Under the pieces are notes generated by a model. That model saw only the letters and a list, made by a program, of their open reading frames with translations. It was not told where the DNA came from and did no database searches. The position numbers and the translations under genes were made by a program. 64,000 nt of DNA from Arabidopsis thaliana (lineage: Eukaryota > Streptophyta > Magnoliopsida > Brassicales > Brassicaceae): the NCBI RefSeq assembly GCF_000001735.4, contig NC_003071.7:11711151-11775150 (forward strand), given 5' to 3'. Position 1 is the first letter of the stretch, and the number at the start of each line of letters is the position of its first letter. Below, piece after piece: positions 1 to 64,000 of this stretch.

Positions 1-174
1 GCACTCAATGGAGCACCACACCCTATGAAGCTCAGAGGAATTCTTCACGACATCCTCCATATCTCTTTAACTTTTGCTGAAATTAGTTTTGGTTTTGTGA
101 AACGAAAGAACAACCTCAAAGAAGATGCCTTATCCAAGGCTGCTTTAAATTCAATTTCTTCTGGACCGATTTAA
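1..174 (+). mobile_element. C-terminal end of an RNase H-like frame of LINE type (partial)
   Basis: The frame is open from base 1 to the TAA at 172-174 and reads as the last 57 residues of a protein. Near its end is the motif KEDALSKAALN, which resembles the closing helix of the RNase H-like (RVT_3) domain found in plant LINEs and in free-standing RNase H-like genes. The gene continues to the left of the window, so I cannot say whether it is an intact LINE, a relic or a domesticated gene. A similar motif (SADALAKEAL) occurs on the minus strand near 23.7 kb. Confidence 0.5.
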
Positions 175-2205
175 CATTAATGAGAATACCAACCTTTTGA
201 CAAAAAAAAGAAAAAGAGTCCCAAAGTCTTATTGTTTATGAATTATGGTTCATATTTCTATGTAAAACAGGAAAAAGGATTATCAAATAGAGTTCTATTT
301 TAGACAGTGGAATACCTTTTTTATCGTTAAAATTCCACAATAAGGTTTAAGCTTTTTGATTATTAGAAAATGAAGTTTTGTATTTGGATAACATATTGCT
401 AATTTATTTTTCTGGATTTCAAGATAAGGTTCATCCCTTTAGTTTTAGGTGCATATAACATTTTAAAAATGAACTGAATGTCATTTTCATATTTAGATGT
501 TTAATTTCATTCAATCAAAATAACATGGAATTGTTTTAGTCATCTTAAAACTCCAGAAAAATGACCTTGTAAAAACTGCATGGCGTAGAAATAAAATGCC
601 ATAAAAATAGATAAAATTTCTAACCACACTTGTAATTCGTCATTAATTAACCTAGTTTAGCCTATTAGACTAAGTTTTACTTTGGCCCCAAAAAGTAGGA
701 GACTAATTTTCCCTTTGAAAATAACAATGTTTTGTTATATTATGAGAAAAGTATAGGATAAGTCAAATTAAAGTGAGATAATATGTGCATTCTCTTCCAA
801 AAATAATAAGTAAAATTAAAGTGAGATAATATGTTCATTCTCTTCCAAAAATCAACAAAACAGATATATACTATTATTAATGTAGCTTCCTTTTCACCAT
901 TAGTATATAGCTTAGTGTAATGCATAGAAAGTACGGGAGCATTTTAAATTGTCACCAAAAAAGCTTGAAGGACCAAGGCAAATAAATAAAGACTTTTTTT
1001 TTTTTCCCTTTATGTGACAATTAATGATAAATAAGTAACAAAAATATTAAACTGCATCGGAGACAACTAGTTAAGGGACCTTGCTCTAAAACTTGGAGTA
1101 AGATGAAATCATAAAGATACATAGCCTTTAAATCAAAATAAAGATATATATGGTTATAAATGTCAAATCTTTAAATTTTAATCCATAACAACAATACAGC
1201 CTTATTTGAGATTGAAACGTACGTAACAGTCACTTCCAGATTGCAAATAAGTTTGATATTCTCTATACAAATATGAAAAGACACTTGGAGTGACTCTACA
1301 ACATGCAGATGACGACAGTAGCTAGATGAGTGTGGCAGAGAAAGCGAGCTCATGAATAAAATGGTCTATGAAACTCAAAAAAATATTTGAAGGTGTAAAC
1401 GATTACGTTGTATATAGAACAAATGATTTGAACTATTTTTACAGGTTCCCTGCAACAAATCTGGAATTTAAGTTTTGTTTTTGGTTCCTTGAATTCCTCA
1501 TTCGGCAGAAATAAATAAAAAACTTTAGAACTGATGACTAACAGAAAAAATGAGAGTAATCTAAGAATTGTTATAATTTTTTTTGTTTTCTTCTTCAATG
1601 GTATTGATATTTGTCATTAGGAAGAGATTCATAGTGATAACATTATTCATCCAAGGAAACTGCTATAAGATTTTTTTTATATAACTATGAGAACAAGGTT
1701 AAGATTATTTAAGTTTATTCTTAACTTAAACTGTGTAGACATAACTCTAGGGGCTTGGAGATACACAGTGTGCGAGAAACAATATAATTATAAGTTAAAA
1801 AAGTCATCAAACTGAAAAAGAAGGCGTTTTCATATTCATTACCTAAGAGTGAAGAACAAGCAACCAAGGATCCAGCTTGTTCTAATCTTCTTTATACTAC
1901 AAAACAAAAACTAAAAGCTGCCATTAAGGGATCAAATCAATATAACAAGACAAATAATTTCATAATCAGAAACGCTTTAAAACCAAATCTCACGACACAT
2001 GTACGGCATTAGAATAGAGATGTTACACGAGTTTGAAAGATGAGCAGAAGATGGACATAGTAATTCAAGGGTCTCTTGACACGAACCATAACTGCCCAAG
2101 CCAAAAGCTGGCCTAAGACTAAAGAGTCTTTGAACCTACCGTAAATTCTGTAGAAACCAACATTCACAACAAGTTTCAGCAAGCTAATCTCACAACTTCG
2201 AGTAT
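175..2205. other. Intergenic, upstream of EPR1
   Basis: AT-rich DNA with no convincing gene. The frames of 60-82 codons here have no recognisable features. It holds one 48-bp direct repeat, listed separately. The last few hundred bases should contain the EPR1 promoter. Confidence 0.6.
759..853. repeat. Two-copy 48-bp direct tandem repeat
   Basis: Copies start at 759 and 807 and share TTAAAGTGAGATAATATG and TTCTCTTCCAAAAAT, with a few substitutions. It looks like a simple local duplication. Confidence 0.85.
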
Positions 2206-2212
2206 TATATAA
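2206..2212 (+). promoter_or_regulatory. Probable TATA box of EPR1
   Basis: TATATAA lies 49 bases before the ATG at 2261, which predicts a very short leader of about 20 bases. Confidence 0.55.
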
Positions 2213-2260
2213 CCTCAAAAACGAGTGTGTATCTTTAGTTCTCAGTAAATCACTTACAAG

Positions 2261-4546
2261 ATGAGAGTCCCACTAATAGATTTCTTGAGATTCTTAGTAC
2301 TCATTCTTTCTCTTAGTGGTGCTTCAGTTGCTGCAGATGCAACGGTGAAGCAAAACTTTAATAAGTATGAGACTGATAGTGGTCACGCACATCCGCCACC
2401 AATTTATGGTGCCCCACCCAGCTACACAACACCACCACCACCAATTTACAGTCCTCCCATATATCCACCACCAATACAAAAGCCTCCGACTTATAGTCCT
2501 CCCATATATCCACCACCAATACAAAAACCTCCCACCCCAACTTATAGTCCTCCCATATATCCACCACCAATACAAAAGCCCCCGACACCAACTTACAGTC
2601 CTCCCATTTATCCACCACCAATACAAAAGCCTCCGACCCCAACTTATAGTCCTCCCATATATCCACCACCAATACAAAAGCCTCCGACACCAAGTTATAG
2701 TCCTCCTGTTAAACCACCTCCGGTACAAATGCCTCCTACACCAACTTATAGTCCCCCTATAAAACCACCACCAGTACATAAGCCTCCGACACCAACTTAC
2801 AGCCCCCCTATAAAACCACCAGTGCATAAGCCTCCGACACCAATTTACAGTCCTCCAATCAAGCCACCACCAGTGCACAAGCCTCCGACACCAATTTATA
2901 GTCCTCCGATCAAACCACCACCAGTGCACAAGCCTCCAACACCAACTTATAGTCCCCCGGTCAAGCCACCGCCAGTGCATAAACCTCCAACACCAATATA
3001 TAGTCCTCCAATCAAGCCACCACCAGTGCACAAGCCTCCAACACCAATTTACAGTCCCCCTGTTAAACCACCACCTGTGCAAACGCCTCCAACACCAATA
3101 TACAGTCCTCCTGTAAAGCCACCACCAGTGCATAAGCCTCCAACACCGACTTACAGCCCTCCAGTAAAATCACCTCCCGTTCAGAAGCCTCCTACCCCTA
3201 CTTATAGTCCTCCGATTAAGCCACCACCAGTGCAAAAGCCTCCAACACCAACTTATAGTCCACCAATTAAACCGCCACCAGTGAAGCCTCCAACTCCAAT
3301 ATACAGTCCACCTGTGAAGCCACCACCAGTACATAAGCCTCCTACACCAATTTATAGCCCACCTGTCAAGCCACCACCAGTGCATAAGCCTCCAACACCA
3401 ATTTACAGCCCTCCAGTAAAACCACCTCCCATTCAGAAGCCTCCTACCCCTACTTATAGTCCTCCGATTAAGCCACCACCACTTCAAAAGCCTCCAACAC
3501 CAACTTATAGTCCACCAATTAAACTGCCACCAGTGAAGCCTCCAACTCCAATATACAGTCCACCTGTGAAGCCACCACCAGTACATAAGCCTCCTACACC
3601 AATTTATAGTCCACCTGTCAAGCCACCACCAGTGCATAAGCCTCCAACACCAACTTATAGTCCACCAATTAAACCCCCACCAGTGAAGCCCCCAACACCC
3701 ACATACAGTCCACCTGTTCAGCCACCACCAGTGCAAAAACCGCCAACACCGACTTATAGTCCACCTGTCAAGCCACCGCCAATACAAAAACCACCGACGC
3801 CGACTTACAGTCCACCTATTAAACCACCACCAGTGAAGCCTCCGACACCAACATATAGTCCTCCAATCAAGCCACCACCAGTTCATAAGCCTCCGACACC
3901 AACTTACAGTCCACCTATCAAGCCACCTCCAATTCATAAACCTCCGACACCAACTTACAGTCCACCTATCAAGCCACCACCAGTGCATAAGCCTCCGACA
4001 CCAACTTACAGTCCACCTATCAAGCCACCACCAGTGCATAAGCCTCCGACACCAACTTACAGTCCACCTATCAAGCCACCACCAGTGCATAAGCCTCCGA
4101 CACCAACTTACAGTCCACCTATCAAGCCACCACCAGTGCATAAGCCTCCGACACCAACATACAGTCCTCCTATCAAGCCACCACCAGTTCATAAGCCTCC
4201 GACACCAACATACAGTCCACCTATCAAGCCACCACCAGTGCAAAAGCCTCCTACCCCAACTTATAGCCCTCCAGTAAAGCCACCACCAGTACAATTGCCT
4301 CCAACCCCAACTTATAGCCCTCCCGTAAAACCACCACCAGTACAAGTGCCTCCAACCCCAACTTATAGCCCTCCCGTAAAACCACCACCAGTACAAGTAC
4401 CTCCAACACCAACTTATAGCCCTCCCATAAAACCACCACCGGTACAAGTGCCTCCAACACCAACTACTCCATCACCTCCCCAAGGTGGATACGGTACTCC
4501 TCCTCCATATGCATATCTATCGCATCCTATAGACATAAGGAACTAG
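2261..4546 (+). CDS. EPR1: Extensin-like proline-rich cell-wall protein EPR1
   Basis: Single-exon protein of 761 residues. Residues 1-25 are a signal peptide with a hydrophobic core (FLRFLVLILSLSGASVAA). From about residue 50 to 735 the protein is a nearly unbroken series of a 17-residue unit close to PPTPTYSPPIKPPPVHK, about 40 copies. Some units lack one residue. The tail (GGYGTPPPYAYLSHP) is non-repetitive. Proline-rich wall proteins of this type are secreted, hydroxylated and cross-linked through tyrosine and lysine. The SPPPP blocks of classical extensins are missing; the unit has SPPI/V instead, so 'extensin-like' is the safer label. The family member I recall here (AT2G27380) is expressed in endosperm during germination, which is literature memory and not visible in the sequence. 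The Trp-rich frames on the other strand are shadows. Confidence 0.95.
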   Translation: MRVPLIDFLRFLVLILSLSGASVAADATVKQNFNKYETDSGHAHPPPIYGAPPSYTTPPPPIYSPPIYPPPIQKPPTYSPPIYPPPIQKPPTPTYSPPIYPPPIQKPPTPTYSPPIYPPPIQKPPTPTYSPPIYPPPIQKPPTPSYSPPVKPPPVQMPPTPTYSPPIKPPPVHKPPTPTYSPPIKPPVHKPPTPIYSPPIKPPPVHKPPTPIYSPPIKPPPVHKPPTPTYSPPVKPPPVHKPPTPIYSPPIKPPPVHKPPTPIYSPPVKPPPVQTPPTPIYSPPVKPPPVHKPPTPTYSPPVKSPPVQKPPTPTYSPPIKPPPVQKPPTPTYSPPIKPPPVKPPTPIYSPPVKPPPVHKPPTPIYSPPVKPPPVHKPPTPIYSPPVKPPPIQKPPTPTYSPPIKPPPLQKPPTPTYSPPIKLPPVKPPTPIYSPPVKPPPVHKPPTPIYSPPVKPPPVHKPPTPTYSPPIKPPPVKPPTPTYSPPVQPPPVQKPPTPTYSPPVKPPPIQKPPTPTYSPPIKPPPVKPPTPTYSPPIKPPPVHKPPTPTYSPPIKPPPIHKPPTPTYSPPIKPPPVHKPPTPTYSPPIKPPPVHKPPTPTYSPPIKPPPVHKPPTPTYSPPIKPPPVHKPPTPTYSPPIKPPPVHKPPTPTYSPPIKPPPVQKPPTPTYSPPVKPPPVQLPPTPTYSPPVKPPPVQVPPTPTYSPPVKPPPVQVPPTPTYSPPIKPPPVQVPPTPTTPSPPQGGYGTPPPYAYLSHPIDIRN
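2400..4470 (+). repeat. 51-bp coding minisatellite of EPR1 with a 252-bp higher-order duplication
   Basis: The unit is 51 bp (17 codons). Between about 3950 and 4190 several adjacent units are identical or nearly so, suggesting recent unequal exchange. A larger block of five units, one of them a residue short, is duplicated in tandem with a 252-bp period: it starts at 3173 and again at 3425, and the copies differ at only a few bases. Confidence 0.9.
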
Positions 4547-4654
4547 GTAAACAAGATACAGTACATATATTTCCTCAAGGATCGCCAAATAGGCTTTCTA
4601 GCACAAGAGAGATGTATGTTAAAGCTACATATGGTACTGCATATTATGTGGTAA

Positions 4655-4660
4655 AATAAA
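4655..4660 (+). terminator. Probable poly(A) signal of EPR1
   Basis: AATAAA lies 109 bases after the stop codon, inside a T/A-rich 3' region. Confidence 0.5.
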
Positions 4661-5546
4661 TAAAGTTCTATAAATGGTTGTTCACATAAATGTTACAGTC
4701 GATCTCGTTGTTAAAATCTTGAAATTGTATGCCATACTTTTGAGTTCAAGTGTTTTTCTGTATGCATTTTCGAAAATCTAACAAGGAAAATACATTTGGC
4801 AATAAAATCAACATCAAGTAAACTATCTCGATACCTTTTGTATTAAAGTTAAAACTTGATAAATTTCATTAGCATATATTGGCAGATCAAAATATTTAAC
4901 TGCTCTGATATACAAATCTAACTAAACAATTATAAAATAAATTAGAGACAACATCGATGATCTACCAATCACTAAACTCCTCTCAGAAATGAGAATTAAA
5001 AGCATAGTCATAATAATAGAATATATGTAATTGTGTGGATTATTTGAAGAGCAGAACCACCCACTCCTTTTTCCTGCATTGAAGATTAATGAATGATACA
5101 GTCTGAACAATATGTTATGTCAGTGGACACAAAATAAAAAGTAATACTGATATTTTAAAAAAAACTATAATACTATGCGATATTTCCATGGAGGTAAATC
5201 TCATGGGTATCAATACTAAGGTGGAGATTTGTTAGAATCCATGTTGATTTTCAGATAAGTCGAACAAAGAATAGCTCGACCAGAAGCTAAGCTCACTCTT
5301 AAGTTTTGACAAGCTTCGCGTAGAGCCAGAGGTTTTGTTAGAGTAAACAATAACAGATTTCATATTAAAATTATGCTTCATAAATGGGTCACAACATAAA
5401 CCATCTTCAGACACTAAGTTCACACACAAACTTCAGTTCAAGCATGAACTTGAAAAGAACAGCTAAGATAGTTACATGTCCTCTACACATATATAATTTG
5501 AATATATTACATAAAACACACAAAACAAGGATTAAAACGGTGCGTA
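4661..5546. other. Intergenic between convergent EPR1 and the Ole e 1 gene
   Basis: AT-rich with no recognisable gene. It should hold the 3'UTR of the minus-strand Ole e 1 gene at its right end. Frames of about 65 codons here carry no recognisable domain. Confidence 0.6.
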
Positions 5547-6135
5547 TCATGGGATACCGATGATGGGCAAGAAAGGAACGTAATAACTGGTCGGAGCCAG
5601 CCCCCACTCGGGAGGAACTGGTAAATCAACGGTCTTGGACGAACTAAAAGATCCGAAGCTTCTTGGACATGATTTCAAGAAGAACAACTTGGAAGAGAGA
5701 CCATATTTGTCACCGCCAAGCTTAACAATCTTCGACTTAACGTTATTCTTGGAAGCATAAAGTTGCTTGACGCTGCCTTGGAGTTCTGCTTCACAGTTTG
5801 ATTCGATCTTTGAGGGAAGTTCCGATATGAAGTCACCCTTCTTGTCAGTTGTTACAGTGAACCGCGTGTTTGTGTGGCTACAGCTAACTCCGACCGTGAT
5901 TCCTATATGTATCACAAAGATATAAAGCCTATTCACAAGTGTTTGAGTATATAAGTGTCTACTATAACAATGTCTAGTCAAAAGAGTTTACATTAAAGTT
6001 ACCTGAATAATCATAATCATTGGGACAGTCGAAACAAGAGACTTTCCCTTCCACGAGCGAAGCCGAGACTACGAGGCAAGATGAGAGAGTTGCTGAGAAA
6101 AGGAACACAGCTAGAAAATGTGACCTCAAAGCCAT
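5547..6135 (-). CDS. Pollen Ole e 1 allergen/extensin-like secreted protein
   Basis: Two exons: 6003-6135 and 5547-5902, with a GT-AG intron at 5903-6002. They join in phase to give 162 residues. The start is MALRSHFLAVFLFSATLSSC, a clear signal peptide. The mature part has the Ole e 1 pattern: an early EGKVSCFDC, then GVSCSHTNTRFTVTTDKKGDF, then spaced cysteines (NCEAEL, LKSCPRSFG), and it ends with a proline-rich tail (PVPPEWGLAPTSYYVPFLP). These small secreted proteins are cell-wall associated; biochemical roles are poorly known. I recall it as AT2G27385. A minus-strand TATA lies about 55 bases upstream. Confidence 0.85.
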
Positions 6136-6186
6136 TGGAAAAAAGCACAGATCACTTGAGGAATACATAGTGAAGAAGATGTGTTA

Positions 6187-6194
6187 TTATATAA
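6187..6194 (-). promoter_or_regulatory. Probable TATA box of the Ole e 1 gene
   Basis: On the minus strand the sequence reads TTATATAA about 55 bases before the ATG at 6135. Confidence 0.5.
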
Positions 6195-6199
6195 GTAAA

Positions 6200-9180
6200 T
6201 AGAGATATTTCAACGATACAAGGACAGTCACAAGTTTTACAATTGCTTCATTACTGAATGGGTCCCAAAGAACGAGCATGGTGGTTGAGTTTGCGTTAAA
6301 TGAATGTGTATCCAAAATCTTATCACCATGCATGACATTAATTAAACTTTTCGATAGATGGGAATTTATGTGGGATTTCTTCTAGTCAATTAGGTGAGAA
6401 CTATTTGACGTAATAGTTTTTGTTGGTGTTAATTAACTTGTTGATAGTATAGTAGTACATATGGGATCCAAATAATCAGTTGGCCAGCGATGTTATGGTT
6501 TGATCTGTAAACATAAGTTTTCCAAAAGTGCAAATTTAACTTTATGTAAATAAATAAATAATTCATTCAGTAGTGTATGAGATGTTAGGATTTAGCCTAA
6601 TGATAAATTTGATGTGCGCGCGACTTGGAAGGAAAACAAAATTATTTCATGCTCTAAAAAATAATCTAGAATCACTTATCCGAAGTATAACTGCGTTGAA
6701 TTACGTCCTGCAACATGAAGATCATTGAGCAAGTAAACTTTCATACAAACTATCTCCAGAGTAGCTCAAAGATAGGACACGATCGTGAACTATTTTTTAG
6801 AGGGACCAAAACAGCATGTTGATGGCTTGCTTCTGGTGTTGTGTCGACGAGTGTCGACTATTTGTATTTTGCAATGTTTTCTATAATTGGTTTAAAATTT
6901 TTAAACTAAATATTTTTAATTTATGGTTTTTGTTAGTTTAAAAATCTTTTATTTTAAAACAGAGGAGTAATTTACATAGGAAAAAAAAAAATCAAACTGA
7001 GAGTAAATATTTGTCAAAATAATTTTTTAAAAAAAAACAAAGAGTGAGGAGTATGCAAAATAGTCAACATGATTTTATGAGGGGCATTAAATTGTTGGGT
7101 TCGTTCCACCGTACTATTACTCTGTTATCATGCATTTGTCATTTCACCGTCGGTAGCTCTCCTTATGGCTATATCTCTTACATTGCTGAGGACTGTGGAC
7201 CAAAAAATTTGCAAAATATCTGAATTCACTGTGAGTGTTTAAACCAAAGTATTACGGTTGTAAAACAAAAAAATTGGGATTAAGTAGTTCTGATATTTAA
7301 ATGCTAAGAGATGACCAAATAAATGCAGATGATTTTTTTTAAAAACTTTAAGTAGGACCGGTCCACACTACCTGTTTTGTTAAGAATATGAATTTCACAA
7401 TTCCTACTCATTTAGTCAAGCCTTCTTGCTTTCCTTCTCTGATTCTCTTTAAGAGGGATGGCTCATTTGGTTTAAGATCCATATTAAACTTTTTCAAGTA
7501 CTCAACTGACTCTCTTTATCTTCGTATGTCCCTATCATTCAAAAAGAAAGAGATGTATGTCTCGTTCACTCCTAAAAATATACCTAAGAAATCAAAGATC
7601 CCGAGCAAGGGAAGAGTTAGTAACAAAAGAAAAAAATAAATGAAAAAAGCAATAGTTTCAACTGGAATCTAAAGTGTAATTGGAATCATTAAATTGAGTG
7701 TCCGGAAACGGTATTTAAAACTTAATAGCTCAAGTTTTCAACTCGAGTTGGTATTAGCTACACGTGTATGGTTTGAATGTTTTTGTAGTATTATTGGGGT
7801 TAAATCCACAAAGAGCGAATTATTGCAACACTAGACTTCTGAGATCCAAACTAATATAGAGCAAATGGTGTCAGGGGTTTTAAAAATTCAAAGTAAGGAG
7901 AGCAATTAAAAGGCAAGAATATAGCAATAAGAAAAGTAAATAGTAAAAAAGCAATAGGCAAAACAAGATTTAAGCAATTAAAAATATCATGAGACCAATG
8001 GCTTGGCTCAGACAAACATCATATAACAATACTGTGGAGATGTATCTAATCAAGGCCCATGCAGTCACTTTCTTGGAAGTGGTCTTCTGTCTTAGGTGGG
8101 CTACGGTCTGGATCTGTCATCCATTTGGCTAATGTCTATCGCAGGAGAGATCTTTGGACCGGTGGGAAGGGAAGCTGTAGTGGTCATGGTTCTCCCGAAA
8201 ATGGTTGGCCAATGCCAAATTTGTTTGATGCTTATTAAGTTCTGGATCAATCACTAGCTTTTCTTAGCTGAATATTTGTTTTATTATATGTTCAATCTTG
8301 AAATGCGATCTAATGATCACTATGTCTTGTATTGACCAATCACATTTTGGTTTTGGTTTAACTCGCCATTTTTGCACCATCTTAAATTGTATATGGCTCC
8401 ATGATTATTCTACTTTTTGAATATATAAATCCAAATTGTCTACTTAATTTATGTTAGCATGTTCTGTATAGAGACAATTTTTCTGATTAAAAGAAAATCA
8501 CATAACTATGATGAAATGCATGCCGTACGTGAAAACATAAGGGTTATATTTATATCATCGAATATTTTGATTAATTTTATATATACTATTCAAACCCAAT
8601 TGTATTTATTTTGGTCTAAAATTCCGTTTTGACGTGGACTAATAGAATTCCGTGCGTAAATCAATAGTGGTTTTGCAATAAAAAATTTTGAATGACTATT
8701 TTTTTAATAAAAGAAACTTGATCGTCATGTTGTTAATAATCATCATATTATAAAGATGAGTTGACAAGTTACTCCATTATTAAAGTATATGCATATGTTC
8801 CTGGTCACTATGATATTGTGTAACTAAAACTTAATTTGACCCGCACAAAAATTTGCTTTTACTAGTTTCGGGAGGATAAATTAGGAATTGGTCTACTCTC
8901 ACCTTAAGATCTTTGAAACCGTTCTTTTCTAATCAAAAATTTAAATCTAAGACGACAAAACATAAATGGAATCTTATGTAAAAATAACAAATCAAATTAT
9001 AGACGCAAGAGAAAAAAAAAAAGTCAAGTTTTATCCTAATTAGTAAAGTTCAATCAAAGCAAGGAAGCTTCAGCTTTTGAAAGTCGCATTAGAAATATTC
9101 AACGCAAGAGTAAAGTTATAAAATGATTTGATTAATCACACGCGGTTACTTAGAATCGTTTAAATAAAGTTGTGGCTTGA
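6200..9180. other. 3-kb intergenic stretch
   Basis: Mostly AT-rich and without a recognised gene. An 83-codon frame at 7388-7639 ends in a lysine-rich stretch but has no known domain and no other sign of being a gene. The segment at about 7790-8260 is less AT-rich and looks foreign to its surroundings (see findings). The right end should hold the promoter of the glycine-rich gene; TTTAAATAAA near 9160 and TATAAAA near 9117 are possible TATA elements. Confidence 0.5.
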
Positions 9181-9211
9181 TGTTTAAGGTGTAAGGTTTT
9201 GTATATACAAA

Positions 9212-9772
9212 ATGGAAATCCAAATGCGTAGCATAATGTTTCATCTATTTCTATCCCTTCTGATTCATACGCAAATCCAAGCCGTTGGTTCACTTGATCA
9301 AGCTTCTGTGTCATCTATTGATGTAAAACGTCATCATTTAACGGTAGAAACGATGCCGTTTTCGGGTGATTTTGTGCGTAGGCAGCTTGCCGGTGGAGGT
9401 GGTTCTTCAGGTGGAGGAGGGGGAGGCGGAGGCTCTCGAGGTGGTTCTTCAGGTGGAGGAAGCAGTGGTGGAGGAAGTCGTGGAAGTGGAGGCGGTGGAA
9501 AAAGTGGAGGAGGAAGCTCAAACCGTGGTGGCAGCGGTGGCTCTGGAGGAAATAAGGCTGGAAAAGGTGGTGGCAGTCGTGGTGGCGATGATGGTGACGG
9601 TGGTGGAGATGGTGGTGGTGATAGCGGAAGTAGTGGAAACACTAGAGGTGGAGGACAACAAGTTCCCGTAGTTCCAGGCGGCAGATTTCCAAGCGATGGT
9701 GTCCGAATTGAATATTCTTTAGTGTTGTTCATCTTCATGACATGTTTAGTTATGGGATCATGTTTTCTTTAG
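9212..9772 (+). CDS. Secreted glycine-rich protein with GPI-anchor-like tail
   Basis: Single exon of 186 residues. Residues 1-28 look like a signal peptide (MFHLFLSLLIHTQIQAVGS). Residues 65-145 are a Gly/Ser-rich low-complexity block with Arg, Asn and Asp mixed in. The last 20 residues (YSLVLFIFMTCLVMGSCFL) form a hydrophobic C-terminal segment after a small-residue region, as in GPI-anchored proteins. Having both ends of a surface protein in one frame is why I favour this strand. A 134-codon proline-rich frame runs opposite (9334-9738) without a signal peptide. I recall annotations on both strands here (AT2G27389/AT2G27390). Confidence 0.65.
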   Translation: MEIQMRSIMFHLFLSLLIHTQIQAVGSLDQASVSSIDVKRHHLTVETMPFSGDFVRRQLAGGGGSSGGGGGGGGSRGGSSGGGSSGGGSRGSGGGGKSGGGSSNRGGSGGSGGNKAGKGGGSRGGDDGDGGGDGGGDSGSSGNTRGGGQQVPVVPGGRFPSDGVRIEYSLVLFIFMTCLVMGSCFL

Positions 9773-9903
9773 ACTCCAAATTTTAATTTGTAACCTATTT
9801 CTCTCTCTCTCTCTTTTTAGTTTGTTGAATTATTTTGTTTAATACAATTATTGCTGATCGGTTTTGGTTAATAATAATACGAACGTAGCTCAAAGATTCG
9901 CTA

Positions 9904-10175
<272 letters not shown>

Positions 10176-10814
10176 TGCCATGAATTTTGAAATATAGTTC
10201 AAAAAGGCCTACTTGGAATTATCATATTTTTTCCCCTTACTCTATTTGTCAACGCTTGAGTCTAACTTATTGGATAACCAGTACAGTTGTAAACTTTAAA
10301 TATGCAAAGCTATGTATGATTCATGAGAAGCTTTCGAATGTATATAGAAAAATTTGAATCATTGAGTGGAATGTGAATACAGAAGTAATGTAAAAATTAT
10401 ATCATTTATATTGAAATTGTAAACAATTTGATTTCAGCTTTGGTACACAAAAGCAAATAAAATTACAAAATTGAAATCAAATTAATTACAATGTGAAAGA
10501 TGCATGTAATTAGCTGACTTGCTTCATGTAGACTTCACAACACCTTGTAAAAGAGACTACACAACACCCATTACAAGCCTTGCAAAATAAGAATACCAAC
10601 ATCCATTTTTTATTTTGCATATACTGAAATATGTTTTGGTTACACGGAAACAATTTTAAAGAAAATAATTGTATCATCAACTGTTCATTAAGTAGAAAAT
10701 AACATTTAATGTGAACATATTCAAGGATAACTTTTGCATATCCTAGAATATATCCAATGCTTTTTCTAGTTTCGCCATTACTACAAATATCATTCACGAT
10801 ATCTTCCATTTCTC

Positions 10815-10835
10815 TACGCTATGTTGGACTTAGAA
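10815..10835 (-). ncRNA. ta-siRNA siR255/siR480, phase register D6
   Basis: The 21 bases match the known TAS1 siRNA beginning TTCTAAGTCCAACATAG as I remember it. Register arithmetic from the cleavage point (10940 minus 5 x 21) gives 10835 as the 5' end, an exact match. Confidence 0.9.
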
Positions 10836-10925
10836 TAATTTCCTAAGATCCAATCAAACGCTATGTTAGACTTAAAATAATTTTCTAAGATCTTATCGAA
10901 CGCTATGTTGGACTTAGGATGAATG
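10817..10925 (-). repeat. Three-copy 42-bp repeat in phase with the siRNA register
   Basis: Units begin at 10817, 10859 and 10901 on the plus strand, each with CGCTATGTT[G/A]GACTTA followed in two units by AATAATTT[C/T]CTAAGATC. The third unit is truncated by the sequence next to the miR173 site. The period, 42, is twice 21. Confidence 0.95.
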
Positions 10926-11090
10926 ACTCATTCGCTTGTAGAGAAAAATCACAACAAAACAATATTTCTCCTCTTGAAAATATATCTCCGTATTCCAATG
11001 AATACCAAAAACAGAGAGGGCGACGGGAGGGGAAGGGACGAAACTCCTACATGGCTGGTGACAAATAGACAGGGATATCGAACCTAACAT
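10914..11090 (-). CDS. 58-codon short ORF spanning the miR173 site
   Basis: The minus strand has an ATG at 11090 and stays open to TAA at 10914-10916, running through the whole miR173 site. The peptide starts MLGSISLSICHQPC and ends YKRMSHSS; it has no recognised domain. Two shorter frames start upstream on the same transcript: ATG at 11252 (18 codons) and ATG at 11171 (15 codons). For TAS2, a short ORF across the miR173 site has been reported to promote ta-siRNA production. This frame may play the same cis role rather than make a useful peptide. Confidence 0.35.
   Translation of the reverse strand: MLGSISLSICHQPCRSFVPSPPVALSVFGIHWNTEIYFQEEKYCFVVIFLYKRMSHSS
10931..10952 (-). promoter_or_regulatory. 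miR173 target site in TAS1A
   Basis: The plus strand here equals the miR173 sequence as I recall it, except at miRNA positions 9 (a C:A mismatch) and 14 (a G:U wobble). Everything else pairs, including the seed and positions 10-11. This 22-nt miRNA site triggers secondary siRNA production on the 3' cleavage product. Confidence 0.93.
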
Positions 11091-11342
11091 CTCACAAACT
11101 CGATCTCAATCTAGCTATAGACGCTAATCAAGAGAAGTAAAAGAAAGTACCTTTCTATCAGACAAGACCATGACTCGATCTAAAGGCGGAACCTGATCTA
11201 AGAACCTATCTCAACTTTTGAGTTAAGATGAGATTGTACTTGCAGAGCTTGACGGCGCTCATGTTTACTCTTTTTGGTATATGACGTCAGGCTTAGCCGC
11301 TTAGGGGTTTAGGTTTATGTGGTGTATAAAGAGTGACTTGGT

Positions 11343-11349
11343 TTATATA
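11343..11349 (-). promoter_or_regulatory. Probable TATA box of TAS1A
   Basis: Minus strand reads TATATAAAC, about 30 bases before the expected transcript start and about 390 bases before the miR173 site. Confidence 0.6.
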
Positions 11350-12129
11350 GTCCCATCGTTTTCCTTATTTGACCTTTTTTATTAAAGAGTACAAAGCCTT
11401 TTTGGGTCAAATTGATGATATGTATAGAGCCGTGGCTAGAAAATCCCCAAAGTACCCCCACAAATCACTATGTCAAAGATTCCAACGAGATTATTCCCAA
11501 TACCATAATCATGAGAAAAACTTAAGTTTCATCACCAAGCGAATACATTCCTTTATAATCTGAATGGTTAAAATTGTTTCTTACTACCTGTTGGTTGAGT
11601 ACATTTGTTGGACCAAATATTGTCAAGTCTCTTCAAGGCATTGTAAGAGTAAGCACCACCAGCTTCTCCACCCAACTGAAATCTTCTCCATTATCTTCTT
11701 CATATCGAAATAATTAAACTCATACTCAGCTAAAAACATCTCATCTTGAAGTTCAACAACGTCTTAAGGCTCTCAAGATTCAACAACTAGATAGAGAAAA
11801 AAAAAGGTATGAAGTTACTCTCACCCACACTTACAATCATTTTGGTTTCGAAATCGACAACCTTTTAAATTTCGCATATCTTCTTGTTAAGTTCTTTATT
11901 TCTTCAATTTTGGGATGATTTTTCACTTTTCCAATTGAAATAGCAAACGGGCGTTACTCACTTCGTGAATTGTGAGTGTATGTAACTATGTGTCTTTGAT
12001 TCATGTAAGCTATTGCAAGAGGTTAGAATGATTAAGCCTTACGCTTTACAAGAATTCACTTTTACACACTAGACTTTAGAAAATTCACTTTCTTTCTCTG
12101 TTTCAGGAGTTAAGAGGACTTTTAACATC
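11350..12129. other. Intergenic between TAS1A and a solo LTR
   Basis: No intact gene. On the minus strand at about 11600-11690 one frame reads LGGEAGGAYSYNALKRLDN and follows a TTTCAG that could be an intron acceptor. It looks more like an exon than random sequence, but I do not recognise the protein and find no matching neighbour exons. The rest is AT-rich. Confidence 0.4.
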
Positions 12130-12134
12130 ACAAT

Positions 12135-12786
12135 TGTTGAAATGAGAACAGTATGTTCAAATATACAAGGAAAATCAAAGAAAGCTAACTAGAGTTAAAA
12201 GTATATTAATCTCTGGTTGAGTTATGCTTTTGGGACCACAAGGAGGAGCCTTGTGCATCGCTGGCCAAGAAGGACGCTTTGTCCATTTGTGATTGCAAAA
12301 GGAGCGTTTGGTAGAAGCATTAGGTCTAAGGAGTGTCTTGCTATAAGAACTCTTGAAGACACACAAGGTAGGATGTCGCAAGCCAAGCGGCCGAAAGAGA
12401 GAGCTTAAGAAAACAATGTAGATCTATGGAGGGAGAAACAAGGGGGTTTTAGAAACAAGAAAGTGTAAGCTTTGGGTAGTTTCTTAAGTAGTCAAATGAT
12501 GAGAGACAATGAATCTTAGCTAGTGAAGAGCTTTAGACAATCACTTGTATCATTTGTAAACACCTTCTTCTTCATAGTGGAGTTGGGGATTTGTTGATCC
12601 CGACCGGATGTAGTGGCTCGTTAACGCCATGAACCGGGTTAACAAATCACTTGTGTGCTCTTCTTTCTTCTCTTTCTCTGTTCTGTTTCGACTTCTTCTT
12701 TGCTCTGTTTTTGCTGTGATCTTGCGTTGATGTTTATTGCATTGCTTTTAAGCTTGAGGTGTTGTAGAGGTGTCGAAACTTCAACA
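12135..12786 (+). mobile_element. Solo LTR, probably Ty1/copia type
   Basis: A 652-bp element bounded by TGTTGA and TCAACA, with a perfect 5-bp target duplication ACAAT at 12130-12134 and 12787-12791. Near its 3' third it has GACCGGATGTAG ... GAACCGGGTTAAC, which is typical of the transcribed part of plant copia LTRs. There is no internal region on either side, so it was left by recombination between the two LTRs of a former full element. Short reading frames inside it are not genes. The intact target duplication suggests it is not very old. Confidence 0.85.
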
Positions 12787-12934
12787 ACAATGTTTCGATA
12801 TGTGTTTTCAAAAGTTCATTGTGGATCTTAGGTTTCACAAGATTGGATAGAAGCAGCCATGACAAGTCACAAGTCTGATAATGACCACATCATTCCCAGG
12901 TTCTGTCACTACATGTAAGAAGACAAATAACCTG

Positions 12935-13095
12935 TCTGTTCAGAGAGCCTTTAGGGTGACTTGTATGCAGACAGAGAAACCGTTGGAGGAGTTATACAAT
13001 GTTAAAGTGGAAAGGAAAGTTTCAAAGAAACGGTTGTAAGCTGATCTTTTCTTTAACGCTCCTTATATTGTTTCAAGGCCTATGGTGATGATTGA
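12935..13095 (+). pseudogene. Pseudogene of an RmlC-like cupin (PTAC18-type)
   Basis: One frame reads RAFRVTCMQTEKPLEELYN followed by VKVERKVSKKRL. Shortly after, ADLFFNAPY appears, and then, after a frame change, CFKAYGDD with a stop. These are the start and end of small single-domain cupins related to PTAC18, as I remember their sequence. The whole central barrel between KKRL and ADLFF is missing, and the first part is preceded by stops. The remnant sits next to the solo LTR and lacks introns in the retained part. Confidence 0.55.
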
Positions 13096-13495
13096 TCCAA
13101 CTTAGACTTTTGAGTTTAGAGAGCCAAGAAACTTTACACTTGTTGCGTGTTGTTGTAGCCTGATGGATCTTCTTGTGATAATATAAGAAAACAAGTTCTC
13201 GTTTGTTCTGCATAAGTAAACTTAGGCAGCTTCAGGCATATTTCAGAGAGAGATAAAAAAACAAACTCTCAAAGGATAACTAAAAGAACTTTCAAATTAT
13301 TCAACTAGAAAGTTAAGCTTTAAGAAATCTAAATTCAAAACATCATATCATCAACTGAACAAAAAGAGAAACCCCACTATTTGGACAAAACCCCACTGTT
13401 TCATCAACTGAACAAAAAAGAAAGAAAACCAAGCCTGAATTGCCTGAAAACTAAATCCTTTTTACTTGTGGCTTAAGAAATAAGCAGAGTTATGA
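13096..13495. other. Intergenic before the B3-domain gene
   Basis: No gene seen. It should contain the 3'UTR of the minus-strand B3 gene. A short direct repeat, ATCATCAACTGAACAAAAA / TTCATCAACTGAACAAAAA, lies at about 13346-13415. Confidence 0.5.
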
Positions 13496-14535
13496 TTAGG
13501 AAGAACTAGAGCTGCTCTCTCCTGAACAGCCTTGGCCGGAGTTGCTAGAATATCTTGCCGGAGGAATGGGTAATGGTACCTGACCAGATTCACCGGAAGT
13601 AGAAGCGCCATCACCGCCAGGAAGAGAGTTTCCACGGCCAGAGTTTTTAGGGGTGAGAGCAAAACAGAGTTTGCCTGTTCCAGATCGGAAAGACCAGAGA
13701 GGATAGACGTCGTCTTCCTTAAACAACGTCTTACAAGCATCAAGCACGTTTTTCCAACCTTTAACAAAGACATAAATCCAGTTTCCTTTCATTTTCCACT
13801 TCCTCAATTCAAGCACATGCTTATTCAGCTCAGGATCCACGAAATTCACAGGCACACCATTGTCACGAATCTTCATGGCATTCTCATGTATGATTCTTGT
13901 CTCGTCCTCTGTCAAAAAGTCCGGAGTTTTCACCTGCTTAAAAGGAACTGAGAGACGTGCTTCAGTTTTTTTGAGATCGGTCTTATACAGTTGCCTCGTT
14001 GAGATCAACTTCGGATTGTAACCGTTCTCTTCTCTCCTCATGACGTTCAAGAGCCACTCCGGTGGAGTTGTTTGAATGGGTTCCTCCTCTAAAGGACAAA
14101 TGATTTTGCGTTTCTTGTGACTTCTCTTTTCCACATTAATGGGACGTTTTTCTTTGGACCGACGAGTAACATAAGAAGAAGGAGACGGTTCTAAACCTCG
14201 ATTAGGGTTTTGTGTAGTACTGGTTCCACGGAAGTGATTGATCTTTGTTGTTCGAGCGCACGCGTACATGTTGTTGTCTTCGTGGGAGAAGAAGATGATC
14301 GGTGACAAGGACCTCTCTTCTTTATTGGCACTGCATCCCCAGAGATATTAGGATCAACAGTTTGGTGTTTTCCAGGACTCGTCGTTTGAGATTCTGTGTG
14401 GTTGGCATACATGTTCTCTACCCTCTGTCCGACAATTTCTAGCAACGTATCCTCTGAAATACGACTCATCAGTGAAACAATAAGATCATCATGTTTCACC
14501 ATCTTTTTGTTTCGATTAAAACCAGGTTTCGCCAT
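13496..14535 (-). CDS. B3 (DUF313) domain protein
   Basis: Two overlapping frames belong to one gene. The N-terminal part begins MAKPGFNRNKKMVKHDDLIV at 14535. The C-terminal part contains the plant DUF313/B3 domain, with PEWLLNVMRR, YNPKLISTRQLYKTDLKK, RLSVPFKQV and WKMKGNWIYVFVKGWKNV, then a Ser-rich tail. The frames need an intron whose length is 2 modulo 3. One choice is 14197-14312 (307 residues, weak GTCC donor); another is 14220-14410 (282 residues, better GTATGC donor). I cannot choose between them without transcripts. Proteins of this family are nuclear and putatively DNA-binding. I recall it as AT2G27410. Confidence 0.8.
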
Positions 14536-14639
14536 TATGATCAAATCTCTTGACAAAATAGAACCCCAAAAAAACCTAGAAGGAATTCGAGTTCTAGTTA
14601 GAGAGAAAAAGGGTTGCTTTGCACGCAAGGAACAAAAGC

Positions 14640-15160
14640 CAAGAGCGAGAGAGAAGATAGGGTAATCGGGTTTGTGTAATGATGATCTTATATAATAATT
14701 CAGGTACCTTGGTAATTAAGAGAGAGAGAGAGAAAGGCACCGCCTCTTTACGAGATTAAGAAAACAGAGAAAACCTAATTAAGGCCGGTTCTCAGATTTA
14801 GACCGGTTTTAATAAGATTCAGGTCCTACGCTTATTAATATGTCATGTCTCATTTTTAATCACTTGGTTCACCTGAACATGTTACACCAACTTAATTAAT
14901 ATATGCTTTCATTTGTGAAAAATGTAAATTGACTAAAGTCCTCTGTTTTCTTTTGTGCTTACGTTTTTTTTTTTTTTTTTTTTCTGGTTTCAAGCAATTT
15001 AAACTTTTACTTGGTGCTTTTATTCTTCTACCCACATCAGATTAAAAATATATATCAATCCATTTGCACGAAAACATGGGGACCATAATGTTTCTCAAAA
15101 TAACATTTTGATCAGAATACTTTCAACTACTTCAAGCCCACCCAATCAATCTTCATGTAT
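14640..15160. other. Intergenic, B3 promoter and protease 3' region
   Basis: Contains a GA-rich run near 14718-14735 and a T run at 14966-14984. No gene seen. Confidence 0.5.
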
Positions 15161-16369
15161 TCAAGCAAGTGGATAGAAAGCAAGAATGGCCAAACCACAC
15201 ATTCCTTGGGGTGCATCCACGTCTCTCTTGATCCTCATGTAACCATTTTCTCCCCAAGTTTCCCCCCAAGAATTCTTCACCACCCAATACTTAGTCCCTT
15301 CTTCACTCATTCCATAACCAACAATTGTAACCGCATGATGCAAATCCGTCCCACATTCTCCGTTGAATACCCCTCCCGAGTAGTGCCTAAACGCGGCCCC
15401 TGTCCCTTCTATCCCCACAGAAACAGGCTGTTGAGACACTGCTTGTAGCAACGCTTCCTCATTATTCATTGGAACGGTCTCATATCCGCTGATTGTGGCT
15501 GCACGAAAAGACGATGATAGGGTAGTTGATGAACTACAAGTTTGTTGTGATTCTTGGTATGGATAGTTATCCTCAGTAGTGATGCCTTGGTTTTTGATTA
15601 TGTACTCGAAAGCTTTCGACATTATCCCTCCACGACATCCTTGATTGTAGTCTCTGTCGCAGTCTAAGAGTTGTTGCTCCGATAGCGATACAAGCTCGCC
15701 TTTAGTAATCTTTGTAATGCCTTCCACTGCCGCCACCGCGGAAAACGCCCAGCATCCTCCTATTCCGTTTTCAAAAAATTCATGTTTAAAACAATGTATC
15801 TCTCTATTCTTTTGTTTTTTGTTAAGGAACAAAAATTAAAATCCAAAAAAAAAGAATCAACATAGTGACGTCAAGCCCAAATAATGCAGATTGTTATAAA
15901 AAACAAAGCTTAAATAATTACCACATCGGCCTTGATACTTAACGGGTGTAACAGCCCCCTCTTGTCTCCAATCCATGCTCTCGCCATTATCACTAACATT
16001 ACCATATCTAAACGGCACCGTGTTTTTGCCCGAAGACAGAGTTGAAATTCTGGTTATAGCCTCGGGCACAACTAGTCCAGTGTGTGTCGCCCGAAATTCT
16101 TCGTCCGTAAGATCAGAGAACTCGTTGATATCAACCTTGTACGTGATTTTATTATTCATGTTGAAGTTCTGGACGAACTCCAAATTCTTCTTGAAGATAT
16201 TAAACCGATTTCTTTTCTCGGTTTCGTCAGAGTAAACGCGATTGAATCGAGCCATCCATTGCTCATGTTTCTCAATGGCAGAAGCTTCAAAAAGGCTACC
16301 ACGAGATGTAGCTAGCGAAGTTCTGTAACTTAAAAAAATAGTTAGAATGAAGATGATAGTTGACGCCAT
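15161..16369 (-). CDS. Papain-type cysteine protease (C1A), complete
   Basis: Two exons, 15922-16369 and 15161-15759, joined in phase, encode 348 residues. A signal peptide (STIIFILTIFLSYRTSLA) leads into an I29 propeptide with the ERFNIN-like run EKRNRFNIFKKNLEFVQNFN. The mature enzyme has oxyanion Gln146 and catalytic Cys152 in QGRCGGCWAFS, the GCRGG disulfide motif, catalytic His291 (LHHAV) and Asn312 (KNSWG). All catalytic residues are present. GRCGGCW replaces the usual GQCGSCW, a mild variation. Expected in vacuole or apoplast. The 3' part is the source of the fragment at 9915-10175. A minus-strand TATA sits about 120 bases upstream. I recall it as AT2G27420. Confidence 0.92.
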
Positions 16370-16490
16370 TCCCTATAGGTAATATGTATGGGCACAATTT
16401 AAAAATAGTATCAATAAAAATACTCTTATAATACAAATGTTTTGGTTTTTGTTACTTGGTTTGCCAAGAAGCGGGTATGCCAAAATGGTC

Positions 16491-16497
16491 TTATATA
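16491..16497 (-). promoter_or_regulatory. Probable TATA box of the cysteine protease gene
   Basis: Minus strand reads TATATAA, 122 bases before the ATG at 16369. Confidence 0.5.
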
Positions 16498-16499
16498 AG

Positions 16500-18763
16500 A
16501 AATTGTGAGTGAAGTGTGTGGTGCGATGTTGAGTGTGTGGTTTAAATATACTAAGGAAGTGGGACCAAATGACATGGGAAAAAACAAATTGCAACATTAT
16601 TGATGTTAGATTCTATTTGCCAGTTTTTATATGCTTCAGCCTTCACTCAAAGTTAATGGTCAAGTTTTAACTCGGTGAGAATTCGTTTGTATTGGCTGGT
16701 TAAAGTTTGGGAGGTTCGCATGATATACCGTTTTGAAAACTAAGCTTATGGTACAAAGCCATTCTTGATTTTTTTTTTTTTTGCTTTGGTTTTGTGGTCT
16801 ATATTTATCTCTCTACCTGTGCCTTGCTCGAACATTGTACACGTCACACGTTGTACTCTTAGTGCATTCGCAGACCACACGAGCCAAGGCAGCAATTGTT
16901 AAAATATAAAATCAGGTAGAAGCAAAGGAAATCACAAATATTAAAAAGCGAATATGTATTGGTTCCAAACAAATAAATGTATTTTAAATTATCTAAATAC
17001 GCTGGTCTCACAAATCTTATCTCCCTAAATAGTCGAGATGAGTGTGTGAGTGTCCACGAATAATTCATATTATACGATCTTCGAATAGAACCAAAACAAT
17101 CGGAAATAATACAGAGATTGGTATCAAATTCTAGCAAATAATTGGACGAGTAATTTTTGTTTACTTTTTGTGTTCTTTTTATTCATTTTTTTCGTTTCTG
17201 CGTCAACGAGGCTTTCTTTTTAGTATTTGACCAAGTTGGTCTATTCTATTTTATTAGTATTCCGTTATACCATGCCTTCGACAACGTGAACAAGCAAACA
17301 ACAATATTTCGTAATCGAATCAATATAAATTGTGAAATTGAATTTTTTCATAGAAAATAATTTAAAAATCCATTTTTGCTTTTGCTGTTGTGTCTGGTCA
17401 AATCCTATCATGTAACTCCATAATGCAATAACTGATTTTTTCAAGTGGCTCTACTCTCTTACAATTACAACTTGCAAAGTTATTGTTATGTAGATAATGT
17501 TATTGCTGTAAATGGTTGAAGTAACTCCCTAAGGCAAGTGGCCCTTGTCTCGAATCTCGGCATTAAGGCTTTAAATTCTTTTGATTGATTTTTAAGTTTT
17601 TGCTTTGTTAATTTTGGCTGTTTCACAAATAGCGCAAAAGAAAAAAAAAGCAAAAGAAAAAATTCTACCCATTCCCACCAAAATTTAGCCAATCAGAATA
17701 ATAATAGCTGAAAATATTTTTCAACTCATTTACTCTTAAAATAGGGAAAAAGTCAAAAACAATAAAACGAAACGTTTCACCTACTTTTAAAACATGAGAA
17801 AAAATTTCGCGCTAACTTTACTTTTTTACTTGTCAACTTTTTTTAACTCTATATATCTACACACCAATCACAACCTTCATGTTCTACTATTTCACGTATC
17901 ATTGGGAATTATGATTTGTGTTTTTTTCATTTTTCCCCGTCATGGCTGATGGCTGAAACCAAAATGTACTTTAAAATCAATTTTCTTAGTTTTCAAGGTT
18001 TAGTGTACCTGAAGTCTAAAGATAAAGCTTCCAGTGTGATACATACTCCCCATTCATGGTTTGTAATCTAATCATTTAGCTTGAATTGAAAGTCCCTATT
18101 AAAATGCTCAAGTCCCTCCTAGGGGGACTTGAACCGTTTCTTGACCTTGTATGTTGAAAATTCTTCACGTCAAGCATTAATCTTTACTCCTTTATTCTTG
18201 GGTTTGCCTTTCAAAAGCAATGTTGCTTACAAGTAACAAAAACGCTTTTATCATGGACTTTATATCTAAATGTTGCCATTTACATGGCTAGCAAATGCTT
18301 AGCATGTTGTCAAACTCCTCCAATAAAAGTTGTGTAGTCTATCATGAACATGGAGTCTTCAACGGTGTATAATCAAATTGTAGTCGTCTAATAGACCGTT
18401 TCAACTAACCTTCCGAATTCGACACTTTTATGAATAAGATTATTAACCTCAGAAAAACGATTATGTTCTTAGATAAAAACATTTACTTGTCATGCTCTTT
18501 GTGTTTCACATCTCCAACTCGTTCTCTAACAATTCTAAATGAAAATGGTGATTTCTTTCAAGTCAAAAGAAAACCAAGATTGGATCATGGATCTACAAAT
18601 AAGATTGATCCAAATTCAAGTTTAATTGGAGTAAATCCATATTAAAGTAGCGAACTCTTAAAAAGTTTCATGTTTTGGCAATTGCACTTCGAAGTATTTC
18701 TGTGTTCAGAGCAAGACACTCACTAATCACTTTATATGGCAATGTCATAACACAAAACAAAGA
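16500..18763. other. 2.3-kb intergenic stretch
   Basis: AT-rich. Frames of 60-92 codons are scattered on both strands and none has a signal peptide, domain or good context. The 71-codon frame at 18430-18645 is the longest near the ARM gene and is not convincing. Confidence 0.5.
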
Positions 18764-21700
18764 TCAATAAGTCAAACTTTTAGAGCTTGTGCTGATGATC
18801 AAAGACTTAAGCCTACAACTTTCACTCTCCATATCCAAATTCCCTCGTCGAGTTATCATCTCCATGTTCTTGTATAAACTCTGTTTCACCAGATTCTTCA
18901 TCATCTTCCTACCTTCTTCCCCTGACCTCGGGCTCATTGGAGATCCCATCCCAGGACTCACCCAACCCGTTTGTGGACCCGAATGAGGACCCATCCGTAC
19001 ATTTCTCTCATCCTTGAACCATTGCAAAAGTTTCACTGCCCTCTTTTGAACCAGAGGACTCCCAAGTAAGCTCACTTCAAGAAGAACCGGCACAATCCCT
19101 GCCTTGGCCATTTTCTCACGCTGGCTCCAACTCTGATGAGCTAATACCATCAAGATATACGCCGCGTATTCTTGGCATTTCGGTATATCTTCCCATGTTA
19201 GAATCTCTATTAAACCTTTAGACACAAGCAAACAATCCTCCATTGCTTTTTTACCCATTTGAGTCACCACCAATTTCCCTAGACTCGCTAGTGCCTTCTC
19301 AGACAAGTCTTTAGTTGACATTAGGCTTAGGAGTGTCTCCACTGCCCCGTTCAAGACCAAAGGTCCTGCGTTTTCCAACACAAGGCAGAGATTGCTTATG
19401 GTGGCTAGACATATCTCTTTGGTCTTCATATCTGTTGAATCTGAATTCATCGTGTCCATTAAGAACGGTAGAATTTGTGATGAAGCTACTGGTAATTGTG
19501 TGTTGGTTAGAGATGACAATGAAAGCAGAAGCTCGGCAAAGGCATGTCTTGTTGATTGGTCGAGAACTTCAACATTTTTGGGAAGCTTTGAGCATATATC
19601 GGCGTTCACCATCAGCGCCTTGTTCCTGAAGTAAGAGAAAAATAAGAATCAAATTCGTTATATCGAATAATATTAACATTTCATATATAAAGTAATTTTA
19701 CATTATACAATATTATAGTATATTTAATATCAACTATTTATGAACAAATAAACATTGAAATGTTTCTCTTTAAAATAATAATAAAAAAAGTTAAGATTAA
19801 GTAATTCGAATTTTCCAATAAATATTATGAGAATTCCAAATTTCTTTTTATCAATATTCGCTGATGCAATCTCTTTAAGAGAAGTGTGAAAATCACTTGT
19901 GAAGCAAGAAGAGATAAAGTTTTTAAAAAGCTTAAGTAACATTGATTAATTCATAAAAGTGTTTCCTAAGAACCACGTTTTAATCAATTTCAAAATCAAC
20001 TAACGATATGTTTCAACTTCTTGCTAATATATGTAGTTTTTGATATATATCTCGTATTTGCTAGAAAGAGTATTATAATTATGTATAAAAAAATTAAGTT
20101 AGACACATATAGATTAGGCAGAAGTCAGTGGAATATGATCTTCAACTTTTCTAATAGATGAATGGTCAGAAAATATTAATGGCCAATTAGAGATATACTA
20201 ATGGGCTGTCAACTAACGTGACTTGTCTCTACCCTTCCAAGTTCCCACTCGGAATTAATATTCTTAATTTTCATTTAGTAGTAAAAACATTCATTATTAG
20301 ACTATAATGTCACAGTTATTTGTTTGTTTATTATTAAGAAATGAATGATATATCGCAATACTGACCAATAGATATTCATCCATTTCTTAGTGGAATGCCA
20401 CCGAAGCTTTCCAAACTCCTCTATGTCTATGTTCTTTGTATTTTTCGGAAGTTATAGACACATGTATATCATTTGCATATAAATTCTAAACTCTTTTTTT
20501 TTGGGTTTTAAACACCTGTCATATATTTATTTTTATTTGTTTTATATTCTACATCGTAATTACCAAAGTTCTTAATGAATTTTCAAGTGATTAAAGAATT
20601 AGTTGTAAATAAATTTTAACAAATAATCACATATTTAAAGTTTACATAATATGATACACATATGAACAATTCTAACTTAATTATTATACCTATAGGTTTA
20701 TAAGGTGATAATGTTGCCTTTATGTAACACTCAATATTGACCAAATTTAAATCAGTGAGGGAAAGAAGGGCACGTGAGGGAAACGTCAAGGGTACTTCAT
20801 AAAGGCAAATTAGATGCTACGGCAGGATCCACTATTTTAGTTATAATTATTTATCGCATTAGTTTCAAAATCAAACACTCTTAAAAAGAGAAAAACAAAA
20901 TGAATATCGGTTGACGAAAAGAAATTGAAGAGTATGGTGAATGAAGAAAATTAGGCATATCATCACCTTTAGTCAAAAGAATGAAAATCGGTAAAAAATC
21001 ACTCTAGTGGATAATTTTGTCAACAGATGACTTATGATCTTATGTTATATATTCAAAAATTCCAATATATGTTTTGCAACTATATTTCACACTAATTTAA
21101 ATATTCTAAAGTCAAAGATAAATGAAACAAAAAGACAGATGATATATCTATTATACACCTAAGTTGTAAGTTGTAAACACTATTTTTGAACATCTTGGAA
21201 AATTCGAATGTAGCCAAAGACATAAATCCAATATATTTTTTTGGTATAACCGTAAATCCAATAAGATCAATCACCTTTGGATAAAGCTAAAAATGCAAGT
21301 TGATTTAAAAATCAATCTAATCTAAATGATTGTAAAGCAAGAGACAAGACTGTAATTTGACAATTACCATACACACCAAGAACAAAACCAAAGACTAAAC
21401 AAGAACATATAACAAATATTTAACATTTTCTTCATTGTTTTCTCGTAAATTAGACAAAAAATAATAATAAATACACATGCATCGATATTTATGAATTTTG
21501 ATTTATCAGTGAAATAATTTGATAAAATTACTAAAATTTATAATTGAAAAATTAAAAGAACTTACGTGTAGGTTCCATGAGAAAGCTGAATAAGAGCATT
21601 GACGGCAGCTTTCTGATGGCCGGAAACATCGGAAGCGACCATAGAAACAAGAATTTGAATAACACCTAGCTCAGCCATGAGCTTCCGAGTCTTCTTATCT

Positions 21701-22020
21701 TCTCGGGCAAGTTTCTCGATCTCTATGGCAGCTTTCTCCTTCTCTTCCCAGCTTCCGAAGTGGATCTTCTTTACAGTTTTTTGTAACACAACCTCCTCAT
21801 TCTCATCTTCTGGTGGCTTTGATACAATTTCTTCCGGAAGCGCCGCCACCTTCTCGAAATCTTGATAGGTTCTTGATTTCTCTGGTAACGCTTGAAGATT
21901 ACTTTTGCGGAAGGATGCTTTGGATTTCAAAAGGCATCGAATCTTTGTGAAGAAGTTGAGCTTCATGTATTGAAGTTGCCAAACTGAAGAAGAAGAGGAT
22001 TGTGTTCGAGAGGAAGACAT
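18764..22020 (-). CDS. ARM-repeat protein
   Basis: Two exons, 21566-22020 and 18764-19625, join in phase to encode 438 residues. The first exon has a basic N-terminal part (MKLNFFTKIRCLLKSKASF), then acidic residues, and begins the helical repeats (WEEKEKAAIEIEKLAREDKK, then IQILVSMVASDVSGHQKAAV). The second exon carries about five more armadillo-type repeats (LVLNGAVETLLSLMSTKDLS; IVPVLLEVSLLGSPLVQKRA) and a basic tail. No U-box is visible, so it is not a typical PUB ligase. The partner is unknown. The 1.94-kb intron (19626-21565) is long for this genome, is AT-rich, and holds no recognised gene. I recall it as AT2G27430. Confidence 0.88.
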
Positions 22021-22322
22021 AATGGATAGATGATTTGATGTTCTGTTTCTTTTAGTGGACTTCGCTCGTCATATATATATCGACCTATTGATATTTGTCC
22101 AACTTTAGGTATTTATGGGGCCAATAAGGTATAGGCCTAATGCCGGTAAGATTTTTAGAAAAATATAATTTTAAAGTAAACAAATGATGTACGTTTTGTA
22201 TCGCATAACTAATAATCTTTTACTATATACTTCATGTGTCCTAAAACTCAGGCAAGGCCTAAGCTTCTTTATCTTTTCATTTTTTCAATCACCACCATAA
22301 AAAGCATTTGGTTATATAGATC

Positions 22323-22764
22323 CACTACTTAATAAAAATGGTGTTTCGACGAAAAAAAAAAATGTAGATCCAATCCGTCGATAATTCAATTTATAACCAT
22401 TTTACCAACATCCTAAATTTCGTTGGTATACTATATTATCCATCGTAGATAATTTCAAAACTATTTACCAATGTCACTTTGCCGGTAATAGATGTTGGTA
22501 ATACGTCAAAATATGTTTGGATGTACTATTGCTAACATTTAAATGTAACGTCAATAGTCGTTGCATGCCACATATTTGCTAATCCTAGTTCCATCGGTAA
22601 CTCGTTACTAAATATCAGTTGTATACTGTCTAGAATTGGATATCAGTACAATCCAACAGATTAGCGACGAATATTTTTTCTATCAATATGATGTCGAGAA
22701 ATTACCAACGGATGATCTTTTCAGGAAATATGTCGGTAATTTCCCTATTTACATATATATAGTG
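22323..22764. mobile_element. Short CACTA (En/Spm)-like relic
   Basis: The left end reads CACTACTTAATAAAAATGG followed by TTTCGACG, much like Arabidopsis CACTA ends. The right end closes with TATAGTG, giving about 442 bp. Inside are many short motifs in both directions built on ACCAACG/CGTTGGT and CGGTAA (near 22402, 22421, 22466, 22483, 22494, 22595, 22702, 22733), like a CACTA subterminal repeat region. No transposase remains and a 3-bp target duplication is not evident, so it is a decayed non-autonomous copy. Confidence 0.5.
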
Positions 22765-24600
22765 AATGTATGATGTAGCATTCTATTGAATGATTCTAAG
22801 TCCGCCTAACATCCACAAAGCATAGTATATGATATGACTCAAGAAAATGCTGAAATGGTTTGCATATTTTTATGTGAATTGTTTTTTTCCCTATTTACTA
22901 AATCTCTTTTTGTTTATGTATTTCATGTAGTATAAATATAATTATGTATATTATTTGATTATGGAAAATTTATTGACAGTCGATTATGTGTCGACTATAC
23001 ATGTTATAGATGCACGACGTTTGATCATCGTCTGACTAACACATCTATATCACTTTAAAATGTTGTAAAGAATTTTAGTTTTCAACAAAAGATTCCAATA
23101 AAATGAATAAAAATAAACACCTTTCATCGGCCCTCGTGGTCATTTGAAAAGAAACTACAAGAGTTTAGATCCAGCTATATATATAATGGGTTTAAACAAT
23201 GAATTCTGATCTTAAAATAGTTATCGATTTAATTAGGATTAAGTTAAGTAAAGAAGGAATAATATGGAGGAGAAGAAGGGGACAAGCGAGGAGGCAAGCT
23301 AATGCACATGCAAGAGAACAGTTTTGTCTCTTCTAAATCTCACCATAAGGTTACAGCAGAGAGATCATTGAAACACTAAAACTAATACTCTCTTTTAAAT
23401 TCTCTTGTTTCATTAATTAACACGTTCGTGTGTGTCAGTTCCAACTTAACCTCGGTACGACCAAAGATGGCCACATTTCTTGTTTAGAAAACCACATCAA
23501 TTAAAAGTGTTTAGGAAATTGGCAAAGATGACCATTGAAATGATTTTTGCCACGATTAATTTCCATTTTTTAGTTGCAATTTGGTTTATGAAATTATATT
23601 GTTAATTTTTTATTTTTTTGATCAAACTGTAAACTTCATTGCTAGAAATTAAATGGTTTTTACATCAGAGAAGTCCAAAGAAAACAGAGCCTCTTTGGCT
23701 AAAGCATCCGCTGAGAGATTTGGTAAACGAAAAATACAACAGAATTTGAAAGATAGAAGTGAACGACACAAACAGGTGATGTCATGAAGACATCTAACAG
23801 AATTTCTTTATATAGGCCAATTTAAAAGTGTTTGGCAATTTCTTTATTGCGTATAAAGGCAACTAGGTACGTTACTCGTATTTCGGAGGTGCTTAAAGTA
23901 AACTAGGGTCAAGTCAGTGACCTTGATACTTCGTTTTTATGAGAAATGTTGATGTCCAACATTGTAATGATATAAAGTCCTACAATCTTCAGCATAAAGA
24001 TCTATGTAAGGCTCGTGTTCTATAGTATGAACACCTAGACAGTTTGTTTCGAAGAAAATTGGATCATGATCAAAGAATTGCAAATGAATGAGTAGACTAT
24101 ATAAACTAGTCATAGGGTACCCGAGGATTCGAATTCTATATCAACAAGCTCATCACTCACGAGGAGCGGACTTAACTTGTTTGGACTCAACAGCGTTGTG
24201 ATTCTTTAAATATCCTAATATCATGTGATTTTTTAAAATGTCTTCCAAATTGTTTAGAAGCAAACTATGTACTTGTGTAAATTAAACGCGTTAGAAACAT
24301 ATGTTATCGATATCAATTTCTAGTTCAAGATAAATAAATTGTAGAACCGTGGTTGGAATCGTATCATCAGAAGGAAAAAGAAACATAGATACATTAATAA
24401 GTCTTTCAAGTAGTGATTCCCACGTCCTACATTACTCTTTAACCATTTTTCTTCACCGCCACACAATTTCTCCACAACATCTTGTGAACGTGTAAACCCG
24501 TTTCGTCGCTGGCAATGAAAATCACATTCCCATCCCTTGCTTATTACGCATTGACATTGCCGAGTAAATACCCCAATCAGAAGAGAAGAAGGAAGAAGAA
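22765..24600. other. Intergenic before the RopGAP relic
   Basis: AT-rich, with a LINE fragment at 23649-23745 listed separately. No gene seen otherwise. Confidence 0.5.
23649..23745 (-). mobile_element. LINE/RNase H-like C-terminal scrap
   Basis: Minus-strand frame reads RLPNLSADALAKEALFSLDF and ends in a stop after DVKTI. The SADALAKEAL motif is the last helix of the RNase H-like domain of plant non-LTR elements. Only about 100 bp are recognisable. Confidence 0.6.
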
Positions 24601-24755
24601 GAAGAAAGTGTGTTTAGAATTTTGGGTGACGTGGCTGTGAAGGAGAGATAGCGCGAGTGAGAAGACGCGGAAAGCCCGAACTCTCGCGGTTCGGCAGCTC
24701 CGCGTCAGTTGGTCGAATCGTCTTCGAGCTATCTCGTTGCTTTTCGAGAGATATA

Positions 24756-26185
24756 ATGGCGGAGGAAAACGAACGGCATGCCATGGACATTAGTCGCCCA
24801 ACCAATATCTCTCATGTGGCTCATGTAACATACGATCGCTTCGATGGTTTTCTTGGTCTTCCTTCTGAATTCGAGCCTGACGTACCCAAGAAGCCCCCTA
24901 GTGCAAGGTTCAGCTTCTTCTTCTTTCTAATGTAAACCGTGAATTGGGTTGAAACCTTTGCCATGATTATTTTTGGGTTTGTGTTTGCATTTGAAGTTTA
25001 AGATTATTATGACATTGTAAACTGCAAAAGAAAATGCAATGCTAGTTTTGACATTCAAAACAATTAGAAATTCTATCACAATAATCCTAAAAGGGATTCA
25101 AAACGTTTTCTAATTGGAAAGATGATCAGAAATCCATTTAACATTGACTATATAAATTGTAATCTAATGTAGTATACAAGAGACATAACCATGAACCTTT
25201 GAGAACAATGTTTTGGATATATTATGTTCTAAGTGACGTTCTTGCTTCATGATTTGTTGATCTGTTTTCGGGTTTGCAGTGCAACAGTGTTTGGGGTTTC
25301 TACAGAGTCAATGCAGTTATCATACGACTCGAGAGGGAATTGTGTTCCTACCATACTCACGCTATTACAAAGCCGGCTATACGATCAAGGAGGTTTGCAG
25401 GTAGAAGGAATTTTCAGAATCACAGGGGATAACAGTGAGGAGGAGTTTATTAGAGAAGAGTTAAACAAAGGAGTCCTACCAGAAGGCATCGATATCCACT
25501 GTCTCGCCGGACTTATAAAGGCATGGTTCAGAGAGTTACCGAAAGGGGTACTCGATTCTCTACCATCTCAACAAGTGATGCAGTGTGAGTCAGGGGAGGA
25601 TTTTGTGAAGGTTGTGAGACTCTTGTAGAGTTTGAAGTTGTCAACAAGATGACCTCCCGTAATCTAGCTTTAGTCTTTGCACCCAACATGTCCCAGGTCA
25701 CTTCTTGCACCACATCACAATTTTCCAAGAGTTTCCTTTTTTTCTCTACTCACATTGATCTTACACAGATAATGTCAGTTTTATCTTAGTGCTAATACCA
25801 GAATGCATCAATATATCAAGCCTCTGATCCGCATACTGGGTCTGTTTTGGTTTTACTGCAGATGGCAGATCCTTTAACAGCATTAATGTATGCAGTGCAA
25901 GTGATGAACTTGCTGAGGAACCTCACAGACAAAACACTCAGAGAAAGGAAAATTGCGACTTCAAATGTAGATCCTTGTGATAACAGAAGTGAAGCTGAAG
26001 ATGGTAATGTCGAAGAATATAATCAAGAAGTAGAAATATATGTTCTTGAAGAAGTAGAGGAAGAAGAAGGAGAAGATGTTGATGATCTGGACAACGAAGA
26101 ATCCGAGAGAATAACACTGCTTGCTGATGAACACAAACCATCAAGCGCAGTGAATGCTAATGATCGAAAGAAACAAGAAACATGA
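24756..26185 (+). pseudogene. Broken RopGAP (CRIB plus RhoGAP) gene
   Basis: Three exons can be followed: 24756-24907, 25280-25696 and 25862-26185. Exon 1 carries a CRIB motif (ISRPTNISHVAHVTYDRFDG) that would bind Rop GTPases. Exon 2 starts the GAP domain (SRGNCVPTILTLLQSRLYDQ) with the catalytic arginine finger in VEGIFRITGDN. Near 25627 the frame breaks: after VVRLL the expected PPTEA...INLMADV segment is missing and the reading resumes in another frame as VEFEVVNKMTSRNLALVFAP. A deletion of roughly 50-60 bases with frameshift explains this. Exon 3 (MADPLTALMYAVQV and an acidic tail) is open. Splice sites are preserved, so decay is recent. I recall AT2G27440 as a pseudogene. Confidence 0.85.
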
Positions 26186-26515
26186 AGACAGCCGTTGGAG
26201 TTGGAAACGTCGTTAGCAGTATTATGTGTTTCGATTGATTTCTCTTTTTCGTTATCGAAGGTGCATGTAACTTAGGCTAATTGTTCCAAATACAACTTAT
26301 GCATTAGTGTTTATATAAACGTATCGAATTTTTTTCCATATGACAACCTAGAAAGATGAAAGTGCCAGAACAAATTTTGAGATGTATTAAACTTTTTCTG
26401 GTCTTTTATTTTTGGGCTTACTTACCCTTTAAGGTTAAGCCAGTAATAATTGTTGTTAATGGATTTCCCCAGTGTGATCTTAAACAAAAGATCAAAGCTT
26501 CCAACAGCAAAAGAT

Positions 26516-28427
26516 TTAGAGATTACCATCCATAGTAAGAAGCACCTTGTACAAATCTGGACGACGGTCACGGAACACTCCCCAGCTTTGCCTTTTCGAC
26601 TTGATCATATCAAGATCAAACTGTGCTACAAGAACAGCTTCCGATTTATCATCTGCCTCGGCCACAATTTCACCTGTTGGTCCTGTCATATTATAACAAC
26701 AATATTGTGACAAACTGTTGGGAAAATGCTTATTGATAAATTTGCATCTAAACTTCAAAATTACTGATCTCATCTGAATAAGTTATAAACTGATACCGGC
26801 AATGAAGGAAGTTCCGTAGAAAGTGATCTGACTAGGTCCATGCTCAGTTTCAATTATTTCCTTCCCTATGCGATTTGAGGCTACTAGAGGTACCTGAAAC
26901 CCAAAGTATTATTGCCTCACTCATTAGCAAACCATTTGAAGCACATTTTGGCAAGTTCTAATCAGTAGAAATAACGGAACAAACTAGATACATGTAATCT
27001 ATTTCTAATGTTACTGTAAAATAGCTTTCAGTTATAAGTTAGGCTCATAGCAATCCGATAAGACACTAATGACTTTGAAAACTGAGATGTTTAAGACATA
27101 ATAATAGCTTACCACGTTAGCTCCAGCATGCCCTTGCATAACTCTCCTCCAATGATCACGCGAATCCAATCCCTGGTCTTGAGGTTCAGAACCAATAGCA
27201 GTGGGATAAAACAGTATTTCAGCACCCTGTAGAACCATAGCTCGAGCTGCCTCAGGAAACCACTGATCCCAACATATAGCTAAACAATACATTTCATTAG
27301 TACATCAATTAAGATGAAGTAACAACGAAAAGGACATTAGAAACAGAGTTCTGCATAGAGCATCTTACCCACTCCAATTTTAGCAAACTTCGTCTGGAAA
27401 ACCTATTCAAGCCAAAGGGAGAAGAAGAGATCAATCATGTGAACCAAATAACATAACAGTTCAATTTGAGATTCTTCTTTTAAAAACTACCTTAAAGCCA
27501 GTATCTCCAGGATTGAAATAAAACTTCTCTTGATAACCTTAAGATAAAAAGAGGTCTCAGCAAAAAGGTAACAAGAAACTCAAGCTATATTTCCAACTCC
27601 AAACTTGACTCACCAGGTCCATCAGGAATATGAGACTTCCTATAAATTCCCAAGTCAGTTCCATCAGCATCAATTATAGCAATCGAATTGTAATGTGCAG
27701 TATTTGCCTCCTCAAAGAAACTAACAGGTATCACTACACCCAATTCCTTTGCCAGCTTCTGCATCCTGTGTTAAATTAAACCATCCAACCATTAAAACAC
27801 TAGATAGTACATAGATACATCGAGATTCCACTTTACTGCGTTAGAAATCGGATAAGCAATGTCACACCTTGCAATGGTAGGATGGTTCTTGTAAGGCTTG
27901 GCTCGCTTAAAGAAGTCTTCTCTTTGTGCTTGACAGAAGTAATATCCTTCAAAAAGTTCCTGTTATACAGAAACTAAACTACATAAGACTAGCTAAGACG
28001 ATTGGATACTAGATCAATCAAAAACACTTATAAATCTGAGAAACAATTTCGAAGAGCAACAATGACCTGAATAAGAATGATATTAGCTCCTTTAGCGTGA
28101 GCTTCTCTGACTAATCTGCGTAAAATGTAAACAATTCCATTCTCAGATACTGAAATCGGATTCGAACGGGGGAATCTATATCAGAGCTTGAAATTGAATA
28201 GTTCGATTCCAAAGGTCCGTGATCACAATAAATTGCTCGAGAAGCTTATACGCATATGGAAATTTGAAGGAGGAGGAAGATGGGAGAGATTGATAATTAG
28301 AGAGAGGGAGGGAGGAAGAGAGAGAGACGAACCGCTCAGCGGCGGCGACATTGGTGGAGATATCGTCGGAGCAAGCGAATTGGAGAGATGAAACAACCAC
28401 TTCTCGTCTTCTTCCTTCCGTTTCCAT
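26516..28427 (-). CDS. NLP1: N-carbamoylputrescine amidase (nitrilase-like protein 1)
   Basis: Nine exons: 28333-28427, 28067-28115, 27868-27959, 27614-27765, 27491-27537, 27369-27402, 27113-27279, 26797-26893, 26516-26682. They sum to exactly 300 codons (299 residues). It is a carbon-nitrogen hydrolase with the Glu-Lys-Cys triad: Glu about residue 49 (LIQELFEGYYF), Lys in YRKSHIPDG, Cys about 159 (AICWDQWFPE). Known reaction for the family member: N-carbamoylputrescine to putrescine, CO2 and ammonia, the last step of the agmatine route to polyamines. Short exons (34-167 nt) are typical. All splice sites are GT-AG. I recall AT2G27450. Confidence 0.95.
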
Positions 28428-28767
28428 TGTTTCTCTCTCTTTCTCTGTGTTTTTTCTCACAGTGAAGGAATTTAAGGACGCTCAAAATCGAATATAAGGT
28501 AGCTGACTCATTTGACTGTGACTAGCAGAGAGAACAAAATAGAACAGAACATTTTTTCTTTTCCAAAATCGAATAAAGGCGTTCACAAACGCAAACGCAA
28601 ACGCAAACGCAGACGTAAAACCCCAAATTGAGTTGGAACATTTTAGATGTTTTATGAATGAGGGATCCTAATCCTTGTATGGTCTTATTTTAGATTCTTC
28701 TACACTTATCTACTATATGCACAAGACATAAACAAGTTGATACAAAATAAGTGTTGGTGGGTAAAAG

Positions 28768-29000
28768 TTACATTGGTGGATTTAAAATAACTAAACTTGG
28801 AACATAATCACTTAGAACATAATAACTGAAGAGAAACCAGAGACATAATAACTGAAGAGAAACCAGGGACAATATTTCAATTGGTTTGTACAATAATCGA
28901 ATTTTCTGCAACCATGCCTTCCAATAATGTACATCATGTTCTCCGTGAAATCCTCGCATCTCCCACAATACATAATCACTTTCTTTTCTTCATCAATAAA
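28768..29000 (-). pseudogene. 3' remnant of an F-box/FBA gene
   Basis: The minus strand reads DEEKKVIMYCGRCEDF and NMMYIIGRHGCRKFDY, which aligns with EEDKKVIVVDCDDRWKENM and IYIVGKNGFKKLSY of the intact F-box gene at 50911-51954. The end, SDYVPSLVILNPPM plus stop, matches SYVPSLVGLYPPM. The two parts are in different frames, and a 26-bp tandem duplication (copies at 28817 and 28843) lies between them and accounts for a shift. No F-box start is found upstream. Confidence 0.8.
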
Positions 29001-29519
29001 ATCTGTATTCGACTAAACAATCTCTTACCTAGAAAACTAGAAGGTATAACAATATTCAGTGATCCAACAAGATACTTAATTGAGGAGTCTTGTACTTGAT
29101 CTTCAAACTCTTTGATGTCTACATTGACACCATATTGACGTTATCCCCCGAGTAAACATAGAGTATAATATATCTTTTAAGTTCGAGCTCTCTAGAAGAA
29201 CAAAATATAGTGAATTTCCTCAGGTCTTTAATCTTCGCGATGATGGTCTTATACTTGAGTTGTTGCATCACTCCATGTTTATACATATGTAGTACCATCA
29301 CTACTTCCACCTTTAAATCATTGGCCTCTTTGATGTTGGAAAAAAAAACTTCCAAAAAAAAAAGACGTTCACAAAAGCTAACGTGCGCTGGAGACGAATT
29401 TTACTGGAAAAGCTAACGTGCGCCTAATTTCCACCGTGCTCATCCAATTTCACCAAATCTCCGAAAACCTTAAAACCAGAATCAAAATTTTCACATTTGG
29501 AAGGATCTGATCTGAAACA
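29001..29519. other. Intergenic with further F-box-like decay and SEC23 promoter
   Basis: Minus-strand frames at 29119-29355 may be an older part of the same F-box relic but are not identifiable. A short motif AAAAGCTAACGTGCGC occurs twice, near 29374 and 29408. Confidence 0.35.
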
Positions 29520-32500
29520 ATGGCAGTGAGAGCAACGGTGTCGCGTTTTCCGATCGATTCAGACGCTCAAGAGGCGTCAGGACTTCCTTGGGGACTGACA
29601 GTAACACCATTCGCGGCCAAAGACGAGAACGGAATCGGACCAGCGTGCGGATCTAACGGTCATCTTCTTCCTCGTTGCGAAAACTGCTACGCTTACTTCA
29701 ATACCTATTGTGAGCTTGATCAATGGGCTTGGAATTGCTCGCTTTGTGGAACTCTCAATGGACTTCCTTCTGATGCTATTGCTCGTTACTCTAATCCTCA
29801 CTCTATACCTGAAATGACTTCCTCCTTCATTGATCTTGAGATGCCTCGTATGTCTTACGTCATCTCTATACTGATTCTTTTGTTTTTTTTGTTGGAATTG
29901 GTTCTAATTTCTGATTAATTGTTTGTTTTTCTAGTGGATGGATCGGAGGAAGAGATGACGCAAGCACGACCTGTGTATGTTGCGGCGATTGATATCTCTT
30001 GTAAGGCTTATTTCTTCTATATTGTGTTCGAAGCTCATTGTGATCAGTGTAGATTGTACTTGAATTGTGTGTTAGTGAACTTTGGATTGTGAATTTTGAA
30101 AGCAATGTGTGTGTCATTTTGCTATGGATTATGATTCTAGCTTGGGTTTGTATGCTTTTTTGTTGTTCTTATCGATTTTTGGCTTGCTTATGTTGTGATT
30201 TTGTCATGACTTTGGAGATAGGGTGTGGTAGCAGTAAATTTGTTTCGAATTTTGTTCAAATGTTGCACTTTTTGCTCATGATTATTTTTGTTATCTGCAG
30301 CTTCTGAGGAATTTTTGGAGCTTACAAAAAGTGCATTGCTAGCCGCTCTGGAAGGTCGTTTCATACCAAATTTAAAGCAAGGATTTACTTTTTCTTCTGT
30401 GTGACTGTGTCCTGAGGAAAACAATTCTCTCGTTTTTTCGTATATGCAGCTCTAAGTCCAGGGGCTCTTTTTGGTCTTGTTACGTTCAGTCACAAAATAG
30501 GACTGTATGATGTTCAAGGACCTATACCAGTTGTAAAGAATGTATTCATTCCCCCTGATGGGGAGAGCAGCTTATCGCTAGAACTTGAGGATGTCATGCC
30601 CTTGTTACAATTTTTGGCTCCGGTATGGTCATTTTTTAACATCTTGTTTCCTGTTTCCTACTTCCTTGGTCATTCAAATTGATTGTCGGATCACATGGCT
30701 TGGAATACCTGTTGACAGACTAAGTTCTCTTTCTGTACTTCCTGCAGGTAGAAACTTGCAAGGATCGTATTGCTGCTGCACTTGAGACACTCAGACCAAT
30801 TACTTCTTGGGAGAGATCAGCTGGAGCAGGTCAAGGGATGGATAGTGTGTTGATGGGTGGTAGGGGCTTTGGTACAGCTATGGAAGCTCTATTCAACTAT
30901 CTAGGATCTGAATTTGGGAATACATTTGCATTAGGTATGTGAAATTATTTAGCATGCCCATACTCTATATGTTTCAACATAGTCGTAGTGGCCAGTTGGT
31001 ATTGTTTTATTGACTTGATATAAGTGCAGCTAGGGTGTTTGCTTTCCTATCTGGTCCTCCTGATTATGGACGTGGACAATTGGATACAAGTAGATATGGT
31101 GAACAATATGCAAGTAAAAGGGTAGATGCTGATCGTGCTCTACTTCCTGAACAAACACCATTCTACAAAGACCTAGTAAGTCTTATTTCAAGATTTTCTG
31201 TCTCCGGAATGGATATATTCTTTGAGCTTAGATCTAACGGCTCTTTTATAGGCCACCATTGCTGTCCAATCAGGTGTATGTGTAGATTTATTTGCAGTTA
31301 CAAATGAGTACACAGATTTAGCATCCCTGAAGTTCCTTAGCATTGAAAGTGGCGGTTCACTGTTTTTGTATTCAAGCACTGATGATTCAACTCTTCCCCA
31401 AGACATGTTAGTTCTGATTCTTGGCATTATATTTCCACTCCAATAGAAATAAAGCATGCTGTGTTTTCTTTACTTGTTACCAACTTAATTGAAGCAAAAT
31501 CGCATGATCTTCTTTTGTAGGTTTCGAATGCTTAACCGGCCGTATGCATTCAATTGTGTCTTGAGATTGAGGACGTCAACTGAATTCAAACCTGGCAACT
31601 CTGTATGTGGTTTTAGTGAAAACCGAAAGTTCAGATAATGATTTTTTTTTTTTTTTTTTTTTTGCTTCAGCTAACAGTTTAGCCTTACTTGCAGTTTGGT
31701 CACTTCTTTCCAGATCCACAGTACGAGAACCTTCAGCATATCATCTGCTGTGATTCATATGCAACATATGCATATGACTTTGAATTTGCAGATAACACTG
31801 GATTTTCCAGGTAAACTTAACAATAATTGCTTTTTCCTATAAAATTTTCATGATTTGGTCGAAGGGACGATATTGATGATGATTGTTTCCATGCAATTGT
31901 AAAGCTGCTAGTCATTGATTTTGTCATAATGTGACTCTTAATACATCTGTAATTAGTCATTGTCATGCTTTCCTTGACCTGCAATAAAGTAATTGTCTTA
32001 AAAAAAATTTATAGAGCTTTTTACTATATTATTGAATCCTCTGCCAAGTCTTTTAACTAATATGATAAACGGACTTGGCACTTAAAGATGCTTACTTCTT
32101 GTGCTCTTTTCCAGGCATTCTGGAGAGCAACCAGTGGTGCAAATTGCATTTCAGTACACAGTTGTTGTACCTCCCGAGGGACTGTCAAATTCAGAAATGT
32201 CATCTTCAAGTAGGTAAGATTCAATCCATGCTAAAGCTGTTGATTGATTGTAGTCAAATGGGGCTATGCTTATTATTGGAATTTTTTATCGTTGGAACAT
32301 TCATAGTAGTTTGTATCCTAGAAATGAATTTCATACCTTGCAAATCCATGTCAAAGCCTAGGGTTGATAGTAAACCTCGAACCTCCCTTACATTAATGAC
32401 CTTATACTCGGTCAATCCCAGAACCCAAATTTGTCTTTCATGATAATTAATACTGTGGATCTTGTAGTGTTTCAATCTCGGTTTGATTTTCTCTGTGTTA

Positions 32501-33717
32501 CACAGAGGCAAGCACACACTTCAGAGACGATTAAGGATCAGAACCATGCAATTTGGAACTGCCCACAATATCAATGAAATTTACGACAGTGTGGATCATG
32601 AAGTTGTTCTCTCATTGCTCGTTCACAAGGTAAAAGTAATTTCATGTTTTTATCTCGGCTCCAGCGAAAGAAAGGAATCCATTATTAATCTGCTAATTAT
32701 GTATGTATTTTCATAATTATTTCTCTGCAGGTAATTTTAGCCTCTCTGGAAGATGGAGTCAGAGAAGGGAGGGCATTGCTGCATGATTGGCTAGTAATTC
32801 TAACAGCACAATACAACGATGCCTTTAACCTTGTCCAATACAAAAACGGAAATAAGTCAATGAGTTCTCAGATTGATATCACGTTTTCACAATGTCCTCA
32901 ACTTGAGCCTTTGCCTCGTTTAGTCTTTGCCTTACTCCGTAATCCCCTTCTCCGGTTTCATGAAGAAGGTGTTCATCCTGATTACAGAATCTACTTGCAA
33001 TGCCTTTTCAGGTAACCATCCCAATGAACTACTAATAACCAACCTAGAGTCAGCGTGAACAATATTGTATATTTAGTGTATTTTTTCGATCGTGGATTTA
33101 TTTGGAAAAAATACCTTGGTATCTCATGTAAACAGACCACAAGCAAGGCTTTAGTCTCTAAATTTCGTGTTTGTGTTCTTCTGTTTTGTTTTCCTTAAAA
33201 CTGCAGTGTGTTGGACCCGAGCTCTCTTCATTGCGGCATTTACCCAGCACTAATGTCATATTCAACACCGGATACACTGGCATATCCGCGTCATTCGTTG
33301 AGCCGTGCAGCATTGATAACAAGTGGTAGTCCGATATTTTTCCTAGATGCATATACCACTTTGATAGTCTTCTACTCATCAACAGCAGACCCGTCAATAC
33401 CTTTCCCTCCACCTCAAGACTGTAAGTTTTCTCACCAAATGAAATCCAGTTCAACCACCTTTAGATCTTTGAGACTATGTTGATTCGAAAACTTATATCT
33501 TACAGGTTTATTGAGGCAGACCATAAATAAAGTGAAGCAAGAAAGGAGCATCACACCAAAACTAGTGTTTATCCGAGGAGGACGAGACGATGCTACTGTC
33601 TTTGAGAACTATCTTATAGAAGAACAAGATGTGGACGGTAATGGTTTTGCTAGCGCCATGGGTTTCGTGTCTTTCCTCGATGATATTTCGCAGCGTGTCA
33701 CTGAATACATGAAGTGA
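29520..33717 (+). CDS. SEC23D: SEC23-type COPII coat protein
   Basis: Fourteen exons: 29520-29847, 29935-30000, 30301-30354, 30450-30622, 30748-30934, 31030-31175, 31252-31406, 31521-31602, 31695-31810, 32115-32213, 32506-32629, 32731-33011, 33207-33421, 33506-33717. They give 745 residues in one frame, all GT-AG. Order of domains: zinc finger (CENCYAYFNTYC then CSLCG), von Willebrand-like trunk (PVYVAAIDIS), beta-sandwich, helical domain, and a C-terminal gelsolin-like domain (KLVFIRGGRDD). SEC23 is the GTPase-activating inner coat subunit that acts on SAR1 at ER exit sites. The protein is the divergent plant type. The symbol is recalled (AT2G27460) and not verified. Confidence 0.92.
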
Positions 33718-34045
33718 AAGCCAAATGACCCTCTAGTTTATTATACATCCAAACTCAAAATTTTCAACTGTGTCAGAGTTTTACTCTTCTTGTTGTAACA
33801 TTTGCTTTAGACTAGCATCCCAACTTTTTTGCTCTCTTAATCAAAATGAATAATTAAGCTAAAATTTTGTTGCAAAACTTCATTTTCTAAACTTTGACTT
33901 ACATATTTGGTAACACTAGAGCCAAAGAGCAAAAAGATATGTTAGTCTATTACATGCTCATGGCCACAACCACTGCTTCAAGCTTACAAGCTAATCTCCA
34001 ACATAAACCTGAAAACATGTTCTTAGCAAAAATATAACCTTGAGT
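33718..34045. other. Shared 3' region of convergent SEC23 and NF-YB11 genes
   Basis: Only 328 bases separate the two stop codons, so the 3'UTRs are close or overlapping. No gene seen. Confidence 0.6.
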
Positions 34046-35225
34046 TCATTCATCTTCTTCATCACTCTCTACCTCTTCACCACTTCCACTTACGCTCCCG
34101 TCCTCGTTCTCATTATCTTCACCAACCCCGCTCCCATTTTCTTCCATGCTATGGTCCTCATTCCCGCTCTCTTCGCTCTCATTCCCATTCTCTTCCATGC
34201 TGTTTTCCTCATCCTCCTTCTCGTTCTCCTCATCATTCCCATTCTCTTCCGTATTTTCATCGTCGTTCTCCTCATCATTCCCATTCTCTTCTGTATTTTC
34301 ATCGTCATTCTCATCTTCCTCATCGTTTCCATTCTCATCCTCCTCATCGTTTCCATTCTCTTCTTCCGTGTTGTCATTCTCAGTCTCCTCGTCATTCCTC
34401 TTAGTTTCCTCATCTATTTTGCTTTTCCTTGCACCCTTTTGCGTAGATGGTTCTTCCTGTTTCCTCTTCTTCGTCTCTTTGGGCTTCGAAGCAGTTCCAC
34501 TTGAAGATTTCAAAGCAGCTCCACCAGCAGGATACGAAGCAGCTGCAGCACCCGCCTTTTTCCCCGCATTCTTCTTCTTAAAATCTGAAAACCAGTCATG
34601 TGGATTACACTAGGATTGACATCATAAGCTCAAAGTGCACACACCTAGGCCAGTGTCCATAACAAGACAAATCACAACCTAAGCCATTTCTACTAACACT
34701 CCATGAAAGTAACAACAGATAGTGACAATAGGATCTTCATCCGAACAAAACACTTACCTTCAAGAGAAGATTTAAGCGGCTCCAAAAATTCTGAAAAATC
34801 CATTTCTTCTAATGCCTTAAACACATCATCAGCCTTCATAGTTTGTCTTCTTGCATCTTTACAAAAATCATTTGCCCTATATCATTCACCCCCAAATTAA
34901 ACTAAATCCATCAATTCGATCGATCACAATTCACAAACACTAACATTCATCAATTGAATCACATTAACATAAACCCAAACTTGGAACATTCCAAATCATT
35001 CACTATCATAGTGCAGAAATTCGAAAAAAAGTTAGGGTTTGTGAAGTGTACATACGTGGCGGAGAGGTAGTGGATGAAGATCCTCGCACTCTCTGAGAAT
35101 GCGAGCAAAGCTTCCTTGTGAATACTGACGTCATAATCCGGCGAACACTCCGACAGCTTCTTCTTCACCACCCGGCGCACAATAGCTAGCGGCAGCTCGT
35201 CCACCACCACTTTCTCCGACTCCAT
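34046..35225 (-). CDS. NF-YB11: Histone-fold protein NF-YB11 (POLE3/Dpb4-like)
   Basis: Three exons, 35056-35225, 34758-34876 and 34046-34584, give 275 residues. The histone fold (LPLAIVRRVVKKKL ... SIHKEALLAFSESARIFIHY ... ANDFCKDARRQTMKADDVFK ... ALEEMDFSEFL) is followed by a Lys-rich linker and a long acidic tail of repeated ENGNDEE and DDENTEE units. It is filed under NF-YB, but the pattern LPxAIVxRxVK, the KALEEMDF motif and the acidic tail match the POLE3/Dpb4 (CHRAC17) branch, a subunit of DNA polymerase epsilon and chromatin remodellers. That functional reading is inference. It is head-to-head with CML48, about 435 bp between start codons. I recall AT2G27470. Confidence 0.92.
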
Positions 35226-35345
35226 TCTTCTCTCCTCTCTCTCAGTCGCCGTCTTTCCCGCCTTTATGTTAATAATACAACAAAACACATCGGCCCAGTA
35301 AGCTGATCAGCCTATTAAAATATTTAAAAGCCCATATTCAAGTTT

Positions 35346-35545
35346 ATAAGCACTAAAGAGTTATGACCACGCCGCTCAATATTACCCGTTGGATTGATTG
35401 ACAAAATCCTAGCCGTCAAATCGTACTAGCAAATCGGCCCATTATTCAAATTGATAAGCACTAAAGAGTTATGAGCACGTTGTCAATCTCACCGTTGGAT
35501 AACCTTTATTAAATCTTCACCGTCCAATCGTAATACTAATAAATT
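35346..35545. repeat. 108-bp tandem duplication in a bidirectional promoter
   Basis: Two copies start at 35346 and 35454 with ATAAGCACTAAAGAGTTATG in both. Each copy also holds a CCGTTGGAT and a CCGTC[C/A]AATCG/CCGTCAAATCG motif. The region lies between the divergent NF-YB11 and CML48 genes. Confidence 0.8.
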
Positions 35546-35660
35546 CGATCAAAACACGAATAAGAATCGGAGTCGTCTTCAACCTCTGGAATTTGAGACA
35601 TCTTCGAATAACCAGATTCTCCGAATTCGAGCCATTTCTAAGAATTTCATACTCTGATTA

Positions 35661-36735
35661 ATGTCTTACTCAAACGCCTACGCACCGTCGGCACCGGAGC
35701 TACCAGAATCGTTCGTTCAGCAGCAGCACGATGGTGAAAGTAGATACACTTACGCGTATCCATCATATCAACCAACTCAGCAATTCAGCTCTTACTCCGG
35801 GATGTTTTCCCCGGAAACGCATCCGGAGATTGTGAGGAGCTTTGAGTCGGCGGATAGAAACCGGAGCGGATTTCTCGAAGAATCGGAGCTCCGGCAAGCG
35901 TTGTCGTTATCTGGGTACGATGGAATTAGTAACAGAACGATTAGGTTGCTGTTGTTTATTTACAAGATTCCTGTAGATTCTCTGCTTCGGCTTGGTAAAT
36001 TCACTTATTGCAGCTTTTGAAATTGGCTTTTTGATTTCAAATATGAATGATGTTACAAAATAGCCATGTTTCTACCTTTTTATGTAGGTCCTAAGGAGTA
36101 TGTTGAGTTATGGAACTGCCTTGCGCAATGGCGTGTAAGTGAACACTTATGTGGATCAATCTAGTTGAGGCAATGTGTGTATTCTTCTATGCCTTAAAAG
36201 TTAAAAATGGAGTGTTACTTTTCAATGTGTGTTCTTTTGTAGGCAATATTTAACAGGTACGATAGAGATAGGAGTGGAAAGATGAATTCTACCCAGCTCA
36301 GAGACGCTTTCTATAATCTCGGGTGCGTGCTTCCAACCTCGGTTCACCAGCTTATCGTATCTCAGTTTGATGATGGGACTGGCAAAACTGTTGACCTATG
36401 TTTCGACAGCTTCCTCGAGTAAGTTTTCTGTATGTTTTCATCGATTCTTGCGGTTCTTAATTTGTATACTAAGCATCATCGGTTTGTTTCCCTCATTTTG
36501 TTCTGCAGGTGTGGGATGATTGTGAAGGTATGATCTTTTAACCTCCATGAGAATTTCGACAATGTGTTTACATGAATCTAAACCACTTGAAATTGTTTAA
36601 AATGTGTCGTATGCTTATTAACAGGGATTGACAGAGAAGTTCAGGGAGAACGACCCTGGTTACACAGGCTACGCAACGCTCTCTTACGATGTCTTCATGT
36701 TGATGGTCATTCCGTTCATCGCCACCTATGATTAA
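35661..36735 (+). CDS. CML48: Penta-EF-hand calcium-binding protein
   Basis: Five exons: 35661-35994, 36088-36134, 36243-36418, 36509-36527, 36625-36735; 228 residues. A Pro/Gln/Tyr-rich N-terminus is followed by an EF-hand starting SFESADRNRSGFLEESELRQ, a linker helix (KEYVELWNCLAQW) and a second one starting NRYDRDRSGKMNSTQLRDAF. The third and later hands are degenerate (QFDDGTGKTVDLCFDSFLEC). This is the layout of the ALG-2/PDCD6 penta-EF-hand family, which senses calcium and pairs through the fifth hand. Exon 4 is only 19 nt. I recall AT2G27480 as CML48. Confidence 0.93.
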
Positions 36736-36936
36736 TGGTCACTTGCTACTTCTTTCTTTTTCTCAATCACAGATTCAAGTTGTATATAGATAATAGATGC
36801 CTGAGTACTGACTGAATAGGAGAGTGAATTCAAACTAGTGAATAGTGTAATAAGCTAATGCTGAAGAGAGCAAGAGAATAATAAATCAAAGCTTTAAGAT
36901 TATAACAAGTTTTTTAGCAGTAACAGAAGTGAAATG

Positions 36937-37883
<947 letters not shown>

Positions 37884-38060
37884 TCAGGAACACTTATATT
37901 TTCCCAGTGTACAAGTTACAATTGGTTTCTTCAGGATTTTCCTTCAAGAGTAGTAGACAAAACCAGAAATACACAAGTTAAGGATCTGACAACGTATTTG
38001 AATCACACAAAATAAAAATAAATACTGAATCAGGGTTTTAGAAATCAATGAACAAAGCAA

Positions 38061-38435
38061 AATTGAACATGAATAGAGTAACCACAGATATTGAAAAATC
38101 AATGAACAAAGAAGTTTTTTTTTTATTTGTCAAAGAAATGAACAAAGAAGCTAATTGGCAATAAACCATAGATAAAGAGACATCGGCTCGAACAGGAAAA
38201 ACAGAAGAGTGGAGAATACGAAAGAGTAACCTCCTCAGCCACCGGAATACGAAGAAATCGACGCCGTAGATGGACAAAAAATTGGGGTAATTAATTGACT
38301 ATAAACATCAAAGTGACTGGACCAATTTAATCCTTTCTATCTATGAATCTAAAGCTAAGTTGAACATGAATTGAGTAGCCATACATATTGAAACATCAAT
38401 TGAACAAAGAAACAAATTGGCAATAAACCATAGAT
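38061..38435. repeat. Imperfect direct duplication upstream of COAE
   Basis: Copy A (38061-38173) and copy B (38358-38435) share TTGAACATGAAT[A/T]GAGTA, ATATTGAAA[A/C]ATCAA and AATTGGCAATAAACCATAG. Copy A has about 35 extra bases containing a T run. Confidence 0.8.
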
Positions 38436-40883
38436 GAATTCAACAATTGTTGAGGAGATGTTTTTTACTGCATTTTAAACCGATACTGTATCACCACATC
38501 TTATGAATTCAAAACTAAAAACATACAACTTCAAACACAGACATATCCAACCAAAAAGATAGAATCTGCAGCTTATGAATTCAAACACATCATATACAAC
38601 AAGAGGAAAGATAAAAACCCAAATAGCAACGGAAGCAACAAAGGCCAAATTCTCAAGCAATTCACATACAAAACATGTCTGAACTACTAATAGAAACTCG
38701 ACATGTACCTATTCGTATCGAGAATAAATGAATCGACCCACAATTTCAAATCAAATATGAATCAACCCACAAGTTCATAGCTACACAAAATTCAATTTTT
38801 CCAGACCAACCTTTAGAGAATCACCTTTAGAGAACACACGAACACTAACACACTTTAACCCAGATTTCTTTGAGCTGAAACTATTAAACCCCAAACATAT
38901 GAATCAGATTCCAAAAATAGAGAATCTATCAAAGTGTAAAAATAAGAAAGATGAAAGATATAGAGAGACAAATCAAAACTTTTCTCACAATCGATGAAGA
39001 GATAAAAAAGAAAGAGATCGAAGAAAAGATTGAAGAAGAAGAAGAAGAAGAGAGCGTTTGAAGAAGAAGAAGAGAATTTTATATCGAAGAAAAAACAAAA
39101 AAAAAGAAACAATTAAGAAAAGAAAAAAGTTTTAAGCCATTGAAGCCCGAAACCTTTTCTCTACTTTGATTTAATTAGGGCTTTTAATTTATTTAGTGGG
39201 CTAGGACCGGCCCTAAATGTTAAGCCCGTTTTAACATCCCTAGGTACATATAATTGTGAACACTATACGGGCACACGATTAACCTTTTCATCAAAATAAG
39301 GTAGCGATGAATGATTTCAGTTTTGGCTAACAAATTACAAAAAAAAATTGCTTTATGTTCAAACATAGCTAGATCTTCAAAATATATTATGGAGATACAT
39401 AATAATTCAACATGCATGCTCTTGATATAAATTTGGATTCTATTAATATTAGGTTTTATTACCTTCCATCTTGGATACATGTACATTACATACGTGTTGG
39501 ATTGGAAAGAATGTTAGAAAACATAATAGCCATAATCCTCATGAAAAGGAAGGACAGCCGTGTGTGGGTAATGGGTATAGAGAGACCTTCGTGGAAAAAA
39601 TTAGTGATCCCAAATATACGTGAACGCATATGCACTCATCAATACTATACTTTGACTTCACATCTCTAGCTCGAATTAAAGTTTGATACAAGAAAAAAAA
39701 ATCGAAATTAAAATGACCTTTAAAAAAAATGACATCTTTATAGTTTATACCAATTAATTATTTGACAGCTTGACACTTCACCAAGACCCACATTGATAGT
39801 GTGACACCTTGAACGGATCAGATTCGAATATGTAATAATGGCAGATCGAGCAAGAAGTTTCATGGACCCATATATATGTACTTTTTTTTATTTGTACAAG
39901 TACGTTTGTTATATGCATAGTTAGGAACTTTTGATAGATACTGAAATGGGAATGCCTTCCAGAAAGAAAAAAAACGCATTCTTGAGAGTGTTTGGCACCA
40001 TGTCAGTACCCAATGTAGTTTTGTAAGGTGGCTACCACATGTCATGTATTGATTAGCTGTCTTCTAAGCATCCAAAAACTAACCCACATTAGGTGATTAT
40101 TACATATCATTATATGTCTTATTTCACTTATCATATAGAAATTCACACATTATTAATCAATATTTTTTTACTAATTTCTAATAAGGAAATTAGGAAAACA
40201 GATTTGCGTCCACTATAACATCCACGTAAACTTCGAAGAAGCTTTTGTTGAAATGTTTCCGCAACTGTAGACTAATTTCATAACCATTGAAAAACTCTAT
40301 AAAATTCATGAATTAATAATTACGTTTAGAGACTGTTGTGAGACCCTACCGCGTGGTAATGCCGAAGGTAAAATGAATAGATATTTGAAAAGAAACACTT
40401 TTGATGGAACAAACCGACTTTTTGACAATCTCATTAAACTATTGTTGATGGTACCAATGGACTTTTGTATAGCTGAAGTTGTGAGGAACATTTTTTTTTA
40501 TCACGAGATATGATTCACATGATCATAGCAAGTTGAAAGTTAACCAAAAGTGGTGTGACCCACATTTAACTATGTTAATAACATACTAATTTTGTAATAC
40601 ACACAAAAAAAATAGCATAATTACAAAAACTAGCTTACTGTATTTTAGAAAGAAATAAAAAGTTGAGCTAAAGAGAAAACAAAGATATTTAAATTGATTG
40701 GTTAAATTGTGGATCACTAGATAGATAAACTTTTTCTTTGGTGAATAATAGATAGATAAACTTAGTATTTAATGATGTATCATTAAGGAACTTAAATAAA
40801 AGCTCACATATACTCTTAGCATAATCACATAAAATTGGCTTTCAATGTTTTAGAAAAATAATTGAGCTAAAAAGTAAACAGGG

Positions 40884-40909
40884 ATATATATATATATATA
40901 TATATATAT
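40884..40909. repeat. (AT)n microsatellite
   Basis: About 13 uninterrupted AT units. Confidence 0.9.
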
Positions 40910-41213
40910 TGATGGAAATTGGTTGAAAATTGTGGATTTAGATGGATACGTTCAGTTTTTAACTATTTATCATTGAAACTTGGGTTGCAGAAACATAAAA
41001 CCTAATAAAATTATATTTACTCACAGATTCTTTATAATATTTTAGCACAATTTAACAAACAAATTGTTTAAACATTTTTCCAGTCAAGGAATAAATTAAT
41101 TTTTTTAATTTTTGTGAATCCAATACATGACAAAGAATTGTATACCTCACCTATAATCAACTAACATATTAAAACAAAAATCCTACAAGGACAGACAAAG
41201 ACACAAGCGAAGC

Positions 41214-42694
41214 TTATCTCATCCTCATCTTGTCGCCCATATCGAGTATGAACCAAGCCACAGCCAAACCCATCACGACTCTCCACAAATTCAAAATCTG
41301 CACAATTATTCAACATCCACATTATCAATATCTTATCATATATAATCATATATATATATATATATATTCCTTAATTTTAATCATAACATAATATATAAAC
41401 TAATAGAAAGTAAAAATTCTATTGTTTTTAGAACATTTTCTCAAAACAATAATGAAACAAAACGTTAAAAATGTAAATATAAAAAATGAAAAGAGGAATT
41501 TACCTTAATTGTAGTTGCCCTTGAAGTATAGATAATATCAGGTAAATAACCTTGCATACCGACATTGTAAACCGGTTTACCATCCGGATAAAAAAGTCCA
41601 TAATTCCTCTCAGAAACCGGACCCGGTTTAAGATTCTCATTAAACAGAGCAAACACATAAACATCAATAGGAACAGATTGCTTCGCCGGAGTTCCTTTCC
41701 TCTGCTGAATCAACTTCAACAAATTCCCATTATACAAAGCCGCGTTCTCCGGCGAAGCTCCAATCTCATTCTCATCTCCTTTAGAAGGCCAACCGGTTTC
41801 CGATATCCGAACCTCGATATCGGTATGTCCCAAAGTCTTAATGGCAGAGTAAAGCGCATCAACTTGAGCAAACAACATGTTGTCATAATGAAGATTAGTG
41901 TTTGGATCAACCATACCTTGATTAGGTTGAAACAAAACATACTCTAATGGAACTTCTTTAGGACTATCTTTATAAGCAAAAAAGGGATAAGCATTTATCA
42001 AGAAAGGTGATTCGATTTGAGAATGAAAATCAAGAAGTGGTTGAAGATATTGAATAAACTCTTCTTTGAATGATCCTGAAGAAGGAGGATAAGATGTTGA
42101 AAGAATGTCTAAAGAATGAGCTGAAGTTACGGTTACTTGTTTCTCTAAACCAAGATTGGTTAAAGCAGCGTAAACCGATTTCATAGCCGGTAATAGGCTT
42201 TGGATGAGGACATGATCATTGGTTTTGAAGATTTCGTTGCCGACAACTATTGAGGTTATTCGTGTTTTTGAGATATGTGGTTCAAGTCTTTGTTGTAACC
42301 AATCTTGAGCTTTGGTTGGATCTGTTGACATGTTTTGAAGATACTCGTTGCCTAAACCGATCATGAAATCTACTTGTGAGTTTGAGAAGGAGAAGAGGAC
42401 GTTTGGATCTGCGTCGTAGAGTTTTACTCTTGTGATGTTTAGTGATCGAAGGAGCACGGCGACTCTTGCCGGAGATGGGAGGTTGTTTGCTATTTGGCCG
42501 TAGTTGATTCCCACACCTTGCCCTTTAATTCTCTCTACATAGAACAAAAAAAAAAACACACACCCAATTAGAATCTAAGTTGAAGCAAATTTACATGCTC
42601 AAAACAAATATTGAAGGAGGAGGAGGAAACCTGAGAGAGTAAGAAAGAGGAGGAGAAGAACTCTGAAGAAGAAGGAGAGACTATGTGTGGCCAT
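41214..42694 (-). CDS. BG14: Glucan endo-1,3-beta-glucosidase (GH17)
   Basis: Three exons, 42631-42694, 41504-42534 and 41214-41297, give 392 residues. Exon 1 encodes the signal peptide MATHSLSFFFRVLLLLFLTL. The GH17 barrel begins GVGINYGQIANNLPSP. The acid/base Glu lies in SIVVGNEIF and the nucleophile Glu in VRISETGWPSKGD. Exon 3 adds ILNLWRVVMGLAVAWFILDM, a hydrophobic end that would suit a GPI signal or membrane tether, though it is followed by a basic tail (GDKMRMR). There is no X8/CBM43 module. The enzyme hydrolyses 1,3-beta-glucan (callose) at the cell wall. I recall AT2G27500, beta-glucanase 14. Confidence 0.92.
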
Positions 42695-42719
42695 GGCAAG
42701 AATCTCCTTCTACGACGTC

Positions 42720-45540
42720 GTTTTTTTAGCTCCTCTTCTTCTTTTTCTTTTTTCCTTTTGAGTTTTAGTTTTTGGTATTAAGAATATATAAGAGACGGTG
42801 GAATTTGGAAAGTTTCAACTGTTCTTTCTTCGTTTCTTGCTTTCCGCGTTCGTCAAATAGCTCTAACCAGGTGTCTCTCATTAATGCATATACCTATGCC
42901 TAAACTTATATTCCTATATTACATACATTACATATTTTATTTGTTTTTTTCTTCCTTTTTTGGTATCAAGTTTGACATATTTCTTTTTTGGTACAAGAAA
43001 AATAAATAAAGAGAATCCAATAAGAAGATAACCCAATAGTAATTGGTAATTCATTAGGAATTTTTTTTCTAACAAAAAAGTTTTTAATCTAGAATCTATT
43101 TATTTTTTTTTTTTCAATCGATCATTTAATGAAATAAAAACTTTTTTTTTTTTTGGATGTTTACTTAGTACACCCGTAAGTCGTTAAACTATCGACATCG
43201 AGTTTTACTATTATTTTTGGTTATAAACTTATTATAGATATAAAATAATGTGCTTTATCAATTGCCTAAAAGTGTAGTTAAATATGTATGATTTTGATTT
43301 TACTTTATGCCCTTTACAGCTCAACTATATATAACGAATTTGGCTGGTTTCTTTAAATTACATGTATGTTAATCAAAGAGGAGGAATAAGTAGTAGGTTT
43401 AGTTAGATTTATGGATACAAATAATGTAAATCCAAGCTGTTCTACTTCTCTACCTTCCATACCTTGAATATTCTAATGTCAAATAGTTTATATACTATTA
43501 AATTTCACCTACAACGAAACGTCACTTGTAATGATTGTTTTCCTTACGTCAATTTACGTTACAATTTTTGACCTCTCTTTTGGAGAAATAAAAAACTGAT
43601 ACGGGAAGTTGATTTTTCGTCATTTCAGTTATTGCAGTCATTAATATACAAGTGGGTTATATAATATGATTTCAATTCCTACGTGACATTTAGATATTTT
43701 ATTTTCTAAAAAATATCAGGAGATTTACCGACATGGAAAGTAACGTTCCCTTTTGGTTCACATGTGGACGTGTGACGAAACATTATTAAAATATGAACAA
43801 CGATGGTTAAATATTGGGAGTGAGAATGGTCAACTTTTAAACTCTTCCCCAACTGGTCTTCAATTCAAACACTCCATGACCACTGGCGGCTTCAAACAAA
43901 AGCAAATTTCACGATTCACACGCACAAATCATATTCTAGTTTTATAAGTTTATCAAGTTGCAATTTGCATATTAGATCGAAGACAGAAAGAGACAAGTTA
44001 TGCAATATTTGTTTTCTTGTATCATGTAGTATGTATGATTGTTAGGATTCTTTACTTTGATCGTCAATGTTTCTAAAGTTTACAAGTAATGAAATAGCAC
44101 ACGTACGTCTCTTTAGAACTTGAGTTGTCAAACGTGTGGACCCTCTCCACCAGATTTTTACGTGTATGGTGTTTTGCATGTTGGATCAATCTTTTCTCTA
44201 ATCAAGGATTATAATTCTCTTTTTTTTTTTTTAATTCTTTATTTAACTCTACTTTGTTCTTCGTCAAAAAATTTTAAGCATCCATAATTCTCTGTTTTTG
44301 CTTTTTCTTATTTATATACATCCTTGAAGATCAGTTGCGAGGAGTAAATAAACATCTACCAAAGAAAACACAATCGAGGTTACTTAAAACATCAGTATAT
44401 ACTTCTCACCAAAAGAGAAAAAAAAAAAACATCAGTATACTGTCTTTTAACTTTCTAAAGTTTAGTTCAAAATACATTTTTTAGAGTTTTGAGGTGATTG
44501 GAAAGAAAATGAACTAATTAAACGATAGTGTTATAGTGACTTGTAACATTTAATATCTTTATTAGGGTTATCAGATTACTTTTTCCAGTTTCAAAATTAA
44601 CTATGAAACTATCTTTATTTGGTAAAAACATAATTTTAAAAAGTTACTTTTCAAAATCATATATTTCTATGTCGACGTACCAGCTCTAAATCAAAAAAAA
44701 AAAAAAAAAAAAAAAAATGTGGTTGTCCTTTAGCACTCTGATATTATTTGTCCAATATTCGGTACTGCCCACTTATATCTTTCACCAACATTTTTTATCA
44801 CATTTAATTATTAAAAAATCTAGTAAACAGTTTTTTTGGGTTAGAAATTATTCATAATAAAAAAATCAGAAAGTTAACTAAAATATGAGGAATTTAACAT
44901 GTAGCGTCGTGATTCGTTAAGGAAGCGTGAACCACAGAGACCGGCCATGTCTCGATCACCGCCTTTCTCTGTTACTGTCACCTGCCCTTCCTAACCTCGC
45001 CGCCTTCAACGCCTGATCCACTCACGTGCTTTTTAAATTTCTATCTCAAATAATCGAATATATTCATGTGTTTCAATTGATTTTTTTTTGTGTGTAGTAA
45101 AGATGTGTTTATAATTTCACTCAATGTAAAGAATTTAACAGATAGTTTCATACGAACTAATATTTAAAAATACATATAAAATCTAAAATTAGTATGATTT
45201 TGATGGACATGATGAGATATGTGGTGAACTATTATGGGCAAGAGGGAATCATCTAGTCATGACCACGCGTTCCACTGAAAATAATCTATATGAGCTCCAC
45301 TAAAATTGCTTAAAATAATTTACAATTTTGTTGCAAAAAAAAATCGCTAATGCCTTCTATATATATTAAAGCTTGTGCTCCATTTTGTAACTTTTATATG
45401 CTAATCTAATATAGTCTTAAATGTGAGTTGTATTTTTCATTGATTGCATATAAGACATGCTTTATTGACTTGTTCGCGAAGGATCTGACCTAATCGAAGT
45501 CAGGAAATTACTTGGAGAGCACTCAAAGAACAGGATGCTT
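42720..45540. other. 2.8-kb intergenic stretch
   Basis: AT-rich with A and T runs (for example about 24 A near 44693-44717). A 64-codon frame at 43753-43947 has no domain. A short GC-richer patch near 44930-45020 contains a G-box-like CACGTG but no gene. Confidence 0.5.
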
Positions 45541-45595
45541 ATGTCAAAGGTGGAGAATCAAGAGTGATGAATTTTGATTAGATTCTGATGCATTC

Positions 45596-46679
45596 ATGGT
45601 AGCTCGGATACTCTCATACCTTAAACTTCCGACAGGCGATTCCGTTAAGACGAGCGTTTTGTCGAAGAGATGGGAATTTCTCTGGCTAATGGTTTCAAGT
45701 TTGGACTTAGACGTCATCAACTTGTCTCGTGACGGCGGAGAAGCCTTGGCGAGGTTCATGCACATGTTTCTAGAGTTGAACCGTGGATCATCATCATGCC
45801 TGTAAAAGTTCAAGATAAAGTATGCTCATTCTCATAATGGACTTCTTTCGATTTTGTCCAAGAAGAGAAAGCATGACGACTCCATGGACGACTGTAACAA
45901 AAGAGTCATGGAGTGGATAGCCGAAGTAGTCCACGGCGGAGTTCAACATCTAGATGTTGATGCCAAAACGTGCGGGATAATTCAATCTCATCCAGATATA
46001 TATAAGAGCACAATGTGTTCACCTTCTGTAGATTCCATGCCTAAGTATGTTTATGTGAGCAAGACAGTGGTGTCTTTAAAGCTCGTAAAGGTAGGGCATG
46101 AGGATCCCAAGTTTGTTGTTTCTCTACCTAGTCTCAAGATGATGCATCTAGAAAACATTCTTTACAAGAATCATGGTGTTCTTTTGATTATAAAGATGCT
46201 CCTCTCAGGCTCTCCTGTTCTTGAAGTTCTTACCTTGGTAAGACATTTTGATTGATGATAATAATAACTCTAAACTTCTGTCTTTTAAACTCATCTACTT
46301 GCATTTTTCGCAGGACTTTCCCGGTTTAACGGAGGCAAAATAAATCTTGTTTTGAAAGGAGTTTTCTGTTCCAGTTCTAACAATGCCAAGGAGTAATTTG
46401 GATTTAGTGCAAGACTATTTTTATTCATGTAAGCCAGGGGAAATAGACCTTACTAATGTGCCTCTGTGTATGCAATCGACGCTGAAGTATGTTAAGATCA
46501 ACAAACTGATAACGAAGGAGGAAAGTGGGATTAAAGTAGTGAATTACTTTCTTGATAATTCAGCAGTCCTCAAGAAACTGACACATTCTTCTATGGAGGA
46601 GATTCAAGAGCCAGAGAGCTTCATGAAGCTTCTTACATCCACCAAGCTTTCTCGCAACTGCCAAGTTTTCATTCATTGA
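45596..46679 (+). pseudogene. Decayed F-box/LRR/FBD gene
   Basis: The order of parts is that of an FBD-type F-box gene: SVLSKRWEFLWLMVSSLDLD at the F-box, an LRR-like middle (PKYVYVSKTVVSLKLVKVGH; LVVSLPSLKMMHLEN-like), then the FBD part VPLCMQSTLKYVKINKL and YFLDNSAVLKKLT. The F-box start before 45596 is interrupted by a stop, an in-frame TAA at 45803-45805 splits the first exon, and after an intron (donor near 46238, acceptor near 46314) stops and a frame change precede the FBD. A shorter FBD-only product from 46383 is possible, and I recall AT2G27505 as 'FBD-like'. Confidence 0.75.
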
Positions 46680-47130
46680 CATGCAAATGATGATGCTGGT
46701 GAACACGTAAAGCTTTTTTCATTGAACAATAACAATAGTGTATTCTTGTTTCTTCTTACCTCTGTTTTGATTCTTAATCAATGTAATATTCATATAGTTA
46801 AAAGCCTATTTTAACATGTTACTGAATGATAATGATGTCTACTTCATATCTATCAAGTGAGGAAAAGAAAACAAGTTCAAGATGATCCAGTAATGAACAC
46901 ATTAACCAATTATATAACAAGAATGATTGGTTGAAACTTAACCATTTTATTAACCAATTGCGACCCGGTGACGATTCATGAACACTAAAAGGCATATCTT
47001 GAGTCATTTTCATACAAATGCATACCTTTAAAACCACACAAATCCGTAGAACGAAACTGATAACCATAATATCTAAAAAGATCACTCAAATAACAATTTT
47101 TTCATCATTACCAAATAGAGAGACTTTGAC
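46680..47130. other. Shared 3' region of the FBD relic and FD3
   Basis: No gene seen. It holds the FD3 3'UTR. Confidence 0.5.
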
Positions 47131-47604
<474 letters not shown>

Positions 47605-47611
47605 TTATCAC

Positions 47612-48255
47612 CTGCGTTTATAAACAAGTTTAGCTTCAGGGTTTCTTCATAGTGATACAATCTAACAAATCAAACTGTTCCAGAGAAATAAGAACCAAAA
47701 CTGAGAGAAAATTGTGAGGATGTGCATCACAAGTAGCAATGGAAACAAGAACCAAAAACTTATCTGTTTCCAATAGCAAATATGATGTGAAAATTAGTGT
47801 ATGGAGCGTAATGAGAAGATGCAAGCTTAAAGCTATATTAGATCTTCACTCGATGCTCCAAAAACATGACTAAATGACTTACTTAACAATCACTAAAACA
47901 TGTTTAATTACTTATCATCAAATAGATTCTAAAGTCGATCAAAGTAGCTTAATGGCAAAAATAAACCTACAACAGACTTGTAACAAGATTCACTAAATAA
48001 CAACAAAAAAATTCACAATTAAGGAGATGATTAGCATCTGAATAGCAACGATACAGGATCAAATCGGTCACTATCAGATAACGAAAAAGAGAAGAACAAC
48101 GAAATCGAAAGATATTTGATTGTTTTTTTTTGTCCCCACAAGAAGTCAATGAAAAAACAAAAAACAAGGAACAAGTAAACATCGCTGATCAGATCAAATT
48201 CTAGAAACAAATATCAGAGAGAATCGAAGCTAATAAAGTCAAATCTGAAACTTAC
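47612..48255 (-). other. 5'UTR intron of FD3
   Basis: Donor CTAC|GTAAGTTTC at 48256/48255 and acceptor ACGCAG|GTGATAAAC at 47612/47611, only 13 bases before the ATG at 47598. The leader exon above it is CT-rich (minus strand, 48256 to about 48340). Leader introns of this kind often raise expression. Confidence 0.7.
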
Positions 48256-48399
48256 GTAGAGAGGTAGCGAGAGAGAGAGAATTAGGGAAGAAGGTGGCGG
48301 AGAGTGCGAGAGGGGGTTGGTGGAGGAGTCTTGAGAGGTGGAAGCAAAATATATAAAAGGAGAGAGCAGTGTGGCTTTTGGAAGGCCGTGACGGCCCAA

Positions 48400-50830
48400 C
48401 TTGTGTCACCTGAGACGTCTTAATTATTTGATTATTTTTCCTACCAGATTATTTGTTTCCATTATTCTGCTGTTTTTGATTTTATATATGATTCATTTAA
48501 TTACAAATAAAATGTTTTCGTAACTTTTTTTTTTCTTGAGTTAATTTTTCATTGGATTTTCTCGTTTCGCGAAAATGAAATCGGATATAAATATAGTTTT
48601 GGTAACATATAGTGATTATCAATGAAAAAAAGAAGTAAATAATTGTAATTGGTAATGATAAAAAAATTGAAAATAATTTTTTTAGTGATGCTCATTGTCA
48701 TTGTTTTTATGATTGATAAAATAATATAGGGTTTATTATTGCGGTAAAGTTTTAAACTTTTTTACTTTTACCATGTTTTCTGATTTTATATCATAATAAA
48801 ATATATGTCATGTCCTTATTCAATTTTATGACTAGCTTTTAAAGTAAAAGCAAAATTTTCAACTTATTTTGAGGCCTATGATTTGATGAATGTCATGTAG
48901 AATTTAGAAATTATTTCTTTTTCTATAAGTCTACACGGTTAATTTTTTAATGGAAAAATAAAAATGATTGTAATAAACCTCATTTAGTATTAATATTCGG
49001 TACTTGATCGTAGATGTGCAAAACAGAATTCTTTTTCTTTTATTTTAGGAATTTTTGATAAGTGTAGAGAGAAACAAAAGCGTTGGTGAGTCTGACAGAA
49101 TTAACGGTATCAACAATAGAGAGTCTTTTCCATTTCCTATGTTCAATATTTACCTAAGTTTGGTATAAATTACCAATGCAATGTCGTTTGAAAGATTACA
49201 AACGAGTTTTCATGCTATTGTTAGGTGGAAGAACTTTTGTGATTCGAGCAATTGTACATATAGCTCTATTGAGAGAGAACAATAGTTGTACAAAAAACAA
49301 ATGTACAAATAAAAGATGAATGATGTTTTGTTGTTCAATGTTGTATAGTGTCTTTTACTTTTCAAATAATTAAAAAACAAAACTGCAAAAATAGTGACCA
49401 TGATAACTATAATTTGGTAAAAATTATATTATGTAAATTATAAAATTAATTTTTTAATTTTTATTTTTTTAAAACACAATTAGTTATATAGACATTATTT
49501 ATAATGTGAAATCTTGATACATATATTAATATATTTTGACATATGGCGTTAAATAATAAGTAATAATTTATGACATATATATCATACTGATATGTAAACA
49601 TAAGATACTACTCTAAAAGTCTGTTTAGATGTGTACTTACAAAAATCTGTAAACATAAGATACTACTCTAAGAAAGTCTACTAGCTCCAATTTTCTAGCA
49701 TAAGCTTTTTCTTAACATACATTTGGCCTATGGTTTTCTTAGGTCCTTAAATAGTTTTTGATATTATTCACAGCGAAATTACCGAATATAAATTATTCAC
49801 ATTTTAATCATAGTATAATACTCAAACTTAAATATGACAGCCTTAAAGCAACACCTCTTTAATCTATTGAATTAATTATGTTTAATTTTGTTAAATAAAC
49901 ATTTAACAAATAAAAAATACAATTTTGTGAAGAACTCACACATATATTCTAAACATATTGGATTTTAGATCAACACTAATATAAATTACAAATCCGGAAT
50001 CTATATCATAAATTGTGAAAACAAAAAGTAATATAAAAGTTGCGTAATGGCTTTTTGTTGATGGATGACTTAGACCAAAGGTCAAAGTGGGAAGTTGGCG
50101 ATACACAAGGATGCAACGGGCGCCTCTTGACCCACGCCATTGGACGTATGCGGCTCTTTAGGACCTACCCTAGGAACGTGTAAATTTTATTTTATTTTTC
50201 TCTAATCATTATTTGTGTTTCTCTTTATAATATTATGTCGACAGAAAGTGACGAAACTTGAACTATCTTTAGCAATTAGCACGTCGTTTCTTCTCCTAAT
50301 CTTTAGAAACTAAACCACCGAGTAATTGTTGAATTCGGAGGTCTCATAAATCATCTTAACCACGAAATGAAAACGTTTTGCTACCTGATTATTCATCTAA
50401 AACCAGTGATGAATGTGTTATACAATTTTTCATGTTTACACATTTTAAAAACTGACCCGCTATGTTTTTCATTCAAAGTATCCATCAAATATTTACTTTT
50501 GCATGTTTTTTGACAAGTAAGTTTGCTATATTACGAGTGTTAAAAATATAACAAAAAAAATAGTAAAAAGTTATTAATCTTGAAAGTTAGCTTTGTATGA
50601 TGACCCTGCTAATTTTTTTATCAAGTTTAATTCTTTCAGCTAATTGATTATTTGACTATTCCATTATTTACTATTCGGTTGATATTTCAGTTAAGTCGAT
50701 AATTTTGGACACAAATTATTATTAGGGACTAAATAAAAACTAGAAAACCTAATAGGAAAAGGAAATACTTTTAAATGGGAAAACATAAATAAAACTTAAT
50801 GTTAATTAATCTTTCTTTTTAATTAACCTC
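48400..50830. other. 2.4-kb intergenic stretch
   Basis: Very AT-rich, no gene recognised. It holds one 55-bp-spaced direct repeat. Confidence 0.55.
49593..49671. repeat. 24-bp direct repeat, 55-bp spacing
   Basis: TGTAAACATAAGATACTACT plus CTAA occurs exactly at 49593-49616 and 49648-49671. Confidence 0.9.
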
Positions 50831-50838
50831 TTTGTCCT

Positions 50839-50845
50839 TATATAA
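50839..50845 (+). promoter_or_regulatory. Probable TATA box of the F-box gene
   Basis: TATATAAG lies about 70 bases before the ATG at 50911. Confidence 0.5.
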
Positions 50846-50910
50846 GAAAGTGAAAACGTGAAAGCTTTTATAACCCTAATATCTGATTTCTTTTAGATCA
50901 AGTAAAAACA

Positions 50911-51954
50911 ATGGTGAGATTGGATCTTCCATGGGATTTGGTAGATGAAATACTCTCTCGACTTCCCGCAACATCTCTAGGTCGACTACGATTTACATGC
51001 AAACGATGGAATGCTTTATTCAAAGATCCGGAATTCATCACAAAGCAATTTCATAAAGCAGCAAAGCAAGATTTGGTTCTCATGTTGAGTAATTTTGGGG
51101 TTTACTCGATGAGTACCAATCTCAAAGAAATTCCCAACAACATTGAAATAGCGCAAGTTTTTCATTGCAACGGCTTATTGTTATGTTCCACGGAAGAGGG
51201 TAACAAGACTAAACTCGTGGTTGTGAATCCGTGTACTGGTCAGACCAGGTGGATCGAACCAAGAACTGATTACAATTATAATCATGATATCGCTCTAGGT
51301 TACGGAAACAACAGCACCAAGAAATCGTACGACAGCTACAAAATCTTGAGGATTACGTATGGTTGCAAACTCGTTGAAATCTTTGAGCTAAAGTCTAATT
51401 CATGGAGGGTTCTTTCTAAAGTCCATCCCAACGTGGAAAAACACTATTATGGAGGCGTGTCTTTCAAGGGAAATACCTACTGGCTTTCGTATACGAAATT
51501 CAATATATTGAGTTTTGATTTCACAACAGAGACATTTAGAAGTGTGCCTCTTCCGTTTCTGTATCAGGATGGTTTCGTTACTTTAGCTCTATCAGTTGTT
51601 AGAGAAGAGCAACTTCTGTTGTTACGTTCGAGGTTTGATATGGGACAGGTTGGGATATGGATGTGTAATAAGATTGATACTGAAACTGTGTTGTCGTGGA
51701 GCAAATCCTTTACATTGGAATTTGATTCTCTGCGTGATCTTCCTGTTATGAGTATTCTGAGAATCTTCATTGAAGAAGACAAGAAAGTGATTGTTGTGGA
51801 TTGTGATGACAGATGGAAGGAGAACATGATATACATTGTTGGAAAGAATGGATTCAAAAAGTTAAGTTATGAGAAAGACCGATCTAATCTTTGGCGTCTG
51901 CCGTTTTTCTTTAGTTATGTTCCGAGTTTAGTTGGTTTATATCCACCAATGTAA
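50911..51954 (+). CDS. F-box protein with FBA domain
   Basis: Single exon, 347 residues. The F-box is at residues 2-45: LDLPWDLVDEILSRLPATSL then LGRLRFTCKRWNALFKDPEF. It is followed by an FBA (F-box-associated, type 1) domain with VVNPCTGQTRWIEPR, SYKILRI, FELKSNSWRVLSKVHPN and KGNTYWLSY. Such proteins are predicted substrate receptors of SCF ubiquitin ligases through ASK1-type adaptors; the substrate is unknown. This gene is the best local match for the relic at 28768-29000. I recall AT2G27520. Confidence 0.92.
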   Translation: MVRLDLPWDLVDEILSRLPATSLGRLRFTCKRWNALFKDPEFITKQFHKAAKQDLVLMLSNFGVYSMSTNLKEIPNNIEIAQVFHCNGLLLCSTEEGNKTKLVVVNPCTGQTRWIEPRTDYNYNHDIALGYGNNSTKKSYDSYKILRITYGCKLVEIFELKSNSWRVLSKVHPNVEKHYYGGVSFKGNTYWLSYTKFNILSFDFTTETFRSVPLPFLYQDGFVTLALSVVREEQLLLLRSRFDMGQVGIWMCNKIDTETVLSWSKSFTLEFDSLRDLPVMSILRIFIEEDKKVIVVDCDDRWKENMIYIVGKNGFKKLSYEKDRSNLWRLPFFFSYVPSLVGLYPPM

Positions 51955-52292
51955 TGCTTGTAGCTTTTAAGGATGCATAAAACGTTATCTTAAGCCTTTA
52001 ACATTATGAAAGCTTCAATTTTTGTATTTTTCTTGAGTCAATAGAATTTGTAAAAGAAGAGATTGTCAGAAAATTTTAAGGTTTGAAAGACAAAATTTCA
52101 AACTGATGAAATCAAAATCATATTTTAGGAGATAAAGAAAAAATATGATAATTAAAACGAATATTGCATAATATATTGTCAACAAAAAACAACTGCTAAT
52201 ATAAATCCAAACCATATCCCAACAAGCACAGATCTCTGAAACAAAAACAGAATGCAAAATTCTGAGATGGAAGAAGGATAAGAAGAGAGAGC

Positions 52293-53420
52293 TCAAAAGA
52301 TTCTTTGTGGTGGTCCCATGGTGCTCTTCAAGTACAAACACCTTACCTGCATCAAGATCCAAATCAAAATTAGTACACTAGAGAGAGATTTAGAAAGAAA
52401 TTAGACACAATCATAGGAACAAAACAGAATCATACGTTTTGCCAATTCTTCTTCAAGAGCGAGACGAGGAAGTTAACACTCATCTGCACATTCTGGAAGA
52501 GCTGCTTCTCTTCCATGGAAAGGTTACCAACAGCAACACCCATACACAGAACTTTCTTCAACTGGAACTTCACTGTTGCTTTGGTCTCATTCACCTTTGC
52601 TTCCAATGACTCTTGGTGACTCACAAGTGTTGGGAACTTTCCTGTTCATCAATCAAACAAGTAGAAACCTCAGACATAGAGCTTGAAAACGAAACTAAAT
52701 GATGACCATATAATATACCAAGTATCAAAGTTATTGAAGAAACTCGCCTGCCTTGTTAAGACCAGGACCAAGAAGACGAGGAATCTGCTTAATGACAGAC
52801 TCAGAAGCCAAGAAAGCATGGTAAGACTTAGCAAGCTTCTTAACAAGCTTCTTGTTCTTGTTAAGCTTTTTCAAAGCCTCAACATCCATGTTACTAAGTC
52901 CCATTTTCTCTGCCTATCAAAACAAACATCAAACACTTTGTGTCAATCACCAATTCAAACCAAACAAGATACACAAAAAGTATAGAGATTTCAATCACCT
53001 CCTCAACATGCTGAGCATCTCCAAGCATACAGATCTTCATTTTTGGGCGAGGAATATGTGGGAGCTTCACAGATCCACTGAAACGCTTATCCTTTTGTGG
53101 GTCATAGTTCTTCAGACCAATCTGAAGCTCCACTGTCTCAACAAAGTTACGCTTCTTCTCCTCAGATTTTCCCTTGATAGTCGTTATGGCTTCTCTAACA
53201 GCCTCACTCTGAAGCTTACTATATAACAAAAACAAACCCATTTCACCAAATCAGGTAAAGCAATCTACTTTACCATTCATTTGAAATGATATGATTCTGT
53301 TGAGCAATTACTCTCCAAGCTATCAATCTAAAGGCAACACTAATTCTAAAGCAAGTGAACATAGATCAATATGGAGATTGAAAGAAGCGTAAAGGAATGA
53401 TTTTTTTCACAGTACCTCAT
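52293..53420 (-). CDS. RPL10AB: 60S ribosomal protein L10a (uL1), PGY1
   Basis: Five coding exons: 53416-53420, 52999-53218, 52748-52913, 52436-52641 and 52293-52346; 216 residues. It is uL1 of the large-subunit L1 stalk: [68 protein letters not shown]. Exon 1 codes only ATG plus two bases. The third coding intron starts with GC, not GT (GGCAG|GCGAGT), as the conserved KAGKFPT reading requires. A further 163-nt intron (53455-53617) splits the leader. I recall AT2G27530, PIGGYBACK1, which affects leaf polarity with AS1/AS2. Confidence 0.95.
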
Positions 53421-53835
53421 ATTGAGTGTCTTCTCAGGTCACGAATCTCTGATCCTGAAAACAATAAGAGATCGATTAGAAAAAGAAAAAAAAAAACCTC
53501 ATTTTCGATTGTGACATAGAATTCAGATTAAGCAGGAGAAATCGAAAAACTTCATGGAATTACGATGAACGAAGAAGACGAAATGAGAAGTGACGATGTT
53601 TGTGGAGAGAGACAAACCTGAATGGTGAAGAAAGCGGAAGCCCTAGTTATGTTTCAGAGGCGGCTGAAGATTTTATATCAAGGAAGAAGAAAAATGGAAG
53701 GAAGAGACTAAAACCCTAGGGGAATTGATTTCGTTTCATGGGCTTTTGTTATATTAGTGGGCCGCTTGTGATCATTACTAAAAAAGCCCATCTTCTACAT
53801 TGTGGTATTTTGAAAAGGTTTATTTAAGTATGTTA

Positions 53836-53839
<4 letters not shown>

Positions 53840-53873
<34 letters not shown>
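53840..53873. repeat. Poly(T) run of 34
   Basis: Uninterrupted T run between the RPL10aB promoter and the L10a-like mini-gene. Confidence 0.95.
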
Positions 53874-53874
<1 letters not shown>

Positions 53875-54267
53875 GGAATTAGTGTGTGTTCGGATTGGAC
53901 TAATCTTAAGCAAAGTAAACACAGTTGTGTTTGTTAAAATCCAAATTATAGGCCATTTCGCATTAGTTTTAATCCAACAAAGACATGAACTTAGCTCATA
54001 TTGAAACTCTTGACTTGACGTATTTACATAGATGAGATTTGATTTGATCAATTCTATATAACTTTCGAAAGACAATACCCTAGTTGGATAGAAAAATCAC
54101 CACATAAGCGCTTTGAAAACTGTGATTGCAGAGAAGTATATGATAAAGTTATTCAATAATATAGGACTAATTAAAGAGATGAAAAAGACCCATTAGTTTC
54201 AAGCTCCCGTACGTATAAACCAAAGAAACAACATTTAAGAATCATTCCAACGTAATGGACACACAAA

Positions 54268-54787
54268 TTATTCTGGCTTCTTCTCTTTAGATTTTTCATT
54301 GATACTTGCAATGGCTTCTCTAAGAGCCTCACTTTGAAGCTTCACTGTCTTCCCAACGTTACGTTTCTTCTCCTCAGATTTTCCCTCAATAGTTGCAATG
54401 GCTTCTCTAAGAGACTCACTCTCAAGTTGTCTATATAACCAACAAACCCATTTCACTAAGTAAATTAGATCTAGCAATAATCCATTGGACAATATATGAT
54501 ACATCTATGTACGACAATCTTAGCATAGGAATCAAAAACTAGAACAATAGCAATAAGAGATATCTTAATGAAAGACCTTTCAAGTACCTCATTTTGAGTT
54601 TCCTCTCCTCCGATGGGCGAGTGATATTTGCAATGGCTTCTCTAAGAGTATCACTATTAAGCTTACTATAAAACGAACAAACCCATTTCTCAATTGTTAG
54701 ATACATTGAGCAATAAGACTATATCAATAGAGAGATCTATATGAAAATTGGTAGAAGAGTAAAGGAAGAATTTTTCAAGTACCTCAT
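54268..54787 (-). CDS. L10a-derived mini-protein with a triplicated N-terminal helix
   Basis: Three exons, 54783-54787, 54588-54665 and 54268-54430, join in phase to 81 residues. The protein is three tandem versions of the first helix of L10a: NSDTLREAIANITRPSEERK, ESESLREAIATIEGKSEEKK and QSEALREAIASINEKSKEKK, compared with [20 protein letters not shown] in RPL10aB. Each early copy also carries the L10a exon boundary ATGAG|GTACT and the acceptor TATAG or similar. Nothing else of L10a is present, so it cannot be a ribosomal protein in the usual sense. I recall AT2G27535, 'ribosomal protein L10A family'. Expression cannot be judged from sequence. Confidence 0.7.
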
Positions 54788-54799
54788 CTTGATTCTTGA

Positions 54800-56050
54800 G
54801 TTTCTTCTCTATTCACGAAAGATAACAACAATAAGACGAAACGAGAAGTGATGATGTGGAGACAGACGAATGTGATATAGAAATAATAGAATGATCAAGA
54901 AGATGCACCAATCAATGTGAAGATATTCTATATTTATTATTGAGATATGTAAAGATTTGTAGCCATCTTCGTTTAGGAAACCATTTCACTATGTAAGTAA
55001 TAACCCAACTGCGGCTAGCTCTTTAAATCTCCAAGCCTTGATTCCAAAATCTCGATTCTAACTTTATCATTTGCCATATCTATAATATTTACAATAAAAA
55101 GTATCACACCGTAGATCTTGCTTTCCATTTAAATTCCCCAAAGGCCCAAAGTACTACTATAAAATTTAGTTTATCTTTTCTTTTCAAAGATATCTTACAT
55201 TTATTTACATTGAATAGTTTTTTCTATCTTTTCAAATTTTATTATGTAGACATATGTCAAAATATAATAAATTAGTTAATACATGTCAAAATCTTATAAA
55301 TTCTTATCACATAGTATATCACTCTTGAATGTTATATTTACATAAGATTTCCATTTACGCTCAAGCTTTGTTGTCATTATTCCAAACTTCTTAGTTTTAT
55401 TATAAATACTTTCTCATTTTCAAAATTGTTTTTGTTATTTTTGTTATATTACAAATTTATTAAGAAATAATCTTACATAGTTTTTTTTGTGTGTGGTAAA
55501 TTTGATATTAATTAGATATTTTTCTAATAATATAAATTATTTAAGATTTAACTTTGTTTTACTTTTGTTTGTGTACAGAAGTTTTTTGGATTAAACTTGT
55601 AACTTTATTTTTGGTCTTATAAATTACTATTTTGTTTTACAAACTCATTACATATAAGATCATAATTAGTTATCATTACACTGTGTAATTGTGTCATGAT
55701 CCAATGCATGCAATTTTTATTAATGAGCTCATGCAAAATCCATAACTAGATCGTTATCTCCCATTATTTAAAGTTATCACAATATAGATAAAAAATAAAC
55801 CGACCATTGTTTAACTTCTCAGAATATTTAAGGTTTGCTCGTTGATGCTTCTCTCCAAACTACAAGTAGTTGTATCATTCTTAGAGTTAATTGGTCATAA
55901 AAGCCGAGATCTCAAACACATCATTTAACAATTCTAACATTTTTTTCTATCGTGTAGGCTCTAACGTAATTTCAGCACATTACGTCAAGAAAAAATCCAT
56001 TGTTCTAACGAACTGCAACATTTGTTGAAAGGCTAAGCAAGATCTCCAAG
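54800..56050. other. AT-rich intergenic
   Basis: No gene recognised. The left end should be the L10a-like promoter. Confidence 0.5.
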
Positions 56051-56059
56051 AAAAATATA

Positions 56060-56242
56060 ATGGGAAATTTGTGTGGAAAGCTGAAAAATGTAAGAAGACA
56101 ACGTTCGACATATGACAAAAGCATGTTCCGATATGATTATTTGAGCTACTCTCTGAATTTTGATGATGGAAGACGAGAAGATAATGAGAAAATTTCCGTG
56201 CCTATTGGACTTCCTCAATCGCAAAATCTCGAGGAGAGATAA
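56060..56242 (+). CDS. Possible small myristoylated protein
   Basis: Frame of 60 residues starting MGNLCGKLKNVRRQRS. Gly2 with a Cys at position 5 and nearby basic residues is the usual pattern for N-myristoylation plus palmitoylation. It then has YDKSMFRYDYLSYSLNFDDG and ends QSQNLEER. The ATG context AATATAATGG is acceptable. I do not recognise a family, and a 60-codon frame can arise by chance; the N-terminal pattern is the reason to list it. Confidence 0.4.
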   Translation: MGNLCGKLKNVRRQRSTYDKSMFRYDYLSYSLNFDDGRREDNEKISVPIGLPQSQNLEER

Positions 56243-56249
56243 AAGAGAG

Positions 56250-56916
56250 TTTGATTCATGTATTTATTTTATTAGTATAAGTGTATAACATAATATTTAA
56301 CTATGTACATTAAAACATATTAACGTTAGATAATGAAAATGAAATTGTAATTAAATTGGCAGTAAAAATTTGTCGTTGCTTTTATCAACAAGCAAATGCT
56401 CCTGTTTTATAAACTCTAACTACGAAATATTTTCTTTATAAGTCTCACAACAAGTATCCTTGACTTTTTTTCTCATATGATCGCTCTTTTTCATCATTCA
56501 GATCGAGGGATCTTTGATCAGTTGACAATGCATCTATAAGTTGATATCAGTAAAGCGTTTCTCGTTGGGTTTTGATGTTCTACTAACAAAAATCACGCTT
56601 CTTTTTTTATTTGTGAATAGGTTAGCTTGCTAAACAAGTAGATTGAAAATGGAAAACTAACTAAAGGTGATATAAATTAAACCTTGGTTAAGTTACTTTT
56701 GGGACTATACAGTTCATTGGGAAATAGACAATGAATAAATCAACCAAGATTGTGCCTCATTTCAGCCATACAAACATTTTGTCTATTTTTTGCTAAATCG
56801 GTAAATATCATATAAAATGAAAGAGTTAGGAATTACACTGAGAACTCCTAAATAATTAGTTCCTTGGCAAAAATTATGATAAAAAACAAGGAAGTAAACA
56901 AACTTCAGAAAGAAAC
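56250..56916. other. Intergenic, including probable LINE 3' flank
   Basis: AT-rich. The part from about 56800 may be the 3' tail of the minus-strand LINE fragment next to it. Confidence 0.4.
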
Positions 56917-57175
56917 ACTATATGAGCCAAAAACTCATAAGATTACGGAACTTCTTTTTGTGTCTTCTTGCGTTGATGGAGTTAATGATTTTCCTATCGA
57001 TGATCTTGAAGACTGAAGCATGATCCATCTGATGCGAGTTATGTAGCATGTTATTTCTCTGCTTCCAAGTTACGTAGACGACGGAATGAACAACAAGCTT
57101 CCTCAGTGTGGAGGGAGCAGAAGTGCTAGAACGACGAATCCATGAAAGAAGTTCAGCCCAATTTCAGAAAAATAA
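56917..57175 (-). mobile_element. LINE 3' fragment (zf-RVT region)
   Basis: Minus strand reads ELLSWIRRSSTSAPSTLRKL, then VVYVTWKQRNNMLHN, and ends INARRHKKKFRNLMSFWLI with a stop. This is the C-terminal zinc-knuckle (zf-RVT) end of plant L1-type reverse transcriptase proteins (WKQRNNxLHN and the INARRHKKKF ending). The frame has a stop just before this segment, and nothing upstream of about 57180 is recognisable, so the copy is 5'-truncated. Confidence 0.75.
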
Positions 57176-57364
57176 GTGAGTGCAACCTAAGCCTGGACTG
57201 AACCGAACTCCAGAGGGCTTTGCTGAAACTGCAACCCAACATTTTGTCTATTTGTGCTCAAAGAAGAAATTTCTATTCGACAATCACAATCCCAGTCGCA
57301 GTTCAAGCTGTCATTTTATCTAATAGTCACTAGACCACAAGCTACCACTTGGTTAAACAACTAA

Positions 57365-57547
57365 GAGCATCATTATTAGTTGTCTCCTAGATTAGTTCTT
57401 ATGATAAGAACATCTCATTTTAACTCTTATATAAGAGACAAAATGACAAAATGTCTCTTATATAAGAGTTGAAATGAGATGTTCTTAGTAATCAATAACA
57501 AGAAAAAACCTAAGAACTAATCTAAGAAACAACCAATAATGATGCTC
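57365..57547. mobile_element. 183-bp fold-back MITE, PIF/Harbinger type
   Basis: Begins GAGCATCATTATTAGTTG and ends with its near-perfect inverse CAACCAATAATGATGCTC, flanked by TAA on both sides (57362-57364 and 57548-57550). Nearly the whole element is an inverted repeat; a second palindrome, CTCTTATATAAGAG, occurs in each arm. A 3-bp TAA/TTA duplication is the signature of PIF/Harbinger MITEs. Confidence 0.85.
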
Positions 57548-57550
57548 TAA

Positions 57551-58360
57551 TGTTTCAATCCAAGTTGGCTAAGTTGGAGTTTCCTCGGTTCTCCAGCGGA
57601 GATCCAGCGGCTTGGTTAAGTAAAGTCCTACAATTTTTCTCTTACCAAGACTCCAAGAGTCGCCTGAGGATCACCGGATACAGATCGCATACTATTAGAC
57701 TGTGGGCTTCCAACCTAAAACCAATTGGCAATAGGTGGAGAGGCCTATATCTTATATATATCACTTAAGATCGTACTCAACTTCCGATGTGGGACATTGT
57801 CCCTAATACGCCCCCTCGAGATGATGGCTCTTCTAGCCATTGATCTCGATATGTTTGGGCATGGATTGGCGGGCCAAGTATTGGGCCGGACCGATGTGGA
57901 TCGGGTTGAGTATGTGCGAATCGGGCTCTGATACCATATTAGACTGTGGGCTTCCAACCTAAAACCAATTGGCAATAGGTGGAGAGGCCCATATCTTATA
58001 TATATCACTTAAGATCCTACTCAACTTCCGATGTGGGACATTGTCCCTAATACATACCACTTGAAGGAAGATGCTATTGAATGGTGACAATCCATTTAGC
58101 AAGACGTACGTCGTCGTTAAAGGTGACGTTGTTTCACGTGGGCCATGTTCGAAAAATAGATGTGGGCTCAGTTTGGACCAAAGAATTGTAAGGACTTGAT
58201 GAGGCCGTTACTAAGATTTAACAGACGGGTACCTTATGAGAGTAGACCCAAGAGACTTTGAAAAGTTACATAACAAAGTGGTCTTAAAATCTGATTTGAT
58301 TGGGGCATAGCATACGTCGGAGGGTTGCAACCCAAGATCGTTGAAGATATTGCCTGTTAG
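57551..58360 (+). mobile_element. Old gag fossil of an LTR retroelement (host of the TRIM)
   Basis: Right after the MITE, the plus strand has the motif KLEFPRFSSGDPAAWL, typical of the gag region of plant Ty3/gypsy-type elements. A short motif of the same region (HLKEDAIEW) follows the TRIM insertion. The fossil is broken in several places and has no LTRs or pol in view. It is older than the TRIM inside it. The right limit is uncertain. Confidence 0.6.
57693..58052 (-). mobile_element. TRIM element (Katydid-like) with 116-bp terminal repeats
   Basis: Two 116-bp direct repeats, 57693-57808 and 57937-58052, flank a 128-bp interior. A perfect 5-bp target duplication CATAC sits at 57688-57692 and 58053-58057. 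On the minus strand the interior begins with TGGTATCAGAGCC (57936-57924), the primer-binding site for initiator tRNA-Met, and ends with a purine-rich tract. The element is complete as a TRIM and has no coding capacity. The two repeats differ at 2 of 116 positions, suggesting insertion of the order of one million years ago or less. Confidence 0.92.
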
Positions 58361-61300
58361 CAATCATTGATATAAAAAACAATTCCTCAAATGATAAGAC
58401 ATATTTCTTTGATATTTTATTTATTTCAGATTTCAAAGGCTTGAAGTAAATTAGTAATTGGTATTTTCCTTTTTTCCTAACATATGTAAAAATTAAGAAA
58501 TGAGTTATACCTCATTATGAGTTAGTACATATTTTCATTATAGATAAAAAAGAAAATAAAAAGAGAACAAATATGTTGATGGTTAAGAATGAGATCAAAG
58601 CGAGAAATAGTACATCTTCGAAGAAGAAACATGTATTTAAACCAAAAGAACCATGTAGTGAAAAATAATTCTATTGTTCTCAATTTATGAAACCCGTTAG
58701 AAGAATTTCATATTAAGTTTGATCATACATATGTAATGCGTGAAGATATACTATATATGATCCAATTTTTACGACAAAAGATTATATTTCTTTGTGTATC
58801 TCATAAATAAAAACTAAGTTATAAAATCAATATTTTATGAAAGAAAATCATTAAAACAAAGGATAATATCACTATCTATACCCAGAAGAATCAAAAATTA
58901 AGAATATACTAATGTTTTCTATATAATTAGTTCTCTCTCTATAATTTATGTAAGTTAGACAAAAATGTCCTTATTGCATATATCAAATTGTTTAGCAATG
59001 TAATAAAATAGTTATCAATATTTTTATCATCAATTTCTTCACGAATAATATATTATGATTAGATGATTATCTATTAGACTAACGTGATAATAATATTTAT
59101 ATGCATGTAAGTAAAAAAAAAATTATGTTAAAACATATGATATCTGTTAAGAAAATATACAATTAGTAATGTGTTAAATTTATTTTTAACATACGAAATT
59201 ATACAATATATCATATAAACTTGTCAATATATTTTAATCTTTCATTCATCATGACATAAAAGTACGGTAAAAATAATTGTAATGTACTAATGTTTCATTT
59301 AGCAAAGTATCTAACGTAATAATATAACAAAAAGAGTCTAATCCCTTTTTCTTGTGCTGAATATACATAAATAAAAAATACAGATTTATAATTTTAAATC
59401 GATAAATATTTTTTAACAAAGAATTTGTAAACTTATCGCGATATCATAGTTTTTAGCACGTTAAACAAATAGTTATATACTTATCATCAATATATTACAA
59501 TTATTTTTATTTAATGGCATTTTTGTAATTATTTTTTTTTTAAAAGATATTTTTGGTTTATATATTATTTCTTCTTCATACTTACCTAAATAACTAATAT
59601 TTATGCATAGATTCTTAATTTCTTCATCTTCTATGCATAGATATTAATATAACCCTAAAACAAAAGAAGAAAATGTGATCTACTATAGAAACTTTCACTA
59701 ATTTTCAACCGAGTAAATCAACATTTAAGTAAACATAATCTTATCGTCAATTGGCTGTATTCAAAGTCCATTGAATTCCATGAATTAACTATTTCCAAAA
59801 TTGCATTTAATTATACTTTTGTACGTGGAAAAACTAAATGATAATCTCTGTTTTTTATGGACGGTCTCTAGACCAATCAAGTCGGTGCGAAAACATGTCA
59901 GAAATGCCTAAATGCGTTATGTCTATATGTATGTGTAAATGCATTTAGTTTCAAAACATTTTTCTGGTATACACTGAAATTTCTAAGTTCAACAAAGTTT
60001 GCAATAAACTATAGCTGTCTTAATATATAAGTCACGAATAACGGCTCTAATTAAACGATGTAACTGACGAGCTTTAATTTCGATTGTTTTTTTACTTTTC
60101 AGTTTCAAGGAACAAATGAAAGGTTGGTTTCCTCTACCTGAGAAGAAAAGTTCTATCACAGGACTTGCGAATAAGACCGTATATATGATTGACATGTTGT
60201 GCTTTTAATATTAATGTTAGTGTCACAGATTGTTGTGGGAGCATATGCTAAAGTATAAAAAAATAATAATTAAAAATATTATCACGATCACATGCAAAGT
60301 ACACTTGAAACGTGTAATCTGAAGACAGTTAGGTTGGAATCAGGGTTTCTATAAGAGGAAACCCAGATCTTGTTTTTCTACCTCATAGTTTTTTTTTATG
60401 GAAAAGGAAAGAAATTACATATAAATAATTCAAAAGTGGCAGAGGAAATGAATCTCTTTGTCAAGTTGATGTGACCTTTCACAATTTGTCAAACTGTCAG
60501 CTTTTGAATGTGTTGGAAACGCATTGGGGTTGTGGGTCGCCAACATTAACATTTCCAAAAATGGTAAGTCCAAGAATAATATTAGTTGTTTTGGGATATA
60601 TTCTTTGCAATACATCCACACACCTAACAGAGAATATATTTCTTTTCCTCATACTCCAATATTATTACTTTTTAAGAAAATAATTAAGTTTCATATTACC
60701 CTTATTGCAAAAGCGACGTTTAGAATTTTAAACAGAATAATGACACTTGAAATTTGTATCTTTCTTTCTTTAACATTAAAAAACAAGGGGGCGATAAAAG
60801 CAACCAAAGCTGTGATTCATGGTCGACACTAACACATGGAATAAAAAAAGGTTATCTCTTTTTTCCAACATTTCTCTGGTGACTAAGTTAATTGAATAAA
60901 TTGTATGCATATATTTATATGTTCTATATATATACTGTCCAAAAAGGAATTGAGGAATTTTTAACTTTTAAGGACCATATTGGAAAATCTGCCACTTCTC
61001 ATCCACTCATAGGTTCGAAATTGGTTTATTATAATTTTAACGCACAAATTCCCTTGTTAGTGCTAAAGAAGGATACCTACAAAAATTCATATCGAATTCT
61101 AGACGAAGAGACCTATATTGTAGAGCTGAAAACTGATGTTTTACAAAAACTGATATTTTTTCGGGAATGATTTGGTTTAAGCAAGAAATATCTTAGTTTG
61201 CATTATTCCTAAGCTGGTACTAGAAAACAACTATCGATAAAACGAGGTTGTCTTCCCTTTGGCCACCTATTGACATAAGAAAACAAGACACCTATCTTTT

Positions 61301-62065
61301 TTCTCTAGCAAAGATACTCCTAGAGTCCTAGTCCTACGACGAATGGCGATGCTTTCTTAAATAAATATAAAATATTAGTTCTCTACTTCTCCTAACGTAC
61401 TAGAAGTAGAAATTCTGCTGAAAAAAGAAAAAGAAAAAGCTAAATTCCCGACGCCACCATTTATAATGCGTTCATTCTGTTTAAATAATGGCTAGAGAAG
61501 AACATGGCCGTAAATCCGTAATAACACTTCCAGGTTCTTTCATTCTAACATAAATTTATGTATAAAATAAAGTTTTTAATCTATCCACCTGACTAATTAA
61601 ATTTTTATTTTCATAAAGGAAAGAGTTTTCCTATAAAACAACTATAAAAAAAATAATAGTATCAGATTTGAAATGACGACTTCAGTGACGATAATTTTAC
61701 TGAATTACCATCACGCCCATTATTATGTTTTATTTTATAAAGCAATCTTTTATTGTGTCCTAACAAAAAAGCTAACTTCTAAATTCTTACTAGGGTTCAA
61801 AGACATATTTTTTTATCGAATCATGTCGTATGTATACAAAAATAATTTATTTTGGCCAATACAACAGATAGTTGATTAGTGTTCAGAAATACCCAACTCT
61901 CCAAAAAAAACTACTCTCATTTTTTTGTGTAAGGTATGATCCTAGATTAAAGAAACGTCTTTTTTTTTATTCTCTCTGAAGCATCTTATTGACAAGAAAA
62001 TAAATAAATTCCTTGGATCTAAACGTCAAATCAAATGCATTACAGCCATTTCTTCTCTTAAACCC
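58360..62065. other. 3.7-kb AT-rich intergenic stretch
   Basis: Very AT-rich with few features. Frames of 60-102 codons (for example 60524-60832 and 60892-61170) show no domain, signal peptide or good start context. The right end holds the ATC promoter. Confidence 0.5.
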
Positions 62066-62073
62066 TATAAATA
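62066..62073 (+). promoter_or_regulatory. Probable TATA box of ATC
   Basis: TATAAATA about 200 bases before the ATG, predicting a leader of about 170 bases. Confidence 0.55.
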
Positions 62074-62266
62074 TACATGTTCTTCTCACTTTATGCTTCA
62101 TCAAATCAACACAAACATATCCCCCAAAGCAGAACTAAAGCAAGCCCAAGCTTGTCTCTCCCCATTCCAACACACACATTTTCATATCAAACTCAAAACA
62201 CTATTTCCTTAATTTCTTTCACTTATTCTTCATTTCTTCGTCTAAATTCTTAACCAAGCAATCGAG

Positions 62267-63359
62267 ATGGCCAGGATTTCCTCAGACCCGCTTATGGTTG
62301 GGAGAGTGATCGGAGACGTTGTGGACAATTGTTTGCAGGCAGTGAAAATGACGGTGACCTATAATTCTGACAAGCAAGTCTACAATGGCCATGAACTTTT
62401 CCCTTCTGTAGTTACATACAAACCTAAGGTTGAAGTTCATGGGGGTGACATGAGATCATTCTTCACTTTGGTACGCATTGCTTTATTGACCTATATCGTC
62501 ATATAAATCATATATATAGTAAATGCATAAATAACTTAGCTAGGTGATTTTTATTTTTCGTTAAATGTCTTTTTCTTCCCGTCTTTATGCCATAAATAGA
62601 AACTTTTTTCCTCTCTAACTGTTAGACTTATTTGAATATTTCTGTAAAACACACAAAAATAAGATTTTAATTATTTATATTATCTACTATGCAGTTATAT
62701 ATATATAATATTAATTTGCAGAACGAACTAGTTTGTGTCAGATATACATACGTGTTATATAATGTTTATCTGTGTATATTGGATGTGTCACGTGTATTCA
62801 CATATATCGAATATTTCAAACAGGTTATGACTGATCCTGATGTTCCTGGACCTAGTGATCCTTATCTGAGAGAGCACTTGCACTGGTAAATTTTGTTCCA
62901 TTCAAATTTTGTTAAGTTAGAGATTTACCAAAGAAGCAAATAAAAAATGTTAAGAGACATATAATAAAAATACATAACATTTTCTTGCAATGACTAATCT
63001 CAGGATTGTTACCGATATCCCGGGGACGACTGATGTATCATTTGGTAAGTCCTATACATATATCCTTAGATATAACAAATCACATTTCATATACGTATAT
63101 TTTCTGTTCAAAGATTTTAATATGAGAATACAAAACAGGTAAAGAGATAATCGGGTACGAGATGCCTCGGCCAAACATAGGGATCCACCGCTTTGTGTAT
63201 TTGTTGTTCAAGCAGACCCGTAGAGGAAGTGTGGTGTCTGTGCCATCTTACAGAGACCAATTCAACACTCGAGAGTTTGCTCATGAGAACGATCTTGGCC
63301 TCCCCGTCGCGGCTGTTTTCTTCAACTGCCAGCGTGAGACCGCCGCTAGACGCCGTTGA
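62267..63359 (+). CDS. ATC: PEBP floral repressor, CENTRORADIALIS homologue
   Basis: Four exons, 62267-62470, 62824-62885, 63004-63044 and 63139-63359, give 175 residues. The four-exon layout with two tiny middle exons (62 and 41 nt) is standard for the FT/TFL1 family. PEBP motifs [18 protein letters not shown] and [13 protein letters not shown] are present. His86 (equivalent to TFL1 His88; FT has Tyr) and Asp142 (TFL1 Asp144; FT has Gln) mark it as a TFL1/CEN-type repressor that acts with FD to oppose FT. The poly(A) signal AATAAA is at 63511-63516. I recall AT2G27550. Confidence 0.96.
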
Positions 63360-63701
63360 ATGACTTTCCACCGCTGCCGCAGCTGCCCTAACTAACTCTG
63401 GCTGTGCCCGGACAATATGTGTTGTTCCATGCATTCTATATTTTAGTTACGGGAAACAGCTTTTCCTATCATATTTATGTGTGTATTTGTTATGAACTGT
63501 TTGTGATCTGAATAAACTTGGCTTATAATCTCATGCATGGTCTATTTTCATATTGATGGATGTTAATTTTTAGTATTATCAATGTAATTATACCTGATAT
63601 TCCTTATTTTCAAAATTATGATATAGTTGTATAATGGTAGTCGTCCTTAAGTAATTGGTGGCTGCAAGCACCAAAAATTTGTTTGGACAAATTACCATGA
63701 T
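63360..63701. other. ATC 3' region
   Basis: Contains the ATC 3'UTR; no other gene seen. Confidence 0.5.
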
Positions 63702-63773
63702 CGCCGTCTGTGGGGATCGAACCCACGGCCACGTGGTTAAAAGCCACGCGCTCTACCACTGAGCTAAGACGGC
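63702..63773 (-). tRNA. tRNA-Lys (anticodon UUU)
   Basis: Minus strand begins GCCGTCTTAGCTCAGTGG and ends with the matching AGACGGC plus discriminator G. The D-arm has TAGCTCAGTGG (A box), the anticodon arm is CGTGG-CTTTTAA-CCACG, and the T-arm has GGTTCGATCC (B box). It is intron-less and lacks an encoded CCA, as expected. A T-rich run (TTTTT) follows about 27 bases downstream. Confidence 0.96.
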
Positions 63774-64000
63774 TTTGATTACTTTCATAAAGTTATCGAA
63801 AATCAATCCTATAAACTCATTATTTTATTCATGTTTTGATATACTTTTACTTAACGCAGAAAAGATACTATAAGTCAATAACGCAAAGTTAAATACGAAT
63901 TTTCTACAACTAAATCGTAACTACGACAACAAATCCTAGCAACCATAAGTCCATAACGATTGACAAATAAACAAACAAGTGTCGATTGAAAACGTTAACA

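Follow-up and report, generated by a model that had tools for sequence, protein, structure and literature searches.

Why should a ta-siRNA gene carry a tandem repeat whose period is an exact multiple of the 21-nt register of its siRNAs? This question is raised by a minus-strand gene in the window analyzed here (a 64,000-nt stretch of contig 2, positions 11711151-11775150), which we take to be Arabidopsis thaliana TAS1A (AT2G27400) by its miR173 site and its siR255. It is compared below with three loci of the same genome, presumably TAS1B (contig 1), TAS1C and TAS2 (both contig 2), and with a control locus that we likewise take to be TAS3a. These names for TAS loci agree with those in passages of PMC3925372.

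The miR173 site and the registers of TAS1A

TAS1A is transcribed off the minus strand, and its miR173 site at 10952-10931 (-) is unique in the window when up to 3 mismatches are allowed, while 100 shuffles gave 0 matches. The presumed cut was placed opposite miR173 nucleotides 10/11, and 21-nt registers were counted from 10940. The same cut placement was used for TAS1B, TAS1C and TAS2, which also have miR173-like sites; a search for relatives by miR173 site in viral contigs gave 0 matches.

10931..10952, minus strand: miR173 target site of TAS1A, inferred cut 10941/10940
10920..10940, minus strand: 3'D1(+), the anchor register, whose offset in the alignment is shared by TAS1A, TAS1B and TAS1C

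The register is supported by siR255, which coincides exactly with 3'D6; by its letters we take D6 for siR255/siR480(+). With a site complementary to miR173 and siR255 in register with the presumed cut, TAS1A has the sequence features of a miR173-triggered TAS1 gene. An earlier note on this DNA had claimed that a miR173 cut at 10941/10940 sets the 21-nt registers, and D2, D4 and D6 lie where that note had put them. For pollen, passages of PMC2808329 give five (+) and five (-) phased siRNAs from AT2G27400, not split by register.

The 42-bp array

Tandem Repeats Finder (TRF) reports an array at 10816-10916 with a period of 42, 2.4 copies, 88% matches and no indels, which begins about one register past the miR173 cut. 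The array and its registers are as follows.

10816..10916, minus strand: 42-bp tandem array, 2.4 copies (D2 to D6)
10899..10919, minus strand: 3'D2(+), siR255-like variant, 2 differences from siR255, 5'U
10878..10898, minus strand: 3'D3, spacer half-unit, (-) strand the favoured guide by end stability
10857..10877, minus strand: 3'D4(+), siR255-like, 3 differences from siR255, weak predicted HTT-like pairing
10836..10856, minus strand: 3'D5, spacer half-unit, homologous to TAS1C 3'D2 (17/21)
10815..10835, minus strand: 3'D6(+), taken to be siR255/siR480(+), identical to TAS1B 3'D6 and TAS1C 3'D3

The repeat search gave spacings of exactly 42 and 42, so the period of 2 x 21 over three units that had been claimed agrees with both methods. 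Two of these units are full, but of the third roughly one half is present (64% over 42 nt, the TRF array stopping at 10916). Similarly, D2, D4 and D6 are indeed near-copies, but they differ from one another at 2-3 positions (D2/D6 2, D2/D4 3, D4/D6 3) and not at the 1-5 that had been stated. D3 and D5 are near-copies as well (4 differences), and the array therefore spans about five registers, D2-D6.

The period of 42 by itself is weak evidence for phase locking. It proves little because 1 in 21 repeats would have a multiple of 21 as its period by chance, and because the window contains a second tandem array of period 42, at 34209-34340. Other repeats in the window are a 51-bp unit in 39 copies at 2489-4465, proline-rich if coding, and a 48-bp unit present twice (95% matches) in AT-rich DNA at 758-852.

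siR255-like units in the paralogues

TAS1B and TAS1C resemble TAS1A in having a miR173 site, an identical siR255 and an in-register siR255-like neighbour. siR255 is found at D6 in TAS1A, D6 in TAS1B and D3 in TAS1C, and its siblings at D2 and D4, at D5, and at D4, respectively; thus, 7/7 siR255-like units across the three TAS1 loci are in register, at differing register numbers. The two paralogues differ from TAS1A in that their siR255-like repeats have a period of 21 and two copies each (D5/D6 in TAS1B, D3/D4 in TAS1C), with no repeat of a 42-bp unit. The comparison of repeat periods in related loci that the earlier note had suggested thus favours its proposal that the TAS1A repeat is locked to the 21-nt register, although TAS1B also carries a 38-nt out-of-phase duplication described below, and the observation is stronger with the paralogues included than from TAS1A alone. 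We found no account of a phase lock across TAS1 paralogues in the titles, abstract openings and some passages of the open literature that were covered, and one may well be in print.

The 21 letters of siR255 are identical (21/21) in TAS1A, TAS1B and TAS1C, whereas D2 and D4 have drifted; this points to siR255 as the product under constraint, with the copies being secondary. That TAS1a, TAS1b and TAS1c yield an identical siR255 is already known, as stated in passages of PMC3091872. TAS1A D2, TAS1A D4 and TAS1C D4 each have one exact match in the genome and siR255 has three; reads of these three variants could be assigned to one locus, and reads of siR255 could not. The D5-D6 unit of TAS1A is closer to TAS1C D2-D3 (38/42) than to its own neighbour D3-D4 (35/42), so either the duplication in TAS1A is not recent relative to the TAS1A/TAS1C split or D3-D4 has evolved faster.

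TAS2, which lies near TAS1C, is like TAS1A in its miR173 site. It differs in that neither a siR255-like unit nor an internal repeat in phase was found in it, and its post-cut matches to TAS1 are mostly out of phase: by a hand count outside the main analysis, 1/10 of the matches to TAS1A, TAS1B and TAS1C with both ends past the cut, anchors aside, is in phase. Phase is unconserved between TAS1 and TAS2.

Predicted targets and strand choice of the copies

siR255 silences HTT genes, according to passages of PMC6011422 and PMC6796840, the former listing five such genes. Searched against the genome at up to 3 mismatches, the 19-nt siR255 pattern matched 32 places and its reversed control also 32, and matches at 3 mismatches are thus at chance level. 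Seven of the 32 places are TAS1 units and seven others (six with 2 mismatches, one with 3) were scored by an Allen-type penalty; the remaining 18 all have 3 mismatches. The seven scored sites lie in open frames coding YVGLRD, a small gene family that we take to be the HTT genes and their relatives.

In predicted pairing, siR255 has a score of 2.5 at four of these sites, and the other three score 3.0, 3.5 and 5.5. TAS1A D2 has a lower penalty than siR255 at the two HTT-like sites on chromosome 5 (1.5 against 2.5) and pairs worse than siR255 at the other five (4.5 or worse). Scores of the remaining variants are 4.5 or worse at 7/7 sites for TAS1A D4, 3.5 or worse for TAS1B D5, which ties with siR255 at two sites, and, for TAS1C D4, 3.5 at a single site on chromosome 4 and at least 5.5 at the other six; none of the three beats siR255 at any scored site. 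When TAS1C D4 was itself used as the query, it found itself and three places with 3 mismatches, none among the seven sites (control 7), and the D5 spacer, searched for a target of its own, matched 10 places within 3 mismatches (TAS1A itself exactly, nine others with 3 mismatches; reversed control 3). Two of the seven, L009 (G000:C3:15185981) and L010 (G000:C1:17792722), are HTT-like YVGLRD sites beyond the five taken as published siR255 targets, and L009, at a siR255 score of 3.5 (L010 5.5), may be a further target.

All seven (+) strands of the siR255-like units start with 5'U, and nearest-neighbour energies make their 5' end the less stable one, for TAS1A D2 by no more than 0.17 kcal/mol. 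The spacer registers TAS1A D3 and D5, TAS1B D4 and TAS1C D2 favour the other strand, TAS1B marginally. Passages of PMC3135789 describe ta-siRNAs as mostly U-starting and predominantly AGO1-associated, and the siR255-like (+) strands may likewise be loaded into AGO1.

These predictions bear on the reading offered by the earlier note, namely that through the repeat one cleavage event would release a small family of related siRNAs, which would raise the dose or broaden the targets; here these would be the HTT genes, and the repeat would have been favoured for that reason. The 5'U on all variants, the shared ATATCG of TAS1C D4 and one chromosome-4 site and the pairing of D2 at the chromosome-5 sites fit such a reading. 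Only 1.3% of 200,000 draws of two random substitutions in siR255 reached 1.5 or better at any of the seven sites; four variants were inspected, however, which brings this figure nearer 5% and leaves it suggestive at most. D2 may be a useful variant for the two sites and D4 looks decayed, as far as predicted pairing can tell. The drift of D2 and D4 against a D6 that is constant in three loci also speaks against a selected family. This reading is compatible with selection on phase, and as the reason for the repeat we consider it possible but rather doubtful.

An origin of the repeat unit from an HTT gene was considered and rejected: ungapped matches (score at least 15) between TAS1 and five HTT-like regions lie within siR255-like units and extend over at most 19 nt.

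Phase of length differences along the TAS1 loci

Ungapped local matches (HSPs) were collected among TAS1A, TAS1B and TAS1C up to 600 nt from the cut, and the anchor HSP at the cut was dropped. The nonzero offsets divisible by 21 are given by minimum score.

Score 12: D1-D10 13/14, upstream 0/19, downstream 1/16, zone-spanning 0/6
Score 14: D1-D10 13/14, upstream 0/16, downstream 1/13, zone-spanning 0/4
Score 16: D1-D10 11/12, upstream 0/15, downstream 1/8, zone-spanning 0/3
Score 18: D1-D10 8/9, upstream 0/15, downstream 1/5, zone-spanning 0/1

These counts are descriptive and not a significance test, since HSPs share history and repeated units yield several offsets from few events; in addition, the D10 boundary was chosen after the match list had been inspected, and most upstream indels fall below 21 nt, which limits their use as a control for large ones.

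The single miss within D1-D10 is the 38-nt out-of-phase duplication in TAS1B. It lies 125-192 nt past the cut, directly behind the last siR255 copy, and beyond it 1/7 TAS1A/TAS1B matches is in register. We read it as the end of constraint, though it is the sole exception in 14. TAS1A has an out-of-phase duplication too, farther downstream:

10530..10577, minus strand: tandem duplication of 24 nt in D18-D20, a length that breaks the 21-nt phase

Together, the two indicate that duplications of lengths other than multiples of 21 do arise in TAS1 genes; between the cut and siR255, no out-of-phase duplication was found in TAS1A, TAS1B or TAS1C.

Outside the repeat, too, there is at least one length difference that keeps phase, in the following part of TAS1A.

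10773..10814, minus strand: 3'D7-D8, 42 nt outside the repeat, no TAS1C match above shuffles
10731..10772, minus strand: 3'D9-D10, in-register homologue of TAS1C 3'D5-D6 (offset 84 = 4 x 21)

The 42 nt of D7-D8 match TAS1C at 20/42 (shuffle mean 21.2), and D9-D10 match TAS1C D5-D6 at 37/41, in register. A second stretch of 42 nt, TAS1B D2-D3, matches TAS1A and TAS1C at 22/42 and 20/42 (shuffle means 21.5 and 21.2). A conservative count gives three events—the two stretches and the unit length—for which the chance of phase is (1/21)^3, about 1e-4. TAS1B D2-D3 may instead be a repeat unit decayed beyond recognition, since TAS1A and TAS1B are equal in length there, and the events would then be two only. 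The repeat, the registers, the in-phase offsets between paralogues and the identity of D6 can all be read from the letters of these loci. A separate observation concerns the D9-D10 block: passages of PMC2845630 assign TTTTGCATATCCTAGAATATA to TAS1C and the variant CTGGAATATG to TAS1A, and in this genome the two map oppositely (TAS1C L005; TAS1A 10731-10772), each 1 nt off register.

Could phase have come free, a 21- or 42-nt unit having grown and shrunk by replication slippage or unequal crossing-over without selection? Each of the three TAS1 loci has more than one siR255-like unit, most in-phase offsets involve these units themselves, and a decayed unit at TAS1B D2-D3 would fit. However, slippage leaves the unit length of 21 itself to chance, TAS1B D2-D3 is unlike the repeat by ungapped match, and D7-D8 of TAS1A is unmatched in TAS1C, yet D9-D10 and TAS1C D5-D6 are in register across the difference. 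We therefore regard slippage alone as unlikely. That the period merely happens to equal 42, as in other tandem arrays such as that at 34209-34340 and at a chance of 1/21 per repeat, is highly improbable given that, apart from one exception, multiples of 21 also recur in the repeats of TAS1B and TAS1C and in the length differences as far as D10.

Discussion

The explanation that we favour is that selection probably keeps siR255, together with a further block in TAS1A and TAS1C, in phase with the miR173 cut; selection as the cause is what we infer from the phase of the paralogues. From the cut to its last useful siRNA, TAS1A would be subject to something like a reading frame of 21 nt. The 42-bp repeat would have arisen when a unit of two registers, with a spacer half followed by a siR255 half, was duplicated in tandem, and it would have been retained because 42 = 2 x 21 does not disturb the register of siR255 (D6) or of the D9-D10 block; any length upstream of D6 that is not a multiple of 21 would put siR255 out of register. 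With siR255 kept in phase, D2 and D4 would be in register as an automatic result, and one cleaved transcript could yield three related 5'U siRNAs, of which D2 would plausibly help to silence the chromosome-5 HTT pair and D4 would be decaying. A period that is a multiple of 21 would be needed for the phase of D6 anyway, with or without functional D2 and D4, and the siRNA family may be a by-product, perhaps partly used.

Tandem in-phase near-copies are already known from TAS3, and TAS1A is a further case. In our positive control, TAS3a, the copies are 21 nt apart and, counted from the 3' miR390 site, fall on D7 and D8 but for a shift of 1 nt. TAS1A fits a TAS3-like arrangement, with near-identical siRNA sequences, a spacing divisible by 21 and both copies in register; the TAS3 tasiARFs 5'D7(+) and 5'D8(+) likewise come as near-identical siRNAs from neighbouring registers of a single transcript, and passages of PMC4006784 describe these tandem ta-siRNAs as near-identical and in register. 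TAS3 differs in its miR390/AGO7 trigger, its registers upstream of the cut, its period of 21 and not 42, and its ARF targets.

Comparison with TAS1 in other Brassicaceae may have few subjects, because TAS1 appears so restricted: passages of PMC4457045 place TAS1 in A. thaliana only and TAS2 in A. thaliana and A. lyrata only, among 23 species, and passages of PMC6011422 report no TAS1 found in B. rapa.

We tentatively extend the proposal to ta-siRNA genes in general, an extension that may hold but that we consider somewhat less likely than not: such genes would have a 21-nt reading frame from the trigger site to the last functional siRNA, in which no indels persist other than those in steps of 21. 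The place where phase is lost, after D6 in TAS1B, D10 in TAS1A and D6 in TAS1C, would then mark the final siRNA of importance. Many ta-siRNA registers are without a known role, and if phase is kept only as far as the last useful siRNA, a comparison of loci would show which siRNAs are maintained by selection, with no need for target prediction. For TAS1 this would also imply a division of labour, TAS1A D2 acting on the two chromosome-5 HTT genes and siR255 on all. If true, conservation of phase would separate functional from waste registers in any PHAS locus.
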